Of a stretch of DNA of 64,000 nt, positions 1-64,000 are shown piece after piece; position 1 is the first letter of the stretch, and every line of letters begins with the position of its first letter. The position numbers and the translations under genes were made by a program. The notes beneath the pieces were generated by a model that did not search any database, was not told the origin of the DNA, and saw nothing but the letters and a program-made list of their open reading frames with translations. Source of the DNA: Algoriphagus chordae (GTDB taxonomy: Bacteria; Bacteroidota; Bacteroidia; Cytophagales; Cyclobacteriaceae); the NCBI RefSeq assembly GCF_003254055.1, contig NZ_QKZT01000008.1:124001-188000 (forward strand), given 5' to 3'.

Positions 1-1472
1 TTTTGGTACTCAGGAAGATTATAAAGACTTGTCATGATCTCTGGCGCTTCGGCTAAATCATCAATCGTCTCAAAAAGAGGCACTATATCCAAAGGAAGAT
101 TTTCCTTGTCTGCACCTAGCGTAAGCTGCGCCAATTTGAATACCTCAAGCAAATGCTTTCGAGATTGACAATTTGAGATGATGTAGCGATTGAGGACTTC
201 CTCACCGCTCTCTTTTTGGATAGAATCAATAACACCAAATGACTCCAACATCTCCTGATTAAAAGGATCTTGAAAAGATGCCACTTTAGGTAGTTCAGTA
301 AGGCTCATGATCTGGGCGATCTGCTCATCTTCTGTACCCTGAAGTTCCTTGCCTTGAAGCTGGAAAACTTCCTCTATGAGTGCATCATGTTTGCGGCTGT
401 CCTGACGCATATCCATGCATGCGAAGTGGAAACCAAATATTTTCACTTTAAGAATAAACTGATCCAATTCCTCTAAGAAAAGTCCCTCATGATGAGTAAT
501 CAAGCCTTCTCTGGCAGCGAATAGATCTGCGAGCAGTTCATCCTTGGTTTTATAAACCGGGTTATTTTCAAATAAAGTAGCATAAAGACCACGCTCTATG
601 TTTATCAGAATTTCTTCTACGTGCTTGAATGTCAATCTTCTTCTCACCTTACGCACATCGCGATAGTAACACTTCAAAACCCACTTTTTCAAGCGTTCTG
701 CCACCTGCTTCGTAATCGTATGGGTGACAAATGGATTCCCATCTCTATCTCCACCTGGCCAGAAACCAATTTTCAATAAACCTGGATTCTCCCAATCGTG
801 AAGTGGAATTTCTAAAGATCCCAACAGGCGAATCATGATATCGGAAATACTATGATAAAACACATTCTCGAGAAACCAGATCAAGCTTACCGCCTCGTCG
901 TAAGGCGTAGGCTTTTCACGTTTGGTGAAACCTGTTTTGCCTAATTGCTGAAGAAGCGAGTTTATTTTTCCTATATCATCCTTTCTGATTGCATTCTCCA
1001 GATCCGTGATGATTGCTAACACATTACCAGGATAAAACTGGGTTGGGTGAGCAGTAAGCGTCAAGCGAACAGAAAAAGTTTTCAGTTTTTCCACGAGTTC
1101 TTCTCGCTTGTTATCATTATCAGTTCGGTCTATCAAGGCTTTGATCGTCCCCTTTCCATTCAAATCATGGATTTTCTCATAGGCAGCATCCTCAATAGAA
1201 TCAAACAAAACGACCTGTCGCTCTACGTATTGAATCATTTGGAAAAGCAAATCAGACTGCTGAGAATCAGTAGATTCCGGCATCAATTCATCGAAAAACC
1301 CTGCAATAATTTCCTTAGGTGTTAATCCTTTTTGGAAACCATTCTGACATGCTGTACCTAGAATCGGAAGCAAAGTTCCTGTGCGGTAAATGTCATTGAA
1401 GGGAAGATCTAAAAATAAACTGTTGTAAATGGTGAAGCGCTTGGCTACTTGGGTATCATAGGTTTTATACAT
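1..1472 (-). CDS. ppc: Phosphoenolpyruvate carboxylase (3' end cut by window edge)
   Basis: Carboxylates phosphoenolpyruvate to oxaloacetate, an anaplerotic cytosolic reaction. I translated the minus strand from ATG at 1472-1470; the frame is open for 490 codons to base 1. The N-terminal half carries the family's catalytic His motif as LTAHPTQFYPG (around residue 150) and the glycine-rich GGDRDGNPFVT segment (around residue 245). The usual LTAHPTE has Gln instead of Glu here. The start follows a weak GGAAG. An overlapping ATG at 1479 is out of frame. The C-terminal half with the remaining active-site residues lies outside the window, so intactness cannot be judged. It is divergent from the lactonase-like gene with about 290 bases between. 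Confidence 0.93.
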   Translation of the reverse strand, partial: MYKTYDTQVAKRFTIYNSLFLDLPFNDIYRTGTLLPILGTACQNGFQKGLTPKEIIAGFFDELMPESTDSQQSDLLFQMIQYVERQVVLFDSIEDAAYEKIHDLNGKGTIKALIDRTDNDNKREELVEKLKTFSVRLTLTAHPTQFYPGNVLAIITDLENAIRKDDIGKINSLLQQLGKTGFTKREKPTPYDEAVSLIWFLENVFYHSISDIMIRLLGSLEIPLHDWENPGLLKIGFWPGGDRDGNPFVTHTITKQVAERLKKWVLKCYYRDVRKVRRRLTFKHVEEILINIERGLYATLFENNPVYKTKDELLADLFAAREGLITHHEGLFLEELDQFILKVKIFGFHFACMDMRQDSRKHDALIEEVFQLQGKELQGTEDEQIAQIMSLTELPKVASFQDPFNQEMLESFGVIDSIQKESGEEVLNRYIISNCQSRKHLLEVFKLAQLTLGADKENLPLDIVPLFETIDDLAEAPEIMTSLYNLPEYQ

Positions 1473-1763
1473 TATTCATCTTCCGTTTTAATGGTTAAGC
1501 AAATTAGTAAAAATTCTAAAAACTGAAATAACTATTGACTATTCATTAATAAATAATCTTTTTCTCTTCCTTTTTATTAACCAAATCAGTCTTTTTTCAA
1601 TAAAATCACAAATCCAGTTGTTCAGTAATTTCGATATCTTTCTGACCTGAAATCGAGCATAGCCCAAACTTCACACAGAATTATGAACATCAGTCTTGCG
1701 AGTTCCCTCCCTATAGCCTCGAATTATTGGAGGGATTACCATTGGAAGATAAATTAAAAACAG

Positions 1764-2903
1764 ATGAAACAATCACTTTTCCTAGCAGGACTTCTAGCTA
1801 TTTCTTTTGCCTGCAGCTCAGAAAAAACAACCGAAATGACGACAACACCTATCACCTACTCATTTTTGGTGGGCACATATACTGAAAATGACAGCCAAGG
1901 GCTCAATCAACTTGATTTCACTCCTTCTGAAAACAAGCTAGAAGTACGGACAATTTTCCCTGGGATTCAAAGCCCATCCTTTGTCTTGGCCAATTCTGCT
2001 GGAGACAAGGTCTTTTCTTTGGAAGAAATCGACAAGGTTCCAGGTGGAAATGTTATCAGCTTGAATCGCTCTTCAGACATCCCTACACTCACCAAAATAA
2101 GTGAATTACCTAGCTTCGGCGATCATCCTTGCTATTTGGCACTTTCTCCTGACGAGGAATTTTTGACGGTCGCTAATTACAGCGGAGGGAATTTCAGTGC
2201 CTATAAAATTGACGAAAAGGGAGCTTTAACTCATCTGCAGACGATTCAGCACGAAGGAAGCAGCATCAACCAAGAGCGACAAAGCTCTCCACATGTTCAC
2301 AGCACCGTATTCAGTCCAGATGGCAAATACCTGCTGGCAGCCGACCTTGGAACTGATGAGGTATATGTGTATAATTTTAAAGCTGAGGCAAAAGAACCTT
2401 TGACCTTAAACAACAGCTATAAAGCTAACCCTGGTGACGGACCTAGACACATGGTTTTTACTGCAGATGGTAAAGAAGTCATGCTTGTTCAGGAAATGAC
2501 TTCGGCTTTGGAAATCTTAAGTTTTGATGAGGGGAAAATGGTCTTGAAACAACGCCTTTCTTTGGTTGCCGAAGATTATGAAGGAGCTGTCGGAACAGCC
2601 GAGGTAAGACTTTCTCCTGATGAAAAAAACATCTATGTATCAAATAGAGGTGATGTTAATAATCTTTCGGTTTTCGCTAAAAAAGACGATGGTAACTTTT
2701 CGCTGATACAGCAAATTTCTTCAGGTGGTATCATGCCCAGAAATTTTAATCTCACTAGTGATGGTAAATATCTACTTTCTGCAAATCAAGCAAGTAATGA
2801 TATTGTCGTATTTGAACGTAATGTAGAAACAGGAATGCTCACACAAACAGAGATGAAAGTGAGCCTTCATAGTCCTGTCTACTTATTTAGATTAGGCGAT
2901 TAA
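1764..2903 (+). CDS. Lactonase-family beta-propeller lipoprotein
   Basis: 379 aa, lactonase (6-phosphogluconolactonase-like, seven-bladed propeller) family. Residues 1-17 are a lipoprotein signal ending in SFAC-S, so the protein should be lipid-anchored in the envelope, unlike cytosolic 6-phosphogluconolactonases. The mature chain opens with FLVGTYTENDSQGL and has repeated blade signatures (SPDEEFLTVANYSGG, SPDGKYLLAADLG, SPDEKNIYVSNRG, TSDGKYLLSANQ) as in Pgl/YbhE proteins; HVHS and the GPRH segment are typical of the family. Exported members may act on other lactones, so the substrate is not assigned. Its stop codon overlaps the stop of convergent menC by 4 bases. Confidence 0.85.
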   Translation: MKQSLFLAGLLAISFACSSEKTTEMTTTPITYSFLVGTYTENDSQGLNQLDFTPSENKLEVRTIFPGIQSPSFVLANSAGDKVFSLEEIDKVPGGNVISLNRSSDIPTLTKISELPSFGDHPCYLALSPDEEFLTVANYSGGNFSAYKIDEKGALTHLQTIQHEGSSINQERQSSPHVHSTVFSPDGKYLLAADLGTDEVYVYNFKAEAKEPLTLNNSYKANPGDGPRHMVFTADGKEVMLVQEMTSALEILSFDEGKMVLKQRLSLVAEDYEGAVGTAEVRLSPDEKNIYVSNRGDVNNLSVFAKKDDGNFSLIQQISSGGIMPRNFNLTSDGKYLLSANQASNDIVVFERNVETGMLTQTEMKVSLHSPVYLFRLGD

Positions 2904-3982
2904 GTAGGCAGATCCCAAGCGATACTGGAATCGTAGTGGATTTTCCCAGAACCTATTTTCAAAGGAGATTCCAAATTATTGGAATAAAGTTTCCCCGTAC
3001 CCAAACCTTGCGGAATGGAAGCCTCCAAACTATCGGCAAGCTGCGCGATGGCATTTAGCCCAATATTACTCTCTAAAGCTGAAGTCATCCACCAGCCTAT
3101 CTTACGGGCTTCAGCAAGGGCGATCCATTCTCTAGTCTCCAGAATACCACCCAATAAAGTAGGTTTTAGAATAATGTGCTGAGGCTGAATTTCATCCAAA
3201 AGCGCCCCCTTATTTTTCACCCCAATCAATTCCTCATCGAGCGCAATAGCTAAAGGAGTAGCTGCGCAAAGCTGCTTCATTGATTTCCAATTACCGGCCG
3301 CAATAGGTTGCTCTATGCTATGCAATTCGAACTTCGCTAATTCATAAAGCTTATCAAGAGCATCCTTTTCCGAAAAAGCCCCATTTGCATCTACACGAAG
3401 CGTAATCTGATCTTTGGAAAAGCGAGAGCGAATGTAAGCGAGAAGATCCAACTCCTGTTGAAAATCAATTGCGCCGATCTTCATTTTAATACAGTCAAAG
3501 CCCTGAGCTAGCTTCTCGTTGATTTGTTTTAGCATAAAGTCTTTATCCCCCATCCAGATCAATCCGTTGATTGGGATAGCTTTTTTTCCTTGGTAAAAAC
3601 CAGATCCAAGAACTTTCTTTCTTCCACCATTTTTCAGATCAAGAATCGCTGTTTCTAAGCCAAATCGAATACTAGGTAATACATAAGGGATTAGACTTTC
3701 CAATTGTTTTAAAATAGGCATTTCATCAGCCTCCCAGTTCACTTGAGACATTTCGCTCAAGATCTTTTGTAGAACTTGCTCAAAATCAGGTCGATCATCT
3801 AAACTCAATTTCACCAATGGAGCAGCCTCACCCCAGCCAATTACATCAGGGTGAGAAGTAATGAAAGCTTTGATCCAAAACACATCCTTTGTCTTCAACA
3901 CTCCTCTGGAAGTACCCGCATCAAACTTGAAAACCAGGGTTCGCTTTAGATACGCAAAGGTGATTTTGGAAGACATAGGCAT
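2900..3982 (-). CDS. menC: o-Succinylbenzoate synthase (enolase superfamily)
   Basis: 360 aa. Dehydrates SHCHC to o-succinylbenzoate in menaquinone synthesis, or is a close relative such as a dipeptide epimerase. Enolase-superfamily (MLE subgroup) landmarks are in order: FKFDAGTSRGVL near the N-terminus, the KMKIG lysine pair, RVDANGAF (metal Asp), IEQPI (metal Glu), ALDEEL (metal Asp) and ILKPTLLGG (catalytic Lys). The GTSRGVL start is typical of Bacteroidota MenC. Met3 at 3976 is an alternative start. No other men gene lies in the window, but menaquinone is what NrfH downstream would need. MenC and epimerases cannot be separated with certainty by eye. Confidence 0.85.
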   Translation of the reverse strand: MPMSSKITFAYLKRTLVFKFDAGTSRGVLKTKDVFWIKAFITSHPDVIGWGEAAPLVKLSLDDRPDFEQVLQKILSEMSQVNWEADEMPILKQLESLIPYVLPSIRFGLETAILDLKNGGRKKVLGSGFYQGKKAIPINGLIWMGDKDFMLKQINEKLAQGFDCIKMKIGAIDFQQELDLLAYIRSRFSKDQITLRVDANGAFSEKDALDKLYELAKFELHSIEQPIAAGNWKSMKQLCAATPLAIALDEELIGVKNKGALLDEIQPQHIILKPTLLGGILETREWIALAEARKIGWWMTSALESNIGLNAIAQLADSLEASIPQGLGTGKLYSNNLESPLKIGSGKIHYDSSIAWDLPT

Positions 3983-3997
3983 GGATAAACAAAGGAT

Positions 3998-4032
3998 TTG
4001 GAAGGTACTTGAAGGGACTTGAGCTATATTTG
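3998..4032 (+). promoter_or_regulatory. Candidate Bacteroidota promoter for queA
   Basis: TTG at 3998-4000, then 24 bases, then TATATTTG at 4025-4032, which fits the -7 consensus TAnnTTTG exactly; the spacer is one base longer than the usual range. The queA start codon follows 20 bases after the -7 box. The element lies just upstream of the divergent menC start. Confidence 0.45.
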
Positions 4033-4052
4033 CAGGCAGATAAACAGCCGAT

Positions 4053-5264
4053 ATGCAGATCCCAGCAATTGATTTAAAGTCTTACGAATATACATTACCC
4101 GAAGAAAAAATCGCAAAATTCCCCTTGGCAAAGCGAGACTCTTCCAAACTTTTACTGTACAAGGATACGCAGATCTCACATCTGAACTTTAGCAATATTT
4201 CAGATCTGCTTCCTGCGGACAGCTTACTTGTGTACAATGATACCAAGGTTATTCCAGCTCGATTGATTTTCCAACGGGAAACTGGCGCCCGCATCGAGAT
4301 TTTCTTACTTCAGCCTATATCGCCAACTACTGTCATTCCAGAAATTATGTTGGCTAAGCATCCTGTGATCTGGGAAACTATGATCGGCAATGCTAAAAAA
4401 TGGAAAGATGGAGAGATCTTAAAAGGGCTTATTCCTTTCAGAGGCGGCACTATTACGCTGAACGCTAAATTAATAGACAGAGCTACTCGACAGGTGGAGT
4501 TTTCATGGGACAATGCTGATGTTGCTTTTGTAGATGTGGTAGAAGCTAGTGGAGAAGTACCCCTTCCACCCTATCTGAACCGCAAACCTGTAGAGGACGA
4601 TAAATCAAGATATCAGACTGTATATTCCGAAAAGGACGGCGCCGTGGCTGCGCCTACTGCTGGACTTCACTTTACTCCGGAGATTTTGGCCCAAATAAAA
4701 GCAAAAGGAATCAAGCAAGCCCAAGTCACGCTTCATGTAAGCGCTGGCACTTTTCAACCAATTAAAGCCGACCAAGTCACTGAGCACCCCATGCACAGTG
4801 AGCAAATTAACGTCAATCGACAAACAATCGAAATGATTAGCTCACAGCTAGGAAAAGTGGTGGCTGTAGGAACTACTTCTGTGCGTACGCTAGAAAGCTT
4901 GTATTGGTATGGAGTAAAACTAATAGAAGGAAAAGGAGAAGAATTGATAATAGAAAAGCTTTTCCCCTACGAAAACAGGGAGTCAGTGCCCACAGCTCAG
5001 GAGTCCTACGAAGCTATTCTGAATCACATGACTGAAAATAACCTTGAAACTATCATGGGAAGTACGGAGATTTTTATTTTCCCGGGTTATGAATTCAAGA
5101 TTGTAGAAGGGCTCATCACCAATTTTCATCAACCTGGCTCCACGCTTATCCTATTGATCGCCACAATTCTTGGCGAAGACTGGAAGCGTGTATATGCAGA
5201 AGCCTTGGCAAATGATTATCGCTTCTTGAGCTACGGAGATAGCAGCTTACTCTGGATAGAATAA
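4053..5264 (+). CDS. queA: S-adenosylmethionine:tRNA ribosyltransferase-isomerase
   Basis: 403 aa. Transfers and isomerises the ribosyl group of SAM onto preQ1 in tRNA to give epoxyqueuosine, the penultimate queuosine step. Recognised from LPEEKIAKFPLAKRDSSKLL, the SLLVYNDTKVIPARL stretch, GEVPLPPYL, the central AAPTAGLHFT motif and the C-terminal TNFHQPGSTL and RFLSYGD blocks. It is about 45 residues longer than E. coli QueA, owing to insertions in the middle and C-terminal part, as seen in other Bacteroidota. Stands alone, divergent from menC. Confidence 0.97.
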   Translation: MQIPAIDLKSYEYTLPEEKIAKFPLAKRDSSKLLLYKDTQISHLNFSNISDLLPADSLLVYNDTKVIPARLIFQRETGARIEIFLLQPISPTTVIPEIMLAKHPVIWETMIGNAKKWKDGEILKGLIPFRGGTITLNAKLIDRATRQVEFSWDNADVAFVDVVEASGEVPLPPYLNRKPVEDDKSRYQTVYSEKDGAVAAPTAGLHFTPEILAQIKAKGIKQAQVTLHVSAGTFQPIKADQVTEHPMHSEQINVNRQTIEMISSQLGKVVAVGTTSVRTLESLYWYGVKLIEGKGEELIIEKLFPYENRESVPTAQESYEAILNHMTENNLETIMGSTEIFIFPGYEFKIVEGLITNFHQPGSTLILLIATILGEDWKRVYAEALANDYRFLSYGDSSLLWIE

Positions 5265-5294
5265 AATCCTGCTAGAAAAAATCTAAAATTAGCT

Positions 5295-5549
5295 TTAAGC
5301 CATTTGAAGACTGAATTCTGCGAAATCAGAATAGTCGATTTCTTTCACCATAATAATCATGGCATTGGCAAATTCTTGCTTACAGGCAAAAACCTCATAG
5401 CCATATTCAAGATCATTGTTTGCTTTGATTTCCAAAGAGCCGAAAAAACGATAGAGTTCTTCCTCAGAATTTGAGCTGATTTTAATACAAGGACTTTTGT
5501 GTTCACTCCTTTCTATTAAGAAATTTGCTGTAGAAGTTTGGATTATCAT
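5295..5549 (-). CDS. Small hypothetical protein
   Basis: 84 aa from ATG at 5549-5547; not recognised. The reading frame is open further up to an ATG at 5648 (117 aa), but that extension runs across a perfect 18-bp palindrome and a TAAATTTG box, so the shorter start is preferred. The product is acidic and soluble, with no signal peptide or membrane segment; its middle (SSNSEEELYRFFGSLEIK) and end (KEIDYSDFAEFSLQ) look like an ordinary alpha/beta domain. It is convergent with queA (30 bases between stops). It may be a small regulator or DNA-contact protein controlled by the palindrome, but that is inference only. Confidence 0.5.
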   Translation of the reverse strand: MIIQTSTANFLIERSEHKSPCIKISSNSEEELYRFFGSLEIKANNDLEYGYEVFACKQEFANAMIIMVKEIDYSDFAEFSLQMA

Positions 5550-5572
5550 AGTAGACGGGGTTGAATGATAAA

Positions 5573-5619
5573 CAAATTTACCTGGGCGACATTGAATTTC
5601 TATACCCTGTACAGGGTAT
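5573..5619 (-). promoter_or_regulatory. Palindromic operator candidate with -7 box
   Basis: A perfect inverted repeat ATACCCTGTACAGGGTAT lies at 5602-5619. On the minus strand it is followed after 21 bases by TAAATTTG (5580-5573), which fits the Bacteroidota -7 consensus, and 23 bases later by the ATG at 5549. No TTG lies at the -33 distance; the palindrome occupies that position instead, as an activator site might. Confidence 0.45.
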
Positions 5620-5717
5620 TTTTCACATTTTGAGTAGCTTATTGTCAAATTATTTTATTTGATATTCAGACTATTAGGCGAAAAGATCAAATCAATGAAT
5701 TCCTATCTGCTAATGAT

Positions 5718-5749
5718 TTGCTAAAATCTGATCAATTGACTTATATTTG
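5718..5749 (+). promoter_or_regulatory. Candidate promoter of the tRNA-Ser transcript
   Basis: TTG at 5718-5720, 21-base spacer, TATATTTG at 5742-5749: a full match to the Bacteroidota sigma-A promoter pattern TTG-N19..23-TAnnTTTG. It would start transcription near 5756, about 180 bases before the mature tRNA, giving a long 5' leader that includes the broken tRNA copy. Confidence 0.55.
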
Positions 5750-5858
5750 CATCGATTTACAAGGCGGATAAGACGGAGAAATCCTGTAAAGGTCCAGAAA
5801 ATCATCAAAAGGATGATCTAGTAAAACAAAAAAAACTAAGCCAAATACAACTATATAA

Positions 5859-5912
5859 AGAGTTGGGTGAGTGCTTATCCCGATAGCTATCGGGACAGCA
5901 GTTTGCTAAACT
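5859..5912 (+). pseudogene. Broken 5'-half copy of tRNA-Ser with palindromic insert
   Basis: Bases 5859-5873 repeat the start of the intact tRNA-Ser (AGAGTTGGGTGAGTG) and 5896-5912 repeat its anticodon arm (CAGCAGTTTGCTAAACT, anticodon GCT). Between them, where the intact gene has the end of the D arm, lies the perfect palindrome TCCCGATAGCTATCGGGA (5878-5895). The copy has no variable arm, T arm or acceptor 3' strand, so it cannot fold as tRNA. It sits 21 bases upstream of the intact gene. Confidence 0.75.
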
Positions 5913-5933
5913 TTGAGTAGTAAAGTAAAAAAT

Positions 5934-6022
5934 AGAGAGTTGGGTGAGTGGCTTAAACCAGCAGTTTGCTAAACTGTCGTACGCCTCAACGCGTACCGGG
6001 GGTTCGAATCCCCCACTCTCTA
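5934..6022 (+). tRNA. tRNA-Ser(GCU)
   Basis: Serine tRNA with a long variable arm. The acceptor arms AGAGAGT (5934-5940) and ACTCTCT (6015-6021) pair fully; the anticodon arm is CAGTTT-GCT-AAACTG; the T arm is GGGGG-TTCGAAT-CCCCC. CCA is not encoded. The acceptor can be extended by one pair (T5933-A6022), so the exact ends are uncertain by one base; a discriminator A would be unusual for serine. Confidence 0.93.
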
Positions 6023-6028
6023 CTGATT

Positions 6029-6063
6029 AAGCCTGTAACAATTTTCTTTACAGGCTTTTTTTT
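6029..6063 (+). terminator. Rho-independent terminator after tRNA-Ser
   Basis: Stem GCCTGTAA (6031-6038) with TTACAGGC (6048-6055), extended by two A-T pairs, 9-base loop, then eight T. It follows the tRNA after a few bases. Confidence 0.9.
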
Positions 6064-6235
6064 GGCCTATTTTCTTTTCAAAACAACGCTATTTAAAGCT
6101 TGCATTTTTACTAAGTAATCCCATCCCCTAAATCATGGAATTAGTGAGATTGTCACTCACCTAAATCCCCCTTCATCAAGACGTCATTACCAAGAACCCA
6201 CAAAGTAAAACTATTTACAAACCCTTCATCCTTAG

Positions 6236-6265
6236 AAAGGGAGTCGCCAAAAATGACTCCTTTTA
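6236..6265 (+). terminator. Terminator-like hairpin, owner unclear
   Basis: GGAGTC (6240-6245) pairs with GACTCC (6255-6260), preceded by A-rich and followed by TTTT bases. It lies 50 bases upstream of the metalloprotease start, so it ends an unidentified transcript or attenuates this gene. I see no open frame or known RNA between the tRNA terminator and here. Confidence 0.35.
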
Positions 6266-6315
6266 AATTTTAGGGCCTTCCGTTATTTTGCAGGAATAAC
6301 TCAATGAATGTATAG

Positions 6316-8760
6316 ATGAAAAAAACCACTGCACTCTTAACTGCCTTATTTTTGACGCTTAGCCTATCCAGCTTTGCCCAAAAGAAGAATAAGAAAAATG
6401 CTAAAGCAGATCCTACGCCCCAAAGCCAGACTATAAAGCCTACGAAAAAAAGCCCTTTCAAAAAATATAGTGAAATTGTCACAGACGAAGCTATTTCAGA
6501 TGATGGCCTTTTTGTAGTGCATAAGGTTGGCGACAAAAGCTACTATGAAGTTCCTTTTGAGCTGATGGACAAAGACATGCTGCTAGTCTCTCGTATCTCC
6601 AAAATAGCGGATGGCCTTGGTGGTGGCTACACTACTGCTGGCTCCAAGTCCAACGAACAGGTAATTCACTGGACTAGACTTCAAAACAGCATCATTCTCC
6701 GTTCCATTTCCTTTGACAATGTAGCTGCAGATTCCCTGCCTATACACTTATCAGTCGAAGCCAATAATTACAATCCTATTTTGGCCTCCTTCAAAATCGA
6801 GGCATTCAATCCAGATTCCACGGCTGCACTGATAGAGGTAAACGACTTATTCCTATCGGATATCCCAGCATTAAGTGGTCTTTCTTCTAATATGAGAAAA
6901 CAGTATCAGGTGAGAAATCTAGATAAGGAAAGAAGTTTTATCACTAGAATGGCCAGTTATCCTGAAAACATTGAAGTTCGCCATGACATGACTTACAATG
7001 CTGCGGCTCCCCCATCAAATTCACGATCCGGTACTATTTCCATGGAATTGAGCCAGTCGATGTATCTATTGCCTGAAAAGCCTATGCAGCCAAGATTGTA
7101 TGATCAGCGTGTGGGATGGTTTACTACCCGACAGATTGACTACGGTTCCGAAGCACTAAAATCGGATGAAAAAACATACATCAGAAGATGGAGATTGGAA
7201 CCAAAAGACCCTGAGGCTTATGCCAGAGGTGAATTGGTAGAGCCGGTGAAACCAATCGTATATTACCTCGACCCTGCTACTCCTGAGAAATGGAGACCTT
7301 ATTTCCGTGAAGGAATCGAGGATTGGCAAGTTGCTTTCGAGGCTGCAGGCTACAAAAATGCCATTATCGCTAAAGATGCTCCTACACAGGAAGAAGATCC
7401 AGATTGGAGTGCCGAAGATGCGAGATACTCCACCGTACGATATGTGGCCACTACCACAAGAAATGCTATGGGACCAAGCGTCTCTGATCCTCGCTCAGGG
7501 GAAATCATAGAAAGTGATATTGTGTGGTTTCACAATCACCTACGCTCTTATAGAAATCGCTACCTACTAGAAACGGGTGCGGCAAATCCTTCTGCCAGAA
7601 CTTTGAACACACCGGATGAGGAAATCGGTGAAATGATGCGAAGAGTGATTTCTCACGAAATCGGTCATGCCCTTGGGCTTCCTCACAATATGAAGGCCTC
7701 TTATGCCTACCCTACTGACTCGCTTCGGTCAGCTACTTTCACTCAAAAATGGGGGCTGGCTGCTACGATCATGGATTACACACGCTATAACTATGTAGCT
7801 CAGCCAGGTGATGAAGGAGTTCGCTGGGTGAGAATGCTAGGCCCATACGATAACTATGCAATCAACTGGGGCTACAGATACATTCCAAATGCATCTTCTC
7901 CTGAGGCAGAAAAGCCAACCTTAAATAGCTGGATCAGAGAAAAAGCGGGTGATCCAATGTATCTTTTCGGAGGAAGCAACTCCTTTGACCCAAGTTCTCA
8001 AACAGAATCGGTAGGAGATGATGCTGTAAAAGCAAGTACTTACGGATTGGCAAATTTGAAAATCGTAGCTCCAAACCTAGCAGAATGGACCGCTACGCCA
8101 GGTGAAGACTATTCTGATTTGGAAGAATTATATGGAGAGTTGCTCGGTGTATGGTCTCGTTTTGCAAATCACGTGGTCACAAATATCGGGGGAGTTTACG
8201 AGGAATATAAAACTACCGACCAAGCTGGTGTCACTTATACGCCTACTTCTAAAGCTGAACAGGTGAAGTCAATGAAGTTTTTGGACGAAAATGTTTTCAC
8301 CACGCCTGACTGGCTACTTCAAAAAGAAATCCTTAGCAACATTAAGCCAAGTGGCGCCGTAACTGCCATTGGCAACTTACAATCAAGAATACTGAGCAAT
8401 GTGCTTAGAAAAGATAGATTGGAGCGTATGATTGACAATGAGGCACTGAATGGTACTGAAGCCTATTCCATGACTCAGATGTTAAGTAATTTGAGAAAAG
8501 GTATCTGGTCAGAACTTTCTGGGTCCAAGGACATAGATGCCTTCCGAAGAAACCTTCAGAGAGCGCATGTAGAACGTCTTGCTTCTCTTATGACTCAGGA
8601 TGAAAAAAGCCGCTCTGATATCAGCGCTGCTGCACGTGCAGAACTGAAGGCGATCCAATCTTCCGCTCGTTCTTCAAGCACTAGATACCCTGCTGGAATA
8701 GTTCAAAATCACCTTCGTGATATTGACGCACTGGTGGACAGCCTTCTTGATACAGAATAA
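6316..8760 (+). CDS. Secreted zinc-dependent metalloprotease (DUF5117/DUF4953 type)
   Basis: 814 aa. Residues 1-21 are a signal peptide ending SSFAQ, followed by a Lys-rich linker. The metzincin zinc motif HEIGHALGLPHN starts at residue 447, and a Met-turn candidate (TIMDYTRYNY) follows about 40 residues later. The region before it (YYLDPATPEKWRPYFREGIEDWQVAFEAAGY, split by family variation) and the C-terminal helical part match the large Bacteroidota zinc-dependent metalloprotease family with DUF5118-DUF5117-DUF4953 layout. Substrate unknown; likely periplasmic or secreted. Single gene with its own terminator. Catalytic residues appear intact. Confidence 0.9.
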   Translation: MKKTTALLTALFLTLSLSSFAQKKNKKNAKADPTPQSQTIKPTKKSPFKKYSEIVTDEAISDDGLFVVHKVGDKSYYEVPFELMDKDMLLVSRISKIADGLGGGYTTAGSKSNEQVIHWTRLQNSIILRSISFDNVAADSLPIHLSVEANNYNPILASFKIEAFNPDSTAALIEVNDLFLSDIPALSGLSSNMRKQYQVRNLDKERSFITRMASYPENIEVRHDMTYNAAAPPSNSRSGTISMELSQSMYLLPEKPMQPRLYDQRVGWFTTRQIDYGSEALKSDEKTYIRRWRLEPKDPEAYARGELVEPVKPIVYYLDPATPEKWRPYFREGIEDWQVAFEAAGYKNAIIAKDAPTQEEDPDWSAEDARYSTVRYVATTTRNAMGPSVSDPRSGEIIESDIVWFHNHLRSYRNRYLLETGAANPSARTLNTPDEEIGEMMRRVISHEIGHALGLPHNMKASYAYPTDSLRSATFTQKWGLAATIMDYTRYNYVAQPGDEGVRWVRMLGPYDNYAINWGYRYIPNASSPEAEKPTLNSWIREKAGDPMYLFGGSNSFDPSSQTESVGDDAVKASTYGLANLKIVAPNLAEWTATPGEDYSDLEELYGELLGVWSRFANHVVTNIGGVYEEYKTTDQAGVTYTPTSKAEQVKSMKFLDENVFTTPDWLLQKEILSNIKPSGAVTAIGNLQSRILSNVLRKDRLERMIDNEALNGTEAYSMTQMLSNLRKGIWSELSGSKDIDAFRRNLQRAHVERLASLMTQDEKSRSDISAAARAELKAIQSSARSSSTRYPAGIVQNHLRDIDALVDSLLDTE

Positions 8761-8766
8761 ACTTCA

Positions 8767-8804
8767 TGTCATTGCCTTTCCCAGGAAGGGCAATGACATT
8801 TTTT
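8767..8804 (+). terminator. Strong terminator between convergent genes
   Basis: TGTCATTGCC (8767-8776) pairs perfectly with GGCAATGACA (8789-8798), with further inner pairing TTCC/GGAA, then six T. Ends the metalloprotease transcript. Confidence 0.93.
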
Positions 8805-8879
8805 CATCTTTGTCCTAAACCAAATGGATTCAGGCCTCCAGACTTCCATCTGATATTGAGACTGATTTTTTTCTTAAAA

Positions 8880-11228
8880 CTACCTATCGGAATAATTGAA
8901 TGAGAAACCTATTGAAATATAGCTTCTGAGTGAATTATCCTGGTTATTCCCACTAATGCCTGCACTTATGGGACCTAGGATCGATTGGTAAGAAATATCT
9001 AGACCATATCCCAAATAGCTTTCCTCTTGATAAATATTCTTTAAAAAATCTGGATCATTTATTGGAACTTGGTCACTATATCCTAGAAAATTGGCTCCAG
9101 CTCTTAAGTATATTTTACTGAATGGAATGTATTGAAATTCAGCTCCTAGCTTTACAAAATTCGGTGTCTGAACTTCTCCATAATTCAAACCCCAAAACCG
9201 GGTATCATTAAATCTCACATTCTGATATCCTCCCACAAAAAAATCAGTAAACACTTTTGAATCGCTTTCTGTAGTAAGTGTATATCCCATGGCAAAATCT
9301 GGGTGAAATTGGAATTTGGGACTAAATCTTAAATACTTAGAATATTTACCGTAAATCGAGACATAGGGATTCGGAACCAAATCGTCTATAAAAGAATTGA
9401 ACTCATCTTTCGTCACAGGTATGGGGCCAATATCTGTATCTAAAAATATAGTATCTATCCCAGATTTCAGATTGATACCAATCCAATCCTTGAAATGAAA
9501 TGTTCCTTCAATTAGAGCCTCTGCGCCAGCAGTAGGATAATTTCTATCATTTTGAGAATTTCTGTAATATTTGAATCGAGCTCCTACGTAAGTTTGGCGA
9601 CCGTTTTTAATCCCATCCAAGGAGGTGGATAACAACTTGAATTTCGAAACATTTGTATCAAATATACCTCCAAAATAAAAGGCATGCTTTAGGGAATTGG
9701 TAGAAATCATTTGAGCTTCTAAACGCGAATTTCGGCCAATTTGAATCTCATCTTCTTTACCTTCAAGATAAGTAGGGATCTCCTGACGCAAGAAATTCAA
9801 TCGTAAGTTGAAGGCATAATTCTTCTTGGTACCTGTGTACTTATAGTAATCAAACCTAAACTTTGGGTTTTCCGAAATGTCAGCTAAAAAAACAGCTCTA
9901 GAATTCCTACCTATCACTTCCCTAGCGGTTAAATTCAATAAAATACCTGCTGAAAATTGATTATCGTAATGAATGGCAGCACTCAATAAAGTGCTTGGCT
10001 TCTCCTTATTTCGCACGAGTAAAGAATAATTATTCGAAGGCATTTTATTGAGACTATAATCAACTCTATAAAAACCATTCATACCATAAATCCCGTGAAC
10101 AGCCGCCTCCATTTCATCTCTATTTACATAGTCCCCCTCCTCAACATTCAATTTTGATCGGATCAGGTCAGTAGAAAAGAGTTTGTTGCCGACGATATCA
10201 ATTTCATCAATTTGGATAGAATCAGACTGAAATGTTAGACCAGAAATGATATCATTTCTACCAAGACTATCCGCCAATTGTTTGAATTGATCATAGTATT
10301 TTTCTCCTGTTTTGGCACCTAAGGCTAATATTTCATTATAGGAGCTAAAACTCCCCGTAGAATAATCTTCAAGATCTGGTTTGATGTAGATATCAGTTTG
10401 CTTAATATTTTCTTTGGTGATCGTAAGCGAAGGCGCCATAGCAATTTGCATCAGAATCCCAGTAAAACCTCCCAGGTCATCCACTTCTCTAAAATCCTCA
10501 TCACTTACATTGACACCAATCACAATGTCCGCCCCCATCTCACGTACTATATCAACAGGGAAATTATTAACCACTCCCCCATCTACTACGGAAGTACTGT
10601 CCAAATCAAATGCTGAAAAAACAGTAGGAATAGCAATGCTAGACCTCAAAGCATCCTGAAGATAGCCCTTATCAAAAATTATGGGCTGCCCGTTTCGAAT
10701 ATCAGTAGCTACGCATCTGAAAGGGATAGGGAAATCATCAAAAGTGGCGTAAGTATTGGCCGGCCAAGCATAATAATGTAAGATATCTGAGAGCACCTGA
10801 CCTTGAATCAAGCCAGATGGAAAAGCAATTTTACCATTTACCACAGGGAATTCTACCAAATATCGGTTGTAATACTCCTTCTCCTCAAACGCGATATACT
10901 TAAAACTTACTCTATTGGAAATCAATAATTTCCAATCAATCTGCCTAACAATTTCTTCCAACTCATCAGCACTGTATCCTAAGGAATAAAGGCCACCTAC
11001 TACAGCCCCCATACTTGTGCCTACGATGTAATCTGGCTTTATCCCTGCCTTTTCCATTGCTTTAATCACACCTACATGAGCTATCCCTTTTGCTCCACCA
11101 CCACTTAGTACCAAGCCGATTTTTGCAGGCTTTGCCTTCGTGCTCGTAGTCTGTTTACTTTGGGAAAATGCCAGTTGGGATACTGACAGGAATAAAAAAA
11201 GAAAGAGAATAGTTGTACTTCTAAGCAT
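8880..11228 (-). CDS. Patatin-like phospholipase fused to outer-membrane barrel
   Basis: 782 aa, type Vd-like (PlpD-like) layout. Signal peptide 1-22; patatin domain about 35-330 with oxyanion motif LSGGGAKGIAH, nucleophile Ser72 in GTSMG and catalytic Asp216 in VVDGG. A POTRA-like segment follows (about 345-410, IDEIDIVGNKLFSTDLIRSKL) and then a C-terminal 16-strand BamA/TamA-type barrel ending in FSFNYSDR. The lipase is therefore expected to be carried to or through the outer membrane by its own barrel. The Ser-Asp dyad is intact. Convergent with the metalloprotease; a terminator of the upstream M20 gene lies just before its start. Confidence 0.92.
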   Translation of the reverse strand: MLRSTTILFLFLFLSVSQLAFSQSKQTTSTKAKPAKIGLVLSGGGAKGIAHVGVIKAMEKAGIKPDYIVGTSMGAVVGGLYSLGYSADELEEIVRQIDWKLLISNRVSFKYIAFEEKEYYNRYLVEFPVVNGKIAFPSGLIQGQVLSDILHYYAWPANTYATFDDFPIPFRCVATDIRNGQPIIFDKGYLQDALRSSIAIPTVFSAFDLDSTSVVDGGVVNNFPVDIVREMGADIVIGVNVSDEDFREVDDLGGFTGILMQIAMAPSLTITKENIKQTDIYIKPDLEDYSTGSFSSYNEILALGAKTGEKYYDQFKQLADSLGRNDIISGLTFQSDSIQIDEIDIVGNKLFSTDLIRSKLNVEEGDYVNRDEMEAAVHGIYGMNGFYRVDYSLNKMPSNNYSLLVRNKEKPSTLLSAAIHYDNQFSAGILLNLTAREVIGRNSRAVFLADISENPKFRFDYYKYTGTKKNYAFNLRLNFLRQEIPTYLEGKEDEIQIGRNSRLEAQMISTNSLKHAFYFGGIFDTNVSKFKLLSTSLDGIKNGRQTYVGARFKYYRNSQNDRNYPTAGAEALIEGTFHFKDWIGINLKSGIDTIFLDTDIGPIPVTKDEFNSFIDDLVPNPYVSIYGKYSKYLRFSPKFQFHPDFAMGYTLTTESDSKVFTDFFVGGYQNVRFNDTRFWGLNYGEVQTPNFVKLGAEFQYIPFSKIYLRAGANFLGYSDQVPINDPDFLKNIYQEESYLGYGLDISYQSILGPISAGISGNNQDNSLRSYISIGFSFNYSDR

Positions 11229-11291
11229 CTGGATGAAAATAAAAGCTTCTTAAAGCTGCGTATATTTTTTCAAACGCACTCAATTATTAGG

Positions 11292-11325
11292 AAAAAACTA
11301 AAGACAGCCTTTTGACTGTCTTTAG
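11292..11325 (-). terminator. Terminator of the M20 amidohydrolase gene
   Basis: CTAAAGACAG (11298-11307) pairs perfectly with CTGTCTTTAG (11316-11325), loop of 8. On the minus strand the stem is followed by six T (11297-11292). Confidence 0.9.
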
Positions 11326-11333
11326 TATAATTT

Positions 11334-12755
11334 TTAATTTTTGCGATAATCTAGCGGAGGTTCACGATCTCCAGTCAGCGCTTCATAGGTAAAATCCTTC
11401 CCTCTTCTTTTGTTCAGTTCTTCTAGAGCAACGCCTGTAACGGATGGTTCTTTGAATATATCGATGGCAGTCAAGGTCAAAGTCTTTGCCGCTACTATCA
11501 TTCCTTTCTGACCTATACTTGTCCCTCCCGCGGCTACTGCTTGCCAGGTGTGTGCAGAAGTACCAGGCACCCAAGTAGCAGCACTCATTCCAGCAGTAGG
11601 CACCAGCCAACTTACATCTCCTACATCTGTGGAACCACCAGTTCCTTTTTCTACCACTTCAAAAGGATCAATTTTAGCAGCATCATCTATGGCGGCATTA
11701 ACAGAATAGGTTTTCATTATATCCTCTGCAAACTTGCGCTCCTCTGCCGAATATTCCACTCCTCCTACCTTCTCTAAGTTTTTATACATGATTCTTCCCA
11801 AAGTTTCATTTGGTAGCAAATTGTATAGGCCATGGATCACCTCATATTTCATTTCAGTATTTGTCCCTATAGCGGCCCCTTCTGCGGCTTTCACCACTCG
11901 CTCGAAAATGGTCTTCACATTGGCCACATCAGGATTTCTCACGTAGTAAAACACCTCTGCATAAGCCGGAACTACATTTGGGGCTTCCCCACCACTGGTG
12001 ATCACATAATGAATTCTTGTCTCCTGAGGTACATGTTCTCGCATCATATTGACCATATAGTTCATTGATTCTACTCCGTCCAGCGCAGATCTACCGCGCT
12101 CTGGTGACATAGCAGCATGGGAAGCTTCGCCATAAAATCTGAATTTCGCCGACTTATTTGCCAAGGAAGAAGAGGCACTTGCATCATTTTGACTTGATGG
12201 ATGCCAGTGCAACACTGCATCCACATCATCAAGCAATCCCGCTCTAGCCATATATACTTTACCTGCTCCACCTTCCTCAGCAGGAGTTCCATACACTCTG
12301 ATTGTTCCCTGTATTCCAGAAGACTCCAGCCATTCTTTGGTACTAATTCCTGCGGCCACTGATGCAGCTCCAAACAAATGATGTCCGCAAGCATGTCCTG
12401 GACCTCCTTCTACTACAGGGTCTTTAAAAGGCACTGCCTTCTGGGAAACGCCTGGCAAGGCATCAAACTCAGCAAGAATAGCTATAACAGGTTTGCCTGA
12501 TCCATACTCCGCAACGAAGGCGGTAGGAATATCTGCAACTCCAGCTTTCACAATAAATCCCGCGTCCAGCAGAGTTTGTTGAAGCAATGCAGAGCTTTTA
12601 TTCTCTAAGTATCCTAGTTCTGGATTGGACCAAATCTGATTGGCAATATCCCCGTAGAAGTCAGCTTTCTTATCCAGTTCAGAAATAATTTCATTCTCTT
12701 GAGCATGGACTGCGACCGTGGTAAAAAAACAAATTAGAAGGTAGATTTTTTTCAT
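11334..12755 (-). CDS. Secreted M20 amidohydrolase (AbgB-like)
   Basis: 473 aa. Signal peptide 1-18 (ends VHAQ), so the enzyme is exported, unlike E. coli AbgB. The M20D metal-binding residues are visible: GGPGHACGHH, the TPAEEGG Glu pair, the LHWHPS His and the late SAHTWQ His. The dimerisation lid (FRFYGEASHAAMSPERGRSALDG) sits at about 205-330. The closest described role is cleavage of amide-linked acyl or aminoacyl compounds (aminobenzoyl-glutamate utilisation type), but the real substrate in the periplasm is unknown. Own terminator; divergent from the cytochrome c gene. Confidence 0.9.
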   Translation of the reverse strand: MKKIYLLICFFTTVAVHAQENEIISELDKKADFYGDIANQIWSNPELGYLENKSSALLQQTLLDAGFIVKAGVADIPTAFVAEYGSGKPVIAILAEFDALPGVSQKAVPFKDPVVEGGPGHACGHHLFGAASVAAGISTKEWLESSGIQGTIRVYGTPAEEGGAGKVYMARAGLLDDVDAVLHWHPSSQNDASASSSLANKSAKFRFYGEASHAAMSPERGRSALDGVESMNYMVNMMREHVPQETRIHYVITSGGEAPNVVPAYAEVFYYVRNPDVANVKTIFERVVKAAEGAAIGTNTEMKYEVIHGLYNLLPNETLGRIMYKNLEKVGGVEYSAEERKFAEDIMKTYSVNAAIDDAAKIDPFEVVEKGTGGSTDVGDVSWLVPTAGMSAATWVPGTSAHTWQAVAAGGTSIGQKGMIVAAKTLTLTAIDIFKEPSVTGVALEELNKRRGKDFTYEALTGDREPPLDYRKN

Positions 12756-12989
12756 AAGTAAGACTCTTAAACTATTGGAGCTTTGAAATTAAACAATCAT
12801 AGAGATATACTGCAGGCATACGAAAATATCTTACCCAAAAGCTTATTTATCCCTGATTGTCAAATAATTAGAAATATTTCAGGATAAACTTTAATATTTC
12901 AAATACGATTAAAATAATTTCACATCAAGTAAATTACTTTTCATACAGATAGCGTACCTTAATTCGGTAAACCATAATCCATTTTTAAT

Positions 12990-13985
12990 ATGAAAACTAT
13001 TTTTAAAATTTTAGCATACACCATTGGACTTGCGATTATACTCCTTGTATGTGGGATCGCATTTGTGAACTTTACCTTTCCAAAAGTAAGTCCAGCATCA
13101 GAACTGTCTATTGATCACAGTCCAGATCGAGTAGCACGAGGAGCTTATCTTGCCAATCATGTGACCGTATGTGTGGATTGTCATTCCACTCGTGACTTTT
13201 CTCGTTTCTCAGGCCCCCTCAAGCCTGGTACGATTGGAGAAGGTGGAGATCTTTTTGATCAATCTATGGGCTTCCCAGGAGTCTTTTATGCAAGAAACAT
13301 CACCCCTGTGGGAATTTCAGATTATACTGACGGAGAATTATACCGCCTCATCACCACAGGAGTCACCAATGAAGACAGGGCCATGTTCCCTTTGATGCCT
13401 TACCCATATTATGGCAAAATGGATAAAGAGGATATTTACGATATCATTGCTTATATCCGAACGCTTGATCCTATTGAGAGGGAAATCCCTGAATCGAAGG
13501 CTAATTTCCCTGTGAACATCATCCTAAAAACTATCCCAAAGGACGGTACTCCTCAAATGAAGCCTGCAAAAACTGATCAAGTTGCCTATGGAGCCTACCT
13601 GACGAATGCAGCTTCTTGTATGGAATGTCATTCACCTGTGGATGCTCAAGGAACATTATTGGAAGGAAAAGATTTTTCTGGTGGCAGGGAATTCAAATTC
13701 CCAGATGGCTCGGTGGTCCGGTCAGCCAACCTTACCCAAGATATCGAAACTGGAATAGGAAGCTGGTCAGAAACCAAGTTCGTTGGCTCTTTCAAGCAAT
13801 ACCTGGACCCTACCTATCATTCACCTAAAGTCCAGCCTGGCGAATTCAATACGGTCATGCCATGGACGATGTACGGAGGAATGGAAGAGGAGGATCTGAA
13901 AGCGATTTATGCTTATTTCAAAACCATTGACCCGATAGCCAATCAGGTAACTAAATTTTCTCCTCCAAGCGATTCTTCAGATTAA
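12990..13985 (+). CDS. Membrane-anchored dihaem cytochrome c
   Basis: 331 aa. One N-terminal membrane segment (about 5-27) anchors two class I cytochrome c domains in the periplasm. Haem sites are CVDCH (61-65) and CMECH (210-214); candidate axial Met residues are in FPLMPYPY and NTVMPWTMYGG. The domain repeat GAYLANHVTVCVDCH / GAYLTNAASCMECH shows internal duplication. Such proteins pass electrons from dehydrogenases to oxidases. No dehydrogenase is adjacent; haem attachment could use the CcsBA protein encoded at 39.6 kb. Ends at its own terminator. Confidence 0.9.
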   Translation: MKTIFKILAYTIGLAIILLVCGIAFVNFTFPKVSPASELSIDHSPDRVARGAYLANHVTVCVDCHSTRDFSRFSGPLKPGTIGEGGDLFDQSMGFPGVFYARNITPVGISDYTDGELYRLITTGVTNEDRAMFPLMPYPYYGKMDKEDIYDIIAYIRTLDPIEREIPESKANFPVNIILKTIPKDGTPQMKPAKTDQVAYGAYLTNAASCMECHSPVDAQGTLLEGKDFSGGREFKFPDGSVVRSANLTQDIETGIGSWSETKFVGSFKQYLDPTYHSPKVQPGEFNTVMPWTMYGGMEEEDLKAIYAYFKTIDPIANQVTKFSPPSDSSD

Positions 13986-13994
13986 AAAATAGTT

Positions 13995-14036
13995 AAACCT
14001 ACTTTCTAGCTTAGCGTAATGAAAGTAGGTTTTTCT
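13995..14036 (+). terminator. Terminator of the cytochrome gene
   Basis: AAACCTACTTTC (13995-14006) pairs perfectly with GAAAGTAGGTTT (14021-14032) followed by TTCTTT. It overlaps the upstream ATG at 14019 of the next frame, which is why a later start is chosen for the next gene. Confidence 0.9.
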
Positions 14037-14069
14037 TTATCAAATGAAATCCCGACCTTTGCCAATAGT

Positions 14070-14453
14070 ATGAAAGCAATCCTCGCATCCTTAATGCTCT
14101 TGTTTTTTCTGACGGGTCAGATCAATTTGACTTTGGCAGCGCATTACTGTGGGGATGAGTTGAAAAGTGCCGAGGTAACTATCTCTCCTGAGAAAACAGA
14201 TTGCTGCGGAGTAGATTTAACCGAAAACCCAGATTCGGATTGTTGTTCTGATAAATATGCTTCTTCTGATTCAGATGATTACTTTGGTAAGACACATTTT
14301 CAAGTTCAGCTTTCTCCAGATTTTGTATTAGCATACGCACTTATTCTTCCAGGTATTCAGACAGAATCTATTCAGATCTCCAACCCAGAATATCTATTCC
14401 CAGATCGTCCTATTCCCGATCTAACTATCCTACACCAATCCTTCTTGATTTAG
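14070..14453 (+). CDS. HYC_CC_PP family small secreted protein
   Basis: 127 aa from ATG 14070. The frame is open to an ATG at 14019, but that codon sits inside the preceding terminator stem, and the 14070 start gives a proper signal peptide (MKAILASLMLLFFLTGQINLT, here split as one hydrophobic block). The mature part has the family pattern: HYC, then two CC pairs (DCCG, DCCSD), then a Pro-containing end. The Cys/His pattern suggests a metal-binding periplasmic partner. It precedes a TonB-dependent receptor and a secreted HMA protein; together they look like a metal (probably copper) module. Function is not experimentally known to me. Confidence 0.8.
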   Translation: MKAILASLMLLFFLTGQINLTLAAHYCGDELKSAEVTISPEKTDCCGVDLTENPDSDCCSDKYASSDSDDYFGKTHFQVQLSPDFVLAYALILPGIQTESIQISNPEYLFPDRPIPDLTILHQSFLI

Positions 14454-14612
14454 GAATTACTTGATTTTTATTCGTCATAGGCGAACTGTAATCTAGTTAC
14501 ACAAGTAATTCTTCATGAAACAAGTATAAACTTTTGTATACCAGTACCTTAAAACAGGTTTATAAAAGTATAGCACGAGTTTCTTACAACCATTGGAGAC
14601 AATCTTCAACAT

Positions 14613-16826
14613 ATGAAATCAACAATTTTATTTATAGGATGCCTATTTGCACCAGCTTTACTATTTGCCCAAAATAGCATAAAAGGCCAGGTACAATCTG
14701 CATCCAACGAGCCTCTAATCGGGGCAAGTATCAAAGTTTTAGCAAAAGATCAAGGAGTCATCACCAATCTAGATGGCAAGTTTGAGTTGGAAAATGTGGC
14801 AAAATCCGATCGCCTAGTCGTGACCTATTTAGGCTATGAACCAGATACTATAGCACCGGTTTTTGAACAAGAAATGCACATCACTTTACAGGAAAGTGGA
14901 GAGGCAATGGATGAAGTCACCATTAGAGGCAGATCCGAGTCGGTGGTAGAAGAAGCCCCATTTCTCAATATTCTTATCAGTGAAAATGAACTTCAAAAAG
15001 CCGCTTGTTGCAACCTTTCTGAAAGTTTTGAGACAAATGCATCCGTAGACGTATCATTTGCTGATGCAGTCACTGGAACAAAAATGATCCAAATGATGGG
15101 TTTAGATGGCCGATATGTACTAATCAGCAGAGAAGGTATTCCGAATATCAGGGGTCTAAATTCCAGACTTGGCTTGACCTATGTACCTGGTACTTGGATT
15201 CAATCCATCGATGTGGGAAAGGGTGCTGGTTCTGTCATAAATGGCTATGAGTCCATGACTGGTCAGATCAATGTGGATCTATTCAAACCTGAAAGCATGG
15301 ACACCTGGTATCTGAATGGCTACCTCAATTCCTTTGGAAGAATGGAAATCAATGCAAATCACCAGATTCCAATCAGTGATAAATGGAGCACAGGCTTACT
15401 ATTTCACGTCAGTCAATTGAGTTCCGAAATCGACGGAAATGATGATGGTTTTATGGACATACCTAAAACCAGGCAGGTGAATTTCCTCAATCGCTATAAG
15501 TATGATGGAGATCGCCTGATGGCACAAATCGGTTTCAATCTATTTATGTCTGACAATGCAGGTGGGCAAAAAGGTTTTGATTTCAATAGTGATCTTTCTT
15601 CTAGCAGCATGTATGGCTATGAAATGGATACTCGAAAAGCTGAAATTTTCGGTAAACTTGGGATGATCTATCCTGATAAGCCGACCCAAAGCTGGGGTTT
15701 TCAATATTCGCTTTCGTACCAAGATTTCAATGGAGGAGCGGGTAGAAGAATTTACCAGGGGATAGAAAAAACAGTTTACGGAAATTTCATTTATCAGAAC
15801 ATATTAGGGTCAAGCTTTCACCAATACAAAACAGGAGCAAGTTTTCTTTACGACGACTTTGTTGAAACCTTTGATTCCAATTCTGCTACAGGGCTAGATA
15901 CAGCGATGTATCGAACAGAAAAAGTACCTGGTCTCTTCTTCGAATACAATTTCATTCCAAACGATCGATTAACTTTAGTAGCTGGAGCAAGAACAGATTT
16001 CCACAATCTCTTTGGAACCTATTTTACGCCTAGAGTACATGCCCGTTGGGAAGCGATCCCAAATTGGACTCTGAGGGGATCAATTGGAAAAGGCTACCGA
16101 ACTCCAAATGCTTTGATGGAAAACAGCTCTGTTTGGATTTCATCAAGAGAATTGGTTTACAATACCGAGTTACAACCCGAGGAATCATGGAATATGGGAC
16201 TCAGCATAGCAGGAAATTTCACGATAGATGAGCGCCCTTTGAGTATAGTGGCAGATTATTTCTATACCGACTTTCAAAACCAGCTAGTGTACGATCGAGA
16301 CATAAGTTCTGAGCTACTTGTGATCAATAATCTACACCATGGGTCCTATGCCAACAGTTTTCAGGTGGAAGTCAGTTATCCTCTCACCGAAGGACTTGAC
16401 GCCAAAGCGGCTTACAAACATTACGAAATGATGATGACTACAAATGGCGTTCTTCAGCAGATGCCGCTGCAAAGCCAGGATCGCTTCTTTATGAATCTTT
16501 CTTATGCTACCAAATACGATAAGTGGAAGGCTGATATGACGCTAAACTGGAATGGTCCTATGCGAATTCCAAATACTTCTGACAGTCCTGTTGAATTTCA
16601 ACAGCCTGCTGAGTCCCCTGATTTCTTTATGCTAAATGGGCAGGTAAGTCGAGGATTCCGATGGGGTAGCATTTACGTCGGAGGAGAAAATATATTAAAC
16701 TTCAAACAATCAAATCCAATTATAGATCCTGAAAATCCTTTTGGCTCGAATTTCGATGCTTCCATGACTTGGGGGCCAATCGCCGGAAGAGTAATTTACA
16801 CAGGGGTCAGATACAAAATAAAATAA
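14613..16826 (+). CDS. TonB-dependent receptor, probably for metal or metallophore
   Basis: 737 aa outer-membrane receptor. Signal peptide 1-19 (ALLFAQ); carboxypeptidase-regulatory-like domain about 22-105 (IKGQVQSASNEPLIGASIKV, TNLDGKFEL, VTYLGYE); plug about 115-235 (ITIRGR-like start, KGAGSVINGYESMTGQINV end); 22-strand barrel to the terminal aromatic strand. The plug contains an unusual AACCNLSESFETNASVDV Cys pair. The gene follows the HYC_CC_PP gene and is separated by 4 bases from the HMA gene, so substrate is inferred to be a transition metal such as copper. No SusD partner is present, arguing against glycan import. Confidence 0.9.
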   Translation: MKSTILFIGCLFAPALLFAQNSIKGQVQSASNEPLIGASIKVLAKDQGVITNLDGKFELENVAKSDRLVVTYLGYEPDTIAPVFEQEMHITLQESGEAMDEVTIRGRSESVVEEAPFLNILISENELQKAACCNLSESFETNASVDVSFADAVTGTKMIQMMGLDGRYVLISREGIPNIRGLNSRLGLTYVPGTWIQSIDVGKGAGSVINGYESMTGQINVDLFKPESMDTWYLNGYLNSFGRMEINANHQIPISDKWSTGLLFHVSQLSSEIDGNDDGFMDIPKTRQVNFLNRYKYDGDRLMAQIGFNLFMSDNAGGQKGFDFNSDLSSSSMYGYEMDTRKAEIFGKLGMIYPDKPTQSWGFQYSLSYQDFNGGAGRRIYQGIEKTVYGNFIYQNILGSSFHQYKTGASFLYDDFVETFDSNSATGLDTAMYRTEKVPGLFFEYNFIPNDRLTLVAGARTDFHNLFGTYFTPRVHARWEAIPNWTLRGSIGKGYRTPNALMENSSVWISSRELVYNTELQPEESWNMGLSIAGNFTIDERPLSIVADYFYTDFQNQLVYDRDISSELLVINNLHHGSYANSFQVEVSYPLTEGLDAKAAYKHYEMMMTTNGVLQQMPLQSQDRFFMNLSYATKYDKWKADMTLNWNGPMRIPNTSDSPVEFQQPAESPDFFMLNGQVSRGFRWGSIYVGGENILNFKQSNPIIDPENPFGSNFDASMTWGPIAGRVIYTGVRYKIK

Positions 16827-16830
16827 ACAC

Positions 16831-17187
16831 ATGAAAAAGCTAATCTTAACTTTCTTTATTGCGGCTTTTGCCTTTGCTGCGCAAGCCCAAGTTCAAACAA
16901 TCGGCATCAAAACATCAGCAATTTGCGAGATGTGTAAGGAAACGCTGGAAAAGGATCTAACCTTCGAAAAAGGTGTAAAATCCGTAAATCTAGACCTAGA
17001 CACTAAAGTATTGAACATCGCATACCTAGACTCCAAAACCAATCCAGATAAACTCAGAAAAAGAGTTACCATGGTAGGCTATAATGCAGACTCACTTAAA
17101 CGTGATCCAAAGGCATACGCTAAGCTTGATGAATGCTGCAAAGACGGTGCACACGATGACGACATTCCGAAGAAAAAGGATAATTAA
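16831..17187 (+). CDS. Secreted heavy-metal-associated (HMA) domain protein
   Basis: 118 aa. Signal peptide 1-19 (FAAQAQ) then a single HMA/CopZ-like ferredoxin fold with the metal-binding SAICEMCKETLEKD site (CxxC) and the usual second half (NLDLDTKVLNIAY, KRVTMVGYNAD). After the fold there is a further ECCKDGAHDDD tail that could bind metal too. HMA domains usually sit in the cytosol, so an exported one suits a periplasmic metal chaperone for the receptor encoded 4 bases upstream. Metal identity (Cu most likely) is inference. Confidence 0.9.
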   Translation: MKKLILTFFIAAFAFAAQAQVQTIGIKTSAICEMCKETLEKDLTFEKGVKSVNLDLDTKVLNIAYLDSKTNPDKLRKRVTMVGYNADSLKRDPKAYAKLDECCKDGAHDDDIPKKKDN

Positions 17188-17195
17188 GCATACAG

Positions 17196-17225
17196 AAGCT
17201 CCTCAGAAATGGGGAGTTTTTTTTT
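17196..17225 (+). terminator. Terminator after the HMA gene
   Basis: Short stem AAGCTCC / GGAGTTT (17196-17202 with 17213-17219, one G-T pair) followed by a run of nine T. Confidence 0.7.
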
Positions 17226-17402
17226 GTGGTTTTTAACCGCTGAAGTTCATGGAGGACTCAATAGTAAGAACTTGGAGTTTTAAAAACAGATATCACCCTT
17301 TCAGGGTTTTTGAAAAAATCTGTAAGGGTGAACTATCTAAAATCGTTTCACCTCTTCGAGATTGTTTTTAAAAAAACATTAATTCTTAGTCCAACTAAAT
17401 AC

Positions 17403-18152
17403 TCACACCAGCACCAGCTCAAATGGTCTAAAAGTATCCAATAATGGATCGGAAGGATCAAGTTCTGTGACCAAGGTATGAACGGCCGTCATATCGCATG
17501 TTTTGTATTTTTGAACAGAGTGAAGCTTATCTGAGACCGTTAAGATTACCGTTTTTTTGGCAGCGCGTATCATTGCTTGCTTCACTTGGATCACTTCCCA
17601 GTCAAACTCTGTCAAGCCAAATTTCGCATCCAAATAACCCGTTCCGAGTATGCACATATCCACTCGAAGCTGTGAAAGCGCATTCACCACCGTTCCACCC
17701 ACCGCAAATTTGGCATCATGCAGCAACTTTCCTCCTAAAAAAATCACCTCTACATTTTCATGCTCAAGCAAGGCCATCGCCACATGAAGGCTTGGTGTAA
17801 ATACCGTTAGAACCAGTTTTTTGGGAATCAACTTCGCAACTTCCATATTGGTAGTGCCTCCACTCATCAGAATCACTTGCCCATCTGAAAGTAGCGAAAC
17901 TGTCTTCTCCGCAATTGATATTTTCTTTGACTTCAGATAGATATTTCCATCGTCTTTGGTAAAGGTCATAAAGCCAAAAGAAGTCGCTCCACCATGCACT
18001 TTCTTAAGTTTCTTCTCTTGATCAAGTTCTTTCACATCACGTCTCACAGTGTCTATGGAGACATTTAGAGCATCGGATAGGTCGTTGAGCAAAACCCGAT
18101 GATGCAGGTGCACCTGATCTAAAATATACTTCTGTCTTTCTTCTTTCAGCAT
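17403..18152 (-). CDS. DeoR/GlpR-family transcriptional regulator
   Basis: 249 aa from ATG 18152-18150. The frame is open to 18446, but those 98 extra residues are unlike any regulator and overlap the divergent amidase gene, whereas MLKEERQKYIL is the canonical family start. DNA-binding helix-turn-helix at about 5-57 (LLNDLSDALNVSIDTVRRDVKEL) followed by KVHGGA; the C-terminal DeoR sensor domain (MSGGTTNMEVAKLI, VIFLGGKL) binds phosphorylated sugars in characterised members. It is divergent from the cell-wall turnover genes, so it likely controls them in response to a sugar phosphate. Confidence 0.92.
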   Translation of the reverse strand: MLKEERQKYILDQVHLHHRVLLNDLSDALNVSIDTVRRDVKELDQEKKLKKVHGGATSFGFMTFTKDDGNIYLKSKKISIAEKTVSLLSDGQVILMSGGTTNMEVAKLIPKKLVLTVFTPSLHVAMALLEHENVEVIFLGGKLLHDAKFAVGGTVVNALSQLRVDMCILGTGYLDAKFGLTEFDWEVIQVKQAMIRAAKKTVILTVSDKLHSVQKYKTCDMTAVHTLVTELDPSDPLLDTFRPFELVLV

Positions 18153-18339
18153 GGAATAAAATCTTTCAGATTGGGAATCTAGCAAAAACAGCAAAAACTT
18201 GCAAGATTTCGAAGGTATTAGGAAATACTGGCAAAAAATAGCGGACGCAGATGCTCTATCCTCCAATTTTCTAGGTAGTTTAGCTTTGTAAAGCAATGCT
18301 GAAATCCCTGAATTTGAAGATCTAATCCCCCTCCAAAGC

Positions 18340-19023
18340 ATGAAATCATGTTCATTTAAAAACATTTCATACCTACTTGGAATCGTTATTATCTCACTTT
18401 TCCAAAGTTCCTGTAGCCCAAAATCCACTTTTAGAATAATAGACAAACCGATTACTTGGAATCAGGAGCGAGAGGATCTTTCATTGAAATACTTGAAAGA
18501 CCGTCATGGTTTGGATCAAGAAACTGCCACTATAAACCCCAGAATGGTGGTGGTTCACTGGACGGCTATAGACAATATAGAAGTCACCTTTGATGTGTTC
18601 GATCCTCCTATTTTGGGCGGACGAGCAGATTTGACTGGAGCAAGCAATCTAAATGTTTCAAGTCAGTTTCTGATTGATCGTGACGGCACGATTTTTCGAC
18701 TATTGCCTGACACTACCTTTGCCAGACATACCATTGGATTGAATTACCTGGCAATTGGAGTTGAAAACATCGGTAGTGATGATATGCCTTTGACCAAGGA
18801 ACAGTTGAAAGCCAATGAAGAATTGATCAGATATCTGGAAAGTAAGTATGAAATCGACTATGTCATCGGACACCTTGAATACCAAAATTTCCAAGCTACA
18901 GATCTGTGGAAAGAAGCTGACCCAGACTATCGCACCGTAAAAACCGACCCAGGAGAAGCTTTTATGAAGAAGCTGCGAAAGAACCTGATAGACTTAAATT
19001 TGAAACCTATACCAACGCTCTGA
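18340..19023 (+). CDS. N-acetylmuramoyl-L-alanine amidase lipoprotein
   Basis: 227 aa. Lipoprotein signal with lipobox FQSSC (Cys at about 25), so it is membrane-anchored in the periplasm. Amidase_2/PGRP-type fold: zinc ligands VVVHWT (first His), FARHTIG (second His) and a KTDPGEAF segment in which the Asp replaces the usual third Cys/His region of the family; QFLIDRDGTIFRLLPD is the typical substrate-cleft block. It should cut the MurNAc-L-Ala bond, releasing stem peptides. First gene of a run with short gaps (10, 10, -4 bases) leading to the GHL10, GNAT and AmpG-like genes. Confidence 0.9.
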   Translation: MKSCSFKNISYLLGIVIISLFQSSCSPKSTFRIIDKPITWNQEREDLSLKYLKDRHGLDQETATINPRMVVVHWTAIDNIEVTFDVFDPPILGGRADLTGASNLNVSSQFLIDRDGTIFRLLPDTTFARHTIGLNYLAIGVENIGSDDMPLTKEQLKANEELIRYLESKYEIDYVIGHLEYQNFQATDLWKEADPDYRTVKTDPGEAFMKKLRKNLIDLNLKPIPTL

Positions 19024-19033
19024 TTACCCACTT

Positions 19034-20668
19034 ATGAAATTCCTTTCTAGGCATCTCTTTATTATTCTGGCCTTTGCCCTGCTAATTTCTGCCTGTAAAT
19101 CTCAAAAAAACACCACAACTGGAACTAGGCCTTCTGGCACTATAAACAGCTCCCCTTCCAGTCCTAATCCAGGCGCAGATCTTCCAGTAAAAAAATTGCC
19201 CTTAGCCCCTGTAGCCTTGCAGCCTTTGACTTTTCAAATGCCCGAAATGCCACGTGAATTCCGAGGAGTTTGGATCGCAACGGTAGCAAATATAGATTGG
19301 CCAACCTCTCCTAATGATTCTTATGCTAAGCAAAAGCAAGATTTCATCAACCTGTTAGATTATTACAAAAACCTGAATTTCAATGCGGTAATCGTCCAAA
19401 TAAGAACTGCAGGCGATGCTTTTTACCCAAGTAATCTCGCTCCATGGTCCAAGTATCTGACAGGTAAACAAGGGAAGGCTCCAAGTACAACAGAAAATCC
19501 ACTAACCTGGATGATCAACGAATCTCATGCTCGAGGATTAGAATTTCATGCCTGGCTCAATCCGTATCGGGCTACAATGAATCTCAACACTTCTGATCTC
19601 AGCCCAGAACACGATTATAATTTACATCGAGACTGGATGCTGAAATACGACACCAAATATTACTACAACCCAGGCCTTCCTGAAGTAAAAGCCCATTTGC
19701 TGGCTGTGATCAAGGAAATAGTCGATAATTATGACATCGATGCTATTCACTTTGACGATTACTTTTACCCATACAAAGTCGCGAAGTTGGATTTCCCTGA
19801 CAAAACCACTTATAACAAGTACAAAAAACCTGGACAGTCTCAAGACGATTGGAGACGGGACAATGTAAACCAGTTGATCCTTGCACTCAACCAAACGATA
19901 AAGCAAAGTAAGCCTTGGGTACAGTTTGGAATTTCCCCCTTTGGCGTATGGAGAAATCAAAGTATGGATCCAACAGGCTCTCCTACCCGCGCTGGACAGA
20001 CCAATTACGATGACCTTTATGCAGATGTATTGCTTTGGATGAAAAATGACTGGGTAGACTACATGTTGCCTCAACTCTACTGGAGCATGGATCATAAACT
20101 CGCTTCACATAGAATCCTCAATGACTGGTGGGCAAAAAATCATTACAATACCAATGTTTATATAGGCAATGGTCCATACAAAATCCGAGAAGATTCCGAT
20201 GATGCCTGGGATGATCCTCGCGAAATAAACAAACAAATATCCTACACTCGAACGCTTCCTACTATTCAAGGAAATGCCTTTTTCTCGGCAAAATCCATGA
20301 AATTAAAAAATCAGGATGTCGCTCAGCTGCTGAAAACTGAATTGTACAATGAGCCAACTTTGCCACCAGCTTTTCAGCCCAAAAGCCCCTCGATCATAGA
20401 TACCCCAGTGGTGTTCTCTGTGGAAGCAAATTCCGAATTGACTTCCATACGTATGGCAAATCCACTCGACCCAGCTATTCGCTATGCCTTGATCCAAGGT
20501 GCCAATGAGCTGGATCAACTTGCTGATTCGGAAATTCATCCGGTATGGGTAGGAGGCTTACGTGCGAGAACATTGGAAGTCAAAAGCCTGAATACAGAAT
20601 TCCTTGCCATACGATGGATTGACCATTATGGCAGAATAGTCCAAACTCAAGTTTACCAAATTCCTTAA
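19034..20668 (+). CDS. GHL10 (DUF187) family lipoprotein, putative glycosidase
   Basis: 544 aa. Lipobox LISAC at about 21, a Ser/Pro-rich linker, then the family-10-like glycosyl-hydrolase domain from about 75 (EFRGVWIATVANIDWP) through NAVIVQIRTAGDAFYPS, GLEFHAWLNPYRA, IDAIHFDDYFYPY, the FGISPFGVWRN block and the YMLPQLYWSMDH block. A C-terminal fibronectin-like part closes the chain. Members are annotated as glycoside hydrolase-like; acidic residues in HFDDYFYP are the probable catalytic site. Close spacing to an amidase and an AmpG-like permease suggests a peptidoglycan glycan-strand substrate. Confidence 0.88.
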   Translation: MKFLSRHLFIILAFALLISACKSQKNTTTGTRPSGTINSSPSSPNPGADLPVKKLPLAPVALQPLTFQMPEMPREFRGVWIATVANIDWPTSPNDSYAKQKQDFINLLDYYKNLNFNAVIVQIRTAGDAFYPSNLAPWSKYLTGKQGKAPSTTENPLTWMINESHARGLEFHAWLNPYRATMNLNTSDLSPEHDYNLHRDWMLKYDTKYYYNPGLPEVKAHLLAVIKEIVDNYDIDAIHFDDYFYPYKVAKLDFPDKTTYNKYKKPGQSQDDWRRDNVNQLILALNQTIKQSKPWVQFGISPFGVWRNQSMDPTGSPTRAGQTNYDDLYADVLLWMKNDWVDYMLPQLYWSMDHKLASHRILNDWWAKNHYNTNVYIGNGPYKIREDSDDAWDDPREINKQISYTRTLPTIQGNAFFSAKSMKLKNQDVAQLLKTELYNEPTLPPAFQPKSPSIIDTPVVFSVEANSELTSIRMANPLDPAIRYALIQGANELDQLADSEIHPVWVGGLRARTLEVKSLNTEFLAIRWIDHYGRIVQTQVYQIP

Positions 20669-20678
20669 ATCTACGCAC

Positions 20679-21158
20679 ATGAAAGACATGCTTGTCCGAT
20701 TGATCGGTTTACCTGATGTCTCTTTGGAAGAAGCGCGACTCGTAAAAAAAGAGAATATCGTCTTTCGCAGAGCCATCGCACCAGAGAAACACCTAGTTAG
20801 TTTGTGGGTTTTGGAGCATTTTGGCGAGTACTGGCAGTCTGAAGTCGAGGTGGCTTTCAGCAGACAACCTGTGGCTTGCTGGCTTGCGCAAAGAGGAAAT
20901 GACATTCTGGGATTTGCTTGCTACGAAAGTACTGCAAGAAACTTCTTCGGACCTACTGGCACAGATGAAGACGAAAGAGGAAAAGGAATAGGCAAAATTC
21001 TGCTTATCAAATCCCTGGAATCCATGCGAGAAATGGGCTATGGCTATGCTATCATAGGCGGCGTCGGTCCGGCAGAATTTTATGAAAAGACAGTGAACGC
21101 AAAAACAATAGAGGGATCAGAAGTCAGTATCTATGAAAATCTGATCCGAAAATCATGA
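20679..21158 (+). CDS. GNAT-family N-acetyltransferase
   Basis: 159 aa cytosolic acetyl-CoA-dependent acetyltransferase. The acetyl-CoA loop is DERGKGIGKILL at about 103-114, preceded by the usual beta strand (ILGFACYES) and followed by GYGYAIIGGVGPAEFYEK. The N-terminal 30 residues are not typical of the family. The last four bases overlap the start of the AmpG-like gene (ATGA), so translation is probably coupled. Its acceptor may be an amino sugar or muropeptide taken up by that transporter, which is inference from the neighbourhood. Confidence 0.85.
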   Translation: MKDMLVRLIGLPDVSLEEARLVKKENIVFRRAIAPEKHLVSLWVLEHFGEYWQSEVEVAFSRQPVACWLAQRGNDILGFACYESTARNFFGPTGTDEDERGKGIGKILLIKSLESMREMGYGYAIIGGVGPAEFYEKTVNAKTIEGSEVSIYENLIRKS

Positions 21159-22420
21159 GTAATTCCAACAAAAGAACTCCATGGATCTGGATTCCCTCCC
21201 TCTATATGACCGAAGGAGTTCCTTATATAGTCATCATCGTCGTATCGGTGATTATGTACAAAAAGCTAGGCGTTTCCAATGCAGACATCGGTTTGTACAC
21301 GAGTTTACTCTATCTCCCTTGGGTAATCAAACCTATCTGGAGTCCAATAGTAGATCTTTTTGGCACCAAGAGAAAATGGTTTCTCAGTATGCAATTGGTC
21401 CTAGCCCTTGCTTTTTTGGGAGTTGGTCTGACTACTGGAGGAAGTAATTTCTTCTACATGACTTTGGCGTTTTTCTGGATGGGCGCTTTTGCCTCTGCGA
21501 CAAATGACATTGCCTCCGACGGCATGTATCTGATCGCTTTGAAACCCGAGCAGCAATCCTTTTTCGTAGGACTTCGTGGCACATTCTATAGAATCGGGAT
21601 GATCACAGGTCAAGGATTGATCGTGATGGTGGCGGGCTATCTGGAAACCAGTTTGGGTGATAACAGCAAAGCTTGGTCTTGGACGATGATTATCGTGGGA
21701 GCATTGATGCTTTTACTTACAGCAATTAATTTCCTAGCTACGCCAAAAATAGAGGAGGAAGCACCTGATAAACCTGCACGAGAAGCGAGTTTTGGCAAAG
21801 TATTCTCAACCTTTTTCACCAAGAAAAACATCGGAATCTCGCTGGCATTTGTACTTGTCTATAGACTTGGTGAATCTCAATTGGTGAAAATGGCTTCTCC
21901 GTTTTTACTAGATGTCAAAGAAAAAGGAGGATTGGCATTAAGCACGTCGGAAGTTGGGTTTATGTATGGAACGATCGGCGTGATCGCTTTGCTGCTTGGG
22001 GGAATTCTCGGTGGAATAGCCATCTCCAGAGATGGATTGGGTAAGTGGATGATCCCGATGGCTCTTTCTCTCAACCTACCCAATCTGCTTTACATAGGAT
22101 TGGCACATTTCCAACCCGAGAATATTTTCTTCGCAGGTACTGTCGTAGTCATCGAGCAATTTGGCTATGGTTTTGGCTTCGCTGCCTATATGATCTTCCT
22201 TATTTACTTAGCAGAAGGGCTTTTCAAAACGTCGCATTATGCACTGGCGACCGGCTTTATGGCTATGGGAATGATGTTTCCGGGGATGCTATCTGGCTAT
22301 ATCCAAGAATGGCTTGGCTACACTGGATTCTTCATCTGGGTGGGAATTGCTATGATTCCTGCACTAGCGATTGCTGCGAGTGTTAAGTACCCGAGGGAAT
22401 TTGGGAAAAAGCTTGAGTGA
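21155..22420 (+). CDS. MFS transporter, AmpG/PAT-like
   Basis: 421 aa, 12 predicted membrane helices. It has the AmpG-like signatures: ITWIPSLYMTEGVPY start (residues 12-25), LPWVIKPIWSPIVDLFGTKRKW after helix 2, and a ASATNDIASDGMYL helix 4 as in muropeptide permeases. Acidic Asp pairs in helices 2-4 suggest proton coupling. By context it would bring anhydro-muropeptides or amino sugars into the cytosol, where the NagZ-like GH3 encoded next could act. General sugar import is the alternative. Confidence 0.85.
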   Translation: MSNSNKRTPWIWIPSLYMTEGVPYIVIIVVSVIMYKKLGVSNADIGLYTSLLYLPWVIKPIWSPIVDLFGTKRKWFLSMQLVLALAFLGVGLTTGGSNFFYMTLAFFWMGAFASATNDIASDGMYLIALKPEQQSFFVGLRGTFYRIGMITGQGLIVMVAGYLETSLGDNSKAWSWTMIIVGALMLLLTAINFLATPKIEEEAPDKPAREASFGKVFSTFFTKKNIGISLAFVLVYRLGESQLVKMASPFLLDVKEKGGLALSTSEVGFMYGTIGVIALLLGGILGGIAISRDGLGKWMIPMALSLNLPNLLYIGLAHFQPENIFFAGTVVVIEQFGYGFGFAAYMIFLIYLAEGLFKTSHYALATGFMAMGMMFPGMLSGYIQEWLGYTGFFIWVGIAMIPALAIAASVKYPREFGKKLE

Positions 22421-22542
22421 TTTCGGAAGCACTCGATCCAACTTCGTTATTCAAAATTCATCATTTTTCATTCATTATTTAAATTTCGAATGATGAACGT
22501 AGAATGATGAAGTTTCATTAAGTCTATGCTAATTGAAAAACA

Positions 22543-24051
22543 ATGAACCAACACCAAAAAATAGCTCAATGCTTCTCCCCTGCCGCATTTATTCATGATT
22601 CGGAGGAAAACTATCTCGCTATCGAGAGCTTAATTCGAGAGCAAGAAATAGGAGGATTGACATTTTTTCATAGCCGACATTCAGCAGCGGCCAACTTCGA
22701 AAAACGTGCTGAAGTCCTGGATGTGAGTGGGACTTTGGAGAAGATGATTGCACTCATCAATCGCTATCAGGCTATTTCGAAAATCCCTCTGCTGATCAGT
22801 ATTGATGGAGAATATGGCTTGGCCATGCGCATCGAAAAAACTCCTCAGTATCCATTTGCGATTACGCTTGGTGCTATCGATGAAAACTCTGCAGAACTTA
22901 TTGAAGAAGTAGGTTATAGAATGGGCCTGGATATGAAAGCTGCCGGAGTACATCTCAATCTTGCTCCTTGCTCTGATGTAAACACGAATCCGGACAATCC
23001 CGTAATTGGCTACAGATCCTTTGGAACAGATCCGCAAAAAGTCGCTAATCTTTCACTCGCAATATATCAGGGTATGAAAAGAGCTGGAATTGGAGCTTGC
23101 CTGAAGCATTTCCCCGGTCATGGTGATACACAGACAGATTCCCATCTAGGACTGCCAGTAATTCAGAAAACAAAAGAAGAGCTGGAAAAAGAAGAACTTT
23201 TACCTTTTCAATTTGGAATAGACCAAGGTGTAGATATGATCATGGTTGGTCACTTAGCCGCTCCAGCTTTGTCTGAAGGAAAGGAAATCGCATCCAGTAT
23301 AAGTCGAGAGATCATTACAGACTTACTTAAAACCGAAATGGGTTTTAAGGGAATAGTGATTTCCGATGCACTGAACATGAAAGCCGTGGCTGACTTATTT
23401 CCCGAGCCAGGACAATTAGAATGGGAAGCCTTCAACGCAGGAAATGACATTCTCTGCTTTTCTGATCATGTGAAAGAAGGAATAGAAAAAATCGCTGAAC
23501 ATGCTTCTGATGAAGAAATTGATGCTGTTTTCGAGAAGATCTGGAAGCTTAAGGAGAAGCTAGGCGTTTTTGATTTCAAAGAATTGGAGCTCCCAACATT
23601 TGATTGGGAAAGACATGCTGAGCTGCAAACCAAACTTGCAAATGAATATGTTTCAGTAGTTTGTGGGAGAATAGATTCTGAAGAATTGAAGAGACTGGCA
23701 AGAGAGTGGAAGCTTGCACACCAGAGCTTTTTTGGAGAAGCAAAGACAACTTTCTCAACAATTCTTAATAATAAATATGCTTCAGATTTAAGTGAAATCT
23801 CAATTGATGAAGCCGAAAAAGTCATTATCTCTCTTTTTGTTCCTTCTCACAAGCCTTTGAATCAATTCGGGATGGATGAAAAGGTATTGGCTGAAATCAA
23901 AAATCTAGCTCAAGCAACGTCCTGCATGTTGGTTCACTTCGGGAATCCATTGGCTCTAAAACATCTGGGAAACCTGACTGATTTTGAAGCTGTAATTTGT
24001 GGGTTTCAAAGTTTCGAGGAAGCTCAGGAGGTTGCCTGTAATTTTTTTTAA
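22543..24051 (+). CDS. nagZ: GH3 beta-N-acetylhexosaminidase, NagZ-like
   Basis: 502 aa, no signal peptide, so cytosolic. The GH3 barrel carries the NagZ-specific loop KHFPGHGDTQTDSHL (residues 188-202), which supplies the His general acid/base, and the nucleophile Asp275 in VISDALNMK. IDGEYGLAMRI and DVNTNPDNPVIGYRSFG are the typical substrate-binding stretches. After residue 345 follows a small C-terminal domain not found in the short proteobacterial NagZ. It should remove GlcNAc from GlcNAc-anhydroMurNAc fragments. It is 122 bases after the AmpG-like gene, across a repeat-bearing gap. Confidence 0.9.
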   Translation: MNQHQKIAQCFSPAAFIHDSEENYLAIESLIREQEIGGLTFFHSRHSAAANFEKRAEVLDVSGTLEKMIALINRYQAISKIPLLISIDGEYGLAMRIEKTPQYPFAITLGAIDENSAELIEEVGYRMGLDMKAAGVHLNLAPCSDVNTNPDNPVIGYRSFGTDPQKVANLSLAIYQGMKRAGIGACLKHFPGHGDTQTDSHLGLPVIQKTKEELEKEELLPFQFGIDQGVDMIMVGHLAAPALSEGKEIASSISREIITDLLKTEMGFKGIVISDALNMKAVADLFPEPGQLEWEAFNAGNDILCFSDHVKEGIEKIAEHASDEEIDAVFEKIWKLKEKLGVFDFKELELPTFDWERHAELQTKLANEYVSVVCGRIDSEELKRLAREWKLAHQSFFGEAKTTFSTILNNKYASDLSEISIDEAEKVIISLFVPSHKPLNQFGMDEKVLAEIKNLAQATSCMLVHFGNPLALKHLGNLTDFEAVICGFQSFEEAQEVACNFF

Positions 24052-24245
24052 CCACGGAGCACGCTGAGTCCCGTTAGCTAACAGGACCGAAGAAAGCTAC
24101 CGAGAATCCAGATTCAACCCTTGCGTAAGCCGGATTTAGGAAAATGGAATTTGCTTAAATAACTAACTATGCTGCTTCTGGAGAAGCAGCATAAAACTAA
24201 AATTGGGACCTCTGCGTATCCTCCGTGCCCTCAGCGGTAAAAACC
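24052..24245. repeat. Inverted-repeat element with internal 26-bp palindrome
   Basis: Non-coding. The left arm CCACGGAGCACGCTGAG (24052-24068) is matched in reverse complement by CTCTGCGTATCCTCCGTG (24210-24227). Inside lie TCCCGTTAGCTAACAGGA (24069-24086), related to the palindromes at 5878 and 33553, and a perfect palindrome TATGCTGCTTCT-GG-AGAAGCAGCATA (24168-24193). Confidence 0.7.
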
Positions 24246-24277
24246 AAAAAGCCGGCTCCCTTGCGGAAAACCGGCTC
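24246..24277 (-). terminator. Terminator of the DUF4142 gene
   Basis: AGCCGG (24250-24255) pairs with CCGGCT (24271-24276); on the minus strand the stem is followed by five T. It lies 67 bases after the stop codon at 24344. Confidence 0.7.
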
Positions 24278-24343
24278 TAAAAGAAATCATCACGCAGTTG
24301 CAACTGGGTTAATCAGTTATAGCTACATTCTGACTTCTTATGC

Positions 24344-24934
24344 TTAAAGATCCTCTAATTCGATTTCAGCTTTTACAAGGATAGCATCTTCTTTATGATC
24401 TTTCACCTTGCCCAAAGTTTTATCAGCAAAATCCTTCAAAGAGTTGTTCTCTCCGTTGTCCTTTTGATTTTCATACATTGACATGGAATCATTGAGCAAA
24501 TCTATTTGAAATTCAATAAAGGCCATATCGAAATCCTCTCCGCTCATCATTTCCAATTCATCATATTTCGCCTGCATAGCAGCAGAAAGGTCATTAGAAA
24601 TCTCTACATCAGTATCAGCCAATAAGCCTTCTAGCTCGGCTTTACTTTCTGTATTTTCAGATGCAAGCATAGTTCCATATTCTAATACAGAGTCATCCTC
24701 TCCATTATCCAGTGCCAATTGTCCAAAACTGATTTGGGCGTTTAGGTTTTCAGAGGAGGAAATCGCAAAATTTCTATCCTGCTGATTGTAGGTATTCAGG
24801 ATAGGATCATCATCTTCATTTTCGCAGGAAGTCATTCCTACAAGGCAAAACGAAGAAAGCAGTACAGCTCCAGTGATTTTTGCTTTTCTACTGAAGTTTT
24901 TGGCTGCGGGTTGGTTTACATTACTTGTTCTCAT
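24344..24934 (-). CDS. DUF4142 domain lipoprotein
   Basis: 196 aa from ATG 24934-24932. The frame is open to 25021, but the longer version puts a second hydrophobic run before the signal; the short one gives a short basic N-terminus, hydrophobic core and lipobox VGMTSC-EN. The mature part is an acidic four-helix bundle (FAISSSENLNAQISFGQLALDN, GTMLASENTESKAEL, EDFDMAFIEFQIDLLNDS) as in the DUF4142/ferritin-like outer-membrane family. Function is not known; related genes often respond to stress. Ends at a terminator; same direction as the following propeller gene on the minus strand. Confidence 0.8.
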   Translation of the reverse strand: MRTSNVNQPAAKNFSRKAKITGAVLLSSFCLVGMTSCENEDDDPILNTYNQQDRNFAISSSENLNAQISFGQLALDNGEDDSVLEYGTMLASENTESKAELEGLLADTDVEISNDLSAAMQAKYDELEMMSGEDFDMAFIEFQIDLLNDSMSMYENQKDNGENNSLKDFADKTLGKVKDHKEDAILVKAEIELEDL

Positions 24935-25084
24935 AAGAAAATTAGTTGGTTTAGTGTTCACCACTATTCTTACAAGTACCATTCCCATGGTGTTTAAAGC
25001 GATTAAGGCCTCCTTCAGCAAATCCCACTGTGTAAAGCTTACTCAGTATGTTGAAGCTTTTACGCTATTAGAAGTTTCGATCTG

Positions 25085-26215
25085 TCATTGTTCCACGAGC
25101 TCCCAAATCTCAAATGGATAGTAGTCTAACTCCTCTTCCTCATTAGCTACCTTCACAAGAACTCTGTTATTTGGAAGCGTCATTTGAATCAGTCCGGAAG
25201 GAATAGTCAACTCTCCTGGTAGTTGAACTCCGTCTTTAAAAAGTATTACTCTCTGAAATTCAGGATCGAACATCCAAAACGGTTTTTCCTCACTTTTCCT
25301 CAGTTCATTCGCTGCTTCCGAAATCTCCTTCACATAGATCAGTCCCAACAAATCGGAGTCGAACTTTAAAATTTTTTGATTTCTGGAATAAAGAGGTGAT
25401 TTATTAGAAAGACCCAAATTTGCCTCTCTGAGTGGAATATCATCTAAAGCTTTAAAGAATTCATGTTTGACCGGGATTCTTTGAATTACGTTCCAGTTGA
25501 TGGGATTGTAAACAGTGATTTCATTATCTATGGAAGTAGTGAAATACAAATTGCTATTCTGCGCATCAATTGTAAATATTGGATTAATGCTCACTGGGAA
25601 AACTTCGTCTTCTATCCCTTCAAATACTTTTCTGCTGGATAATGGAATCGCTGACTGGATTATTTGACTACCTGCATCATAGTATTCAATCATGTCCATT
25701 TTCATTGGGACATCATTAAATCCCCTATTATTTAGGTTAGAACCATTTACTATGAATGAAACATCATTCCCTCTTGTCAAAGGAACAAACTTAGACCTTG
25801 GCCCAGAAACAACTATAGTTGTTTTAGGCTCAAATCTCACCTTGTTTAACCTATTGAATTGGGTATCATATTTCACCAGTTCCAGTGACGACTGAACAAA
25901 TACATCACCCTCTGGGGAAAAACCCATAGCCAATGCCGATGATTGATAATCTTCCGGACCTTCTCCTTGACGCTTTTCGCTGGCCATAATATTCCCATTT
26001 GCATCGAAAACGGCTAGCTCTATCCCTTCAGATCGCTTATCTATAAAGCCGACAAAAATATCTCTCTTGGGATCGTAATCCCTTATTCCAACTTCAGCAA
26101 GGCTCTCTACACGGATTTCTTTAACTTTTTTGAACGTATATTCCTGAGCAGAAAGTGTGAATGATAAAAAAGTAGTATTAACAACTAGAGAACTGACCAG
26201 TAGAATGTTTTTCAT
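25085..26215 (-). CDS. Secreted 6-bladed beta-propeller protein
   Basis: 376 aa from ATG 26215. Upstream codons to 26272 exist but MKNILLVSSLVVNTTFL starts a clean signal peptide ending LSAQ. The mature chain is a propeller: repeated short blades with an early RQGEGPEDYQ loop, the mark of the Bacteroidota 6-bladed propeller (BF3164-like) family. No catalytic motif is evident; these proteins are usually envelope proteins of unknown ligand. Stands between the DUF4142 gene and the aldose epimerase gene, 60 bases from the latter, probably one transcript. Confidence 0.75.
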   Translation of the reverse strand: MKNILLVSSLVVNTTFLSFTLSAQEYTFKKVKEIRVESLAEVGIRDYDPKRDIFVGFIDKRSEGIELAVFDANGNIMASEKRQGEGPEDYQSSALAMGFSPEGDVFVQSSLELVKYDTQFNRLNKVRFEPKTTIVVSGPRSKFVPLTRGNDVSFIVNGSNLNNRGFNDVPMKMDMIEYYDAGSQIIQSAIPLSSRKVFEGIEDEVFPVSINPIFTIDAQNSNLYFTTSIDNEITVYNPINWNVIQRIPVKHEFFKALDDIPLREANLGLSNKSPLYSRNQKILKFDSDLLGLIYVKEISEAANELRKSEEKPFWMFDPEFQRVILFKDGVQLPGELTIPSGLIQMTLPNNRVLVKVANEEEELDYYPFEIWELVEQ

Positions 26216-26275
26216 GGGGTTTATTGATTGAATAACAATATAACTAAGCCCTTCAAAAAAAACGTAAACCAACGT

Positions 26276-27412
26276 TTATTTCTCCACCCCAAACTCATAG
26301 ACAATCTCATGCACATACTTTTCTCCGGGAGCTAAGGTTGTCGATGGAAAGCTAGGCTTATTAGGACTGTCTGGCCAGGCTTCTGGCTCTAAACAAAGTG
26401 CCCAGTGCGGCTGATAAAACTTTCCATCCGCCCCAGCAAAATCCTTCATATGATTAGAAGTGTAAAGCTGCACTCCAGGGGCAGTTGAGTAAACTTCCAT
26501 CACACGCCCACTGTCTGGGTGCTTGACAATCGCTATTTTCTTGAGTTCGGAGGAGTTTTCTCTCTTCGTTACATAATTATGATCGAAACCTTCACCCAGG
26601 GCATCCAACTGAGCACCAAGATTCTTTGGAGTTTGGAAGTCAAAAGGCGTCCCGGCAATGGCTTTAATTTCCCCAGTAGGAATCTGTCCTGGACCGCCCG
26701 GAGTAATGGCATCAGCGAAAATCTGCAACTCATGATCCCGAACATCGCCAGTGATTCCACTTAAATTGAAATAGGAATGATTCGTCAAGTTGACTACAGT
26801 TTTCTTGTCAGTGATAGACTCAAAACGAAGTTTCAACTCATTTGTACTTGACAATTCCATCCAGAGTGTAGTTTCCAAATTACCTGGAAAGCCTTCTTCC
26901 CCATCCACACTTAAATAGTACATCTTCACTCCTATTGCATGATCGGTCTTATAGATTTCTGGCTTCCATACTTTCTGTCCAAAGTCTTTTGTCCCACCAT
27001 GAAGGGTATTCTCTCCATTGTTTTTTGTGATATGAAAGGTGTCTCCATCAAGCTTAAATGACGCAGAACCAATTCGATTTGCATACCGACCAATAGCGGC
27101 ACCCAGATGCGGGCCATTCTTAGTAAAGTAATCTGGGATGGTCTCCAGCGCCAACACCACATTTTCGAGCTTACCTTCCTTGTCTGGCGTGTATATTCGA
27201 GAAATCACACCACCAAAATTGGTCATCTCCACCTGCATAGTACCATTGTCTAGCGTATAATGAAAAACATCCTGGCCTACCCAAGTACCTACTTTTTCTC
27301 CTTTGATGGATAAGCTTACTCCTTCTTGAATCACTGTTGTTTTGGTTTGAGATTGACAGACAGAGCCTGAAATAAGCAGTGCTGCAAGTATAATTTTGGA
27401 TTTTAGATTCAT
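26276..27412 (-). CDS. galM: Aldose 1-epimerase with signal peptide
   Basis: 378 aa from ATG 27412, which places a signal peptide (ALLISGSVCQSQ) at the very start; the frame extends ten codons further up without it. Interconverts alpha and beta anomers of aldoses. Family landmarks: FGGVISRIYTPDK, GRYANRIG, NTLHGG, the catalytic His in NLTNHSYFNL, GFDHNYV and the catalytic Glu in ALCLEPEAWPDSPN. Export to the periplasm is common for GalM in Bacteroidota. Likely a Cys-lipid signal is also possible (GSVC). Confidence 0.93.
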   Translation of the reverse strand: MNLKSKIILAALLISGSVCQSQTKTTVIQEGVSLSIKGEKVGTWVGQDVFHYTLDNGTMQVEMTNFGGVISRIYTPDKEGKLENVVLALETIPDYFTKNGPHLGAAIGRYANRIGSASFKLDGDTFHITKNNGENTLHGGTKDFGQKVWKPEIYKTDHAIGVKMYYLSVDGEEGFPGNLETTLWMELSSTNELKLRFESITDKKTVVNLTNHSYFNLSGITGDVRDHELQIFADAITPGGPGQIPTGEIKAIAGTPFDFQTPKNLGAQLDALGEGFDHNYVTKRENSSELKKIAIVKHPDSGRVMEVYSTAPGVQLYTSNHMKDFAGADGKFYQPHWALCLEPEAWPDSPNKPSFPSTTLAPGEKYVHEIVYEFGVEK

Positions 27413-27560
27413 GGGATGTGATTGGAAAAATGGAAAATTCAAGATTGGAAAATTATGATGAAAGTCAAAAGTGCTTTGCTAAATAAGAATGATTAAGTCG
27501 AGATGAATAGTAGTCCTAAGGAGCCTCGTAAATAGTATTCCTGAAATCTAAATCAATTTA

Positions 27561-28922
27561 TCATCTTTTATAATTAGCTTCTATCCTATCAAGCTGCCTT
27601 TTTAGCTCATCCCGGTCATATATTTTTCCTTTCATTACTACCATAAATGGCTCTTTTAAGGTATTCAGATCTTCCAAAGGATTGTTCTCTACCAGCACAA
27701 AATCAGCCGAGGCCCCGGCCTTAATAACTCCCCACTGCCCTTCTTGCTCAAAATATCTCGCTGGATTTACAGATCCAGATTTCAAAATCTCATAATTTGA
27801 CATGCCTGCTTTCGACATCAATGCTATCTCATGATGAATAGAAAAACCGGGTACATTAAAAACCTGTGGTGAATCCGAACACATCAAGACTGGAACTCCA
27901 GCTTCATGAAGGGTCATTAATAATTCATTCCTGAATTCCAGATAAGGCTGCACATTCTCCTTTGTCAAAACACCAGCTTTCTCATACGGAGTCTTGGCAT
28001 TGATCCAATTTTGAACTTGCTCTGCAGACATGTATTTCATTTCTGGAACATTTCGATAGTCTTCTGCAGGTGTTGAGCCAAAATACCGGTCAAAAAGTGT
28101 CAAGGTCGGTGCGATCCATGCCTTAGTTTCCAAAGTTAAATCCACCAAAGCCGGAAGCTTGCTCAGATCAGTCTCATCGACCAAAAGCATGGTGAAAGGG
28201 CCAGCGATTTTAGAATCCAATACTCGAGAATAATCTGGTATCAGGGCTTCAATGTAGCCATCCATATGCTCGATTGACTTGTAGCCACCTTTTAAACTAG
28301 CTTCCAAGCCAACATTCAGAGACACATGGCCACCAAAAGGAATCTCAAGTTCCTGCGCAGTCTTGGAAATTGCCAAAAACTCATCCATCTCCAATCCAGG
28401 ATGCAATTTCAAGTGATCATATCCCGTAGCTTTTTCATCTCTGACCATCTGCTCAGCTTGTGTAGGTGAAGAAACTGATCCCCCACTAAATGAAGGTCCA
28501 GACAAAAACAATCTAGGCCCATCCAGTTCGCCTGCATCTATTCTAGCTTTGAGAGGCAAATGCGAAGCATGACCGATCATTCCTCGCACACGCAATACAC
28601 CATTGGCCAAGTACAGCCACATTGCCTCCTCTTGGAGTTGTGTGTCACCATTTTGAGCAACAGGGATATGGGAATGAAACTCTGCCAATCCTGGATACAC
28701 ATAAGCTCCCTTGCCGTCTATGACCAGCTTACCATCAAAATCGAAAGGCTCAGACATGGAGGTAATGTTGAGGATTTTGCCATCCCCCACCAGAATTGCC
28801 TGATTCCTGAGCAGCTCCTCATTCTCCATGGATACAATATTCACATTGGTGATAAGATAATTCTGAGCATTCCCAGAAGAAAGGAAAATCAAGGAAAATA
28901 GTGCCAAGAGTAGTTTTTTCAT
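27561..28922 (-). CDS. Secreted metal-dependent amidohydrolase
   Basis: 453 aa. Signal peptide 1-19 (SSGNAQ). Imidazolonepropionase-like amidohydrolase superfamily: first metal pair HSH in YPGLAEFHSHIP, Lys in HLKLHPG, His in FGGHVS, His in IEHMDG and Asp in LMCSDSPQ; the small beta-sandwich formed by N- and C-terminal ends closes with GASADFVLVENNPLED. All five metal/catalytic positions are present, so it should be active, probably on a cyclic amide or dipeptide-like compound. Substrate not assignable. Confidence 0.88.
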   Translation of the reverse strand: MKKLLLALFSLIFLSSGNAQNYLITNVNIVSMENEELLRNQAILVGDGKILNITSMSEPFDFDGKLVIDGKGAYVYPGLAEFHSHIPVAQNGDTQLQEEAMWLYLANGVLRVRGMIGHASHLPLKARIDAGELDGPRLFLSGPSFSGGSVSSPTQAEQMVRDEKATGYDHLKLHPGLEMDEFLAISKTAQELEIPFGGHVSLNVGLEASLKGGYKSIEHMDGYIEALIPDYSRVLDSKIAGPFTMLLVDETDLSKLPALVDLTLETKAWIAPTLTLFDRYFGSTPAEDYRNVPEMKYMSAEQVQNWINAKTPYEKAGVLTKENVQPYLEFRNELLMTLHEAGVPVLMCSDSPQVFNVPGFSIHHEIALMSKAGMSNYEILKSGSVNPARYFEQEGQWGVIKAGASADFVLVENNPLEDLNTLKEPFMVVMKGKIYDRDELKRQLDRIEANYKR

Positions 28923-29210
28923 ATAAAAAGCTGAAGATGAGAAGGATTCAAGTTCGTATATAAACTAACTTAAAGCAATTCTTTCCTAAAAAATCATCAA
29001 CTAGAACTGAAAAAGTCTTTCCAAATTATTGCTACTAATGACAGATTGATTTGAAGACACCGAAAATTGATCAGTTTGAGAAATTCGAGAACCTTTCGAA
29101 TTCGAGACTCTCGTCTCTCAAGTGCTCAAGGTGACCAAATTATGGTTCCATACCAAATTACTGTCATTTCATTATTGTATGTTCAAAGATTAATTAAAAC
29201 TCAGTATCAG

Positions 29211-29705
29211 TTATTTACTGCTGCTTGGGACCTTCAAATACCTGAGCGATTCTGATAGCATTTCCTCAGGAGTTTGATTAATACTCAGTTTGAGTCCATA
29301 GGATGGCTCTTCCCAAGTGGCAAATTGCGAATCCAGCATTCCAGCTTTCATATAGTGGTTTTTGCGGGCAAGCATCCTTCTCCAAATCAAATCTCTACTT
29401 CCTTTAAGATGAATCCAGTGCACTCCTTCATTGACCATCAGAATTTGTCTGTAACTTTCTTTCAAAGCAGAACATGCCAATACCGCACCGCTGTTTTTCT
29501 CAGACTTGATCAAAAGCTCCGCTAAGGCATGTAACCAAGGCATCCTATCAGCATCATTTAAAGGATGGCCCTGTGACATTTTTTCGATATTTTCTTTAGG
29601 ATGAAAATTATCTGCATCAAAAAAAGGTAGATCCAAGGCCTCCGCTAAGCCAGACCCAATAGTTGTTTTGCCTGTTCCTGAGACTCCAGTGACGATTATT
29701 AGCAT
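29211..29705 (-). CDS. gntK: Gluconokinase
   Basis: 164 aa. Phosphorylates gluconate to 6-phosphogluconate with ATP in the cytosol. The P-loop is GVSGTGKTT at residues 7-15; DADNFHP, NDADRMPWL and CSALKESYR are the gluconate-binding and family signatures. Length fits the short GntK/IdnK type. KDPG aldolase (eda) is encoded 4 kb away, but no 6-phosphogluconate dehydratase is in the window. Confidence 0.95.
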   Translation of the reverse strand: MLIIVTGVSGTGKTTIGSGLAEALDLPFFDADNFHPKENIEKMSQGHPLNDADRMPWLHALAELLIKSEKNSGAVLACSALKESYRQILMVNEGVHWIHLKGSRDLIWRRMLARKNHYMKAGMLDSQFATWEEPSYGLKLSINQTPEEMLSESLRYLKVPSSSK

Positions 29706-30113
29706 GCACGAAAGTTAAGAAAAAAAATCTCAGATAGTCAAAGGCTAGCTCTGACAAGAAAAAGTACTTCAATTACACTTTCTTAGTATGGCTAAGGATT
29801 AAGAAAGCCCCTATCAAACAGAGAAAAATGCAAAGATGCAGCTGAATCCAAGCAACTATTTGCAGTCAAACACAAGTCTTAGAACTTTCAAGATTAAACT
29901 TTCATAAAATTTTTATTAAAGTTCGTTTTATTAAAAAACATTTTTTAGATTTGTTTAAGTATGTTAGCAAAGTGAAAAATGTATAGATGCTAGCTTTTGA
30001 CCTGATAGTCTCTTAGACTTTCGATTCAAATAATCATCATAACACATTGACTGACTACTACTTAATAACAGAATGCAATAAATAGTCCCACTAAATAAAC
30101 CTGCTCAAACAGT
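29706..30113. other. Intergenic region with tandem repeat and -7 box
   Basis: No gene is seen in these 408 bases. A perfect direct repeat TTTTATTAAA occurs at 29911-29920 and 29926-29935, and TAGATTTG (29946-29953) fits the -7 consensus, with no good TTG at the expected distance. This would be the regulatory region of the NagB-like gene, with a 5' leader of about 150 bases that has no obvious riboswitch. Confidence 0.4.
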
Positions 30114-32441
30114 ATGCTAAGTAAGTATCCGCTTTCAGAAGTTGAAAAAAGTTTTCTTAAGGAATCTGGTGTTGAGAAGATCAGCACACTTATTCCATAC
30201 CTTCAAGTTGACAATTTTCCTAAACTAGGCTTGCTAACTGCTTGCCGATTTTTGGAATGGGCAGCTGCAAATCCAGAAGGTGTTATCAGTTTACCAACTG
30301 GTAAGACACCCGAATTTTTTATCAAGTGGACGCAGTTCCTACTTGAAAACTGGGATAATAAAAAAGGTAAAGAAGTTCGCGAAAAATATGGTTTAGGTGA
30401 CACCAAAAAACCTGTTTTGAAAGATCTGACTTTTGTACAGATTGATGAATTTTATCCGATTTCTTCCAAGCAGAATAATAGCTTTTACGATTACGTAAAT
30501 AAGTTCTATATCCAAGGTTTCGGTTTGTCCAAAGAAAAGGCAATCCTAATCAATTCTGATGAGATCCCTCTGGCAAATGGTCTTCACTTCAGCAAGGTAT
30601 TCCCAGACTTGAAGGTTGATCTTTCCTTGAGATTCAGAGATCCTCAGAATGAAGAAGAAAAACTACAGCAGCAATCTATCTACATGATTGACCAGTGGTG
30701 TGGAGAATACGAGCAAAAAATTAGAGATGCTGGCGGAATAGGCTTCTTCCTCGGTGGTATTGGCCCAGATGGTCACATTGCCTTCAACACAAGAGGTTCT
30801 CACATGTTCTCTGTTACTAGATTGACAGAAACCAATTTTGAAACTCAGGCGGTAGCAGCTGGTGATCTTGGGGGAATAGAGATTTCTTCCAACAGACTTG
30901 TAATTACGATCGGCCTAGACACTATTGTTTACAATCCAGATGCAGTAGCAATTATCATCGCAGCCGGTGAAGCAAAAGCAGGCATCGTAAAAGATTCCTT
31001 AGAAACACCGCTTAACAACGTCTTCCCAGGTACAGTTTTACAAAAGCTGAAAAATGGTAGATTTTACGTCACCAAAGGTGCTGGTGTAAAACTGACAGAT
31101 TCGGTAGATGCATACTATGAGAAAGGCGAATGGACTTGGGAAAAGACAGAACGATCAGTAATTGACCTGTGTAAGAAGCTAGGCAAATACGGTCATCGTA
31201 TTAAACTATCAGATCTTAAAGCTGATAAATACACCAAATTGATTCCTGATTTGTCTGAGGACACTGTAAATCAAGTGATCACAAGCATTGAAAACAAGCT
31301 TTCCAAAGGGCTTGAACAAGAACGAAACGAGGTGTTGCTGCATACAGGACCACACCACGATGATATTTCATTAGGTATCCTTCCGCATATCACCAACCAG
31401 CTGCATGAGCCAACTAACGAAGCTCACTTCTCTGTATTGACTTCTGGTTTCACGGCTGTGACCAACACATTTGTAATCGATACGCTCCAGTCAACCAAGA
31501 GACTTTTGGATGAGGGAAAAATTCAAATGGTCCACTACGATGACTTCTTTGATGTCGGCTACAAACTAAAGACTGACAAGGATGTTTATCACTACCTAAC
31601 CAATGTAGCGTCTGAAAATGCAAATGCTAGATTGAGAGGACTTTGCCATCGAGTAGTTCGAGCTTTGGTGATCGTCTATGACATCAAAAACAAAACTCAA
31701 CTTAGAGAAACAATCAATGAGGTCATCAGTATTCTAAAGAATAGCTATGATGGTGAGAAAAACTCTTCCAAAATCCAGAAGCTCAAGGGCATGATTCGGG
31801 AATTTGAAGAAGAACTGGTATGGGCTCACTTTGGTGTTCAGGTGAAGAATGTGCATCACCTCAGACTAGGTTTCTATACTGGGGATATTTTCACAGAACA
31901 ACCAGACAAAGATCGCGATGTAGAACCGATCGTGGAAATGTTTAGAAAAGTTAACCCTACGAAGATTAGTTTAACGCTCGATCCAGAAGGTTCTGGTCCA
32001 GACACTCACTACAAAGTGCTTCAGGCAACTGCTGCAGCGGTGAAAAAGTGGGGAGAGGAAAAAGATATTTCTGATCTAAGAATCATCGGTTACCGAAATG
32101 TCTGGTTCAAGTTTGAGCCACATGAGGCCAATGTAATCGTTCCTGTTTCTCTTGGTGATATGTCAGTAATGGAAGATTCCTTTGCCAATTGCTATATGAG
32201 CCAGGTAAACGCTTCATTCCCGAGTTACTCTCACAATGGTAAATTCAGTACCGTAGCGAAGAGAATCTGGGTGGATCAGCTTGATGCTATTCAGCTTTTG
32301 CTAGGCAAAAACTTCTTCTACCAGCATGAGAGAGCCAAAGTTAGATCTAGTCATGGATTGATTTTCTTCCGAGATATGAATGTGGAAGAATTCCTAGCTA
32401 CCGCAAGAGAGCTAGAAAAGTCTATAGAAGGAATGCTTTAA
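30114..32441 (+). CDS. NagB-like / PIG-L deacetylase-like fusion
   Basis: 775 aa, cytosolic. Residues about 40-360 are a NagB/6-phosphogluconolactonase fold: ISLPTGKTPEFF, VQIDEFYPI, and GGIGPDGHIAFN. The Asp-His pair of NagB's DGHIAFNE is kept, but the following catalytic Glu is Thr (FNTRGS). From about 405 the chain continues in a PIG-L/LmbE-like domain with LLHTGPHHDDISLG, a variant of the AHPDDE metal site. Bacteroidota often encode NagB fused to this domain; this long version is a distinct paralogue. Deamination of glucosamine-6-phosphate is possible but not safe to assume. A ROK kinase follows after a strong terminator. Confidence 0.85.
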   Translation: MLSKYPLSEVEKSFLKESGVEKISTLIPYLQVDNFPKLGLLTACRFLEWAAANPEGVISLPTGKTPEFFIKWTQFLLENWDNKKGKEVREKYGLGDTKKPVLKDLTFVQIDEFYPISSKQNNSFYDYVNKFYIQGFGLSKEKAILINSDEIPLANGLHFSKVFPDLKVDLSLRFRDPQNEEEKLQQQSIYMIDQWCGEYEQKIRDAGGIGFFLGGIGPDGHIAFNTRGSHMFSVTRLTETNFETQAVAAGDLGGIEISSNRLVITIGLDTIVYNPDAVAIIIAAGEAKAGIVKDSLETPLNNVFPGTVLQKLKNGRFYVTKGAGVKLTDSVDAYYEKGEWTWEKTERSVIDLCKKLGKYGHRIKLSDLKADKYTKLIPDLSEDTVNQVITSIENKLSKGLEQERNEVLLHTGPHHDDISLGILPHITNQLHEPTNEAHFSVLTSGFTAVTNTFVIDTLQSTKRLLDEGKIQMVHYDDFFDVGYKLKTDKDVYHYLTNVASENANARLRGLCHRVVRALVIVYDIKNKTQLRETINEVISILKNSYDGEKNSSKIQKLKGMIREFEEELVWAHFGVQVKNVHHLRLGFYTGDIFTEQPDKDRDVEPIVEMFRKVNPTKISLTLDPEGSGPDTHYKVLQATAAAVKKWGEEKDISDLRIIGYRNVWFKFEPHEANVIVPVSLGDMSVMEDSFANCYMSQVNASFPSYSHNGKFSTVAKRIWVDQLDAIQLLLGKNFFYQHERAKVRSSHGLIFFRDMNVEEFLATARELEKSIEGML

Positions 32442-32456
32442 TAGAAAAAAAACCAG

Positions 32457-32494
32457 GCATTGGCTGATTGAAAACTCGATCAGCCAATGCTTTT
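32457..32494 (+). terminator. Strong terminator after the NagB-like gene
   Basis: GCATTGGCTGAT (32457-32468) pairs perfectly with ATCAGCCAATGC (32479-32490), 10-base loop, then TTTT; A-rich on the other side, so it may work both ways. Confidence 0.92.
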
Positions 32495-32528
32495 GTAATA
32501 AACCTAACAACCTTATTATTAGTAGCGA

Positions 32529-33389
32529 ATGGAAAAAGCCATTTTAGGATTAGACATCGGAGGCACCGGAATTAAAGGTGGTGTACTAATTAATGGACAC
32601 TTGGAAGATATCCGATCCATTGCTACACCTGCGAAGGAAAGTAAAGCTTTTATTCTCGAGACAATCGCAGAATTCATAGAAACATATTTGGAATATGATC
32701 TAGCGGGGATAGGTATTGGTATACCAGGCTTAGTCGATGTGAAAGAAGGTATAGTTTTAGGACTATCCAATATCCCAGCTTTTCAGCATGTGGAGCTAAA
32801 GAAATTTTTATCGGAGCGATTTTCAAAGCCGATTTTCATAAATAATGATGCCAATTGCTTTGCTTCTGGTGTCCATAAATTCGGTGTGGGACGCCAATTC
32901 AATCATCTAGTTGGACTGACCTTAGGAACTGGCATTGGAGGCGGTATCGTCATCAATGGCCATCTATACAGCGGAGTCAATTCAGCGGCAGGAGAATGGT
33001 GTAGTGCAGCGTATTTAGAGCATGACTTTGAGCATTATTGTAGTGGGAAGTTTTTTGAAAAATACTACCAGAGTAAACCAAAAGCGCTTGCCAAACTTGC
33101 ACTCAAAGGTGATCCAGTTGCCATTCAAGCATTCGATGAATTTGGACATCATTTAGGGGAATTGATCAAGCATATATTGTATGCCTTGGCTCCAGAAGCT
33201 ATAATTTTGGGAGGTTCGATCAGAAAGACCTACCCACTATTCAAAAAATCAATGTTCAAATCATTGTCAACATTCAGCTATCCTACCGTACTGGAAAGAC
33301 TACAGATTTTACCTTCAGAAATGGATGAAACTGGAATTCATGGGGCTGTAGCCTTGGTAGAATTCGAAAAGGAAGTTGTTACTAATTAA
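32529..33389 (+). CDS. ROK-family sugar kinase without zinc motif
   Basis: 286 aa. ATP-binding GLDIGGTGIKGG (residues 7-18), the GIGIPGLVD block, catalytic Asp in INNDANCFA and the TLGTGIGGG loop are all present, so it should phosphorylate a sugar such as glucose or an amino sugar. The usual CxCGxxGC zinc-binding segment is replaced by an EHDFEHYCSGKFFEKY segment with a single Cys. Its position after the NagB-like fusion suggests an amino-sugar role. No helix-turn-helix precedes the domain, so it is a kinase rather than a repressor. Confidence 0.9.
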   Translation: MEKAILGLDIGGTGIKGGVLINGHLEDIRSIATPAKESKAFILETIAEFIETYLEYDLAGIGIGIPGLVDVKEGIVLGLSNIPAFQHVELKKFLSERFSKPIFINNDANCFASGVHKFGVGRQFNHLVGLTLGTGIGGGIVINGHLYSGVNSAAGEWCSAAYLEHDFEHYCSGKFFEKYYQSKPKALAKLALKGDPVAIQAFDEFGHHLGELIKHILYALAPEAIILGGSIRKTYPLFKKSMFKSLSTFSYPTVLERLQILPSEMDETGIHGAVALVEFEKEVVTN

Positions 33390-33414
33390 AGGTTAATTTG
33401 GTTTGTGGTTTAGA

Positions 33415-33446
33415 AAGATGGCTTTTCATAGGGCCATTTTTTTTTT
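33415..33446 (+). terminator. Terminator of the ROK gene
   Basis: ATGGC (33418-33422) pairs with GCCAT (33433-33437), extended by weak pairs, then a run of ten T. Confidence 0.8.
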
Positions 33447-33538
33447 GCCTAAAAGCTTTTTCCCCAGTTATGTATATCCGCTTTTCTACCAGTAAGGTGG
33501 CAAAAGCAATGTAAGATATGTTAAACTTAAAAATTGAG

Positions 33539-33640
33539 GCCACTTCAGCCTGTCCCGTTAGTACGGGAGTCTTCGGTCATCGGTCTTCCAGCCTGATAAG
33601 CAAAGAATCTAAGGTGACTGGCTTCATTGCGGATAATCAT
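33539..33640. repeat. Third copy of the palindromic repeat family
   Basis: Lies in a 318-base gene-free gap (33390-33707). TCCCGTTAGTACGGGA (33553-33568) forms a perfect 6-bp stem with TAGT loop and is followed by AGTCTTCGGT, whose complement ACCGAAG also follows the copy at 24069. The remaining bases show no coding potential. Confidence 0.55.
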
Positions 33641-33707
33641 ATTCCCAGTATATCAGAACGCTTCAAAAATCCCTAAAAGCGATTCTTTAGTCAGATGAAT
33701 TGACAAC

Positions 33708-34358
33708 TCATTCCTCAATAAATGCAGCTATCTCAGCTTTGATACCTTCAAAGTGTTTTTTCAAACCCTCGTAATTTCCCGCTTCTACCAACTTTTTATC
33801 TATCAATGAACTGCCCATCCCTACCCCTATCGCTCCCGCTTCAAAGAATGATTTGATATTTGACTTTGACACTCCTCCAGTAGGAAGCAATTTGACTTGA
33901 TCCAAAGGCCCTAGCACATCCTTGATAAACTGAACCCCCAATTGGGTAGCAGGGAAAAGCTTTACGGCTGAGGCTCCCAGAGACCAAGCTTTATGGATTT
34001 CGGTAGGAGTATAAGCACCGGGGAAAATCGGGATATTCTCATCTACTGCATGCTCGATGACCGTCTCATCTATAATCGGAGTCACTATAAACTGTGCCCC
34101 TGCATCAATAGCCTCTCTAAGTTCGCTCAATTTGCACACCGTGCCAGCTCCTATATTTAGGGATGGGAATTTGCTTCTCAGCGTATTAATCATCGAAGCA
34201 GCCCCAGGAGTATTCATGGTGATTTCCAGCGTAGTAAATTCAGCATCTTCATAAGCCTGAGCTATTTTCAGAACAGTTTCAAGCGCTTGCCCTCGAATGA
34301 TCCCTACAATTGGTGCCTCCTTATAGCGTTTCCAAAAAATTGAAGTTGAAGTTTCCAT
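33708..34358 (-). CDS. eda: KDPG/KHG aldolase
   Basis: 216 aa. Splits 2-keto-3-deoxy-6-phosphogluconate to pyruvate and glyceraldehyde-3-phosphate (and the hydroxy-oxoglutarate reaction). Landmarks: VGIIRG, the catalytic Glu in TLEITMNTPGA, GAGTVCKLSEL, the Schiff-base Lys in VKLFPATQLG and LLPTGGVS. Length is standard. With gntK it completes part of an Entner-Doudoroff route for gluconate, although edd is not in view. Confidence 0.96.
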   Translation of the reverse strand: METSTSIFWKRYKEAPIVGIIRGQALETVLKIAQAYEDAEFTTLEITMNTPGAASMINTLRSKFPSLNIGAGTVCKLSELREAIDAGAQFIVTPIIDETVIEHAVDENIPIFPGAYTPTEIHKAWSLGASAVKLFPATQLGVQFIKDVLGPLDQVKLLPTGGVSKSNIKSFFEAGAIGVGMGSSLIDKKLVEAGNYEGLKKHFEGIKAEIAAFIEE

Positions 34359-34520
34359 GTGGTTTTGGGTTGCTTGATAAATGGGTGGTTGATTCTACAA
34401 GATAAAAACTGCCAGCTGAAGTTCAAGTAATATATTCAAGGCAGGTAGGAAAGCTAAATTTTCCAGATTAAAGCAAATCCTATCAATTTCAAAGAAAGTC
34501 CAGGGCAGCGTCAAAACCTA

Positions 34521-34551
34521 AAAAGCCCAATCCTAAATTAGAATCGGGCTT
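34521..34551 (-). terminator. Terminator of the S9 peptidase gene
   Basis: AAGCCC (34523-34528) pairs with GGGCTT (34546-34551), with further imperfect inner pairing (AATCCTAA/TTAGAATC); on the minus strand four T and more follow. It lies about 45 bases past the stop codon. Confidence 0.75.
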
Positions 34552-34596
34552 AGTTTGATGTTCAATTTCAAATTAGAAACTTCAACTCTTTTTTCA

Positions 34597-37074
34597 CTAT
34601 TTCGTCAGCGGTTTATCACGCTGCATTTCCATCATATCTACAGGCGGAGGAGTATTGTCTCCTAGCAAATGCTGCACAAAGTAATCCCCACTTCTCCAGA
34701 AGAAATACTCTGTCATATCTCCATAGCCATGTCGTTGATCTGGAAGAATAACCAATTCAAATCGCTTACCTGCTTTGATCAGCGCCCTAGCCATGCGTAT
34801 GGTATTGGCTGGATGCACATTGTTATCTGCTCCTCCATGAGAAAGCATCAAGTGTCCTTTTAGGTTTTTGGCCAGGTCTGGATTCTTGTCTATCTGATAG
34901 ATAAAAGTCGTATCTCCTTTAGCATTGATCTGTTCTTTGACGCCATGATGTTTTTCCGACCACCAGCGATTGTACACGCTATTGTCATGATTTCCAGCAG
35001 AGGAAACAGCCACTTTGAAGAAATCTGGGTAAACCAACATTGCCGCTGTGGACATAAATCCTCCACCTGAATGCCCATGAATTCCCACTTTTGATTTATC
35101 GATAAAATCATATCGATCTGCCAACTGCTCCACAGCAGCTTTTTTATCCGCCAAACCATAATCTCTCAAATCTCCATAGCCATAATTATGATACCACTTG
35201 GAGCGCCCAGGATGTCCTCCTCTATTTCCTAGCGTGATCACCACAAAACCAAATTGTGCCAATCGATCCGTTCTATCCATTCTTGCCGAAAAAGCCTTGT
35301 CTACAGCTTCAGTTTGCGGTCCAGGATAGACATATTCTATGATTGGATATTTTCGGGTTGAATCAAAATCAAATGGCTTATACATCACACCGTACAGGTC
35401 TGTGATACCATCATCAGCTTTGAAGGTAAAAGGCTCTGGGAATTGATAGCCTGTGGCAAAAAGATTAGACAAATCAACTGTCTCCAAATCCATCACCTTG
35501 TTACCAGCCTTATCTTTCAGCACGGCTACTGGGGTAGTATTGACTCTGGAATAATTATCTACAAAGAAGCTGGCCCCATCGTTGATCTCACTGGAATGAT
35601 TGAAATCTCCAGAGTTCAACAGAGAAATCGAACCTCCATCCAAGCTGACACTATATAAATGCTCGTAGTATGGATCTTCACCTTTTTCTCGGCCATTTGC
35701 TACGAAATACAACTTCCTGCCTTTCTCATCCACTCTCGCTACTCGATCTGTGTGAAAAGCCCCTTCGGTCAACTGACGCTTCAAGCTGCCGTCCTTGCCA
35801 TAAAGGTAAAAATGCCCCCAACCATCACGCTCAGACCACCAGACAATTTCATTGTCCAAAATCTCAGGTTTCAAGAAGTCAATGTAGGTGTTACTACGCT
35901 CTTCTATCACCACTTCCTTTTCATTGGTTTTCAGGTTCCACCTACAGATATCTACACGCTTCAAATCTCTGGAAGTGATGGAGAAATAAAACTCATCCAA
36001 GTCGCCAAGCCAAGTTGTTGCTCGAAAATCATCGTCTCTGGAGCTTTCAGTGGCATTGGTATTATAAATATTGAGAGACTGATCCTTGAAGGTAGCCACA
36101 GGTAAATTGGATAATTCTTCCGAACCAAACGAGTAATGAAGCAAATACGTAATCGGCTGCTCCTTATCGCCAGGCATTGCATATTTATAGGTTTCCAAAG
36201 TAGGTCTTGGGTTCTTTGTATTATGAAGTACCCATAGCTCTTTCACTTTGCGCTGATCAGTTCTGGTCATTACAAACTGCTCCGAATCAGCACTCCAATA
36301 TGCCCCTGCACGCTTGCGCTTATCCTTATTTTTTTCTGTCTCTTCGTTATCCTCACCTCTTCCGCTAAAGCCGTATTCGAAGTCTTCCTCCCCATCCTCA
36401 GTCAACTGATGTTCTACAATTGTACTATCCTTTTCATCTTTAACAGCTTTCAGGAAGTTTTCCTTATCCATCCAGTAGAGATTATTTTGCTTCGCAAAAA
36501 GTACTTTGGAAGAATCTGGAGATATATTCGCCCAAGCCAGACGCTTAGGATCTTTCTCTGCATCTACTATTTCTGTGAGCTGCTGATTGCTGATGGAGTA
36601 ATGAAAAACAAAGGTCTTTTTCTCCATTGAATCTTTCTTGCTCTTATCTTTCTCCTTGATTTCCGCCCAGTCCTTTTTCAGCACCTCTTCTGTGCCTTTC
36701 ACCTTGAACTTGATGGTGTTTTCATCTTCTAGAAACTTCAAATCATCCAACTCCAGATGCTGACCATCTACAGGATCCTTGGTGATTTTAGTGATCTCCA
36801 TCGCCAGTTTATCCTTATCAAACAATTGAGTTTTGGTCTTTTTTACTGGATCTACCAGATACCAGTTTTTACCATTACTAGTTTCAAACTCATACCAAAA
36901 CCGATCGGACTTCTTTAACCAATGTGGATCAACTCGAGTAGAGAAAACCAGTTTTTTCATTTTCTCAGGAGAAAATCGAGCTACCAATTCATAATTGCCT
37001 TTGTAAACCTGCTCTTGCGAAAAGCCTGTTTGCAAAGTCATCAAAAATACTAATGCGAGTAATGTTTGCTTCAT
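34597..37074 (-). CDS. S9 family peptidase (dipeptidyl-peptidase IV type)
   Basis: 825 aa. Signal peptide 1-19 (TGFSQ); an eight-bladed DPP-IV N-terminal propeller (to about 560); alpha/beta-hydrolase domain at the C-terminus with the triad Ser669 in GHSGGG, Asp750 in HGGADNNVH and His782 in DQRHGYG. All three residues are intact. It should remove dipeptides from exported or environmental proteins in the periplasm. A Lys/Glu/Asp-rich stretch around residues 235-260 is an inserted acidic/basic loop not usual in the family. Divergent from nrfH. Confidence 0.93.
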   Translation of the reverse strand: MKQTLLALVFLMTLQTGFSQEQVYKGNYELVARFSPEKMKKLVFSTRVDPHWLKKSDRFWYEFETSNGKNWYLVDPVKKTKTQLFDKDKLAMEITKITKDPVDGQHLELDDLKFLEDENTIKFKVKGTEEVLKKDWAEIKEKDKSKKDSMEKKTFVFHYSISNQQLTEIVDAEKDPKRLAWANISPDSSKVLFAKQNNLYWMDKENFLKAVKDEKDSTIVEHQLTEDGEEDFEYGFSGRGEDNEETEKNKDKRKRAGAYWSADSEQFVMTRTDQRKVKELWVLHNTKNPRPTLETYKYAMPGDKEQPITYLLHYSFGSEELSNLPVATFKDQSLNIYNTNATESSRDDDFRATTWLGDLDEFYFSITSRDLKRVDICRWNLKTNEKEVVIEERSNTYIDFLKPEILDNEIVWWSERDGWGHFYLYGKDGSLKRQLTEGAFHTDRVARVDEKGRKLYFVANGREKGEDPYYEHLYSVSLDGGSISLLNSGDFNHSSEINDGASFFVDNYSRVNTTPVAVLKDKAGNKVMDLETVDLSNLFATGYQFPEPFTFKADDGITDLYGVMYKPFDFDSTRKYPIIEYVYPGPQTEAVDKAFSARMDRTDRLAQFGFVVITLGNRGGHPGRSKWYHNYGYGDLRDYGLADKKAAVEQLADRYDFIDKSKVGIHGHSGGGFMSTAAMLVYPDFFKVAVSSAGNHDNSVYNRWWSEKHHGVKEQINAKGDTTFIYQIDKNPDLAKNLKGHLMLSHGGADNNVHPANTIRMARALIKAGKRFELVILPDQRHGYGDMTEYFFWRSGDYFVQHLLGDNTPPPVDMMEMQRDKPLTK

Positions 37075-37145
37075 AGTTGTGCTATTTGAGTAAACGAATC
37101 TAATTTAAAGCATAAAAACTGTTAGCACCATTAATGTAAAATCTA

Positions 37146-37209
37146 GACTTAGCCCTTAAGCAGTTGATTAAACAACAGATATAAAACAACTAGAAGTGAA
37201 GGCTAAGTC
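37146..37209. promoter_or_regulatory. Inverted repeats between the S9 peptidase and nrfH genes
   Basis: GACTTAGCC (37146-37154) and GGCTAAGTC (37201-37209) are a perfect 9-bp inverted pair with a 46-base loop. Inside lies GTTGATTAAACAAC (37163-37176), whose ends are palindromic and which resembles a CRP/FNR-type half-site pair. Confidence 0.35.
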
Positions 37210-37256
37210 ATTTACACATAGAAATTCTATTACTATTATTTAGACAAAATATAAAA

Positions 37257-37290
37257 TTGACTCCTACATATTATTAACTATATAATTTTG
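37257..37290 (+). promoter_or_regulatory. Candidate promoter of nrfHA-ccsBA
   Basis: TTG at 37257-37259, 23-base spacer, TAATTTTG at 37283-37290, which fits TAnnTTTG. The nrfH ATG follows 30 bases later. Confidence 0.55.
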
Positions 37291-37319
37291 TATTTTTAAC
37301 TGAATTAGAATTTAAGCAC

Positions 37320-37958
37320 ATGGCGCTGCCCAATACTTTTAAGAGATTTCTTTTCAAATCAAGCCTAATTCCCCCACGTAATTGGCGAAAAGCTGCTATA
37401 GTATTGGTGGCAACAATTATAGGTTTAGGATTTTTTATTTTGAAAATGAGCAATGCAGCTTCCTACCTTTCTGATGATCCACAAGCATGTGTGAACTGTC
37501 ACATCATGACTCCACAGTACATTACCTGGACACACAGCTCGCATCGTGAAGTCACCGATTGTAATTCTTGTCATGTACCGCATAATAATGTGGTCAACAA
37601 ATACTACTTCAAAGCCATGGATGGTCTGTATCATGCCTCAGTATTCACGGCACGGATGGAACCTGAAGTTATCGTCGCCAAACAAGCCTCGGCCAATGTG
37701 ATTCAAAACAACTGTATACGCTGTCATCAGGATCAGGTAACAGACGCCAAAACTGAAGCCTATGTATCAGATCACATGGAAAATAGAACTGGCAGAACCT
37801 GCTGGGAATGTCACCGAGAAGTCCCTCATGGTAGAGTAAGGAGTCTTTCTTCCGTCGGAGCACAAATCGAACCTATTAAAGAATATAGCCCAAAAGATCT
37901 TTCAATAGTACCCTCATGGCTCAAAGAATCAATGGATAATTCTAAAACATCAAAATAA
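37320..37958 (+). CDS. nrfH: Cytochrome c nitrite reductase small subunit
   Basis: 212 aa NapC/NirT-family menaquinol dehydrogenase. One N-terminal membrane helix (about 23-45) and four haem c sites: CVNCH (57-61), CNSCH (81-85), CIRCH (132-136) and CWECH (161-165). The first is CxxCHxM, the arrangement in which Met ligates haem 1 as in Wolinella NrfH. It takes electrons from menaquinol and passes them to NrfA, encoded 98 bases downstream. First gene of a respiratory nitrite-ammonification operon. Confidence 0.95.
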   Translation: MALPNTFKRFLFKSSLIPPRNWRKAAIVLVATIIGLGFFILKMSNAASYLSDDPQACVNCHIMTPQYITWTHSSHREVTDCNSCHVPHNNVVNKYYFKAMDGLYHASVFTARMEPEVIVAKQASANVIQNNCIRCHQDQVTDAKTEAYVSDHMENRTGRTCWECHREVPHGRVRSLSSVGAQIEPIKEYSPKDLSIVPSWLKESMDNSKTSK

Positions 37959-38056
37959 GCGATTATGAAATCGAGCATAATTCAAACTTCACTTAGAGGA
38001 ATGACAATAAAATATGCGAGACTCCATGTGACCTCCAAAACCTAAATTAAAAACAC

Positions 38057-39553
38057 ATGAAAAACTGGATACTTTTCTTGGGAACAGCAGTGGTAGTGTT
38101 TCTGCTTGCCCTACTGGCATTTAATATTTTTGATCGAAAAAACGAAGCAAAATTTGCATATCAGCCTCAAGTTCAGCTGCAAGGAATAGAGCCACGTGAT
38201 TCTGTATGGGGAGAAAACTTCCCTCGACAATACCAATCTTATATGAAGACCAAAGACACCACTTTCGTAAGTCTTATCAATAGTGGTGGTACTAAAGACA
38301 TGTTAGCTGCTGATCCTGACCTGGTCATTCTTTGGGCAGGCTACGCTTTCAGTAAGGAATACAATGCTCCCCGAGGACACGCTTACGCAGTGAATGATGT
38401 CACTAAAATCTTACGTACCGGTGCGCCGATGAAGCCAGGAGATGGCCCAATGCCGAGCACTTGCTGGACATGTAAAAGCCCAGATGTACCAAGACTCATG
38501 AGTGAAATCGGGGTAACAGAATTCTACAGCAGTAAATTTTCAGATTTTGGGTCTGAAATCATCAACCCCATAGGTTGCGCCGATTGCCACAATCCTGAAA
38601 CGATGAAGCTCACTATCACCAGACCTGCTTTGATTGAAGCGTTTGAAGCTATGGGCAAGGACATCAATGAGTCCTCTCATCAGGAAATGCGCTCATTGGT
38701 TTGTGCGCAGTGTCATGTGGAGTATTATTTTGACAAGAAAAAGCCAGATGCAGAAGGAGCCAATTACCTGACTTTCCCTTGGAAAGACGGTATGGACGTA
38801 GACAACGTCGAAGCCTATTATGATGAAATTGAATTTGCTGACTGGGTAAATCCACTTAGCAAAACGCCAATGCTAAAGGCTCAGCACCCAGATTATGAGA
38901 TCTATGCCCAAGGTGTACACGCAAAGCGAGGAGTGAGCTGTGCAGATTGCCATATGCCTTATCAGACTGAGGGCGGTCAGAAATTTACCAATCACCATAT
39001 CGGCTCTCCGCTTTCCAATGTAGAAAATTCTTGTTTCGTATGTCACAGAGAGAAAGTGGACGATCTTATTTCGGATGTATATGAGCGCCAGCGAAAAGTG
39101 AAAGAAGGAACTTCCACACTTCAGCGTCAAGTAGCAATGTCGCATATAGAAGCACAGAAAGCTTGGGAACTTGGAGCTACTGAAGCTCAAATGAAAGACA
39201 TCCAAATGGGTATCCGTCACGCACAGTGGAGATGGGATTACTCAGTTGCATCCCATGGAGCAGCATTCCATGCTCCCTTGGAAACTAGCAGAATCGTAAG
39301 TTCGGGCATGGCGATCATCCAAGATACCCGGCTTGAACTAGCAAGACTACTTTCTAGCCTAGGTTTCAATGAGCCAGTGCCGATGCCAGATTTCGAAAAC
39401 AAGGAAGCTCTTCAAGAATATGTAGGCTGGGACATTCCTGCTGACAAGGCTTCTAAAGCAGAATTCTTGGAGCAAGTAGTTCCTCAATGGCTCAAAGCCG
39501 GTAAGGAAAGAGAAGCTAAGATGGAAGTCAAAACCATCAGCAGCTCCAATTAA
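38057..39553 (+). CDS. nrfA: Ammonia-forming cytochrome c nitrite reductase
   Basis: 498 aa periplasmic pentahaem enzyme, six-electron reduction of nitrite to ammonium. N-terminal uncleaved-looking hydrophobic segment (6-24). Haem sites: the catalytic CWTCK (136-140) with its Lys ligand, then CADCH (174-178), CAQCH (216-220), CADCH (295-299) and CFVCH (326-330). Catalytic pocket residues are in the VCAQCHVEYYF block (Tyr) and KAQHPDYE (His277). The count of five haems with one CxxCK is diagnostic. The partner NrfH precedes and the CcsBA maturation factor follows. Confidence 0.97.
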   Translation: MKNWILFLGTAVVVFLLALLAFNIFDRKNEAKFAYQPQVQLQGIEPRDSVWGENFPRQYQSYMKTKDTTFVSLINSGGTKDMLAADPDLVILWAGYAFSKEYNAPRGHAYAVNDVTKILRTGAPMKPGDGPMPSTCWTCKSPDVPRLMSEIGVTEFYSSKFSDFGSEIINPIGCADCHNPETMKLTITRPALIEAFEAMGKDINESSHQEMRSLVCAQCHVEYYFDKKKPDAEGANYLTFPWKDGMDVDNVEAYYDEIEFADWVNPLSKTPMLKAQHPDYEIYAQGVHAKRGVSCADCHMPYQTEGGQKFTNHHIGSPLSNVENSCFVCHREKVDDLISDVYERQRKVKEGTSTLQRQVAMSHIEAQKAWELGATEAQMKDIQMGIRHAQWRWDYSVASHGAAFHAPLETSRIVSSGMAIIQDTRLELARLLSSLGFNEPVPMPDFENKEALQEYVGWDIPADKASKAEFLEQVVPQWLKAGKEREAKMEVKTISSSN

Positions 39554-39637
39554 ACCAGATCTTAGCTCAATTTAAACCTGAGCACAGGCTAACATTAATC
39601 TGACGGTTTTATCCGCTCAGGCATTTAATCCCCTAGA

Positions 39638-42600
39638 ATGAAATACCTTCTTTCCACCCGAATCACTTTGGTTCTTCTTCTCATATTAGCAGGATCAATG
39701 GGCGTGGCAACGTTTATAGAAAATGATCATGGCACTGCCACCGCAAGAACTTTAGTCTATGAATCTTGGTGGTTTGAAGTTGTGATGATTTGGCTATGTG
39801 TGAATTTCGTTACGCACATCAAGCAGTATAGACTTTTCAGTAAGGGAAAACTTCCGCTGGGAATTTTCCACCTTGCTTTTATCATTATCATAATCGGCGC
39901 GGGAGTTACTAGGATCTTCTCCAAAGAAGGAGTAATTCACATCCGAACTGGCAGTGCAGAAGACACCTACTATTCCGCTTCAAACTACCTTCAAGTTGCC
40001 TCAGCATCCGGTAGCCTTCAACTGGAAAAAGCAGAATTTATCCCAAAAACATTCCAGAAAAAGGACACAGATATCACTATTGACGGCAATGATTTCACAG
40101 TGACTTATGAAGAATACATCCCAGCAGCTCGTGTGAAATACATTGATGGCGATGAGACTATTTTTGAAATGTCTGTGCTGAAAGATGGGGATCGAGATGA
40201 CTTTGTGATGCACCCTGGACAAAGTTTCGACATGGGTGGGTTATCATTAGGAATTGAAAATCCGGGAGATCATGCCATCAAAATCTGGAAAACTGACAGT
40301 GCCTGGATGATCAGTAGTCAGCTGCATCTGCAAGTAATGGAAATGAGTACGCAGCAGATGGGAGTCATCCATGAAGGCAGTGTGGAAAAATTAAAATTGA
40401 GATCACTCTATCAGTGGGAAACTGGCGCTATGGTGATCAAGTCTATTCATGAAAATGTAACGGTAAGTTACGAATCTGAGCAGGACGAAAAGATTGCGGA
40501 CAACTTTGCTGATGTGCTGAAAGTATCCATTTCGGATCCGCAAGGCAATCGGCTTTCAGAAGGCTATTTCCCTAAAGTCACCTATAAGCCTGAATGGCAC
40601 AGCTTCAACTATCAGGGCAAAAATTATAGCATGACCTACGGACCTAAAGCTCAAAAACTACCTTTTTCCTTGCACCTAAATGCCTTTGAACTGGAACGTT
40701 ATCCAGGTTCTCAGAGTCCTTCCAGCTACGCTAGCGAAGTTATGGTTCAAGATGCAGGAGAGGAATGGCCGGTTAGAATCTATATGAACAATGTATTAGA
40801 TTATAAAGGCTTCCGGTTTTATCAATCCTCCTACGATTCTGATGAAGCAGGCACCGTATTATCCATCAATCAAGATAGACCAGGAACCTACCTGACTTAT
40901 ATAGGATACACCTTATTGACGCTCGGCATGTTCTTAACACTCTTTGCTCCGGGAAGCAGATTCAGCATTCTTCAGAAGAAATTATCCAAACTATCCAAGG
41001 CAGCTGGAATCCTACTCTTACTATTCATTGCAAATGAAAGTTTGGCTAATGAGCCAGCCTCCACCTACCTAGTTCCGCAGGCTAAAGCCAAAGCCTATGG
41101 TCGGCTGATTGTGCAAGATCTCGATGGTAGAATGAAGCCATTAAACACCTTGGCAAATGAAATTCTAAGAAAACTATGTGGAAGTAGCACCATAGAAATT
41201 CCTTTTGGTGAGGAAATGATAACCATGAGTCCAGAGCAATTTCTCCTGGCTGTTCAGTTGGATCCTGAAGGATATGGAAAGCTTCCAATTATTAAAATTG
41301 ACAAAGTAAAATCCTTGGAGGCATTTCAAGCTTTAGGAATAGAGCCGACAGATCGACTTAGTTTTATGGATTTTGTGGATGATGCCGGCGCATATTTGCT
41401 TGCTGATCTCGTGGAAGAAGCCAACAAACTCAAGCCTTCCGAACGAAATGAAGGACACAAGGAGTTGCTTAAGACGGATGAACGCTTTAATATTTTCTAT
41501 GGACTACTAATCGGTGATTTCCTCAAACTTTACCCTAATCGCATCGATGATAATAACACCTGGTACACCAGCCAACAGTTCGCTATGGGATTTGAAGAAG
41601 AGGATGCTGTCTTCGTACAAAACATCGGTAATCTCTACCTAGCCAATCTAGACGAGGGGATCACAACAGGTAATTGGGATGAGGCAGATGAAGCCTTGGA
41701 CTACATCGCCTTGTATCAGAAAAAAGCTGGAGAAGAAGTATATCCTTCTGAAAATGAAATTGAGGCAGAGCTATTCTACACTAAGCTGAATCTTGGAAAT
41801 CGATTATTCGGATACTTTTGGATTCTTGGGCTACTGATGCTCATTCTTGGTATAGTCAAACTATTTAAATCAAGTAAGGCATTGGATCTTTCTTGGAGAA
41901 TTGGAACTATACTAACCTGGTTGGGCTGGATAGTTTTCACCTTCCACTTATCACTTCGCTGGTACATTGCCAAGCATCCACCTTGGAGCGATGGTTTCGA
42001 AATGCTAGTCTTTGTAGCCTGGGGGATTTTGCTTTTTGGATTGATATTTTCTCGTAAATCCAAATTCACTATTCCACTTTCCTTACTGTTTTCTGGCACT
42101 TTACTCTTCGTAGGATTTCTGGATTGGCTCAATCCTGAGATCACCAACCTCATGCCTGTGCTCCACTCCTACTGGCTGAAAATCCACGTAGCAATCATCG
42201 TAAGCAGTTATGCTCCATTAGCATTGGCGGCAGTAATCGCTTTGCTCAGTCTTTTTCTAATCATTTTCAAACCAAATACTCCAAACCCGCGCTGGTGGCT
42301 TTCGATGAAAGAGTTAATCGTGGTAAATGAACTGGCAATCACCGTCGGCTTATTCCTGTTGACAGTGGGCACTTTCCTAGGGGGAGTTTGGGCGAATGAA
42401 AGTTGGGGACGTTACTGGGCATGGGATCCAAAAGAAACTTGGGCGCTGATTTCTGTACTTACCTATGTGATCGTGCTTCATTTACGCTTGGTACCCGCTA
42501 CCAAAAATTCTATTGTATACAACCTCGCTTCTCTGTGGGCTTTCAGCTCCATTGTCATGACCTCTTTTGGGGTGAATTACTACCTCACAGGCCTTCACTC

Positions 42601-42736
42601 CTATGCCAAAGGAGATCCTGTTCCTGTACCTACTTGGGTGTATTTTGCCGTAGCAGCTTTATTGGTGATCTCTGTAGTAGCAATTTTCCGCTACAAAAAA
42701 TTGACTGCTTCCGAGAAGATTGATCTTTACGTTTGA
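39638..42736 (+). CDS. ccsBA: Fused cytochrome c biogenesis protein CcsB-CcsA
   Basis: 1032 aa system II haem lyase/transporter, carrying out haem export and attachment to CxxCH. The ResB/CcsB-like half (about 1-470) has four membrane helices and a large periplasmic domain; the CcsA half (about 740-1015) contains the haem-handling WWD motif WGRYWAWDPKET at 923-934 and conserved His residues on its outer loops. Between them lies an extra roughly 250-residue soluble segment (about 480-730). The fused form is known from epsilon-proteobacteria (NrfI) and Bacteroidota. Being third in the nrf operon, it probably serves the CxxCK haem too. Confidence 0.94.
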   Translation: MKYLLSTRITLVLLLILAGSMGVATFIENDHGTATARTLVYESWWFEVVMIWLCVNFVTHIKQYRLFSKGKLPLGIFHLAFIIIIIGAGVTRIFSKEGVIHIRTGSAEDTYYSASNYLQVASASGSLQLEKAEFIPKTFQKKDTDITIDGNDFTVTYEEYIPAARVKYIDGDETIFEMSVLKDGDRDDFVMHPGQSFDMGGLSLGIENPGDHAIKIWKTDSAWMISSQLHLQVMEMSTQQMGVIHEGSVEKLKLRSLYQWETGAMVIKSIHENVTVSYESEQDEKIADNFADVLKVSISDPQGNRLSEGYFPKVTYKPEWHSFNYQGKNYSMTYGPKAQKLPFSLHLNAFELERYPGSQSPSSYASEVMVQDAGEEWPVRIYMNNVLDYKGFRFYQSSYDSDEAGTVLSINQDRPGTYLTYIGYTLLTLGMFLTLFAPGSRFSILQKKLSKLSKAAGILLLLFIANESLANEPASTYLVPQAKAKAYGRLIVQDLDGRMKPLNTLANEILRKLCGSSTIEIPFGEEMITMSPEQFLLAVQLDPEGYGKLPIIKIDKVKSLEAFQALGIEPTDRLSFMDFVDDAGAYLLADLVEEANKLKPSERNEGHKELLKTDERFNIFYGLLIGDFLKLYPNRIDDNNTWYTSQQFAMGFEEEDAVFVQNIGNLYLANLDEGITTGNWDEADEALDYIALYQKKAGEEVYPSENEIEAELFYTKLNLGNRLFGYFWILGLLMLILGIVKLFKSSKALDLSWRIGTILTWLGWIVFTFHLSLRWYIAKHPPWSDGFEMLVFVAWGILLFGLIFSRKSKFTIPLSLLFSGTLLFVGFLDWLNPEITNLMPVLHSYWLKIHVAIIVSSYAPLALAAVIALLSLFLIIFKPNTPNPRWWLSMKELIVVNELAITVGLFLLTVGTFLGGVWANESWGRYWAWDPKETWALISVLTYVIVLHLRLVPATKNSIVYNLASLWAFSSIVMTSFGVNYYLTGLHSYAKGDPVPVPTWVYFAVAALLVISVVAIFRYKKLTASEKIDLYV

Positions 42737-42801
42737 TAGCCAAACCTATCTAAAAGCAGCACATTTAAACGGGGTCATAAAGCTTTTCACATCTTTTTAA
42801 C

Positions 42802-42850
42802 AGTAAGATTACAGTAGAGCTATAAGTCGCTATAATCTTACTATTTTTTT
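42802..42850 (+). terminator. Terminator of the nrf operon
   Basis: AGTAAGATTA (42802-42811) pairs perfectly with TAATCTTACT (42833-42842), 21-base loop, then a run of seven T (42844-42850). Confidence 0.85.
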
Positions 42851-42909
42851 AATAATGAGCTGACACTGAGTTTAATTGGAGGGGCTACCTTTCAACCAAA
42901 ACCAATAAA

Positions 42910-43785
42910 GTGAAAACCCAATTCAAAACAATCGTCGTTTCAGACGTACATCTGGGCACTAAAGGTTCGAAAGCCAAGGAAATCGCCCGATTCCTCAAGC
43001 AGTACCACTGCGAAAACCTCATTCTCAATGGGGATATAATTGACGGCTGGCAACTCAAAAAATCAGGTTCTTGGAAGCGTAAGCACACTCGCTTCTTCAA
43101 TAGAATCCAGAAAATGATTGAGAACCATAACACCAAGGTCTATTACTTGCGAGGGAATCATGATGATTTCTTGGATCAGATTTTACCATTTCAAATAGGA
43201 AATCTATCGATTCAGAAAGACATGATCTACGAAAGTCACGGTAAAAAGTACTTCATAACGCACGGTGACGTATTTGACAGCATTACGACTAACCTTAGGT
43301 GGATAGCCTATCTAGGAGATATGGGATACACCTTCCTGCTATGGCTCAATAGTCTGGTCAATTACTACCGAATCAAGCGCGGACTCCCCTATTTCTCCCT
43401 TTCCCAATACGTAAAAGGGAGAGTAAAATCAGCCGTCTCCTACATAGATCAATATGAGGAAGAACTGGCAAAAATGGCTAAGGCAAAAGGTTGTGATGGA
43501 ATCATTTGTGGCCATATTCATAAGGCAGAAAATCGAATTATCGATGGAATAGAATACATGAATTCCGGCGATTGGGTCGAAACCATGAGTGCTTTGGCAG
43601 AAGACTATGAAGGGAATTGGCAATTGATCTATTACAATGAAATCAATTTCAAGGAGGCCAAAGACGACAGCCTACATCAATTCTTCATTGGTAAAGTTGA
43701 AACTAGCGTAATCCCGATGAGGGAAGTTTCTTTTGAAAAACCAAAGGATGATCTGGAGCCACCAGCAATCTCTTCCATACAATGA
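42910..43785 (+). CDS. Metallophosphoesterase, UDP-diacylglucosamine diphosphatase-like
   Basis: 291 aa, GTG start at 42910 (no ATG precedes the first motif). Calcineurin-like two-metal site: SDVHLGTKG, NGDIIDGW, GNHDD, THGD and GHIHKAE, all with ligands intact. This is the LpxH-like family, which hydrolyses UDP-2,3-diacylglucosamine in lipid A synthesis, although this longer form is usually a second paralogue with another substrate. The C-terminal 50 residues are extra. Its last four bases overlap the following glycosyltransferase, so they likely work together on an envelope lipid. Confidence 0.85.
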   Translation: MKTQFKTIVVSDVHLGTKGSKAKEIARFLKQYHCENLILNGDIIDGWQLKKSGSWKRKHTRFFNRIQKMIENHNTKVYYLRGNHDDFLDQILPFQIGNLSIQKDMIYESHGKKYFITHGDVFDSITTNLRWIAYLGDMGYTFLLWLNSLVNYYRIKRGLPYFSLSQYVKGRVKSAVSYIDQYEEELAKMAKAKGCDGIICGHIHKAENRIIDGIEYMNSGDWVETMSALAEDYEGNWQLIYYNEINFKEAKDDSLHQFFIGKVETSVIPMREVSFEKPKDDLEPPAISSIQ

Positions 43786-44897
43786 AGTTTCTATTTATAG
43801 TCCAAGGTGAAGGACGGGGCCATATGACCCAAGCAATAGCTTTTTCCAAAATGCTGGAGAAGCAAGGGCATGAAATAGCCGGCCTCATTCTCGGAAAAAG
43901 CAAACGTAGAGCTGTTCCTGAGTTTTTATCCAGAGAAATTTCAGCTCCGATTCATTTGGTAGAAAGTCCGAATTTTGCCTGTGATAAAAATGAAAAACAG
44001 ATTATGATAGGTAAAACGATCCGTCACAATCTCGCAAAATCAGCTACTTTTTGGCGAAGTATACAGGAGATTCATCAGGTAGTAAAAGCTGAGCAACCGG
44101 ATATAATTTTGAATTTTTATGACTTATTGGGTGGAATATATAATGCTGTTTTTCGTCCAAAAGCTCAATACTGGGTCATCGGACATCAGTATTTGATCTA
44201 TCATCCACAATTCAAATTTGCTCCCTCCAAAGGACTAGACAAGTTCTTTTTCAAATTCAACACCAGAATGACGGCCATCGGAGCCTCAGAAAAACTGGCG
44301 CTCTCCTTCTACGAATTGGAATCTACAGATCAAATCAGGGTAGTTCCTCCACTTTTGCGGGAAGAAATCAAAAAACTAACACCAAATTCTGGAGACTTTT
44401 TCCTGACCTATATAGTGAATAGCGGTTATGGTGTGGAAGTTATCTCTTATGCGCAAGCAAATCCTCATCTAAAGATACGAGCCTACTGGGACAAAAAAGA
44501 TGCTGCGGAGACTGAGCATCCTCTTCCAAATTTGAGTTTTCATCGCATTCATGACAAGAACTTCCTTCGAGATATGGCCGCCTGCAGGGGACTTGTGAGT
44601 ACAGCTGGATTTGAATCGATTTGCGAAGCGCTATACCTTGGTAAATCCGTCATGGTAATCCCTGTGAAAGGACAATACGAGCAGGCTTGTAATGCCCTGG
44701 ATACGGTAAAGTCAGGCGCAGGAATTACCTCAGGCAACTTTGACTTCTCCAAATTGGAAGCATTGATCGAAACACAGCTTGAAACTGGAAATTCCATGAA
44801 AGAATGGACAAACACCTGGCCTCAGGCCTTCCAGCAACTCATCTCAGAAACAAAAATGACTGAACCAGATTTCATCCTGACTCAATCATTTTCATAA
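43782..44897 (+). CDS. MurG-like glycosyltransferase family protein
   Basis: 371 aa. GT-B fold like MurG/UDP-glycosyltransferases: N-terminal loop FIVQGEGRGHMTQAIAFSKML (split by Gly-rich contacts) and the C-terminal nucleotide-sugar block STAGFESICEALYLGKSVMVIPVKGQYEQACNA, here seen around residues 280-320 as AGFESICEALYLG and PVKGQYEQACNA. No membrane segment. Overlaps the metallophosphoesterase gene by 4 bases (ATGA), suggesting coupled translation. Donor and acceptor are unknown; a lipid acceptor is likely given the partner. Confidence 0.82.
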   Translation: MKFLFIVQGEGRGHMTQAIAFSKMLEKQGHEIAGLILGKSKRRAVPEFLSREISAPIHLVESPNFACDKNEKQIMIGKTIRHNLAKSATFWRSIQEIHQVVKAEQPDIILNFYDLLGGIYNAVFRPKAQYWVIGHQYLIYHPQFKFAPSKGLDKFFFKFNTRMTAIGASEKLALSFYELESTDQIRVVPPLLREEIKKLTPNSGDFFLTYIVNSGYGVEVISYAQANPHLKIRAYWDKKDAAETEHPLPNLSFHRIHDKNFLRDMAACRGLVSTAGFESICEALYLGKSVMVIPVKGQYEQACNALDTVKSGAGITSGNFDFSKLEALIETQLETGNSMKEWTNTWPQAFQQLISETKMTEPDFILTQSFS

Positions 44898-44910
44898 ACT
44901 GTGTTTTTTA

Positions 44911-47900
44911 CTAACAGTTGTTTAATGCTTTTTGCTCTGGAGTAAGTTCAGATACTGCTTTGAACACTGACTTACCATTTTCTTCTACTCGATAATAAGG
45001 GAAATTGACCATTTTAACCTGTCGGCGCTCAGGAGCACCCATATTCAGGAATATAACTTGAAGCTCATTGTACATTAGAAACAAGGTATTTCGCTCCTCC
45101 ATGGATAAAGAAGCATCATTTCTACTTTTATTACGCATAAATTCATATTGGTAAGAGACCCTCTTGTAAGACTCTAAAAGTTCTGCAGGAGTAGGTGGAG
45201 GAGGTGGTGGACCCACTATACTTAGCTCTTCAGCAGTTAGATCCTCCCCCTTTTTGTAATAAACTTCGCCTTTGGATGTCAATTTAATGTAAGGAACATA
45301 AGGAACCACTGCGCGCCTGACTTTTGGCTTGTCATGGAATGCAACCTGGAAGTACATACTTCTGAGTTCAGAATACATTTCGGTTAACTTCTCTTGCTCA
45401 GCTTTGCTTCTGTTTACAAAGTGCGGAGCTTGCTTTCGAAGCTTTTCGTATGCTGCATAGGCATCTATGTATGATTCAAGATCATTCTTTATCTGAGCTG
45501 CTTTTACTCCCGGAGGCCATTTGTCTGCAGTTTCTACTTTCTGTGCGGCCACAGGATCCTTTTCTTTTTTTACCCAAGCATTTCCTCTAGAAATTTCATT
45601 TTTAGTTGGGTTGAGATAAAGTGTATCTTCTTTGGTTAATGGATCTGTAAAGCCAGATTCTCCTCCGTAATATTTATCAAAGCCTTTCTGATTATATAAA
45701 TACACCTGATGCTCCTTTAGGTTTTTATTGGATCGAGCAGCGCCACTATAGTAATACACAATGTCATTACTTTTCATTTGATTCAATTTATCATTTGAAA
45801 TCACTGTACCGTTTAGCCAAAGAGCAAAGGTGTCAGGATTCTTCCACGACTCAAATTCTTCACTTGTTGGGATAGATTTCTTAGTGGGAGGTGGGGGTGG
45901 CACCAACATCTTCTTTTCTTGATCGGAAAGCATTTGATAGGTCTTCTCTAGTAATTCCCCTGATTCTTGTATTACAAAAAATGAAGCATTCCTATAATGC
46001 TTTTCATTCTCTTCAATTTGTTCTGCAGCTTCCTCCCGTTTTCCTACAGTAATAACTGGTGATGGAGGAGCAACTGGAAGAACAACTTTTGACTTGTCCC
46101 CAGCATTCAATTGATAATACATTCCTACCAAGAGAGAATATGATGCATGAACTTTGAGTTGCTTTTCTAAGATGTGAGTAAAATTACTATCCGCTTGATC
46201 ACTTAGTTTTATGTATTCATCTAAATGTTCGTTGTATGCATTTACCGGATCAGGGTAAATTGACATATCAACTCCGTAAGTCCCTCTTGGAGTTATAGTA
46301 ATTGTTCCCTTCTTAGGTTTCCAAATATCAGCATCAGGACCATATACTTTCTGGTAATAATTATCAGTAAATAAGGATACATTATAGCCTATAGGAAGTT
46401 GAGGAAACTTATTAGATTTTAAATTTTCGTAAATAGGAGTACTTTTATAATAAGCTATATCAGATACCTCGATGGCTTCCAATTTCTGTTTTGAAACTTC
46501 CTCTCCATCAAACCATATTTTCAAATCTTTATCTGTTCTGAATCCGTCATAAACTGAATCAGAAGGAGTCTTTTTTGTAGGTGCATTTGGAGGAAGACGA
46601 AGCAAACTTTTCTCGCGTTCTGAAAGTTGTGCGTACTTCTTCTCAGCATACCCCTGCTGATCATTCTCGATCAAGAACATTACATTTCCAAAATACTTTT
46701 CTTTTTCAAGTACATGACTTGCATTATCTCCAAGTGAATCATTATCCTGCGTCCCATAGTAATAAATCCTTCGAATATTTAGCTCTCTTAAGACTGCCTG
46801 AAAATCACTTAGATCCCCCATAGAAAGTCCCGATTCAGTGATTAAATTAATCTTTACTGCATCTTGGGATTTTTTGGACTCACTTATTAACTCTTTTACA
46901 GCATCCAAGGCATAAATCTCATTTCTATATTCAATTACTCCATTAGGCTTTAGAGAAAAAGTCAAATCAAAGTCCATATCTTCCAGATAGGACTGATTAG
47001 AAATATTTACATAAACTTCACTTTCCTGATTAGTTTCATCGGACTTTGCCGTCACTCTCTCAGAGAAAAAGTAAACTAACGCTCCCAAAACAGGAACCAA
47101 TGCAAACACCTTGATCCAGGTACTAGAATTCTTTGATTTTCTTTTCATCATTTCAAATCGTTTTTTGGTTAATGAAAAATTCAAACTGCTGGCCAAGCCA
47201 AATTTTTGCTCCGAAAGCATCATAGCGAGAAGTTGACTTTCGTATTTCTCTATAGGAGTGCTCCGCAAAGCTATCTGGTCCGCTATAAATTCATGATTGA
47301 GCTTGATGCTTGCTTTCGCCCAGTGCAGTCCAGGGTGAAACCATAGTGGCACAAGTAAGGCCTCTATAAACAGGTTATCCCAGCTGTGTTTTTCCTCGAT
47401 ATGCGTGCATTCGTGCGCGAACACAGCATCTGTGAATTTGCCATTTTCCATGTCGGACTCCGCCACGAAAATGTATTTCAAAAATGAAAAAGGTAAAGAA
47501 TCCTCTTTGAGCAAAACTAGAGTTTGACCTCGGTAATTAATCTTAATATTTCTCTGAATCTTATTGACCAGAACCTTGATGTTGCGCCCAAATCGATACA
47601 AAAACACGAGAGAAATCAGCGTGTAAAGCCCAAATAGTAAGTATTCCCAATTAAAAGAGGATTCTGCTACTGCAGTAAATACCTGCTCCTGGTTGAATTC
47701 CGGACTTACCTCTCCAGAATAAACAGGCTCAGAAATCACTTCGGATGGGCTAGCTTCATAGAAGACAGGTTCAGAAATCACCTCCTCCACTGGAGCTGTT
47801 ATTTCCTGAGGAACTTCAATCGTATATAGAGGAATCAGAAAAGAAACCACTACCGAAAAAAGCAGGAAAAAGCGATTGAATCTATGCATAGCTTCCCGCT

Positions 47901-47970
47901 GTAAAAGTAGGCGGTGCACTAATAGAAGGATTACAAGGCAGGCTATAGACTTAACTAAGTAAGTGATCAT
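44911..47970 (-). CDS. M56 (BlaR1-like) membrane metallopeptidase with repeated C-terminus
   Basis: 1019 aa. Membrane helices at about 3-22, 34-52, 108-127 and 283-303 frame a cytosolic M56 protease domain with the zinc motif HECTH (186-190) and a second ligand region LNHEFIADQIA (224-234). Like BlaR1 it should cut the repressor encoded upstream. Instead of a penicillin-binding sensor, about 700 residues follow outside the membrane: two copies of an LWLNG/YYYSG-type module and three of an LxxMYxELxxMYFQ-type helical module, separated by proline runs near residues 460, 692 and 923. These are not a known sensor to me. Start overlaps the blaI-type stop by 4 bases. Confidence 0.9.
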   Translation of the reverse strand: MITYLVKSIACLVILLLVHRLLLQREAMHRFNRFFLLFSVVVSFLIPLYTIEVPQEITAPVEEVISEPVFYEASPSEVISEPVYSGEVSPEFNQEQVFTAVAESSFNWEYLLFGLYTLISLVFLYRFGRNIKVLVNKIQRNIKINYRGQTLVLLKEDSLPFSFLKYIFVAESDMENGKFTDAVFAHECTHIEEKHSWDNLFIEALLVPLWFHPGLHWAKASIKLNHEFIADQIALRSTPIEKYESQLLAMMLSEQKFGLASSLNFSLTKKRFEMMKRKSKNSSTWIKVFALVPVLGALVYFFSERVTAKSDETNQESEVYVNISNQSYLEDMDFDLTFSLKPNGVIEYRNEIYALDAVKELISESKKSQDAVKINLITESGLSMGDLSDFQAVLRELNIRRIYYYGTQDNDSLGDNASHVLEKEKYFGNVMFLIENDQQGYAEKKYAQLSEREKSLLRLPPNAPTKKTPSDSVYDGFRTDKDLKIWFDGEEVSKQKLEAIEVSDIAYYKSTPIYENLKSNKFPQLPIGYNVSLFTDNYYQKVYGPDADIWKPKKGTITITPRGTYGVDMSIYPDPVNAYNEHLDEYIKLSDQADSNFTHILEKQLKVHASYSLLVGMYYQLNAGDKSKVVLPVAPPSPVITVGKREEAAEQIEENEKHYRNASFFVIQESGELLEKTYQMLSDQEKKMLVPPPPPTKKSIPTSEEFESWKNPDTFALWLNGTVISNDKLNQMKSNDIVYYYSGAARSNKNLKEHQVYLYNQKGFDKYYGGESGFTDPLTKEDTLYLNPTKNEISRGNAWVKKEKDPVAAQKVETADKWPPGVKAAQIKNDLESYIDAYAAYEKLRKQAPHFVNRSKAEQEKLTEMYSELRSMYFQVAFHDKPKVRRAVVPYVPYIKLTSKGEVYYKKGEDLTAEELSIVGPPPPPPTPAELLESYKRVSYQYEFMRNKSRNDASLSMEERNTLFLMYNELQVIFLNMGAPERRQVKMVNFPYYRVEENGKSVFKAVSELTPEQKALNNC

Positions 47971-48335
47971 TTCTTGTGATTTAGCTGGTCATCAATAATA
48001 CTTTTCAGATGTAGTAGCTCCTCTTCGGAGAGTTCGGTCTTTTTAGTAAAAAAAGAGGCAAACTGTGCTGGCGAATCATTAAAGAAATTTTTGATCAAGC
48101 CTTTTAGATGCTTTGAAAAATAATTTTCTTTGGACACCAAGGGATAATATTCCCGCAACTTCCCATTAGCTTCATAGGAGACAAATTCCTTATCCTGCAT
48201 CCGCTTCAAAAGCGTAGAGATTGTGGTAGAAGCTGGTTTGGGCTCAGGATAAGCATCCATAAGATCCTTCATAAAAGCCCGCTTCAACCTCCACAAATGG
48301 TTCATAAGTTCTTCTTCTGCTCTGGATAGTTTCAT
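47967..48335 (-). CDS. BlaI/MecI/CopY-family repressor
   Basis: 122 aa winged-helix repressor. MKLSRAEEELMNHLWRLKRAFMKD is the canonical start (here residues 1-24), the recognition part is STTISTLLKRMQDKEFV and the C-terminal helices form the dimer. It should bind the CTACA-NN-TGTAG operators immediately upstream and be released when the M56 protein cleaves it. Overlap of 4 bases with the M56 gene shows a two-gene operon. The regulated genes beyond this operon are unknown. Confidence 0.95.
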   Translation of the reverse strand: MKLSRAEEELMNHLWRLKRAFMKDLMDAYPEPKPASTTISTLLKRMQDKEFVSYEANGKLREYYPLVSKENYFSKHLKGLIKNFFNDSPAQFASFFTKKTELSEEELLHLKSIIDDQLNHKK

Positions 48336-48355
48336 TACCTTTGAATTAAATTACA

Positions 48356-48398
48356 TCTACAAATGTAGAACAATAAATAACATCTACAAGTGTAGATG
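48356..48398 (-). promoter_or_regulatory. Two BlaI operators on the repressor's own promoter
   Basis: Operator 1 is TCTACA-AA-TGTAGA (48356-48369), operator 2 is CATCTACA-AG-TGTAGATG (48381-48398); both are perfect palindromes with the CTACA-NN-TGTAG core of BlaI/MecI sites. On the minus strand TTG (48389-48387) lies in operator 2 and TACATTTG (48367-48360) in operator 1, with a 19-base spacer: a full Bacteroidota promoter. The repressor ATG is at 48335. Confidence 0.85.
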
Positions 48399-48647
48399 AA
48401 AAAAAATAAGCTAAATATTTTGTACCAGTACCTTATTTGCTTCCTAGTAACAATTTGTAGTTTTGCCCAGGCATTTACTTTAACGAGAGCAAAGACACCC
48501 ATGCTCTCTTATTGTTCATTGATTGAGCATAAGGCCTTTATTATTACCAAATCAAAAAAATAAATACCAATTCATTGAATGAAAGTCTATTTTTGGGCTA
48601 CACTTCATTGAATTGATTTTACGGACATTCCGCATTCAAGAATTTAC

Positions 48648-51323
48648 ATGTCAGCTGAAAATATACGATTACAAGAAGATAAGGATCACACCAAACATTG
48701 GAAGAAATGGGGGCCATACCTCACCGATAGACAATGGGGAACAGTACGAGAAGATTACAGCCCGGATGGATCGGCTTGGGAAAACGTCACCCATGACGAT
48801 GCTAGAAGTAAAGCATACCGTTGGGGTGAAGAAGGAATAGCTGGAATCTCTGATAATAAGCAAAAATTCTGTTTGGCTTGGGCTTTTTGGAATGGCAAAG
48901 ATCCATTTGTAAAAGAACGCTTGTATGGCTTGACCGGAAATCAAGGCAATCACGGTGAGGATGTCAAAGAGATTTATTTTTACCTGGATTCCACTCCTAC
49001 ACATTCCTACATGAAGATGCTTTATAAGTATCCTCAAGCCGAATTCCCTTATCAGCAACTGCTCGAAGAAAATAGTAAACGAAGCAAATTAGACGCTGAA
49101 TATGAACTCCTAGACACAGGGATTTTTGATGAAGACAAGTACTTTGACATCTTTATCGAATACGCCAAGCAAGACGTAGATGACATTATTGCGGTAGCTA
49201 CCATTCATAATCGAGGGGCTGAGGAAGCAAAAATCTGGGTAATGCCTACCCTATGGTTTCGCAAAACCTGGTTTACGGGACATGAGCCTTTTATGCCCAA
49301 ACTCACCAAAACTGGAGACAACACCATCAAGGCCTATAATCCAAAATCAGGTAATTATTCCATCGCATTTGATGGGAATCCAGATCTGAAATTTTGTGAT
49401 AACGAAACCAATCGGGAACGAATCTATAACATCGGGAACGAGAAGAAATACCTGAAAGACGCAATCAATGACTTTGTAGTAAATGGAGATTCCAAACACT
49501 TAAATCCTGCAAATAAGGGCACTAAAGCCGCTGCGATCTACGAGATCACGATTCCTGCGGGTGAAAGCAGGCAAGTAAAACTTCGCATGCAACATCAAGT
49601 AGAAGAAAACCCGTTGGAAATCTGCGATACTTGTCTAGATCAGCGTAAAAAAGAAGCGGATGAATTCTATGAAACGCTACAGGAAAGAGTCACTGACCCA
49701 GATTTAGTAAATATCCAGCGTCAGGCTTATGGGGGTATGATGTGGTCCAAGCAGTTTTATTACTATGATGTAGAGCGATGGCTGGAAGGTGACCCTGGTC
49801 GGTTCACACCGCCAGTTGTGCGAAAAAAAGGTAGAAATAGTGATTGGCGTCATCTGCAAAACTACGATATCATCTCCATGCCTGACAAGTGGGAATACCC
49901 TTGGTATGCGGCATGGGATCTAGCTTTTCATACTATTCCTCTGGCAAGATTGGATCCGGAATTTGCCAAGTGCCAACTCCTACTCCTTCTCAATGAGTGG
50001 TATATGCACCCGAATGGACAGATACCTGCCTATGAGTGGAATTTCTCTGATGTAAACCCGCCTGTACTCGCTTGGGCTGTACAACGCGTTTTTCAGATTG
50101 ACAAAAAAATGAATAATGGCGTTGGCGATCAGGAATTCCTGGAGCGAGCACTACATAAGTTGATGCTCAACTTCACCTGGTGGGTCAACCAGAAGGATAG
50201 TGATGGCAAAAACATCTTCGAAGGAGGCTTCCTTGGCTTGGATAATATTTCGGTTTTTGACAGAAGTCACGCTCAGAAATATCACGGTAAACTAGAACAA
50301 GCTGATGCCACATCCTGGATGGCGATGTTTTCTTTGAACCTACTCCGTATTTCTCTGGATCTCTGCGAGTACAATACGGTCTATCAATTCACCGCAACCA
50401 AGTTTCTGGAGCACTTCCTGTACATTGCCGGAGCGATGAGTAATATTTCAGAAGAACATATTTCTCTGTGGGATGATGAGGACAATTTCTTCTACGATGT
50501 TTTCCACCTTCCGGGAAAAGAGCCGCGCAAAATGAAAGTGCGCTCCATCGTAGGCCTGATTCCACTTTTCGCTGTAGAGCCGATTCGAGAAGATTTGTTC
50601 GAAAAACTTCCAGAATTTAAAAAGCGACTGAACTTCTTCCTTCGAGAAAAACCAAAATTGGCTGCACTAGTATCTAGTTGGGTTCAGCCTGGCTATGATA
50701 AGCGACGACTATTTTCGCTATTGAGAGGACATAGAATGAAAAGCGTATTGCAGAAAATGTTGGATTCTGACGAATTTCTAAGTGACTACGGCATCAGATC
50801 TCTCTCCAAATACCATGAGAAAAATCCGTATTCCATGCAAATAGGAGGAGAAACGCTTTCTGTAAAATACACTCCTGGTGAATCCGAAACAGTCATGTTT
50901 GGGGGGAATTCCAACTGGAGAGGTCCGATTTGGTTTCCGATCAATTTCCTCCTGATCGAATCACTGAGGAAATTTGATTTCTATTATGGTGGAGATTTCT
51001 CGATCGAATATCCGACAGGTTCTGGTAAATACATGACTATGGATATCATTGCCAAGGAACTTTCCCTACGCTGTATGCGGATTTTCATGAAGGATGAAAA
51101 TGGAAACCGACCAGTTTATAATGCCAGCCACAAAAAGTATCAGGAAGACCCTCATTTCAAAGATTACATTCTCTTCTATGAGTATTTCCATGGAGATAGT
51201 GGAGCGGGCTTAGGAGCCTCTCACCAGACGGGCTGGACAGGCCTAGTGGCAGAGATGATTCACAAGTTTTACAAAATTAGAGAGGACAAAGACCATGATT
51301 CTAAAACCCTTTTTAGAAGCTAA
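48648..51323 (+). CDS. GH63-like glucosidase
   Basis: 891 aa, no signal peptide, so cytosolic. The (alpha/alpha)6 catalytic barrel of the GH63/MGH-type family is seen from about residue 380: EYPWYAAWDLAFHTIPLA (catalytic Asp in AAWD), EWNFSDVNPPVLAWA, QADATSWMA, and NSNWRGPIWFPINFLLIESL near the C-terminus (second catalytic acid region). The N-terminal part (RWGEEGIAGISD, WNGKDPFVKERLYGLTG) matches bacterial members acting on alpha-glucosides or glucosyl/mannosyl-glycerate. The exact substrate cannot be read. Its 3' end overlaps rnhB by 29 bases. Confidence 0.88.
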   Translation: MSAENIRLQEDKDHTKHWKKWGPYLTDRQWGTVREDYSPDGSAWENVTHDDARSKAYRWGEEGIAGISDNKQKFCLAWAFWNGKDPFVKERLYGLTGNQGNHGEDVKEIYFYLDSTPTHSYMKMLYKYPQAEFPYQQLLEENSKRSKLDAEYELLDTGIFDEDKYFDIFIEYAKQDVDDIIAVATIHNRGAEEAKIWVMPTLWFRKTWFTGHEPFMPKLTKTGDNTIKAYNPKSGNYSIAFDGNPDLKFCDNETNRERIYNIGNEKKYLKDAINDFVVNGDSKHLNPANKGTKAAAIYEITIPAGESRQVKLRMQHQVEENPLEICDTCLDQRKKEADEFYETLQERVTDPDLVNIQRQAYGGMMWSKQFYYYDVERWLEGDPGRFTPPVVRKKGRNSDWRHLQNYDIISMPDKWEYPWYAAWDLAFHTIPLARLDPEFAKCQLLLLLNEWYMHPNGQIPAYEWNFSDVNPPVLAWAVQRVFQIDKKMNNGVGDQEFLERALHKLMLNFTWWVNQKDSDGKNIFEGGFLGLDNISVFDRSHAQKYHGKLEQADATSWMAMFSLNLLRISLDLCEYNTVYQFTATKFLEHFLYIAGAMSNISEEHISLWDDEDNFFYDVFHLPGKEPRKMKVRSIVGLIPLFAVEPIREDLFEKLPEFKKRLNFFLREKPKLAALVSSWVQPGYDKRRLFSLLRGHRMKSVLQKMLDSDEFLSDYGIRSLSKYHEKNPYSMQIGGETLSVKYTPGESETVMFGGNSNWRGPIWFPINFLLIESLRKFDFYYGGDFSIEYPTGSGKYMTMDIIAKELSLRCMRIFMKDENGNRPVYNASHKKYQEDPHFKDYILFYEYFHGDSGAGLGASHQTGWTGLVAEMIHKFYKIREDKDHDSKTLFRS

Positions 51324-51897
51324 TAGAATTGAAGCAGGATGTGATGAAGTAGGTCGAGGCTGTCTAGCTGGCCCTGTGGTGGCTGCAGCGGTAATACTTC
51401 CTGCCGACTATTCCAATCCATGGATCAATGACTCTAAGAAGCTAGGAAAAAAGCAAAGGGAAAATCTGATAGCAGAAATCAAAGAGCAGGCATTAGCTTG
51501 GCAAATCGCCGAAGCTAATGTCGAAGAGATAGATCAAATCAATATTCTGAATGCATCTTTCCTGGCAATGAGCAGGGCAGTGCAAGGACTAGCCCTTTTA
51601 CCCGAACATCTACTGATCGATGGCAATCGCTGGAAGTCCCAATTGACCATCCCACATACTTGCGTGATCAAGGGTGATGGCAAATATGCAAGTATTGCCG
51701 CAGCATCTATTCTAGCCAAAGTGTATCGAGATGAGCTGATGGAGAAATTAGCACTGAAGTTCCCTCATTACGCTTGGGAACGAAATGCTGGATATCCTAC
51801 CAAAGCCCATCGAAGCGGGATCGAAATTCACGGAGCATGCATCTGGCACAGAAAGAGCTTTAAGTTGTTGAAAGATCAGATAATATTAGAATTTTAG
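51295..51897 (+). CDS. rnhB: Ribonuclease HII
   Basis: 200 aa. Cleaves RNA in RNA-DNA hybrids and starts removal of misincorporated ribonucleotides. Metal site: Asp17-Glu18 in AGCDEVGRGCLAGP, Asp in LLIDGN and Asp in AKVYRDEL; VIKGDGKYASIAAASI is the typical helical block. All four carboxylates are present. The start lies inside the 3' end of the glucosidase gene, so translation may be coupled. Confidence 0.97.
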   Translation: MILKPFLEANRIEAGCDEVGRGCLAGPVVAAAVILPADYSNPWINDSKKLGKKQRENLIAEIKEQALAWQIAEANVEEIDQINILNASFLAMSRAVQGLALLPEHLLIDGNRWKSQLTIPHTCVIKGDGKYASIAAASILAKVYRDELMEKLALKFPHYAWERNAGYPTKAHRSGIEIHGACIWHRKSFKLLKDQIILEF

Positions 51898-51935
51898 CCT
51901 TACGATCTTTCACTGTTTTTTTAAACAAATCATAA

Positions 51936-52265
51936 ATGAACTGGATATTACTCATAATCGGTGGCCTATTTGAAGTGGGGTTTGCCTCCTGTCTTGGAAA
52001 AGCAAAAGAAGCTACGGGCAATGCAGTCTATGGCTGGTACGCGGGCTTTGTAGTATGTCTGGCGATAAGTATGCTCTTACTCATCAAAGCCACCCAAACA
52101 CTCCCGATTGGAACTGCTTATGCCGTCTGGACTGGAATTGGTGCTGTAGGAACTGTATTGGTAGGGATTTTTGTATTCAAGGAATCAGCGGAATTCTGGA
52201 GAGTTTTCTTCCTACTTACGCTAATAGGATCTATTATCGGATTGAAATTCGTGTCCTCACATTAA
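51936..52265 (+). CDS. SMR-family small multidrug/guanidinium exporter
   Basis: 109 aa with four membrane helices, inserted as a dual-topology dimer. The essential Glu is Glu13 in GGLFEVGFASCLGKA; PIGTAYAVWTGIGAVGT is the helix 3 signature. The pattern (GLFEVGFAxxLGKA, TAYAVWTGIGA) is closer to Gdx/SugE guanidinium exporters than to QacE. No guanidine riboswitch is visible in the 38-base gap after rnhB. Confidence 0.93.
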   Translation: MNWILLIIGGLFEVGFASCLGKAKEATGNAVYGWYAGFVVCLAISMLLLIKATQTLPIGTAYAVWTGIGAVGTVLVGIFVFKESAEFWRVFFLLTLIGSIIGLKFVSSH

Positions 52266-52279
52266 ACTGCACTATATAC

Positions 52280-52993
52280 CTAGGAAGGTAAAGGATCTAA
52301 GGTATCGTTAACATCACTTTTTTTAATTTCCTGCGCACTTCCCTTAGGAAGTATTTGAGACAGATCCATACCTGCCAGCATATCAGCGGTACCTGTACCC
52401 ATCCCCATGATCGTACGCATGGCATCTTGAGTACTTGCGCTTAGAAAAGTAATCAACTCCTTTGGCACATGGTAAATATTGCCATTGGTGGGATTTGGGG
52501 CAGTTGGGACAAAGACAGTATAGAGATTTTCGTGTACCTGATCTGTGACAAAACCAGTCATCATCGTGCCTGATCTAAAGGGATCTAATAATACTACCTC
52601 GGTAAAAGGCAATTTTTTCAAGCCAACAAACTGGTAAACAGTCTGATGAATAAGGCTATAAAGAGGTATTTTGGTAAGGTACTTTTTTTCAAACTTTTTG
52701 AAATGAACCTTTCCAAACCTGTTTCTAACAACAATTCCTATCAAAAACACAAAAGCAACAAATATCCCTAAGGACAAAACATTGATAAACCAATGTGGCT
52801 CATCCGATCCTGGATCCAATGCAGCACTTAGAGGAGCTACAATTCCAAAAATAAAGTTGAAAATAATTGACAGGAGGATTAGAATAATAGTGAATGGAAG
52901 CAGGATCAAAAATCCCTGCAACAAACTATCTAATATAAATCCTCTACCATTTTTATCTTCCTTAGATTCTGGTGCTTGTAGGTCTGTGTTCAT
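52280..52993 (-). CDS. DUF502 membrane protein
   Basis: 237 aa from ATG 52993. The frame is open to an ATG at 53050, but that stretch contains a hairpin (CGCAGGA 53019-53025 with TCCTGCG 53040-53046) and is unlike the family start, so the shorter start is preferred. Two membrane helices (about 20-45 and 65-90) are followed by a conserved soluble part: PLYSLIHQTVYQFVG, FRSGTMMTGFVT, VFVPTAPNPTNGNIYHVP. This matches DUF502, a family of unknown function. It points the same way as the DUF1328 gene and is convergent with the SMR exporter. Confidence 0.87.
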   Translation of the reverse strand: MNTDLQAPESKEDKNGRGFILDSLLQGFLILLPFTIILILLSIIFNFIFGIVAPLSAALDPGSDEPHWFINVLSLGIFVAFVFLIGIVVRNRFGKVHFKKFEKKYLTKIPLYSLIHQTVYQFVGLKKLPFTEVVLLDPFRSGTMMTGFVTDQVHENLYTVFVPTAPNPTNGNIYHVPKELITFLSASTQDAMRTIMGMGTGTADMLAGMDLSQILPKGSAQEIKKSDVNDTLDPLPS

Positions 52994-53096
52994 GGAGGAA
53001 TTTGGGTTTATCCAAAACCGCAGGACCCTCAGCGGAGAATCCTGCGACATTTGTTAGTTTATGATTCTTGGTTTTCTGTTAAGTCTTGGCTCTGTA

Positions 53097-53261
53097 TCAG
53101 GCTTTTCTTACCAAATGCATGATCACGGAGATCACAAGCAATACCAAGAATACATAAAAGATGATTTGTGCTATAGAAGCAGCACCAGCGGCTACTCCTC
53201 CAAATCCTAAAACGGCTGCAATCAAAGCGATTACTAAGAAAATTAATATCCAGCGTAACAT
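53097..53261 (-). CDS. DUF1328 (YtjA-like) small membrane protein
   Basis: 54 aa, found by reading the minus strand from ATG 53261-53259 to TGA 53099-53097. [20 protein letters not shown] is its first helix; [18 protein letters not shown] and the [14 protein letters not shown] end complete the DUF1328 pattern (two helices with a small Gly/Ala loop between). Members are tiny inner-membrane proteins of unknown role, often stress induced. Confidence 0.9.
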
Positions 53262-53520
53262 AATGTATGGGGTTGATGGTTCGAACTAAATATAATCAAA
53301 ATTATACCAAGAGCTATAACCCACTCTATAGCCAGATTTAGCACATTCTAAAGAAAATTGAGTAAAAGTTCGGGGAATAATAGCCCCAAGATCAGCAATT
53401 TCATACTATAAGAAATAGTAATAAAAAATCTTGCTATTCAATATCTAGGATCGACTATTTTGAGTCAAGAAGATGTAAAAATTTGGATTAGAAGGGAGTA
53501 GCTCTGTATTTAAAAAACAC

Positions 53521-53955
53521 CTACTTAATTCTTTCAAATATCAACTTACCAGAGCTAGGGTTTTTACTGATAGGTTCGAGCACCATTCGATCGCTCTCTA
53601 TAGATAGTATCTTCGCTTGCTTAGTCTCGGCCCCAGTTTGAATAGTCATCACATTTTCAGAACTGATTTTAATGGTCGCCTTTTTTTGTACCACTTCCTG
53701 TTTCACATAATCCGTGTATTTCAAACTGTCCCCAGGTACAAATTCATAGACCGTATTTTCAAGTCGATTTTGAATTTTGTATTCCAAACCAGCGCGCATT
53801 GCTGCATTAGCATTCTGATATTGCGAAGAATTCCTCAATTGATCCATCGCATCAAAGTGTACCAGTTGCCAAGTACCGACAAGTTGCTGAAAATTGATCT
53901 GGGTAGTTTGAAGTACAAACGCCAATAAAAGTGTAGGGATAATCGAAAGATACAT
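53521..53955 (-). CDS. Secreted lipocalin-like small protein
   Basis: 144 aa from ATG 53955; a further ATG at 53985 gives ten extra residues before the signal. Signal peptide about 1-17 (IIPTLLLAFVLQ). The mature start QLVGTWQLVHFDAMD is the lipocalin-like GxW pattern, followed by beta-strand-rich sequence ending KLIFERIK. Ligand unknown; family assignment rests on the GTW motif and strand pattern only. Same direction as the HNH gene upstream (61 bases). Confidence 0.6.
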   Translation of the reverse strand: MYLSIIPTLLLAFVLQTTQINFQQLVGTWQLVHFDAMDQLRNSSQYQNANAAMRAGLEYKIQNRLENTVYEFVPGDSLKYTDYVKQEVVQKKATIKISSENVMTIQTGAETKQAKILSIESDRMVLEPISKNPSSGKLIFERIK

Positions 53956-54016
53956 GTGCTGAAAGAGGCAATTATTTTGCCACAAAGGTAATAGACTTGA
54001 AATTGAATGTCATTTA

Positions 54017-54526
54017 CTACTGGACTAACCTAGAATTTAAAAAAGGCAGCCATTCCTCAGCTTGTCTTTCGGCATACTCAGACAAGAAAAAGGCTAATGA
54101 TGGCTTGAAGGGCACTGATTGAATACTGAGTCCAGCTTGTTCGGGGCTTTTATCGCCTTTTAAAACATTGCATCTATGACAGGCTGTAGTCAAGTTGGTC
54201 CAGTTGGACTTTCCTCCTTTGGACCTTGGCACTACATGGTCTATGGTCAACTGTCGCCTACTTCCACAATATTGGCACTCCCCCCGATCTCTTCGAAAAA
54301 GATTGACTCGGTTCAGTAAAACGCCACGGTAAGGGATGTTTTTGTAGTGATTCAAACAAATCACGGCTGGGTATTCATAACTACGGGAAACCGTGCGGAT
54401 CTTGAGTAAATCATACACCGAAAGACAATTTGCTTTCTCCAAAAGAAGCAGAACAATGGCTTTTTGTGGCGACACTACCGCCACGGGAGAATGATCCAAA
54501 TTCAATACCAATACCCGCTTTTCCAT
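54017..54526 (-). CDS. HNH endonuclease domain protein
   Basis: 169 aa. The zinc-finger HNH site is CQYCG, then LTIDHVVPRSKGG (catalytic His), NLTTACHRCNVLKG (second Asn/Cys pair). The N-terminal 70 residues (KRVLVLNLDHSPVAVVSPQKAIVLLL) are the conserved companion domain of the solitary HNH family found in many Bacteroidota, Cyanobacteria and Actinobacteria. No restriction or toxin partner is nearby, so it is probably a chromosomal house protein of unknown target. Starts 3 bases after the end of the NlpC-like gene. Confidence 0.92.
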   Translation of the reverse strand: MEKRVLVLNLDHSPVAVVSPQKAIVLLLLEKANCLSVYDLLKIRTVSRSYEYPAVICLNHYKNIPYRGVLLNRVNLFRRDRGECQYCGSRRQLTIDHVVPRSKGGKSNWTNLTTACHRCNVLKGDKSPEQAGLSIQSVPFKPSLAFFLSEYAERQAEEWLPFLNSRLVQ

Positions 54527-54529
54527 AGT

Positions 54530-55327
54530 TTAACTTAAAATCGATCGAGTCTCTATCTCCACCTGTTTATCCTTACTAGATCGCAAAAAGGTCTCCCATT
54601 CAGTCAAATCAGAAACCTTTATTTTATTGTCCATCCAAAACACCTCTTCTGCCCCAAGATACAAGGCATACTTGACATGGGCTGTTTCTAAGTCCTTGAA
54701 AATAAATAAATCACCTGGCAATACGAGCTCAGGATCAATTTTTCTACCTGGAATTTGTCCTGATTTCCAAGAATAGCCTGCGATGCCAAAAATCAATTCA
54801 AAGCCTTGTCGCTCATCCAAACCAAAAATACTCCTACCTCCAGCCTGATAGGGCGCATTCACATATTTGATCGCAATATCAATCAACTCTGTCCTACTGG
54901 CTTTCAAAGCATGGCTACGTACAGAACCTGTGAAACCTATATGATCCTGCCAATTGAAAAGCTCCAAATCTGAGAAATGGAGTCTACTCCCCGGCAACAA
55001 ATAAAGATTGGTTCCTAGATATTCTATAGCTGCGATGGGACTTGTGACCACCTGAAAGTCTGTATTGAGAAATTTATAATAGTCAGCTCCGGGAATTTCT
55101 TTGAGAGCATGAGTGGCAATCCAGCCCTGAATTCCTGTGTCCTCGTGTAGTATTTTGAACCATTGCTGATCCGAGGTCATCGCTATCGTCTGATAGCATT
55201 CCCCAAAAAGTAACTGTGTCAGCATGGCTGAATCAAAAGTGGGTCTGCGGTAAAGAGGTAAAATCGTTTGCCTACAGATCCCATAAGCATCAATCAAAGG
55301 CCATTCGCTTGATTTCTCTTTTCGCAT
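54530..55327 (-). CDS. NlpC/P60-like protein lacking the catalytic Cys
   Basis: 265 aa. N-terminal SH3-like domain (YGICRQTILPLYRRPTFDSAMLTQLLFGE region, residues about 15-85) and a second SH3-like segment precede a C40/NlpC-P60 fold from about 150: PYQAGGRSIFGLDERQGF, HVKYALYLGAEEVFW. Where active members read GxDCSGF, this one reads GLDERQGF, so the nucleophile Cys is missing, while the His-bearing strand is kept. The frame is continuous. It begins 38 bases inside the smpB 3' end; no cleaved signal peptide is visible, so location is unclear. It may be a non-catalytic cell-wall binding protein. Confidence 0.8.
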   Translation of the reverse strand: MRKEKSSEWPLIDAYGICRQTILPLYRRPTFDSAMLTQLLFGECYQTIAMTSDQQWFKILHEDTGIQGWIATHALKEIPGADYYKFLNTDFQVVTSPIAAIEYLGTNLYLLPGSRLHFSDLELFNWQDHIGFTGSVRSHALKASRTELIDIAIKYVNAPYQAGGRSIFGLDERQGFELIFGIAGYSWKSGQIPGRKIDPELVLPGDLFIFKDLETAHVKYALYLGAEEVFWMDNKIKVSDLTEWETFLRSSKDKQVEIETRSILS

Positions 55328-55757
55328 CTTTTTCCTTCAAATCCTGTCTTTTGTCGTGTGTTTTCTTACCTCGACCCAGCGCAATTTCCATTTTGGCCAT
55401 CCCTCTGTCATTGATAAATATACGAACAGGAATGATAGTCAGCCCCTTTTCTTGTGACTTAGTTTCAAGTTTCTCAAGTTCCTTTTTGCTGAGCAGCAAC
55501 TTTCTATCCCGAATCGCCACGTGATTATAACTTGCCGCCATCGAATACGGTGAGATGTGCATCTGACGCACGTATAATTCTCCATCCAGAAAAATGCAGA
55601 ACGCCTCAGTCAGGGAAACCTTAGCTTCCCGAATCGACTTGATCTCTGTACCTTTCAGTACCATACCAGCCACATAAGTGTCCACAAATTCAAATTGAAA
55701 ACTTGCTTTCCTATTCTTTATATTGATGACTTTGTCAAACTTATTATCCTTAGCCAT
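55290..55757 (-). CDS. smpB: SsrA-binding protein SmpB
   Basis: 155 aa. Binds tmRNA and brings it to stalled ribosomes for trans-translation. OB-fold landmarks: KVINIKNRKASFQFEFVDTYVAGMVLKGTEIKSIR (split), the TEAFCIFLDGELYVRQMHISPY block and the basic tail GRGKKTHDKRQDLKEKDAKREIKR, which enters the ribosome. Length is standard. Overlaps the NlpC-like gene by 38 bases and follows tsaD by 3 bases, so the three are probably co-transcribed. Confidence 0.98.
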   Translation of the reverse strand: MAKDNKFDKVINIKNRKASFQFEFVDTYVAGMVLKGTEIKSIREAKVSLTEAFCIFLDGELYVRQMHISPYSMAASYNHVAIRDRKLLLSKKELEKLETKSQEKGLTIIPVRIFINDRGMAKMEIALGRGKKTHDKRQDLKEKDAKREIKRMAFD

Positions 55758-55760
55758 TGC

Positions 55761-56774
55761 TTAAATTTTCATTTTTGCGAGAGGAGTGACATCCATAGAT
55801 GAAAATTCTCCTTTCAGGTATTTGTAATGTGCTGCCATGGCAATCATAGCGGCATTATCTGTACAGTATTCGAATTTTGGAATGTACAAGTTCCATCCTT
55901 TTTCCACAGCCAGCTTAGTCAAGGTATCTCTCAAGCCAGAGTTGGCGGATACTCCCCCTGCTATTGCCACTTCCTTCACGCCATATTCCTTCACCGCGGC
56001 CTTCAATTTGATCAGCAGCATTTCTACAAGAGAATATTGCACGCTGGCACAAAGATCAGCCAAGTTTTCTTCGATGAACTTCGGGTTCTCTTTCAATTGA
56101 TCGCGAAGAAAATAAAGTACTGCCGTCTTTATCCCCGAAAAGGAATAATTCAATTCAGGCATCCGGGTGATTGGAAATTTGTACGCTTTAGGATTTCCTT
56201 CCTTCGCATATTTATCAATAAGCGGACCACCTGGGTATGGTAAACCTAGCAGTTTGGCAGTCTTATCAAAAGCCTCTCCTACCGCATCATCCTGAGTCTC
56301 CCCAATCACTTCCATATCCAGATGATCTCTCACCAAGACCAGCTGCGTATGTCCACCACTCACTGTCAGACAAATAAAGGGGAAATTTGGCTTAGGATCC
56401 TCTATGAAATGAGCCAAAATATGCGCATTCATATGATTCACCTCGATCAGCGGAATATCTAGAGAAAAAGCAAATGCCTTGGCAAAACTCACTCCGACAA
56501 GTAGTGAGCCCATCAATCCTGGCCCCCGAGTGAATGCAATGGCTGATAGCTGAGACTTGGAAATTCCTGCGGTCAAAATAGCCTCTTGAACCACTGGGAT
56601 AAGATTTTCCTGATGAGCACGCGATGCAAGCTCAGGAACTACACCCCCATATTTTTCGTGAACAGATTGTGTGGCGACAATATTATTAAGTACTTTGCCG
56701 TCAGCTATTACAGAGGCAGAGGTCTCGTCACACGAGGATTCAATTGCTAGAATAAAGATATCGTTGGTACCCAT
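55761..56774 (-). CDS. tsaD: tRNA threonylcarbamoyladenosine transferase TsaD
   Basis: 337 aa. Transfers the threonylcarbamoyl group to A37 of ANN-decoding tRNAs with TsaB/TsaE. Landmarks: AIESSCDETSASVI start, the metal-binding HMNAH motif, SGGHTQLVLV, GEAFDKTAKLLGLPYPGGP, and AGGVSANSGLRD near the C-terminus. Starts head to head with tamB: its ATG and the tamB start share one base. Confidence 0.98.
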   Translation of the reverse strand: MGTNDIFILAIESSCDETSASVIADGKVLNNIVATQSVHEKYGGVVPELASRAHQENLIPVVQEAILTAGISKSQLSAIAFTRGPGLMGSLLVGVSFAKAFAFSLDIPLIEVNHMNAHILAHFIEDPKPNFPFICLTVSGGHTQLVLVRDHLDMEVIGETQDDAVGEAFDKTAKLLGLPYPGGPLIDKYAKEGNPKAYKFPITRMPELNYSFSGIKTAVLYFLRDQLKENPKFIEENLADLCASVQYSLVEMLLIKLKAAVKEYGVKEVAIAGGVSANSGLRDTLTKLAVEKGWNLYIPKFEYCTDNAAMIAMAAHYKYLKGEFSSMDVTPLAKMKI

Positions 56775-59700
56775 TGGAAAAGAACGCGAAAGTTACGGAT
56801 TTTTTGCACAAAGCGTTTCGGATACTACTATGGATCGTCTTCTCATTGGTCATGTTCTTGATCATGCTGGCTCTCGCTCTTCAGATTACTTGGGTTCAAA
56901 ACAAGGTAATTGACACAGTCACAAATGTTCTCAACAAAAACTCCACTTTTCATACCGAGATCGGAAAGATACGACTTACCTGGTGGGATGCACTAGAATT
57001 GGATGATGTAGTAATCCGGGACCATCGAGATAGTCTGATGATCGGTGCCAAAAAAGTCAATGCTGATTTTGAACTTCTCTCCTTAATTCCACCTGGAATC
57101 ACTACGATCAATGCCGTACGGATGGAGAATGCCAAATTACATCTGCTCACACATGATGGAGATTCTGCCATGAATATCAATATCTGGGTGGAAGAATTAG
57201 CAAGCATGTTCAGTACGAGCAGTAAAAGTAGCGGACCTACACAGTTTAAAATAAACTCAGTAGAACTCCGGAAATCAGAAATATTCATCGTCAATGAAAT
57301 CACAGACGCGATAACCAGCGGACTTGATTACAACAAACTTCGCTTTTCAGACATTACCCTAAATGCTGAAAACTTTTATCTAGAAGGCTCAGAAATTGGA
57401 GCGGATGTAAAGGTGTTGACAGGTACAGAGCTGACTTCAGGTTTTGAGATCAAAGAGCTAAAAACCGATATGATCTATTCACGAGAATTCATGCAGTTTG
57501 ACAAACTAAGTTTGAAATCCGACAATAGCCATATCAAGAACTTTCTACGATTTGAATACGCTACCCCTGCAGCTTTTGCCAATTTCGTGGAAGAGGTGGT
57601 CATCATCACCAATTTGGATGAAACCAAATTGCACCTGGGTGATCTGAAGCTATTCGCTCCATCTTTACCGGATATTGATGATGAAATCTACCTCTCTGGA
57701 AAAGTAGCTGGACCTGTTTCGGACCTTCGCTCAGAGGAACTACTATTAAGGATAGGTGAAAAGACTGCAATTTTTGGAGCATTTAGACTAGATGGTTTAC
57801 CAGACATCAATGATACCTACATCAATCTCTCGCTCAAGAACTCCACCATTTTTGCCAAAGATCTTGACCCATATCTTCCGAGCAATATTTCCAAACAGAT
57901 CAACAAATTCAACACCGTCCGCCTAACAGCAGATTTCGCGGGCTATTTACACAGATTTGACACCAATGGAGATTTCAAAACCTCGATCGGAGATATTACC
58001 GGAAGGGTGAATTTCGACATGGTGGATGGCATGCCTGTTACGGTTTCTAACATCACAACACAAAATCTTGACTTGGGCATTCTGGCAGAAAACACAGAAT
58101 TATTGCAGCAGCTGAGCTTGAAAGGACATGTCAATACACAGGGCAATTCTATAGACAACCTATTAATCGATGTGGATGCTGATGTGATGGCTTTTGGCTT
58201 CAAAAACTACCAATACACCAACATAAAAACTGATGCAACATACGGACTGGATCTATTCAAAGGAAACCTTAGCATCACCGATCCTAACTTAAAAATCCGT
58301 GCCAATGGCCTAGTCAATCTGCGGGAATCAACTGACTCAATACAGCTGACTCTGCAAATAGACACGGCATTCCTTGACCAGTTGAATTTCACTGAAAAAG
58401 CGACCTTTATCTCAGGTAACCTGGATATAGATGTCAAGGGCATCGAGTTGGATGATATTCAGGGCATAGCAAGATTCCGAAACATTGAGGTTGGCTATGA
58501 GGATCGATTTCTAGATCTGGGTAGTTTCAACTTCCAATCTCTTTTTGCGGGAGGTACCCGTACCATGTCCATCAATTCTGATTACCTCGTGGCAGCTGCC
58601 TCAGGGCAATTCAATCTAGAGCAAATGGGGAGAGATTTGGATATTCTGATTAAGCAGTACATCGCCATTGTCCTAAATGAAGAACAACCCATTGCAGATC
58701 TGGAGCGAGATTTTTCAGAGATCTACAATCTCGATCTCAACCTTCGGATGATCAATATTAACCCCATCGTACAACTCTTTGAGCCAGATCTTAGCTTTTC
58801 GCAAAACACGGTGCTTGAAGGTGCTTTCTATCAAACACAGGAGAATACTGTCTTCAATTTTTTCACCAGCATAGACACGCTGAAGTTTAAAAACAACTCT
58901 GCTCAGCATATCAACATTGACTTCAATACCTCCAAACTTATCAATAGCCCAGACATTCTAGCTTCTTTCTATGTGTACTCTAAAACGCAAGAAATGGGCA
59001 AGTCCCTGCAGTTTACCAACTTTGGATTTGAGGCAATCTGGGACAAAGATCAAATGGATATTGACTTTACCTTAGATCAGGACTCTACCCAAAGTTCTGC
59101 CCGAGTCAATGCTATAGCTCGTTTTTCATCACTAAACACACAACTTGCCTTTGAGCCTTCATCTTTGAAATTGCTAGATCGGGAATGGAAATTTGATGCG
59201 AAAAATCTCATCACCATCACACCAGGAATAGTGACGGTTGATAGCCTCAAGCTTTTCAATGAAAATCAATATATATCACTTCAAGGAAAGGCGAGTAACC
59301 AACCTGAGGACAAGCTAAATCTAGCGGTGAACAATGTAAATATTGACCTACTCAACACTCTTTTCCCTCAAAATTTTGATGGTACAGCCAACGGCCTAAT
59401 CTCTTTTGAAAACCTTTTTGAAAAAGTAATGATGCAAGGGGAATTCACACTTGATGATGTCGCTATCAATCAATTTCCCATCGGTGACATGAGTGCAAAA
59501 GCCAATCTAGACTTGGAGCGCTTGCAGGTCTTACTTACTAATGTAAATCAAGGCAAAGAAACCATTAATCTTGCCGGCAATATGCTAGTGGAAAATCAAG
59601 AACTGGATATGCTAGCCACTTTCAATGATGCAAGCCTGGTGATTCTTGAGCCATTTTTATCCAACTATCTATCCGATATGGGAGGGACAATTTCTGGTAC

Positions 59701-61381
59701 AATGGATCTTGGAGGAACAATGGCAAACCCCGCTATTGATGGCACAGGAACATTGAATGAGGCTAAACTGACGGTAAACTACCTCAAAACCACTTACCTC
59801 CTCAATGGAGATGTTCTTTTCAAACCTACACAAATCAGTCTTCAACAGGTAGAACTCAAGGATTTATTTGGGAATGGTGCGACGCTAAGTGGTGGAATAA
59901 ACCATCAAGGCTTTGATAATATCCGTCTGGACATCAAAGCCAATCTTAACAATTTGCAGGTGATGAATACCACAGATAAAGACAATGAGACGTTTTATGG
60001 AACGGCCTTCGTCACCGGAACCGCTGAGGTAGTAGGTACCACCAAAAATCTGGACATCAACGCACGGGCAACCAGTCAGCCTAATACGGAGATCTATATC
60101 CCATTGAGCAGTAGCAACTCACAGTCTCAGGAGGATTTTATTCACATGATCAACATCCAGGACACCGTGCGAATCAAGCAAATCGCCGAAGAGGTAAATA
60201 GACTGGAAATAGAAAATGTACGAATGAATTTTGTGCTAGATATCACTCCTGATGCCTATGCAGAAATTATCATTGACCCGAGAACGGAGGAAGGAATCTC
60301 TGGCCGAGGACGTGGCGTATTGACTATGAATGTGGACACCCAAGGAAATTTCACATTGAATGGCACTTATGAAATCACCGAAGGCAAGTATAATTTCTCA
60401 TTATATAATGTGGTGAAAAAGCAATTCAACATCAAACCTGGGGGGCGAATCGCTTGGTACGGAGACCCTTATACAGGAATAATGGACATCTCCGCAGAAT
60501 ATACAGAATCTGTTTCTTTACAACCGCTAATGGTGAACACAAGTAGCACAGCAACTCAAAACACAACCACTAGCCGCAGATACCCAGTAAAAGTATTGTT
60601 GAATCTGGATGGCGAGTTGCTTGCCCCCGATATTAGTTTTGGATTTGACTTCACCGAATTCCCTACCAGTGGAGATGCACAGACTACGATTTCTTCATTC
60701 CAAAATAAAATTGCAAACGATGAACAGGAGATGAATCGTCAGGTTTTCTCTGTGATTATGACTAGATCATTCTCCCCTGAAGGGCAATTCTCTGGAGTGT
60801 CCAATATCTCTTCTAGTTTGGGACAGTTACTTTCTTCTCAATTGAATAGTTTTCTAGGGCAAGTCGATAAAAATCTTGAAGTAGATCTTGATGTCGCCAG
60901 TTTGGATCAAAACACGCTGGAAACTTTCCAGTTGAGTGTGGCATACACCTTCCTCGATGGTCGCCTTCGCGTATCCAGAGATGGAGGATTCACCAACAAT
61001 CAGGGAAATGCAAGTGCTTCCTCGATCATCGGAGACTGGCAGGCCGAATACATGCTCACAGAAGATGGAGTGTATAGAATCCGGATCTTCAACAGAAATA
61101 ACTACAATACCTTCACCTCCTTATCGCTTTCCGACAATGTATCCACCTACGGCGTGGCCGTATCTCAAAGCGTCTCTTTCAATTCATTCTCAGAGCTTTT
61201 CAAGAAAATAACCAAGAAGAAAAATGAGAAACTCATCATCAATGACCAAGATGATTTCTTACGTTATCAGTTTGAAAATAAGGAAGAGTGGAAACCAATC
61301 CAATTGGATAATATTGAAGAAAGACTAGACTCGTTGAATCGGGAAAGAAAGATTAGAATGTTGGAAGAAGGGCAGTTTTAA
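56774..61381 (+). CDS. tamB: TamB/translocation and assembly module protein
   Basis: 1535 aa. One N-terminal membrane anchor (about 15-40) then a very long periplasmic beta-groove chain, ending in the DUF490/TamB domain (about 1050-1460: IIIDPRTEEGISGRGRG, GTYEITEGKYNFSLYNVV, KQFNIKPGGRIAWYGDP, VKVLLNLDGELLAPDI). Such proteins span inner and outer membranes and are tied to lipid transport and outer-membrane assembly. Start is TTG at 56774 (no upstream ATG; stop at 56753); a second TTG at 56804 is also possible. Its start overlaps that of divergent tsaD by one base, so the promoter must lie within tsaD. Confidence 0.93.
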   Translation: MEKNAKVTDFLHKAFRILLWIVFSLVMFLIMLALALQITWVQNKVIDTVTNVLNKNSTFHTEIGKIRLTWWDALELDDVVIRDHRDSLMIGAKKVNADFELLSLIPPGITTINAVRMENAKLHLLTHDGDSAMNINIWVEELASMFSTSSKSSGPTQFKINSVELRKSEIFIVNEITDAITSGLDYNKLRFSDITLNAENFYLEGSEIGADVKVLTGTELTSGFEIKELKTDMIYSREFMQFDKLSLKSDNSHIKNFLRFEYATPAAFANFVEEVVIITNLDETKLHLGDLKLFAPSLPDIDDEIYLSGKVAGPVSDLRSEELLLRIGEKTAIFGAFRLDGLPDINDTYINLSLKNSTIFAKDLDPYLPSNISKQINKFNTVRLTADFAGYLHRFDTNGDFKTSIGDITGRVNFDMVDGMPVTVSNITTQNLDLGILAENTELLQQLSLKGHVNTQGNSIDNLLIDVDADVMAFGFKNYQYTNIKTDATYGLDLFKGNLSITDPNLKIRANGLVNLRESTDSIQLTLQIDTAFLDQLNFTEKATFISGNLDIDVKGIELDDIQGIARFRNIEVGYEDRFLDLGSFNFQSLFAGGTRTMSINSDYLVAAASGQFNLEQMGRDLDILIKQYIAIVLNEEQPIADLERDFSEIYNLDLNLRMININPIVQLFEPDLSFSQNTVLEGAFYQTQENTVFNFFTSIDTLKFKNNSAQHINIDFNTSKLINSPDILASFYVYSKTQEMGKSLQFTNFGFEAIWDKDQMDIDFTLDQDSTQSSARVNAIARFSSLNTQLAFEPSSLKLLDREWKFDAKNLITITPGIVTVDSLKLFNENQYISLQGKASNQPEDKLNLAVNNVNIDLLNTLFPQNFDGTANGLISFENLFEKVMMQGEFTLDDVAINQFPIGDMSAKANLDLERLQVLLTNVNQGKETINLAGNMLVENQELDMLATFNDASLVILEPFLSNYLSDMGGTISGTMDLGGTMANPAIDGTGTLNEAKLTVNYLKTTYLLNGDVLFKPTQISLQQVELKDLFGNGATLSGGINHQGFDNIRLDIKANLNNLQVMNTTDKDNETFYGTAFVTGTAEVVGTTKNLDINARATSQPNTEIYIPLSSSNSQSQEDFIHMINIQDTVRIKQIAEEVNRLEIENVRMNFVLDITPDAYAEIIIDPRTEEGISGRGRGVLTMNVDTQGNFTLNGTYEITEGKYNFSLYNVVKKQFNIKPGGRIAWYGDPYTGIMDISAEYTESVSLQPLMVNTSSTATQNTTTSRRYPVKVLLNLDGELLAPDISFGFDFTEFPTSGDAQTTISSFQNKIANDEQEMNRQVFSVIMTRSFSPEGQFSGVSNISSSLGQLLSSQLNSFLGQVDKNLEVDLDVASLDQNTLETFQLSVAYTFLDGRLRVSRDGGFTNNQGNASASSIIGDWQAEYMLTEDGVYRIRIFNRNNYNTFTSLSLSDNVSTYGVAVSQSVSFNSFSELFKKITKKKNEKLIINDQDDFLRYQFENKEEWKPIQLDNIEERLDSLNRERKIRMLEEGQF

Positions 61382-61500
61382 GGATTAATCACGCAAAGGA
61401 TTAATCCCGCAGATGTGCGCTGACTCCTTTATTTAAATTGGCATATAAAATCTGCGATTATCTGCGTTCCTTTTCTGCGATAATCTACGGGAAATCATTT
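61382..61500. repeat. Imperfect inverted-repeat element after tamB
   Basis: Non-coding. AGGATTAATC occurs twice (61381-61390, 61397-61406). CCCGCAGAT (61406-61414) matches the reverse complement of ATCTACGGG (61483-61491) with one difference, and TCTGCG-type words recur between them. It resembles the other imperfect inverted-repeat element at 24052. Confidence 0.5.
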
Positions 61501-61583
61501 CCTAAAATCCGCAAGAAACCATCACAACACACAATAAATTCTAAACAATCCCGCTCATTTCCCACTTACTTCCATAAAATCAC

Positions 61584-62882
61584 ATGAAGAAAGTCAGTAT
61601 TTTTTGGTTTCGAAGAGACCTCCGATTAGAAGATAATCATGGCTTATACCAAGCTTTGAAGGAAAATGAGAACGTCCTACCCCTTTTCATTTTTGACAAA
61701 AACATACTCGACAAGCTGGATAATAAAGCAGATGCCAGAGTGGATTTTATCCATGATCAAATCGGGAAAATTCATCAGGAACTCGCGAAAAAAGGATCCT
61801 CAATCTTAGTCAAATATGGTGATCCGGAAGTCATTTTTAAAGAGCTACTTAATGAGTATTCTATAACGGCAGTGTACACCAATCGGGATTACGAGCCTTA
61901 TGCTACTACCCGTGATGAAAAGGTGACACGCCTGCTTAATAAGAACCATATTCAATTGCATCGATATAAAGACCAGGTGATCTTCGAGCCAGGAGAGATC
62001 TTAAATGGCTCTGGGGAATTCTACAAGGTCTTCACTCCTTTCAGCAAAGTTTGGCTGAGTAAATTCCATTCTGCCAAACCTGAAGAGTTCAAACCTATGC
62101 ACTGGAAAAACCTGCTACAGACTTCAGCTTTGGAACTTCCCTCCTTGCAGGAAATTAGTTTTACCAAAAGCGATATTTCCATTCCATCCAAAACCGCAGA
62201 TGAGGACATCATCGCACATTACAATCAAACCCGAGATTTCCCCGCCAAGAAAGGTACTTCAAGGCTTGGGATTCATTTACGCTTTGGCACTATTTCCATC
62301 CGAAAGCTTGCCCTAAAAGCATCCGAACTCAATGCTACTTATCTGAATGAATTGATCTGGCGGGAGTTCTATATGATGATTTTGGCATACAACCCACAAG
62401 TGGTTGATCAGGCATTCAAACCAGCTTACGATCGAATCCCTTGGAGAAATAAAGAAGAAGAATTTGCTGCATGGTGCGAAGGAAAAACTGGTTATCCTAT
62501 CGTGGATGCCGGAATGAGAGAGCTCAATTCTACGGGCTATATGCACAATCGGGTTCGCATGATCGTGGCCTCTTTCCTCACCAAACATTTATTGATAGAT
62601 TGGCGCTGGGGAGAAACCTACTTCGCAGAGAAATTACTCGACTACGAATTGGCATCGAACAATGGCGGTTGGCAATGGGCAGCTGGCACTGGCACAGACG
62701 CTCAACCTTACTTTCGGGTATTCAATCCGACCTCTCAGCAAGAGAAGTTTGACAAGAATTGGAAGTACATCAAAAAATGGATTCCTGAAATAAACTCAGA
62801 TAAGTACCCAAAACCGATAGTAGATCATAAATTTGCAAGGCAACGTGCAATCGACACCTACAAATCAGCCCTGAACCAATGA
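61584..62882 (+). CDS. phrB: Cryptochrome/photolyase family protein
   Basis: 432 aa. Light-driven repair of pyrimidine dimers with FAD. N-terminal photolyase domain WFRRDLRLEDNHGL; FAD-binding C-terminal domain with WREFYMMIL, GYPIVDAGMREL, TGYMHNRVRMIVASFLTKHL, DYELASNNGGWQWAAGTGTDAQPYFRVFNP and the tail Trp residues. The NNGGWQWAAGTGTD block is that of class I CPD photolyases, so DNA repair rather than a sensor role is favoured. Overlaps the next gene by 4 bases. Confidence 0.95.
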   Translation: MKKVSIFWFRRDLRLEDNHGLYQALKENENVLPLFIFDKNILDKLDNKADARVDFIHDQIGKIHQELAKKGSSILVKYGDPEVIFKELLNEYSITAVYTNRDYEPYATTRDEKVTRLLNKNHIQLHRYKDQVIFEPGEILNGSGEFYKVFTPFSKVWLSKFHSAKPEEFKPMHWKNLLQTSALELPSLQEISFTKSDISIPSKTADEDIIAHYNQTRDFPAKKGTSRLGIHLRFGTISIRKLALKASELNATYLNELIWREFYMMILAYNPQVVDQAFKPAYDRIPWRNKEEEFAAWCEGKTGYPIVDAGMRELNSTGYMHNRVRMIVASFLTKHLLIDWRWGETYFAEKLLDYELASNNGGWQWAAGTGTDAQPYFRVFNPTSQQEKFDKNWKYIKKWIPEINSDKYPKPIVDHKFARQRAIDTYKSALNQ

Positions 62883-63829
62883 ATATCGGAGACCGAGTAA
62901 GATTACTTCACGGAAACGAAGAAGGAATTATCCGCAAAATTTCCTCTAGTGGAAGAATGCAGGTAGAAATCGAGGACGGGTTTATCATTCCTGCTTTGAG
63001 AAATGAACTGGTTTTGATCCACGAAACTGAAAAGCAACATTTCGGTGACAAACCTGTGGAAGAGCAAGAAATCGATACCCCTACCCCTATTTCTGGCCTA
63101 AATGATCAGGGCCTTTACCTCGCTTTTGTTCCTATCAACGATCAAAGTCTCAGTCTTTATCTGATTAATGATAGTCGTCAAGCTTATTTGGCGCATGCAT
63201 CAGAGGTGTTTGGAACAAATCAGCGCACATTACTTGCAGCTACGCTGAATCCTGGTGAGGCAAAGAAATTTGATGATAGATTGCTGAAGGAAATGGATGA
63301 GTGGCCAGCATTTTTGCTTCGCTTTATCCCAATTCATAATACATTGGAAAGGGCAATTCCAGCTTTTGAGCGTCAGCTGAAGATGAAACCAACTCAGTTT
63401 TTCAAGCACCTGGGCAAGGCACCTCGCTTGGATAAAACGGCTTACATTTTCCCCCTTGAGCAAACCACCAAAGAACTTGATATACGCGCGCTGAATCAGG
63501 AACTGGACGAAATCAGGCCAAAGGTAGAAACTTCAAAAACGCCTAAACCTGCTAGAGCTATTGACTTGCATATAGAAAAGCTAGCTACAGATCCCAAGGG
63601 CATGAGCAATTCGGAGATGCTGCGTGTGCAGCTGGAGTGTTTTGACCGAAATCTAGATCAAGCTATGGCTTCAGGAATGGATGAAATCACATTTATTCAC
63701 GGCATCGGAAACGGCGTGCTTCGCAAAGAAATTCACAAGCGCCTAAGTCAACTCCAAAATATTAAGTACTTTCAGGATACGCAAAAAGATCAGTGGGGCT
63801 ACGGTGCTACCTTGGTCAGAATCTCCTAA
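62879..63829 (+). CDS. DUF2027 / Smr domain protein
   Basis: 316 aa. N-terminal KOW-like start (NIGDRVRLLHGNEEGIIRKI) and the DUF2027 part (about 70-190: LYLAFVPINDQSLSLYLINDS); C-terminal Smr domain with IDLHIEKLATDP (around 225) and the nicking-endonuclease loop FIHGIGNGVLRKEIHKRL. This is the MutS2-related Smr fold without the ATPase, possibly acting on nucleic acid in recombination or ribosome rescue. Translation is coupled to photolyase (4-base overlap); both may concern DNA damage, which is inference. Confidence 0.92.
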   Translation: MNIGDRVRLLHGNEEGIIRKISSSGRMQVEIEDGFIIPALRNELVLIHETEKQHFGDKPVEEQEIDTPTPISGLNDQGLYLAFVPINDQSLSLYLINDSRQAYLAHASEVFGTNQRTLLAATLNPGEAKKFDDRLLKEMDEWPAFLLRFIPIHNTLERAIPAFERQLKMKPTQFFKHLGKAPRLDKTAYIFPLEQTTKELDIRALNQELDEIRPKVETSKTPKPARAIDLHIEKLATDPKGMSNSEMLRVQLECFDRNLDQAMASGMDEITFIHGIGNGVLRKEIHKRLSQLQNIKYFQDTQKDQWGYGATLVRIS

Positions 63830-63832
63830 TCT

Positions 63833-64000
63833 ATGCCGGCAAAAGTATCTCCTGTCTTTCAGCTTTTCGAAACACAACACCATGAGGCCAAAGCTCTTTT
63901 TTTGGCTTTAGGAAAGCAAATCAAGTCCAAGAAAGCAATAGAACTTCTTGGGAAAATGGAGTTCTTGGAACTCTATGCCGACTTGATGGCAAAGGTTCAT
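63833..64000 (+). CDS. Partial gene at right edge, unknown protein
   Basis: ATG at 63833, three bases after the Smr gene stop, open to the window end (56 codons). Begins MPAKVSPVFQLFETQHHEAK and continues as an amphipathic helical region (LFLALGKQIKSKKAIELLGKM). Not recognised from this fragment. The tight spacing to the Smr gene supports a real co-transcribed gene. Confidence 0.55.
   Translation, partial: MPAKVSPVFQLFETQHHEAKALFLALGKQIKSKKAIELLGKMEFLELYADLMAKVH

Follow-up and report, generated by a model that had tools for sequence, protein, structure and literature searches.

A putative pseudopeptidase beside smpB in Algoriphagus: a DPP VI/YkfC-type orthologue whose catalytic machinery appears to have been lost repeatedly within one family

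The window analysed here, a stretch of 64,000 nt from the genome of Algoriphagus chordae, carries beside smpB a gene whose product is best explained as a cytoplasmic pseudopeptidase. It would be a one-to-one orthologue of the dipeptidyl-peptidase VI (DPP VI)/YkfC type without the catalytic set, in which a non-catalytic role, probably that of a protein-binding partner, has outlived catalysis; we put the probability of this reading at about 0.7. Sequence comparison and structure prediction together demonstrate the same locus, the same fold, the lost catalytic residues, purifying selection and several changes of state. The protein shares its locus and predicted fold with orthologues whose catalytic set is intact and has lost the nucleophile, as expected of an NlpC/P60 pseudoenzyme.

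One orthologue at one locus has seemingly passed from enzyme to non-enzyme several times within a family, in stages that range from a few changes to a wholly rebuilt site. They offer a natural series on which to examine whether pseudoenzymes stem from ancestors with a pre-existing non-catalytic function. A C40 peptidase label may be given to these proteins by automatic annotation, which on the Cys-less copies would be contradicted by their sequences.

Gene, predicted fold and genomic position

The gene (54530–55327, minus strand) is an uninterrupted frame of 265 aa, open throughout as the initial annotation had stated. Its product has the three-domain SH3b1-SH3b2-NlpC layout of DPP VI/YkfC, as judged from a Pfam SH3_16 match (residues 25–75, E 3.2e-9) and from whole-length fold matches. 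With approximate boundaries, the first SH3b domain, which is that matched by SH3_16, spans residues 14–80 in the model (55088–55288, minus strand). The second, SH3b-like domain spans residues 85–135 (54923–55075, minus strand); it was undetected by Pfam, and was delimited from the model, the fold matches and divergence. The NlpC/P60-like domain, its catalytic site erased, takes up residues 140–265 (54533–54910, minus strand) according to the model, the alignment and a Pfam NLPC_P60 match that is sub-threshold (E 0.069; 13.6 bits, gathering cut-off 23). Among other members of the window's clade, L183 (44.6 bits) and L189 (46 bits) pass this cut-off, and the Pfam search of L172 gave no NLPC_P60 match. 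No signal peptide was seen when the N-terminus was read by eye. The closest relative among the best 80 of 452 loci is that of A. winogradskyi, with 89% identity.

The NlpC/P60 fold of the window protein is predicted to be intact. Its AlphaFold2 model (mean pLDDT 88, pTM 0.85) and the model of a Cys-bearing Marivirga orthologue, L198 (mean pLDDT 90.8, pTM 0.88), both have the DPP VI/YkfC structures 3npf, 3h41 and 4r0k as top PDB fold matches, obtained for the window protein with Foldseek (E 7e-13 and TM 0.74 against 3npf). When the window protein alone served as query against solved structures, no NlpC/P60 relative came up (best E 1.8), and the family profile was needed for a sequence match to DPP VI; its best matches were the DPP VI entries 3pvq (2.3e-27) and 3npf.

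The neighbouring genes, all on the minus strand, are tsaD (55761–56774; NCBIfam TIGR03723, 2.7e-124), smpB (55290–55757; NCBIfam NF003843, 7.2e-54) and, as conserved downstream neighbour, a gene for an HNH protein (54017–54526; Pfam HNH, 3.9e-15). The order tsaD-smpB-pseudopeptidase gene-HNH is common to Cys-bearing and Cys-less copies; 124 of 129 rows have smpB, and 109 of 129 the HNH gene, on the same strand, some loci ending early. Given these shared neighbours, the Cys-less proteins stand in the enzyme's own place and are not additional paralogues accompanying an active copy. The initial proposal that the gene is maintained between smpB and the HNH gene agrees with this conserved order and with the purifying selection described below. 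As a separate observation, the top-scoring models for the HNH part of the downstream protein were those of IscB and Cas9d, with scores well short of the cut-offs.

A family-profile search of 196 genomes of one taxonomic family (f1), drawn evenly from a larger group, identified one orthologue each in 126 genomes, 83 Cys-bearing and 43 Cys-less, and none in the other 70 at the threshold used (E 1e-30 or better). These 126 genomes are the 129 rows less three duplicates (L077, L099 and L108), and the Cys-less count includes L118, in which the region is deleted. By genus, 40 had Cys throughout, 15 lacked it throughout and one (g75) was mixed. The orthologue alignment left out the duplicates L033, L034, L077, L099 and L108 and the unrelated NlpC loci L001 and L002.

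Active site and ligand pocket

Where Cys-bearing orthologues read GIDCSGF, the window protein reads GLDERQGF, the replacement on which the initial annotation was built. In the alignment, the catalytic Cys position is occupied by Glu172 (codon 54812–54814), the catalytic His position by Lys219 (54671–54673) and the position of the third catalytic residue, a His, by Trp231 (54635–54637; all minus strand), and the Cys, the His and the third polar residue are all missing. Over seven scored positions, Tyr-Trp-Asp-Cys-Ser-His-His of the Cys-bearing orthologues has become Y-A-D-E-R-K-W. Both the SH3-like domains and the His strand had initially been described as remaining; the strand is present in the model (E218–225), but the catalytic His is not kept, since its column holds Lys219 and the third catalytic column Trp231. 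Nor did the alignment columns bear out the idea that another Cys, Glu or Asp might take the site, because Asp171 and Glu172 are not common to the whole clade and no residue has clearly replaced the nucleophile.

All 84 Cys-bearing rows have the full Tyr, Trp, Asp, Cys, Ser, His and His set, one row being gapped at one His. Both His columns hold His in 20 of the 45 Cys-less rows; in the remainder, at least one of the two has another residue or a gap. Among the named loci, which lean towards close relatives because they are the best 80 of 452 matches, Cys is missing from the nucleophile column in 69 of the 69 readable members of the window's clade, including Algoriphagus, Anditalea, Litoribacter, Pararhodonellum and Echinicola; the 70th, L180, is truncated and not readable there. 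It is also missing in L190, L193 and L199 (Dawidia soli), and is present in seven of these best 80 loci, among them two of Marivirga and one of Fulvivirga. L123 has a Cys in the column adjacent to that of the nucleophile.

The ligand pocket was assessed from published contacts. According to PMC2954226, BcYkfC contacts L-Ala-γ-D-Glu with its free N-terminus through Trp228, Asp237, Ser239, Arg255 and Asp256. The window protein keeps the Asp alone (Asp171), the Trp, the Ser and the Arg-Asp pair being lost, and in the alignment its clade likewise lacks Trp162, Ser173 and the Arg-Asp pair. Judged from sequence by these contacts, the L-Ala-γ-D-Glu pocket of the window's clade is dismantled along with the catalytic residues, and binding of the old ligand is unlikely in the window protein because only Asp171 is kept. 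The earlier description of a binding-only or repurposed protein is right about the loss of the C40 catalytic set, and 'binding-only' is not supported as worded. The window protein resembles DPP VI/YkfC (3npf of B. ovatus, 4r0k and 3pvq of B. thetaiotaomicron, 3h41 of B. cereus) in its two SH3b domains and NlpC/P60 fold, and differs from it in that the catalytic Cys, the His, the third His and most pocket residues are replaced.

The scored columns form a graded series. At one end stands genus g66, two of whose five genomes have only the Cys replaced; g18 is intermediate, and at the other end, in the window's clade, little of the set is left. Ligand binding is possible, as judged by the retained columns, in g66; in L035, one of those two genomes, the Asp of the Arg-Asp pair is also lost. 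Genus g18 holds different stages of decay side by side, the former Cys-Ser columns reading Ser-Gln in L040 (with a Cys one place earlier), Ala-Ser in L085, Gly-Val in L039 and Ala-Asn in L080. In L118 (G018:C100) of the window's clade, a 161-aa ORF on the minus strand, an in-frame deletion has taken out the larger part of the second SH3b domain and of the NlpC-like domain and left the first SH3b domain and the C-terminus; it could be a real deletion or an assembly fault.

About 1% of NlpC/P60 proteins lack the Cys/His dyad, according to PMC2954226, and inactive NlpC/P60 domains are already known. RipD of Mycobacterium tuberculosis (4lj1, 4jxb; NCBIfam NF033743), both structures of which are among the fold matches of the window protein, is one example: according to PMC6628586, it has no hydrolase activity, consistent with its catalytic-site changes, and is predicted to be secreted, and the title of reference 52 of that paper calls it peptidoglycan-binding. 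In contrast, the window protein looks cytoplasmic and lies beside tsaD and smpB; unlike RipD, it keeps the DPP VI SH3b domains and has same-locus orthologues with an intact catalytic set. In the open-licence literature we found no case of a DPP VI orthologue at one locus that had been inactivated repeatedly, and as far as that literature shows, the single-locus series and the smpB overlap described below are new.

The window's genome encodes two other NlpC/P60 proteins. One is an exported YkfC-like lipoprotein (L200, 5978–7150 on the minus strand of contig C4, genome G000), which shares the SH3b and NlpC/P60 domains of the window protein and differs from it in having intact GVDCSGF, RDASQQ, HVGM and IHSRG motifs and, as read by eye, a lipoprotein-like signal.

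Changes of state and selective constraint

On trees built from the neighbouring genes tsaD, smpB and HNH, the Cys state changed five to seven times. The 94-row tree gave six changes, at least five of them forced by starred branches; the 125-row tree, in which the outgroup did not hold together, gave seven, three of them forced; and a careful search with 65 rows gave five, four of them forced, under a simpler model and with a warning of two long branches meeting. A single origin occurred in none of the 200 bootstrap trees of the 65-row set, which ranged from five to six changes. The gene tree, with active-site columns removed, also gave five changes, two of them forced, and the forced minimum is therefore tree-dependent (two in the gene tree; three, four or five in the neighbour trees). 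Rows with fewer than two neighbour genes, all Cys-bearing, were dropped from the 94-row tree (18 rows) and the 125-row tree (nine rows), and the 65-row tree took no more than two rows for each state in a genus, each with at least 400 residues, with L118 excluded. Because regaining a complete catalytic set is improbable, we take the changes to be losses, and the catalytic machinery appears to have been lost several separate times in one family.

The Algoriphagus copies are under purifying selection, with a dN/dS of about 0.06 (median 0.064, from those 92 of the 1770 pairs among 60 named Algoriphagus-type loci that had dS of 0.1–1.5); the medians of the three neighbours in Algoriphagus-type loci were 0.050–0.057. 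In a set of 22 selected pairs that included 20 of the window's clade, the dN/dS of the gene was 0.015–0.104 in the 19 clade pairs that gave a value, and those of smpB, HNH and tsaD were of the same order and mostly lower, all of these values being rough because many pairs had dS above 1. Relative to smpB and tsaD, the gene evolved at a rate ratio of 2.0–3.9 in the window's clade, which is Cys-less, 1.1–5.5 in the other genera that lack Cys throughout (a single pair gave the maximum) and 0.85–2.8 in Cys-bearing genera. This faster evolution than that of the neighbours, together with a dN/dS of 0.23 over nine pairs in the Cys-less genus g48, indicates that constraint is partly relaxed in Cys-less copies, which counts against the pseudopeptidase reading. 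Among the Algoriphagus copies, conservation is highest in the second SH3b domain and lowest in the NlpC-like domain. As a trait of Cys-less copies in general, such a shift of constraint was rejected (P=0.16 over Cys-less genera, not significant).

Overlap with smpB and retention of the protein

In the window's clade, the gene likely starts 32–38 nt inside smpB. In the window, the two ORFs overlap by 38 nt (55290–55327, minus strand), and 91 of the 93 clade rows have an ATG within smpB, at 38 nt in the Algoriphagus type and at 32–35 nt in the others. For the other two, L008 and L183, the script anchor was misplaced and only a further-upstream ATG was listed; their MQKE start was read by eye. 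L118 also has the clade's start inside smpB. Outside the clade, none of the 73 rows with a listed ATG starts more than 4 nt inside smpB; 84 outside rows had an assessable smpB, 11 of which, L075 among them, list no ATG, and the two collections may share species. At the end of Algoriphagus smpB, the relative entropy of synonymous variation was reduced (0.40 over 11 codons versus 0.79 over 117; permutation P=0.00027); the comparison with other clades rested on two usable codons. The N-terminus encoded by the overlap is under weak constraint (dN/dS 0.41), and a TTG eight nucleotides inside smpB, read by eye in the window, could be the start instead, so that the long overlap is likely and not proven. 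A second stretch of low synonymous variation, nearly as low, lies about 41–54 codons from the 3′ end of Algoriphagus smpB.

Our preferred reading is that the ancestor was probably a cytoplasmic, predicted γ-D-Glu-diamino acid peptidase of the DPP VI/YkfC type. Since catalysis was repeatedly lost and the protein kept, it can be argued that this enzyme already had a second, non-catalytic role; once cytoplasmic murein-peptide cleavage became dispensable, the active site would have decayed and the protein would have been retained for that other function. An overlapping start would then have tied the gene to smpB in the window's clade. The most likely mode of action would be that of a non-enzymatic protein-binding partner or scaffold working through the SH3b domains, given that little is left of the murein-peptide pocket. 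The second role would not be universal, given the 70 family genomes without an orthologue at the threshold. The position by tsaD and smpB hints at translation, but weakly, since Cys-bearing copies occupy it as well. It is a rather improbable extension that the hidden role is linked to SmpB and ribosome rescue, that the enzyme was discarded several times, and that the overlap in the Algoriphagus clade locks the pseudopeptidase to co-production and joint action with SmpB.

Retention could be explained in other ways. The protein might be a murein-peptide sensor or sink that binds L-Ala-γ-D-Glu peptides without cutting them, for which the YkfC contacts are known (PMC2954226), RipD is an earlier example of an NlpC/P60 domain that lacks hydrolase activity (PMC6628586), and two of the five g66 genomes keep Tyr, Trp, Asp, Ser, His and His with only the Cys changed to Ala. 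We consider this unlikely: with Trp162, Ser173 and both members of the Arg-Asp pair gone, proteins of the window's clade should no longer bind these peptides, and the Asp of the pair is missing even from L035 of g66. A relocated nucleophile or new chemistry in the same cleft is less probable again. Cys44 and Asp171 show no variation among the 68 Algoriphagus-type rows, where Trp231 reaches 94% conservation, and by motif residue 43 may match Glu83 of YkfC, the neighbour of Thr84, which lines the pocket (PMC2954226). However, the other 24 clade rows mostly have Thr at 44, Gly at 171 and His at 231, and the His column holds His in only 42% of the Algoriphagus-type rows.

A highly improbable alternative is that the protein is idle and the gene kept merely through its overlap and shared transcript with smpB. 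The start codon inside smpB would fit, but the overlap covers only the first 12 or so codons, purifying selection on the amino acids extends far beyond it, and other Cys-less clades lack such an overlap where a start is listed. As for a sequencing error, strain mutation or young pseudogene, for which the initial annotation had named an orthologue alignment as the check, we give it almost no credence: nothing emerged in its favour, it is refuted by the orthologues' shared loss of the Cys (all 69 readable clade loci, from many species, among the best 80 of 452), and the frames are intact with dN/dS about 0.06.

Candidate causes of the losses were sought among related functions. Redundancy with the exported YkfC lipoprotein was set aside: counted as a full-length match at E 1e-99 or better, the lipoprotein was present in 23 of 37 Cys-less and eight of 43 Cys-bearing genomes tested, a difference with only two independent contrasts on starred branches, and four of five Algoriphagus genomes are without it. 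The same four Algoriphagus genomes, in which the full-length match to L200 is missing, keep an epimerase-like gene. Loss of an L-Ala-D/L-Glu epimerase was rejected as a cause in the window's clade, where the epimerase-like query L208 had a close match in 24 of 24 genomes tested; among Cys-less genomes, 12 of 37 had only a weaker match. The best PDB match of L208, 3iji, presumably is an L-Ala-D/L-Glu epimerase; its record is named muconate cycloisomerase, and the next best match is a dipeptide epimerase. Mpl reached the cut-off in none of the 80 genomes among the matches listed, and the AmpG family model had few matches in Cys-bearing genomes as well. The window itself encodes an AmpG-like permease (21206–22375, plus strand; TIGR00901, E 1.1e-50, below the curated cut-off), and an AmpG-like match was present in all five Algoriphagus genomes and in 14 of the 80 genomes tested overall.
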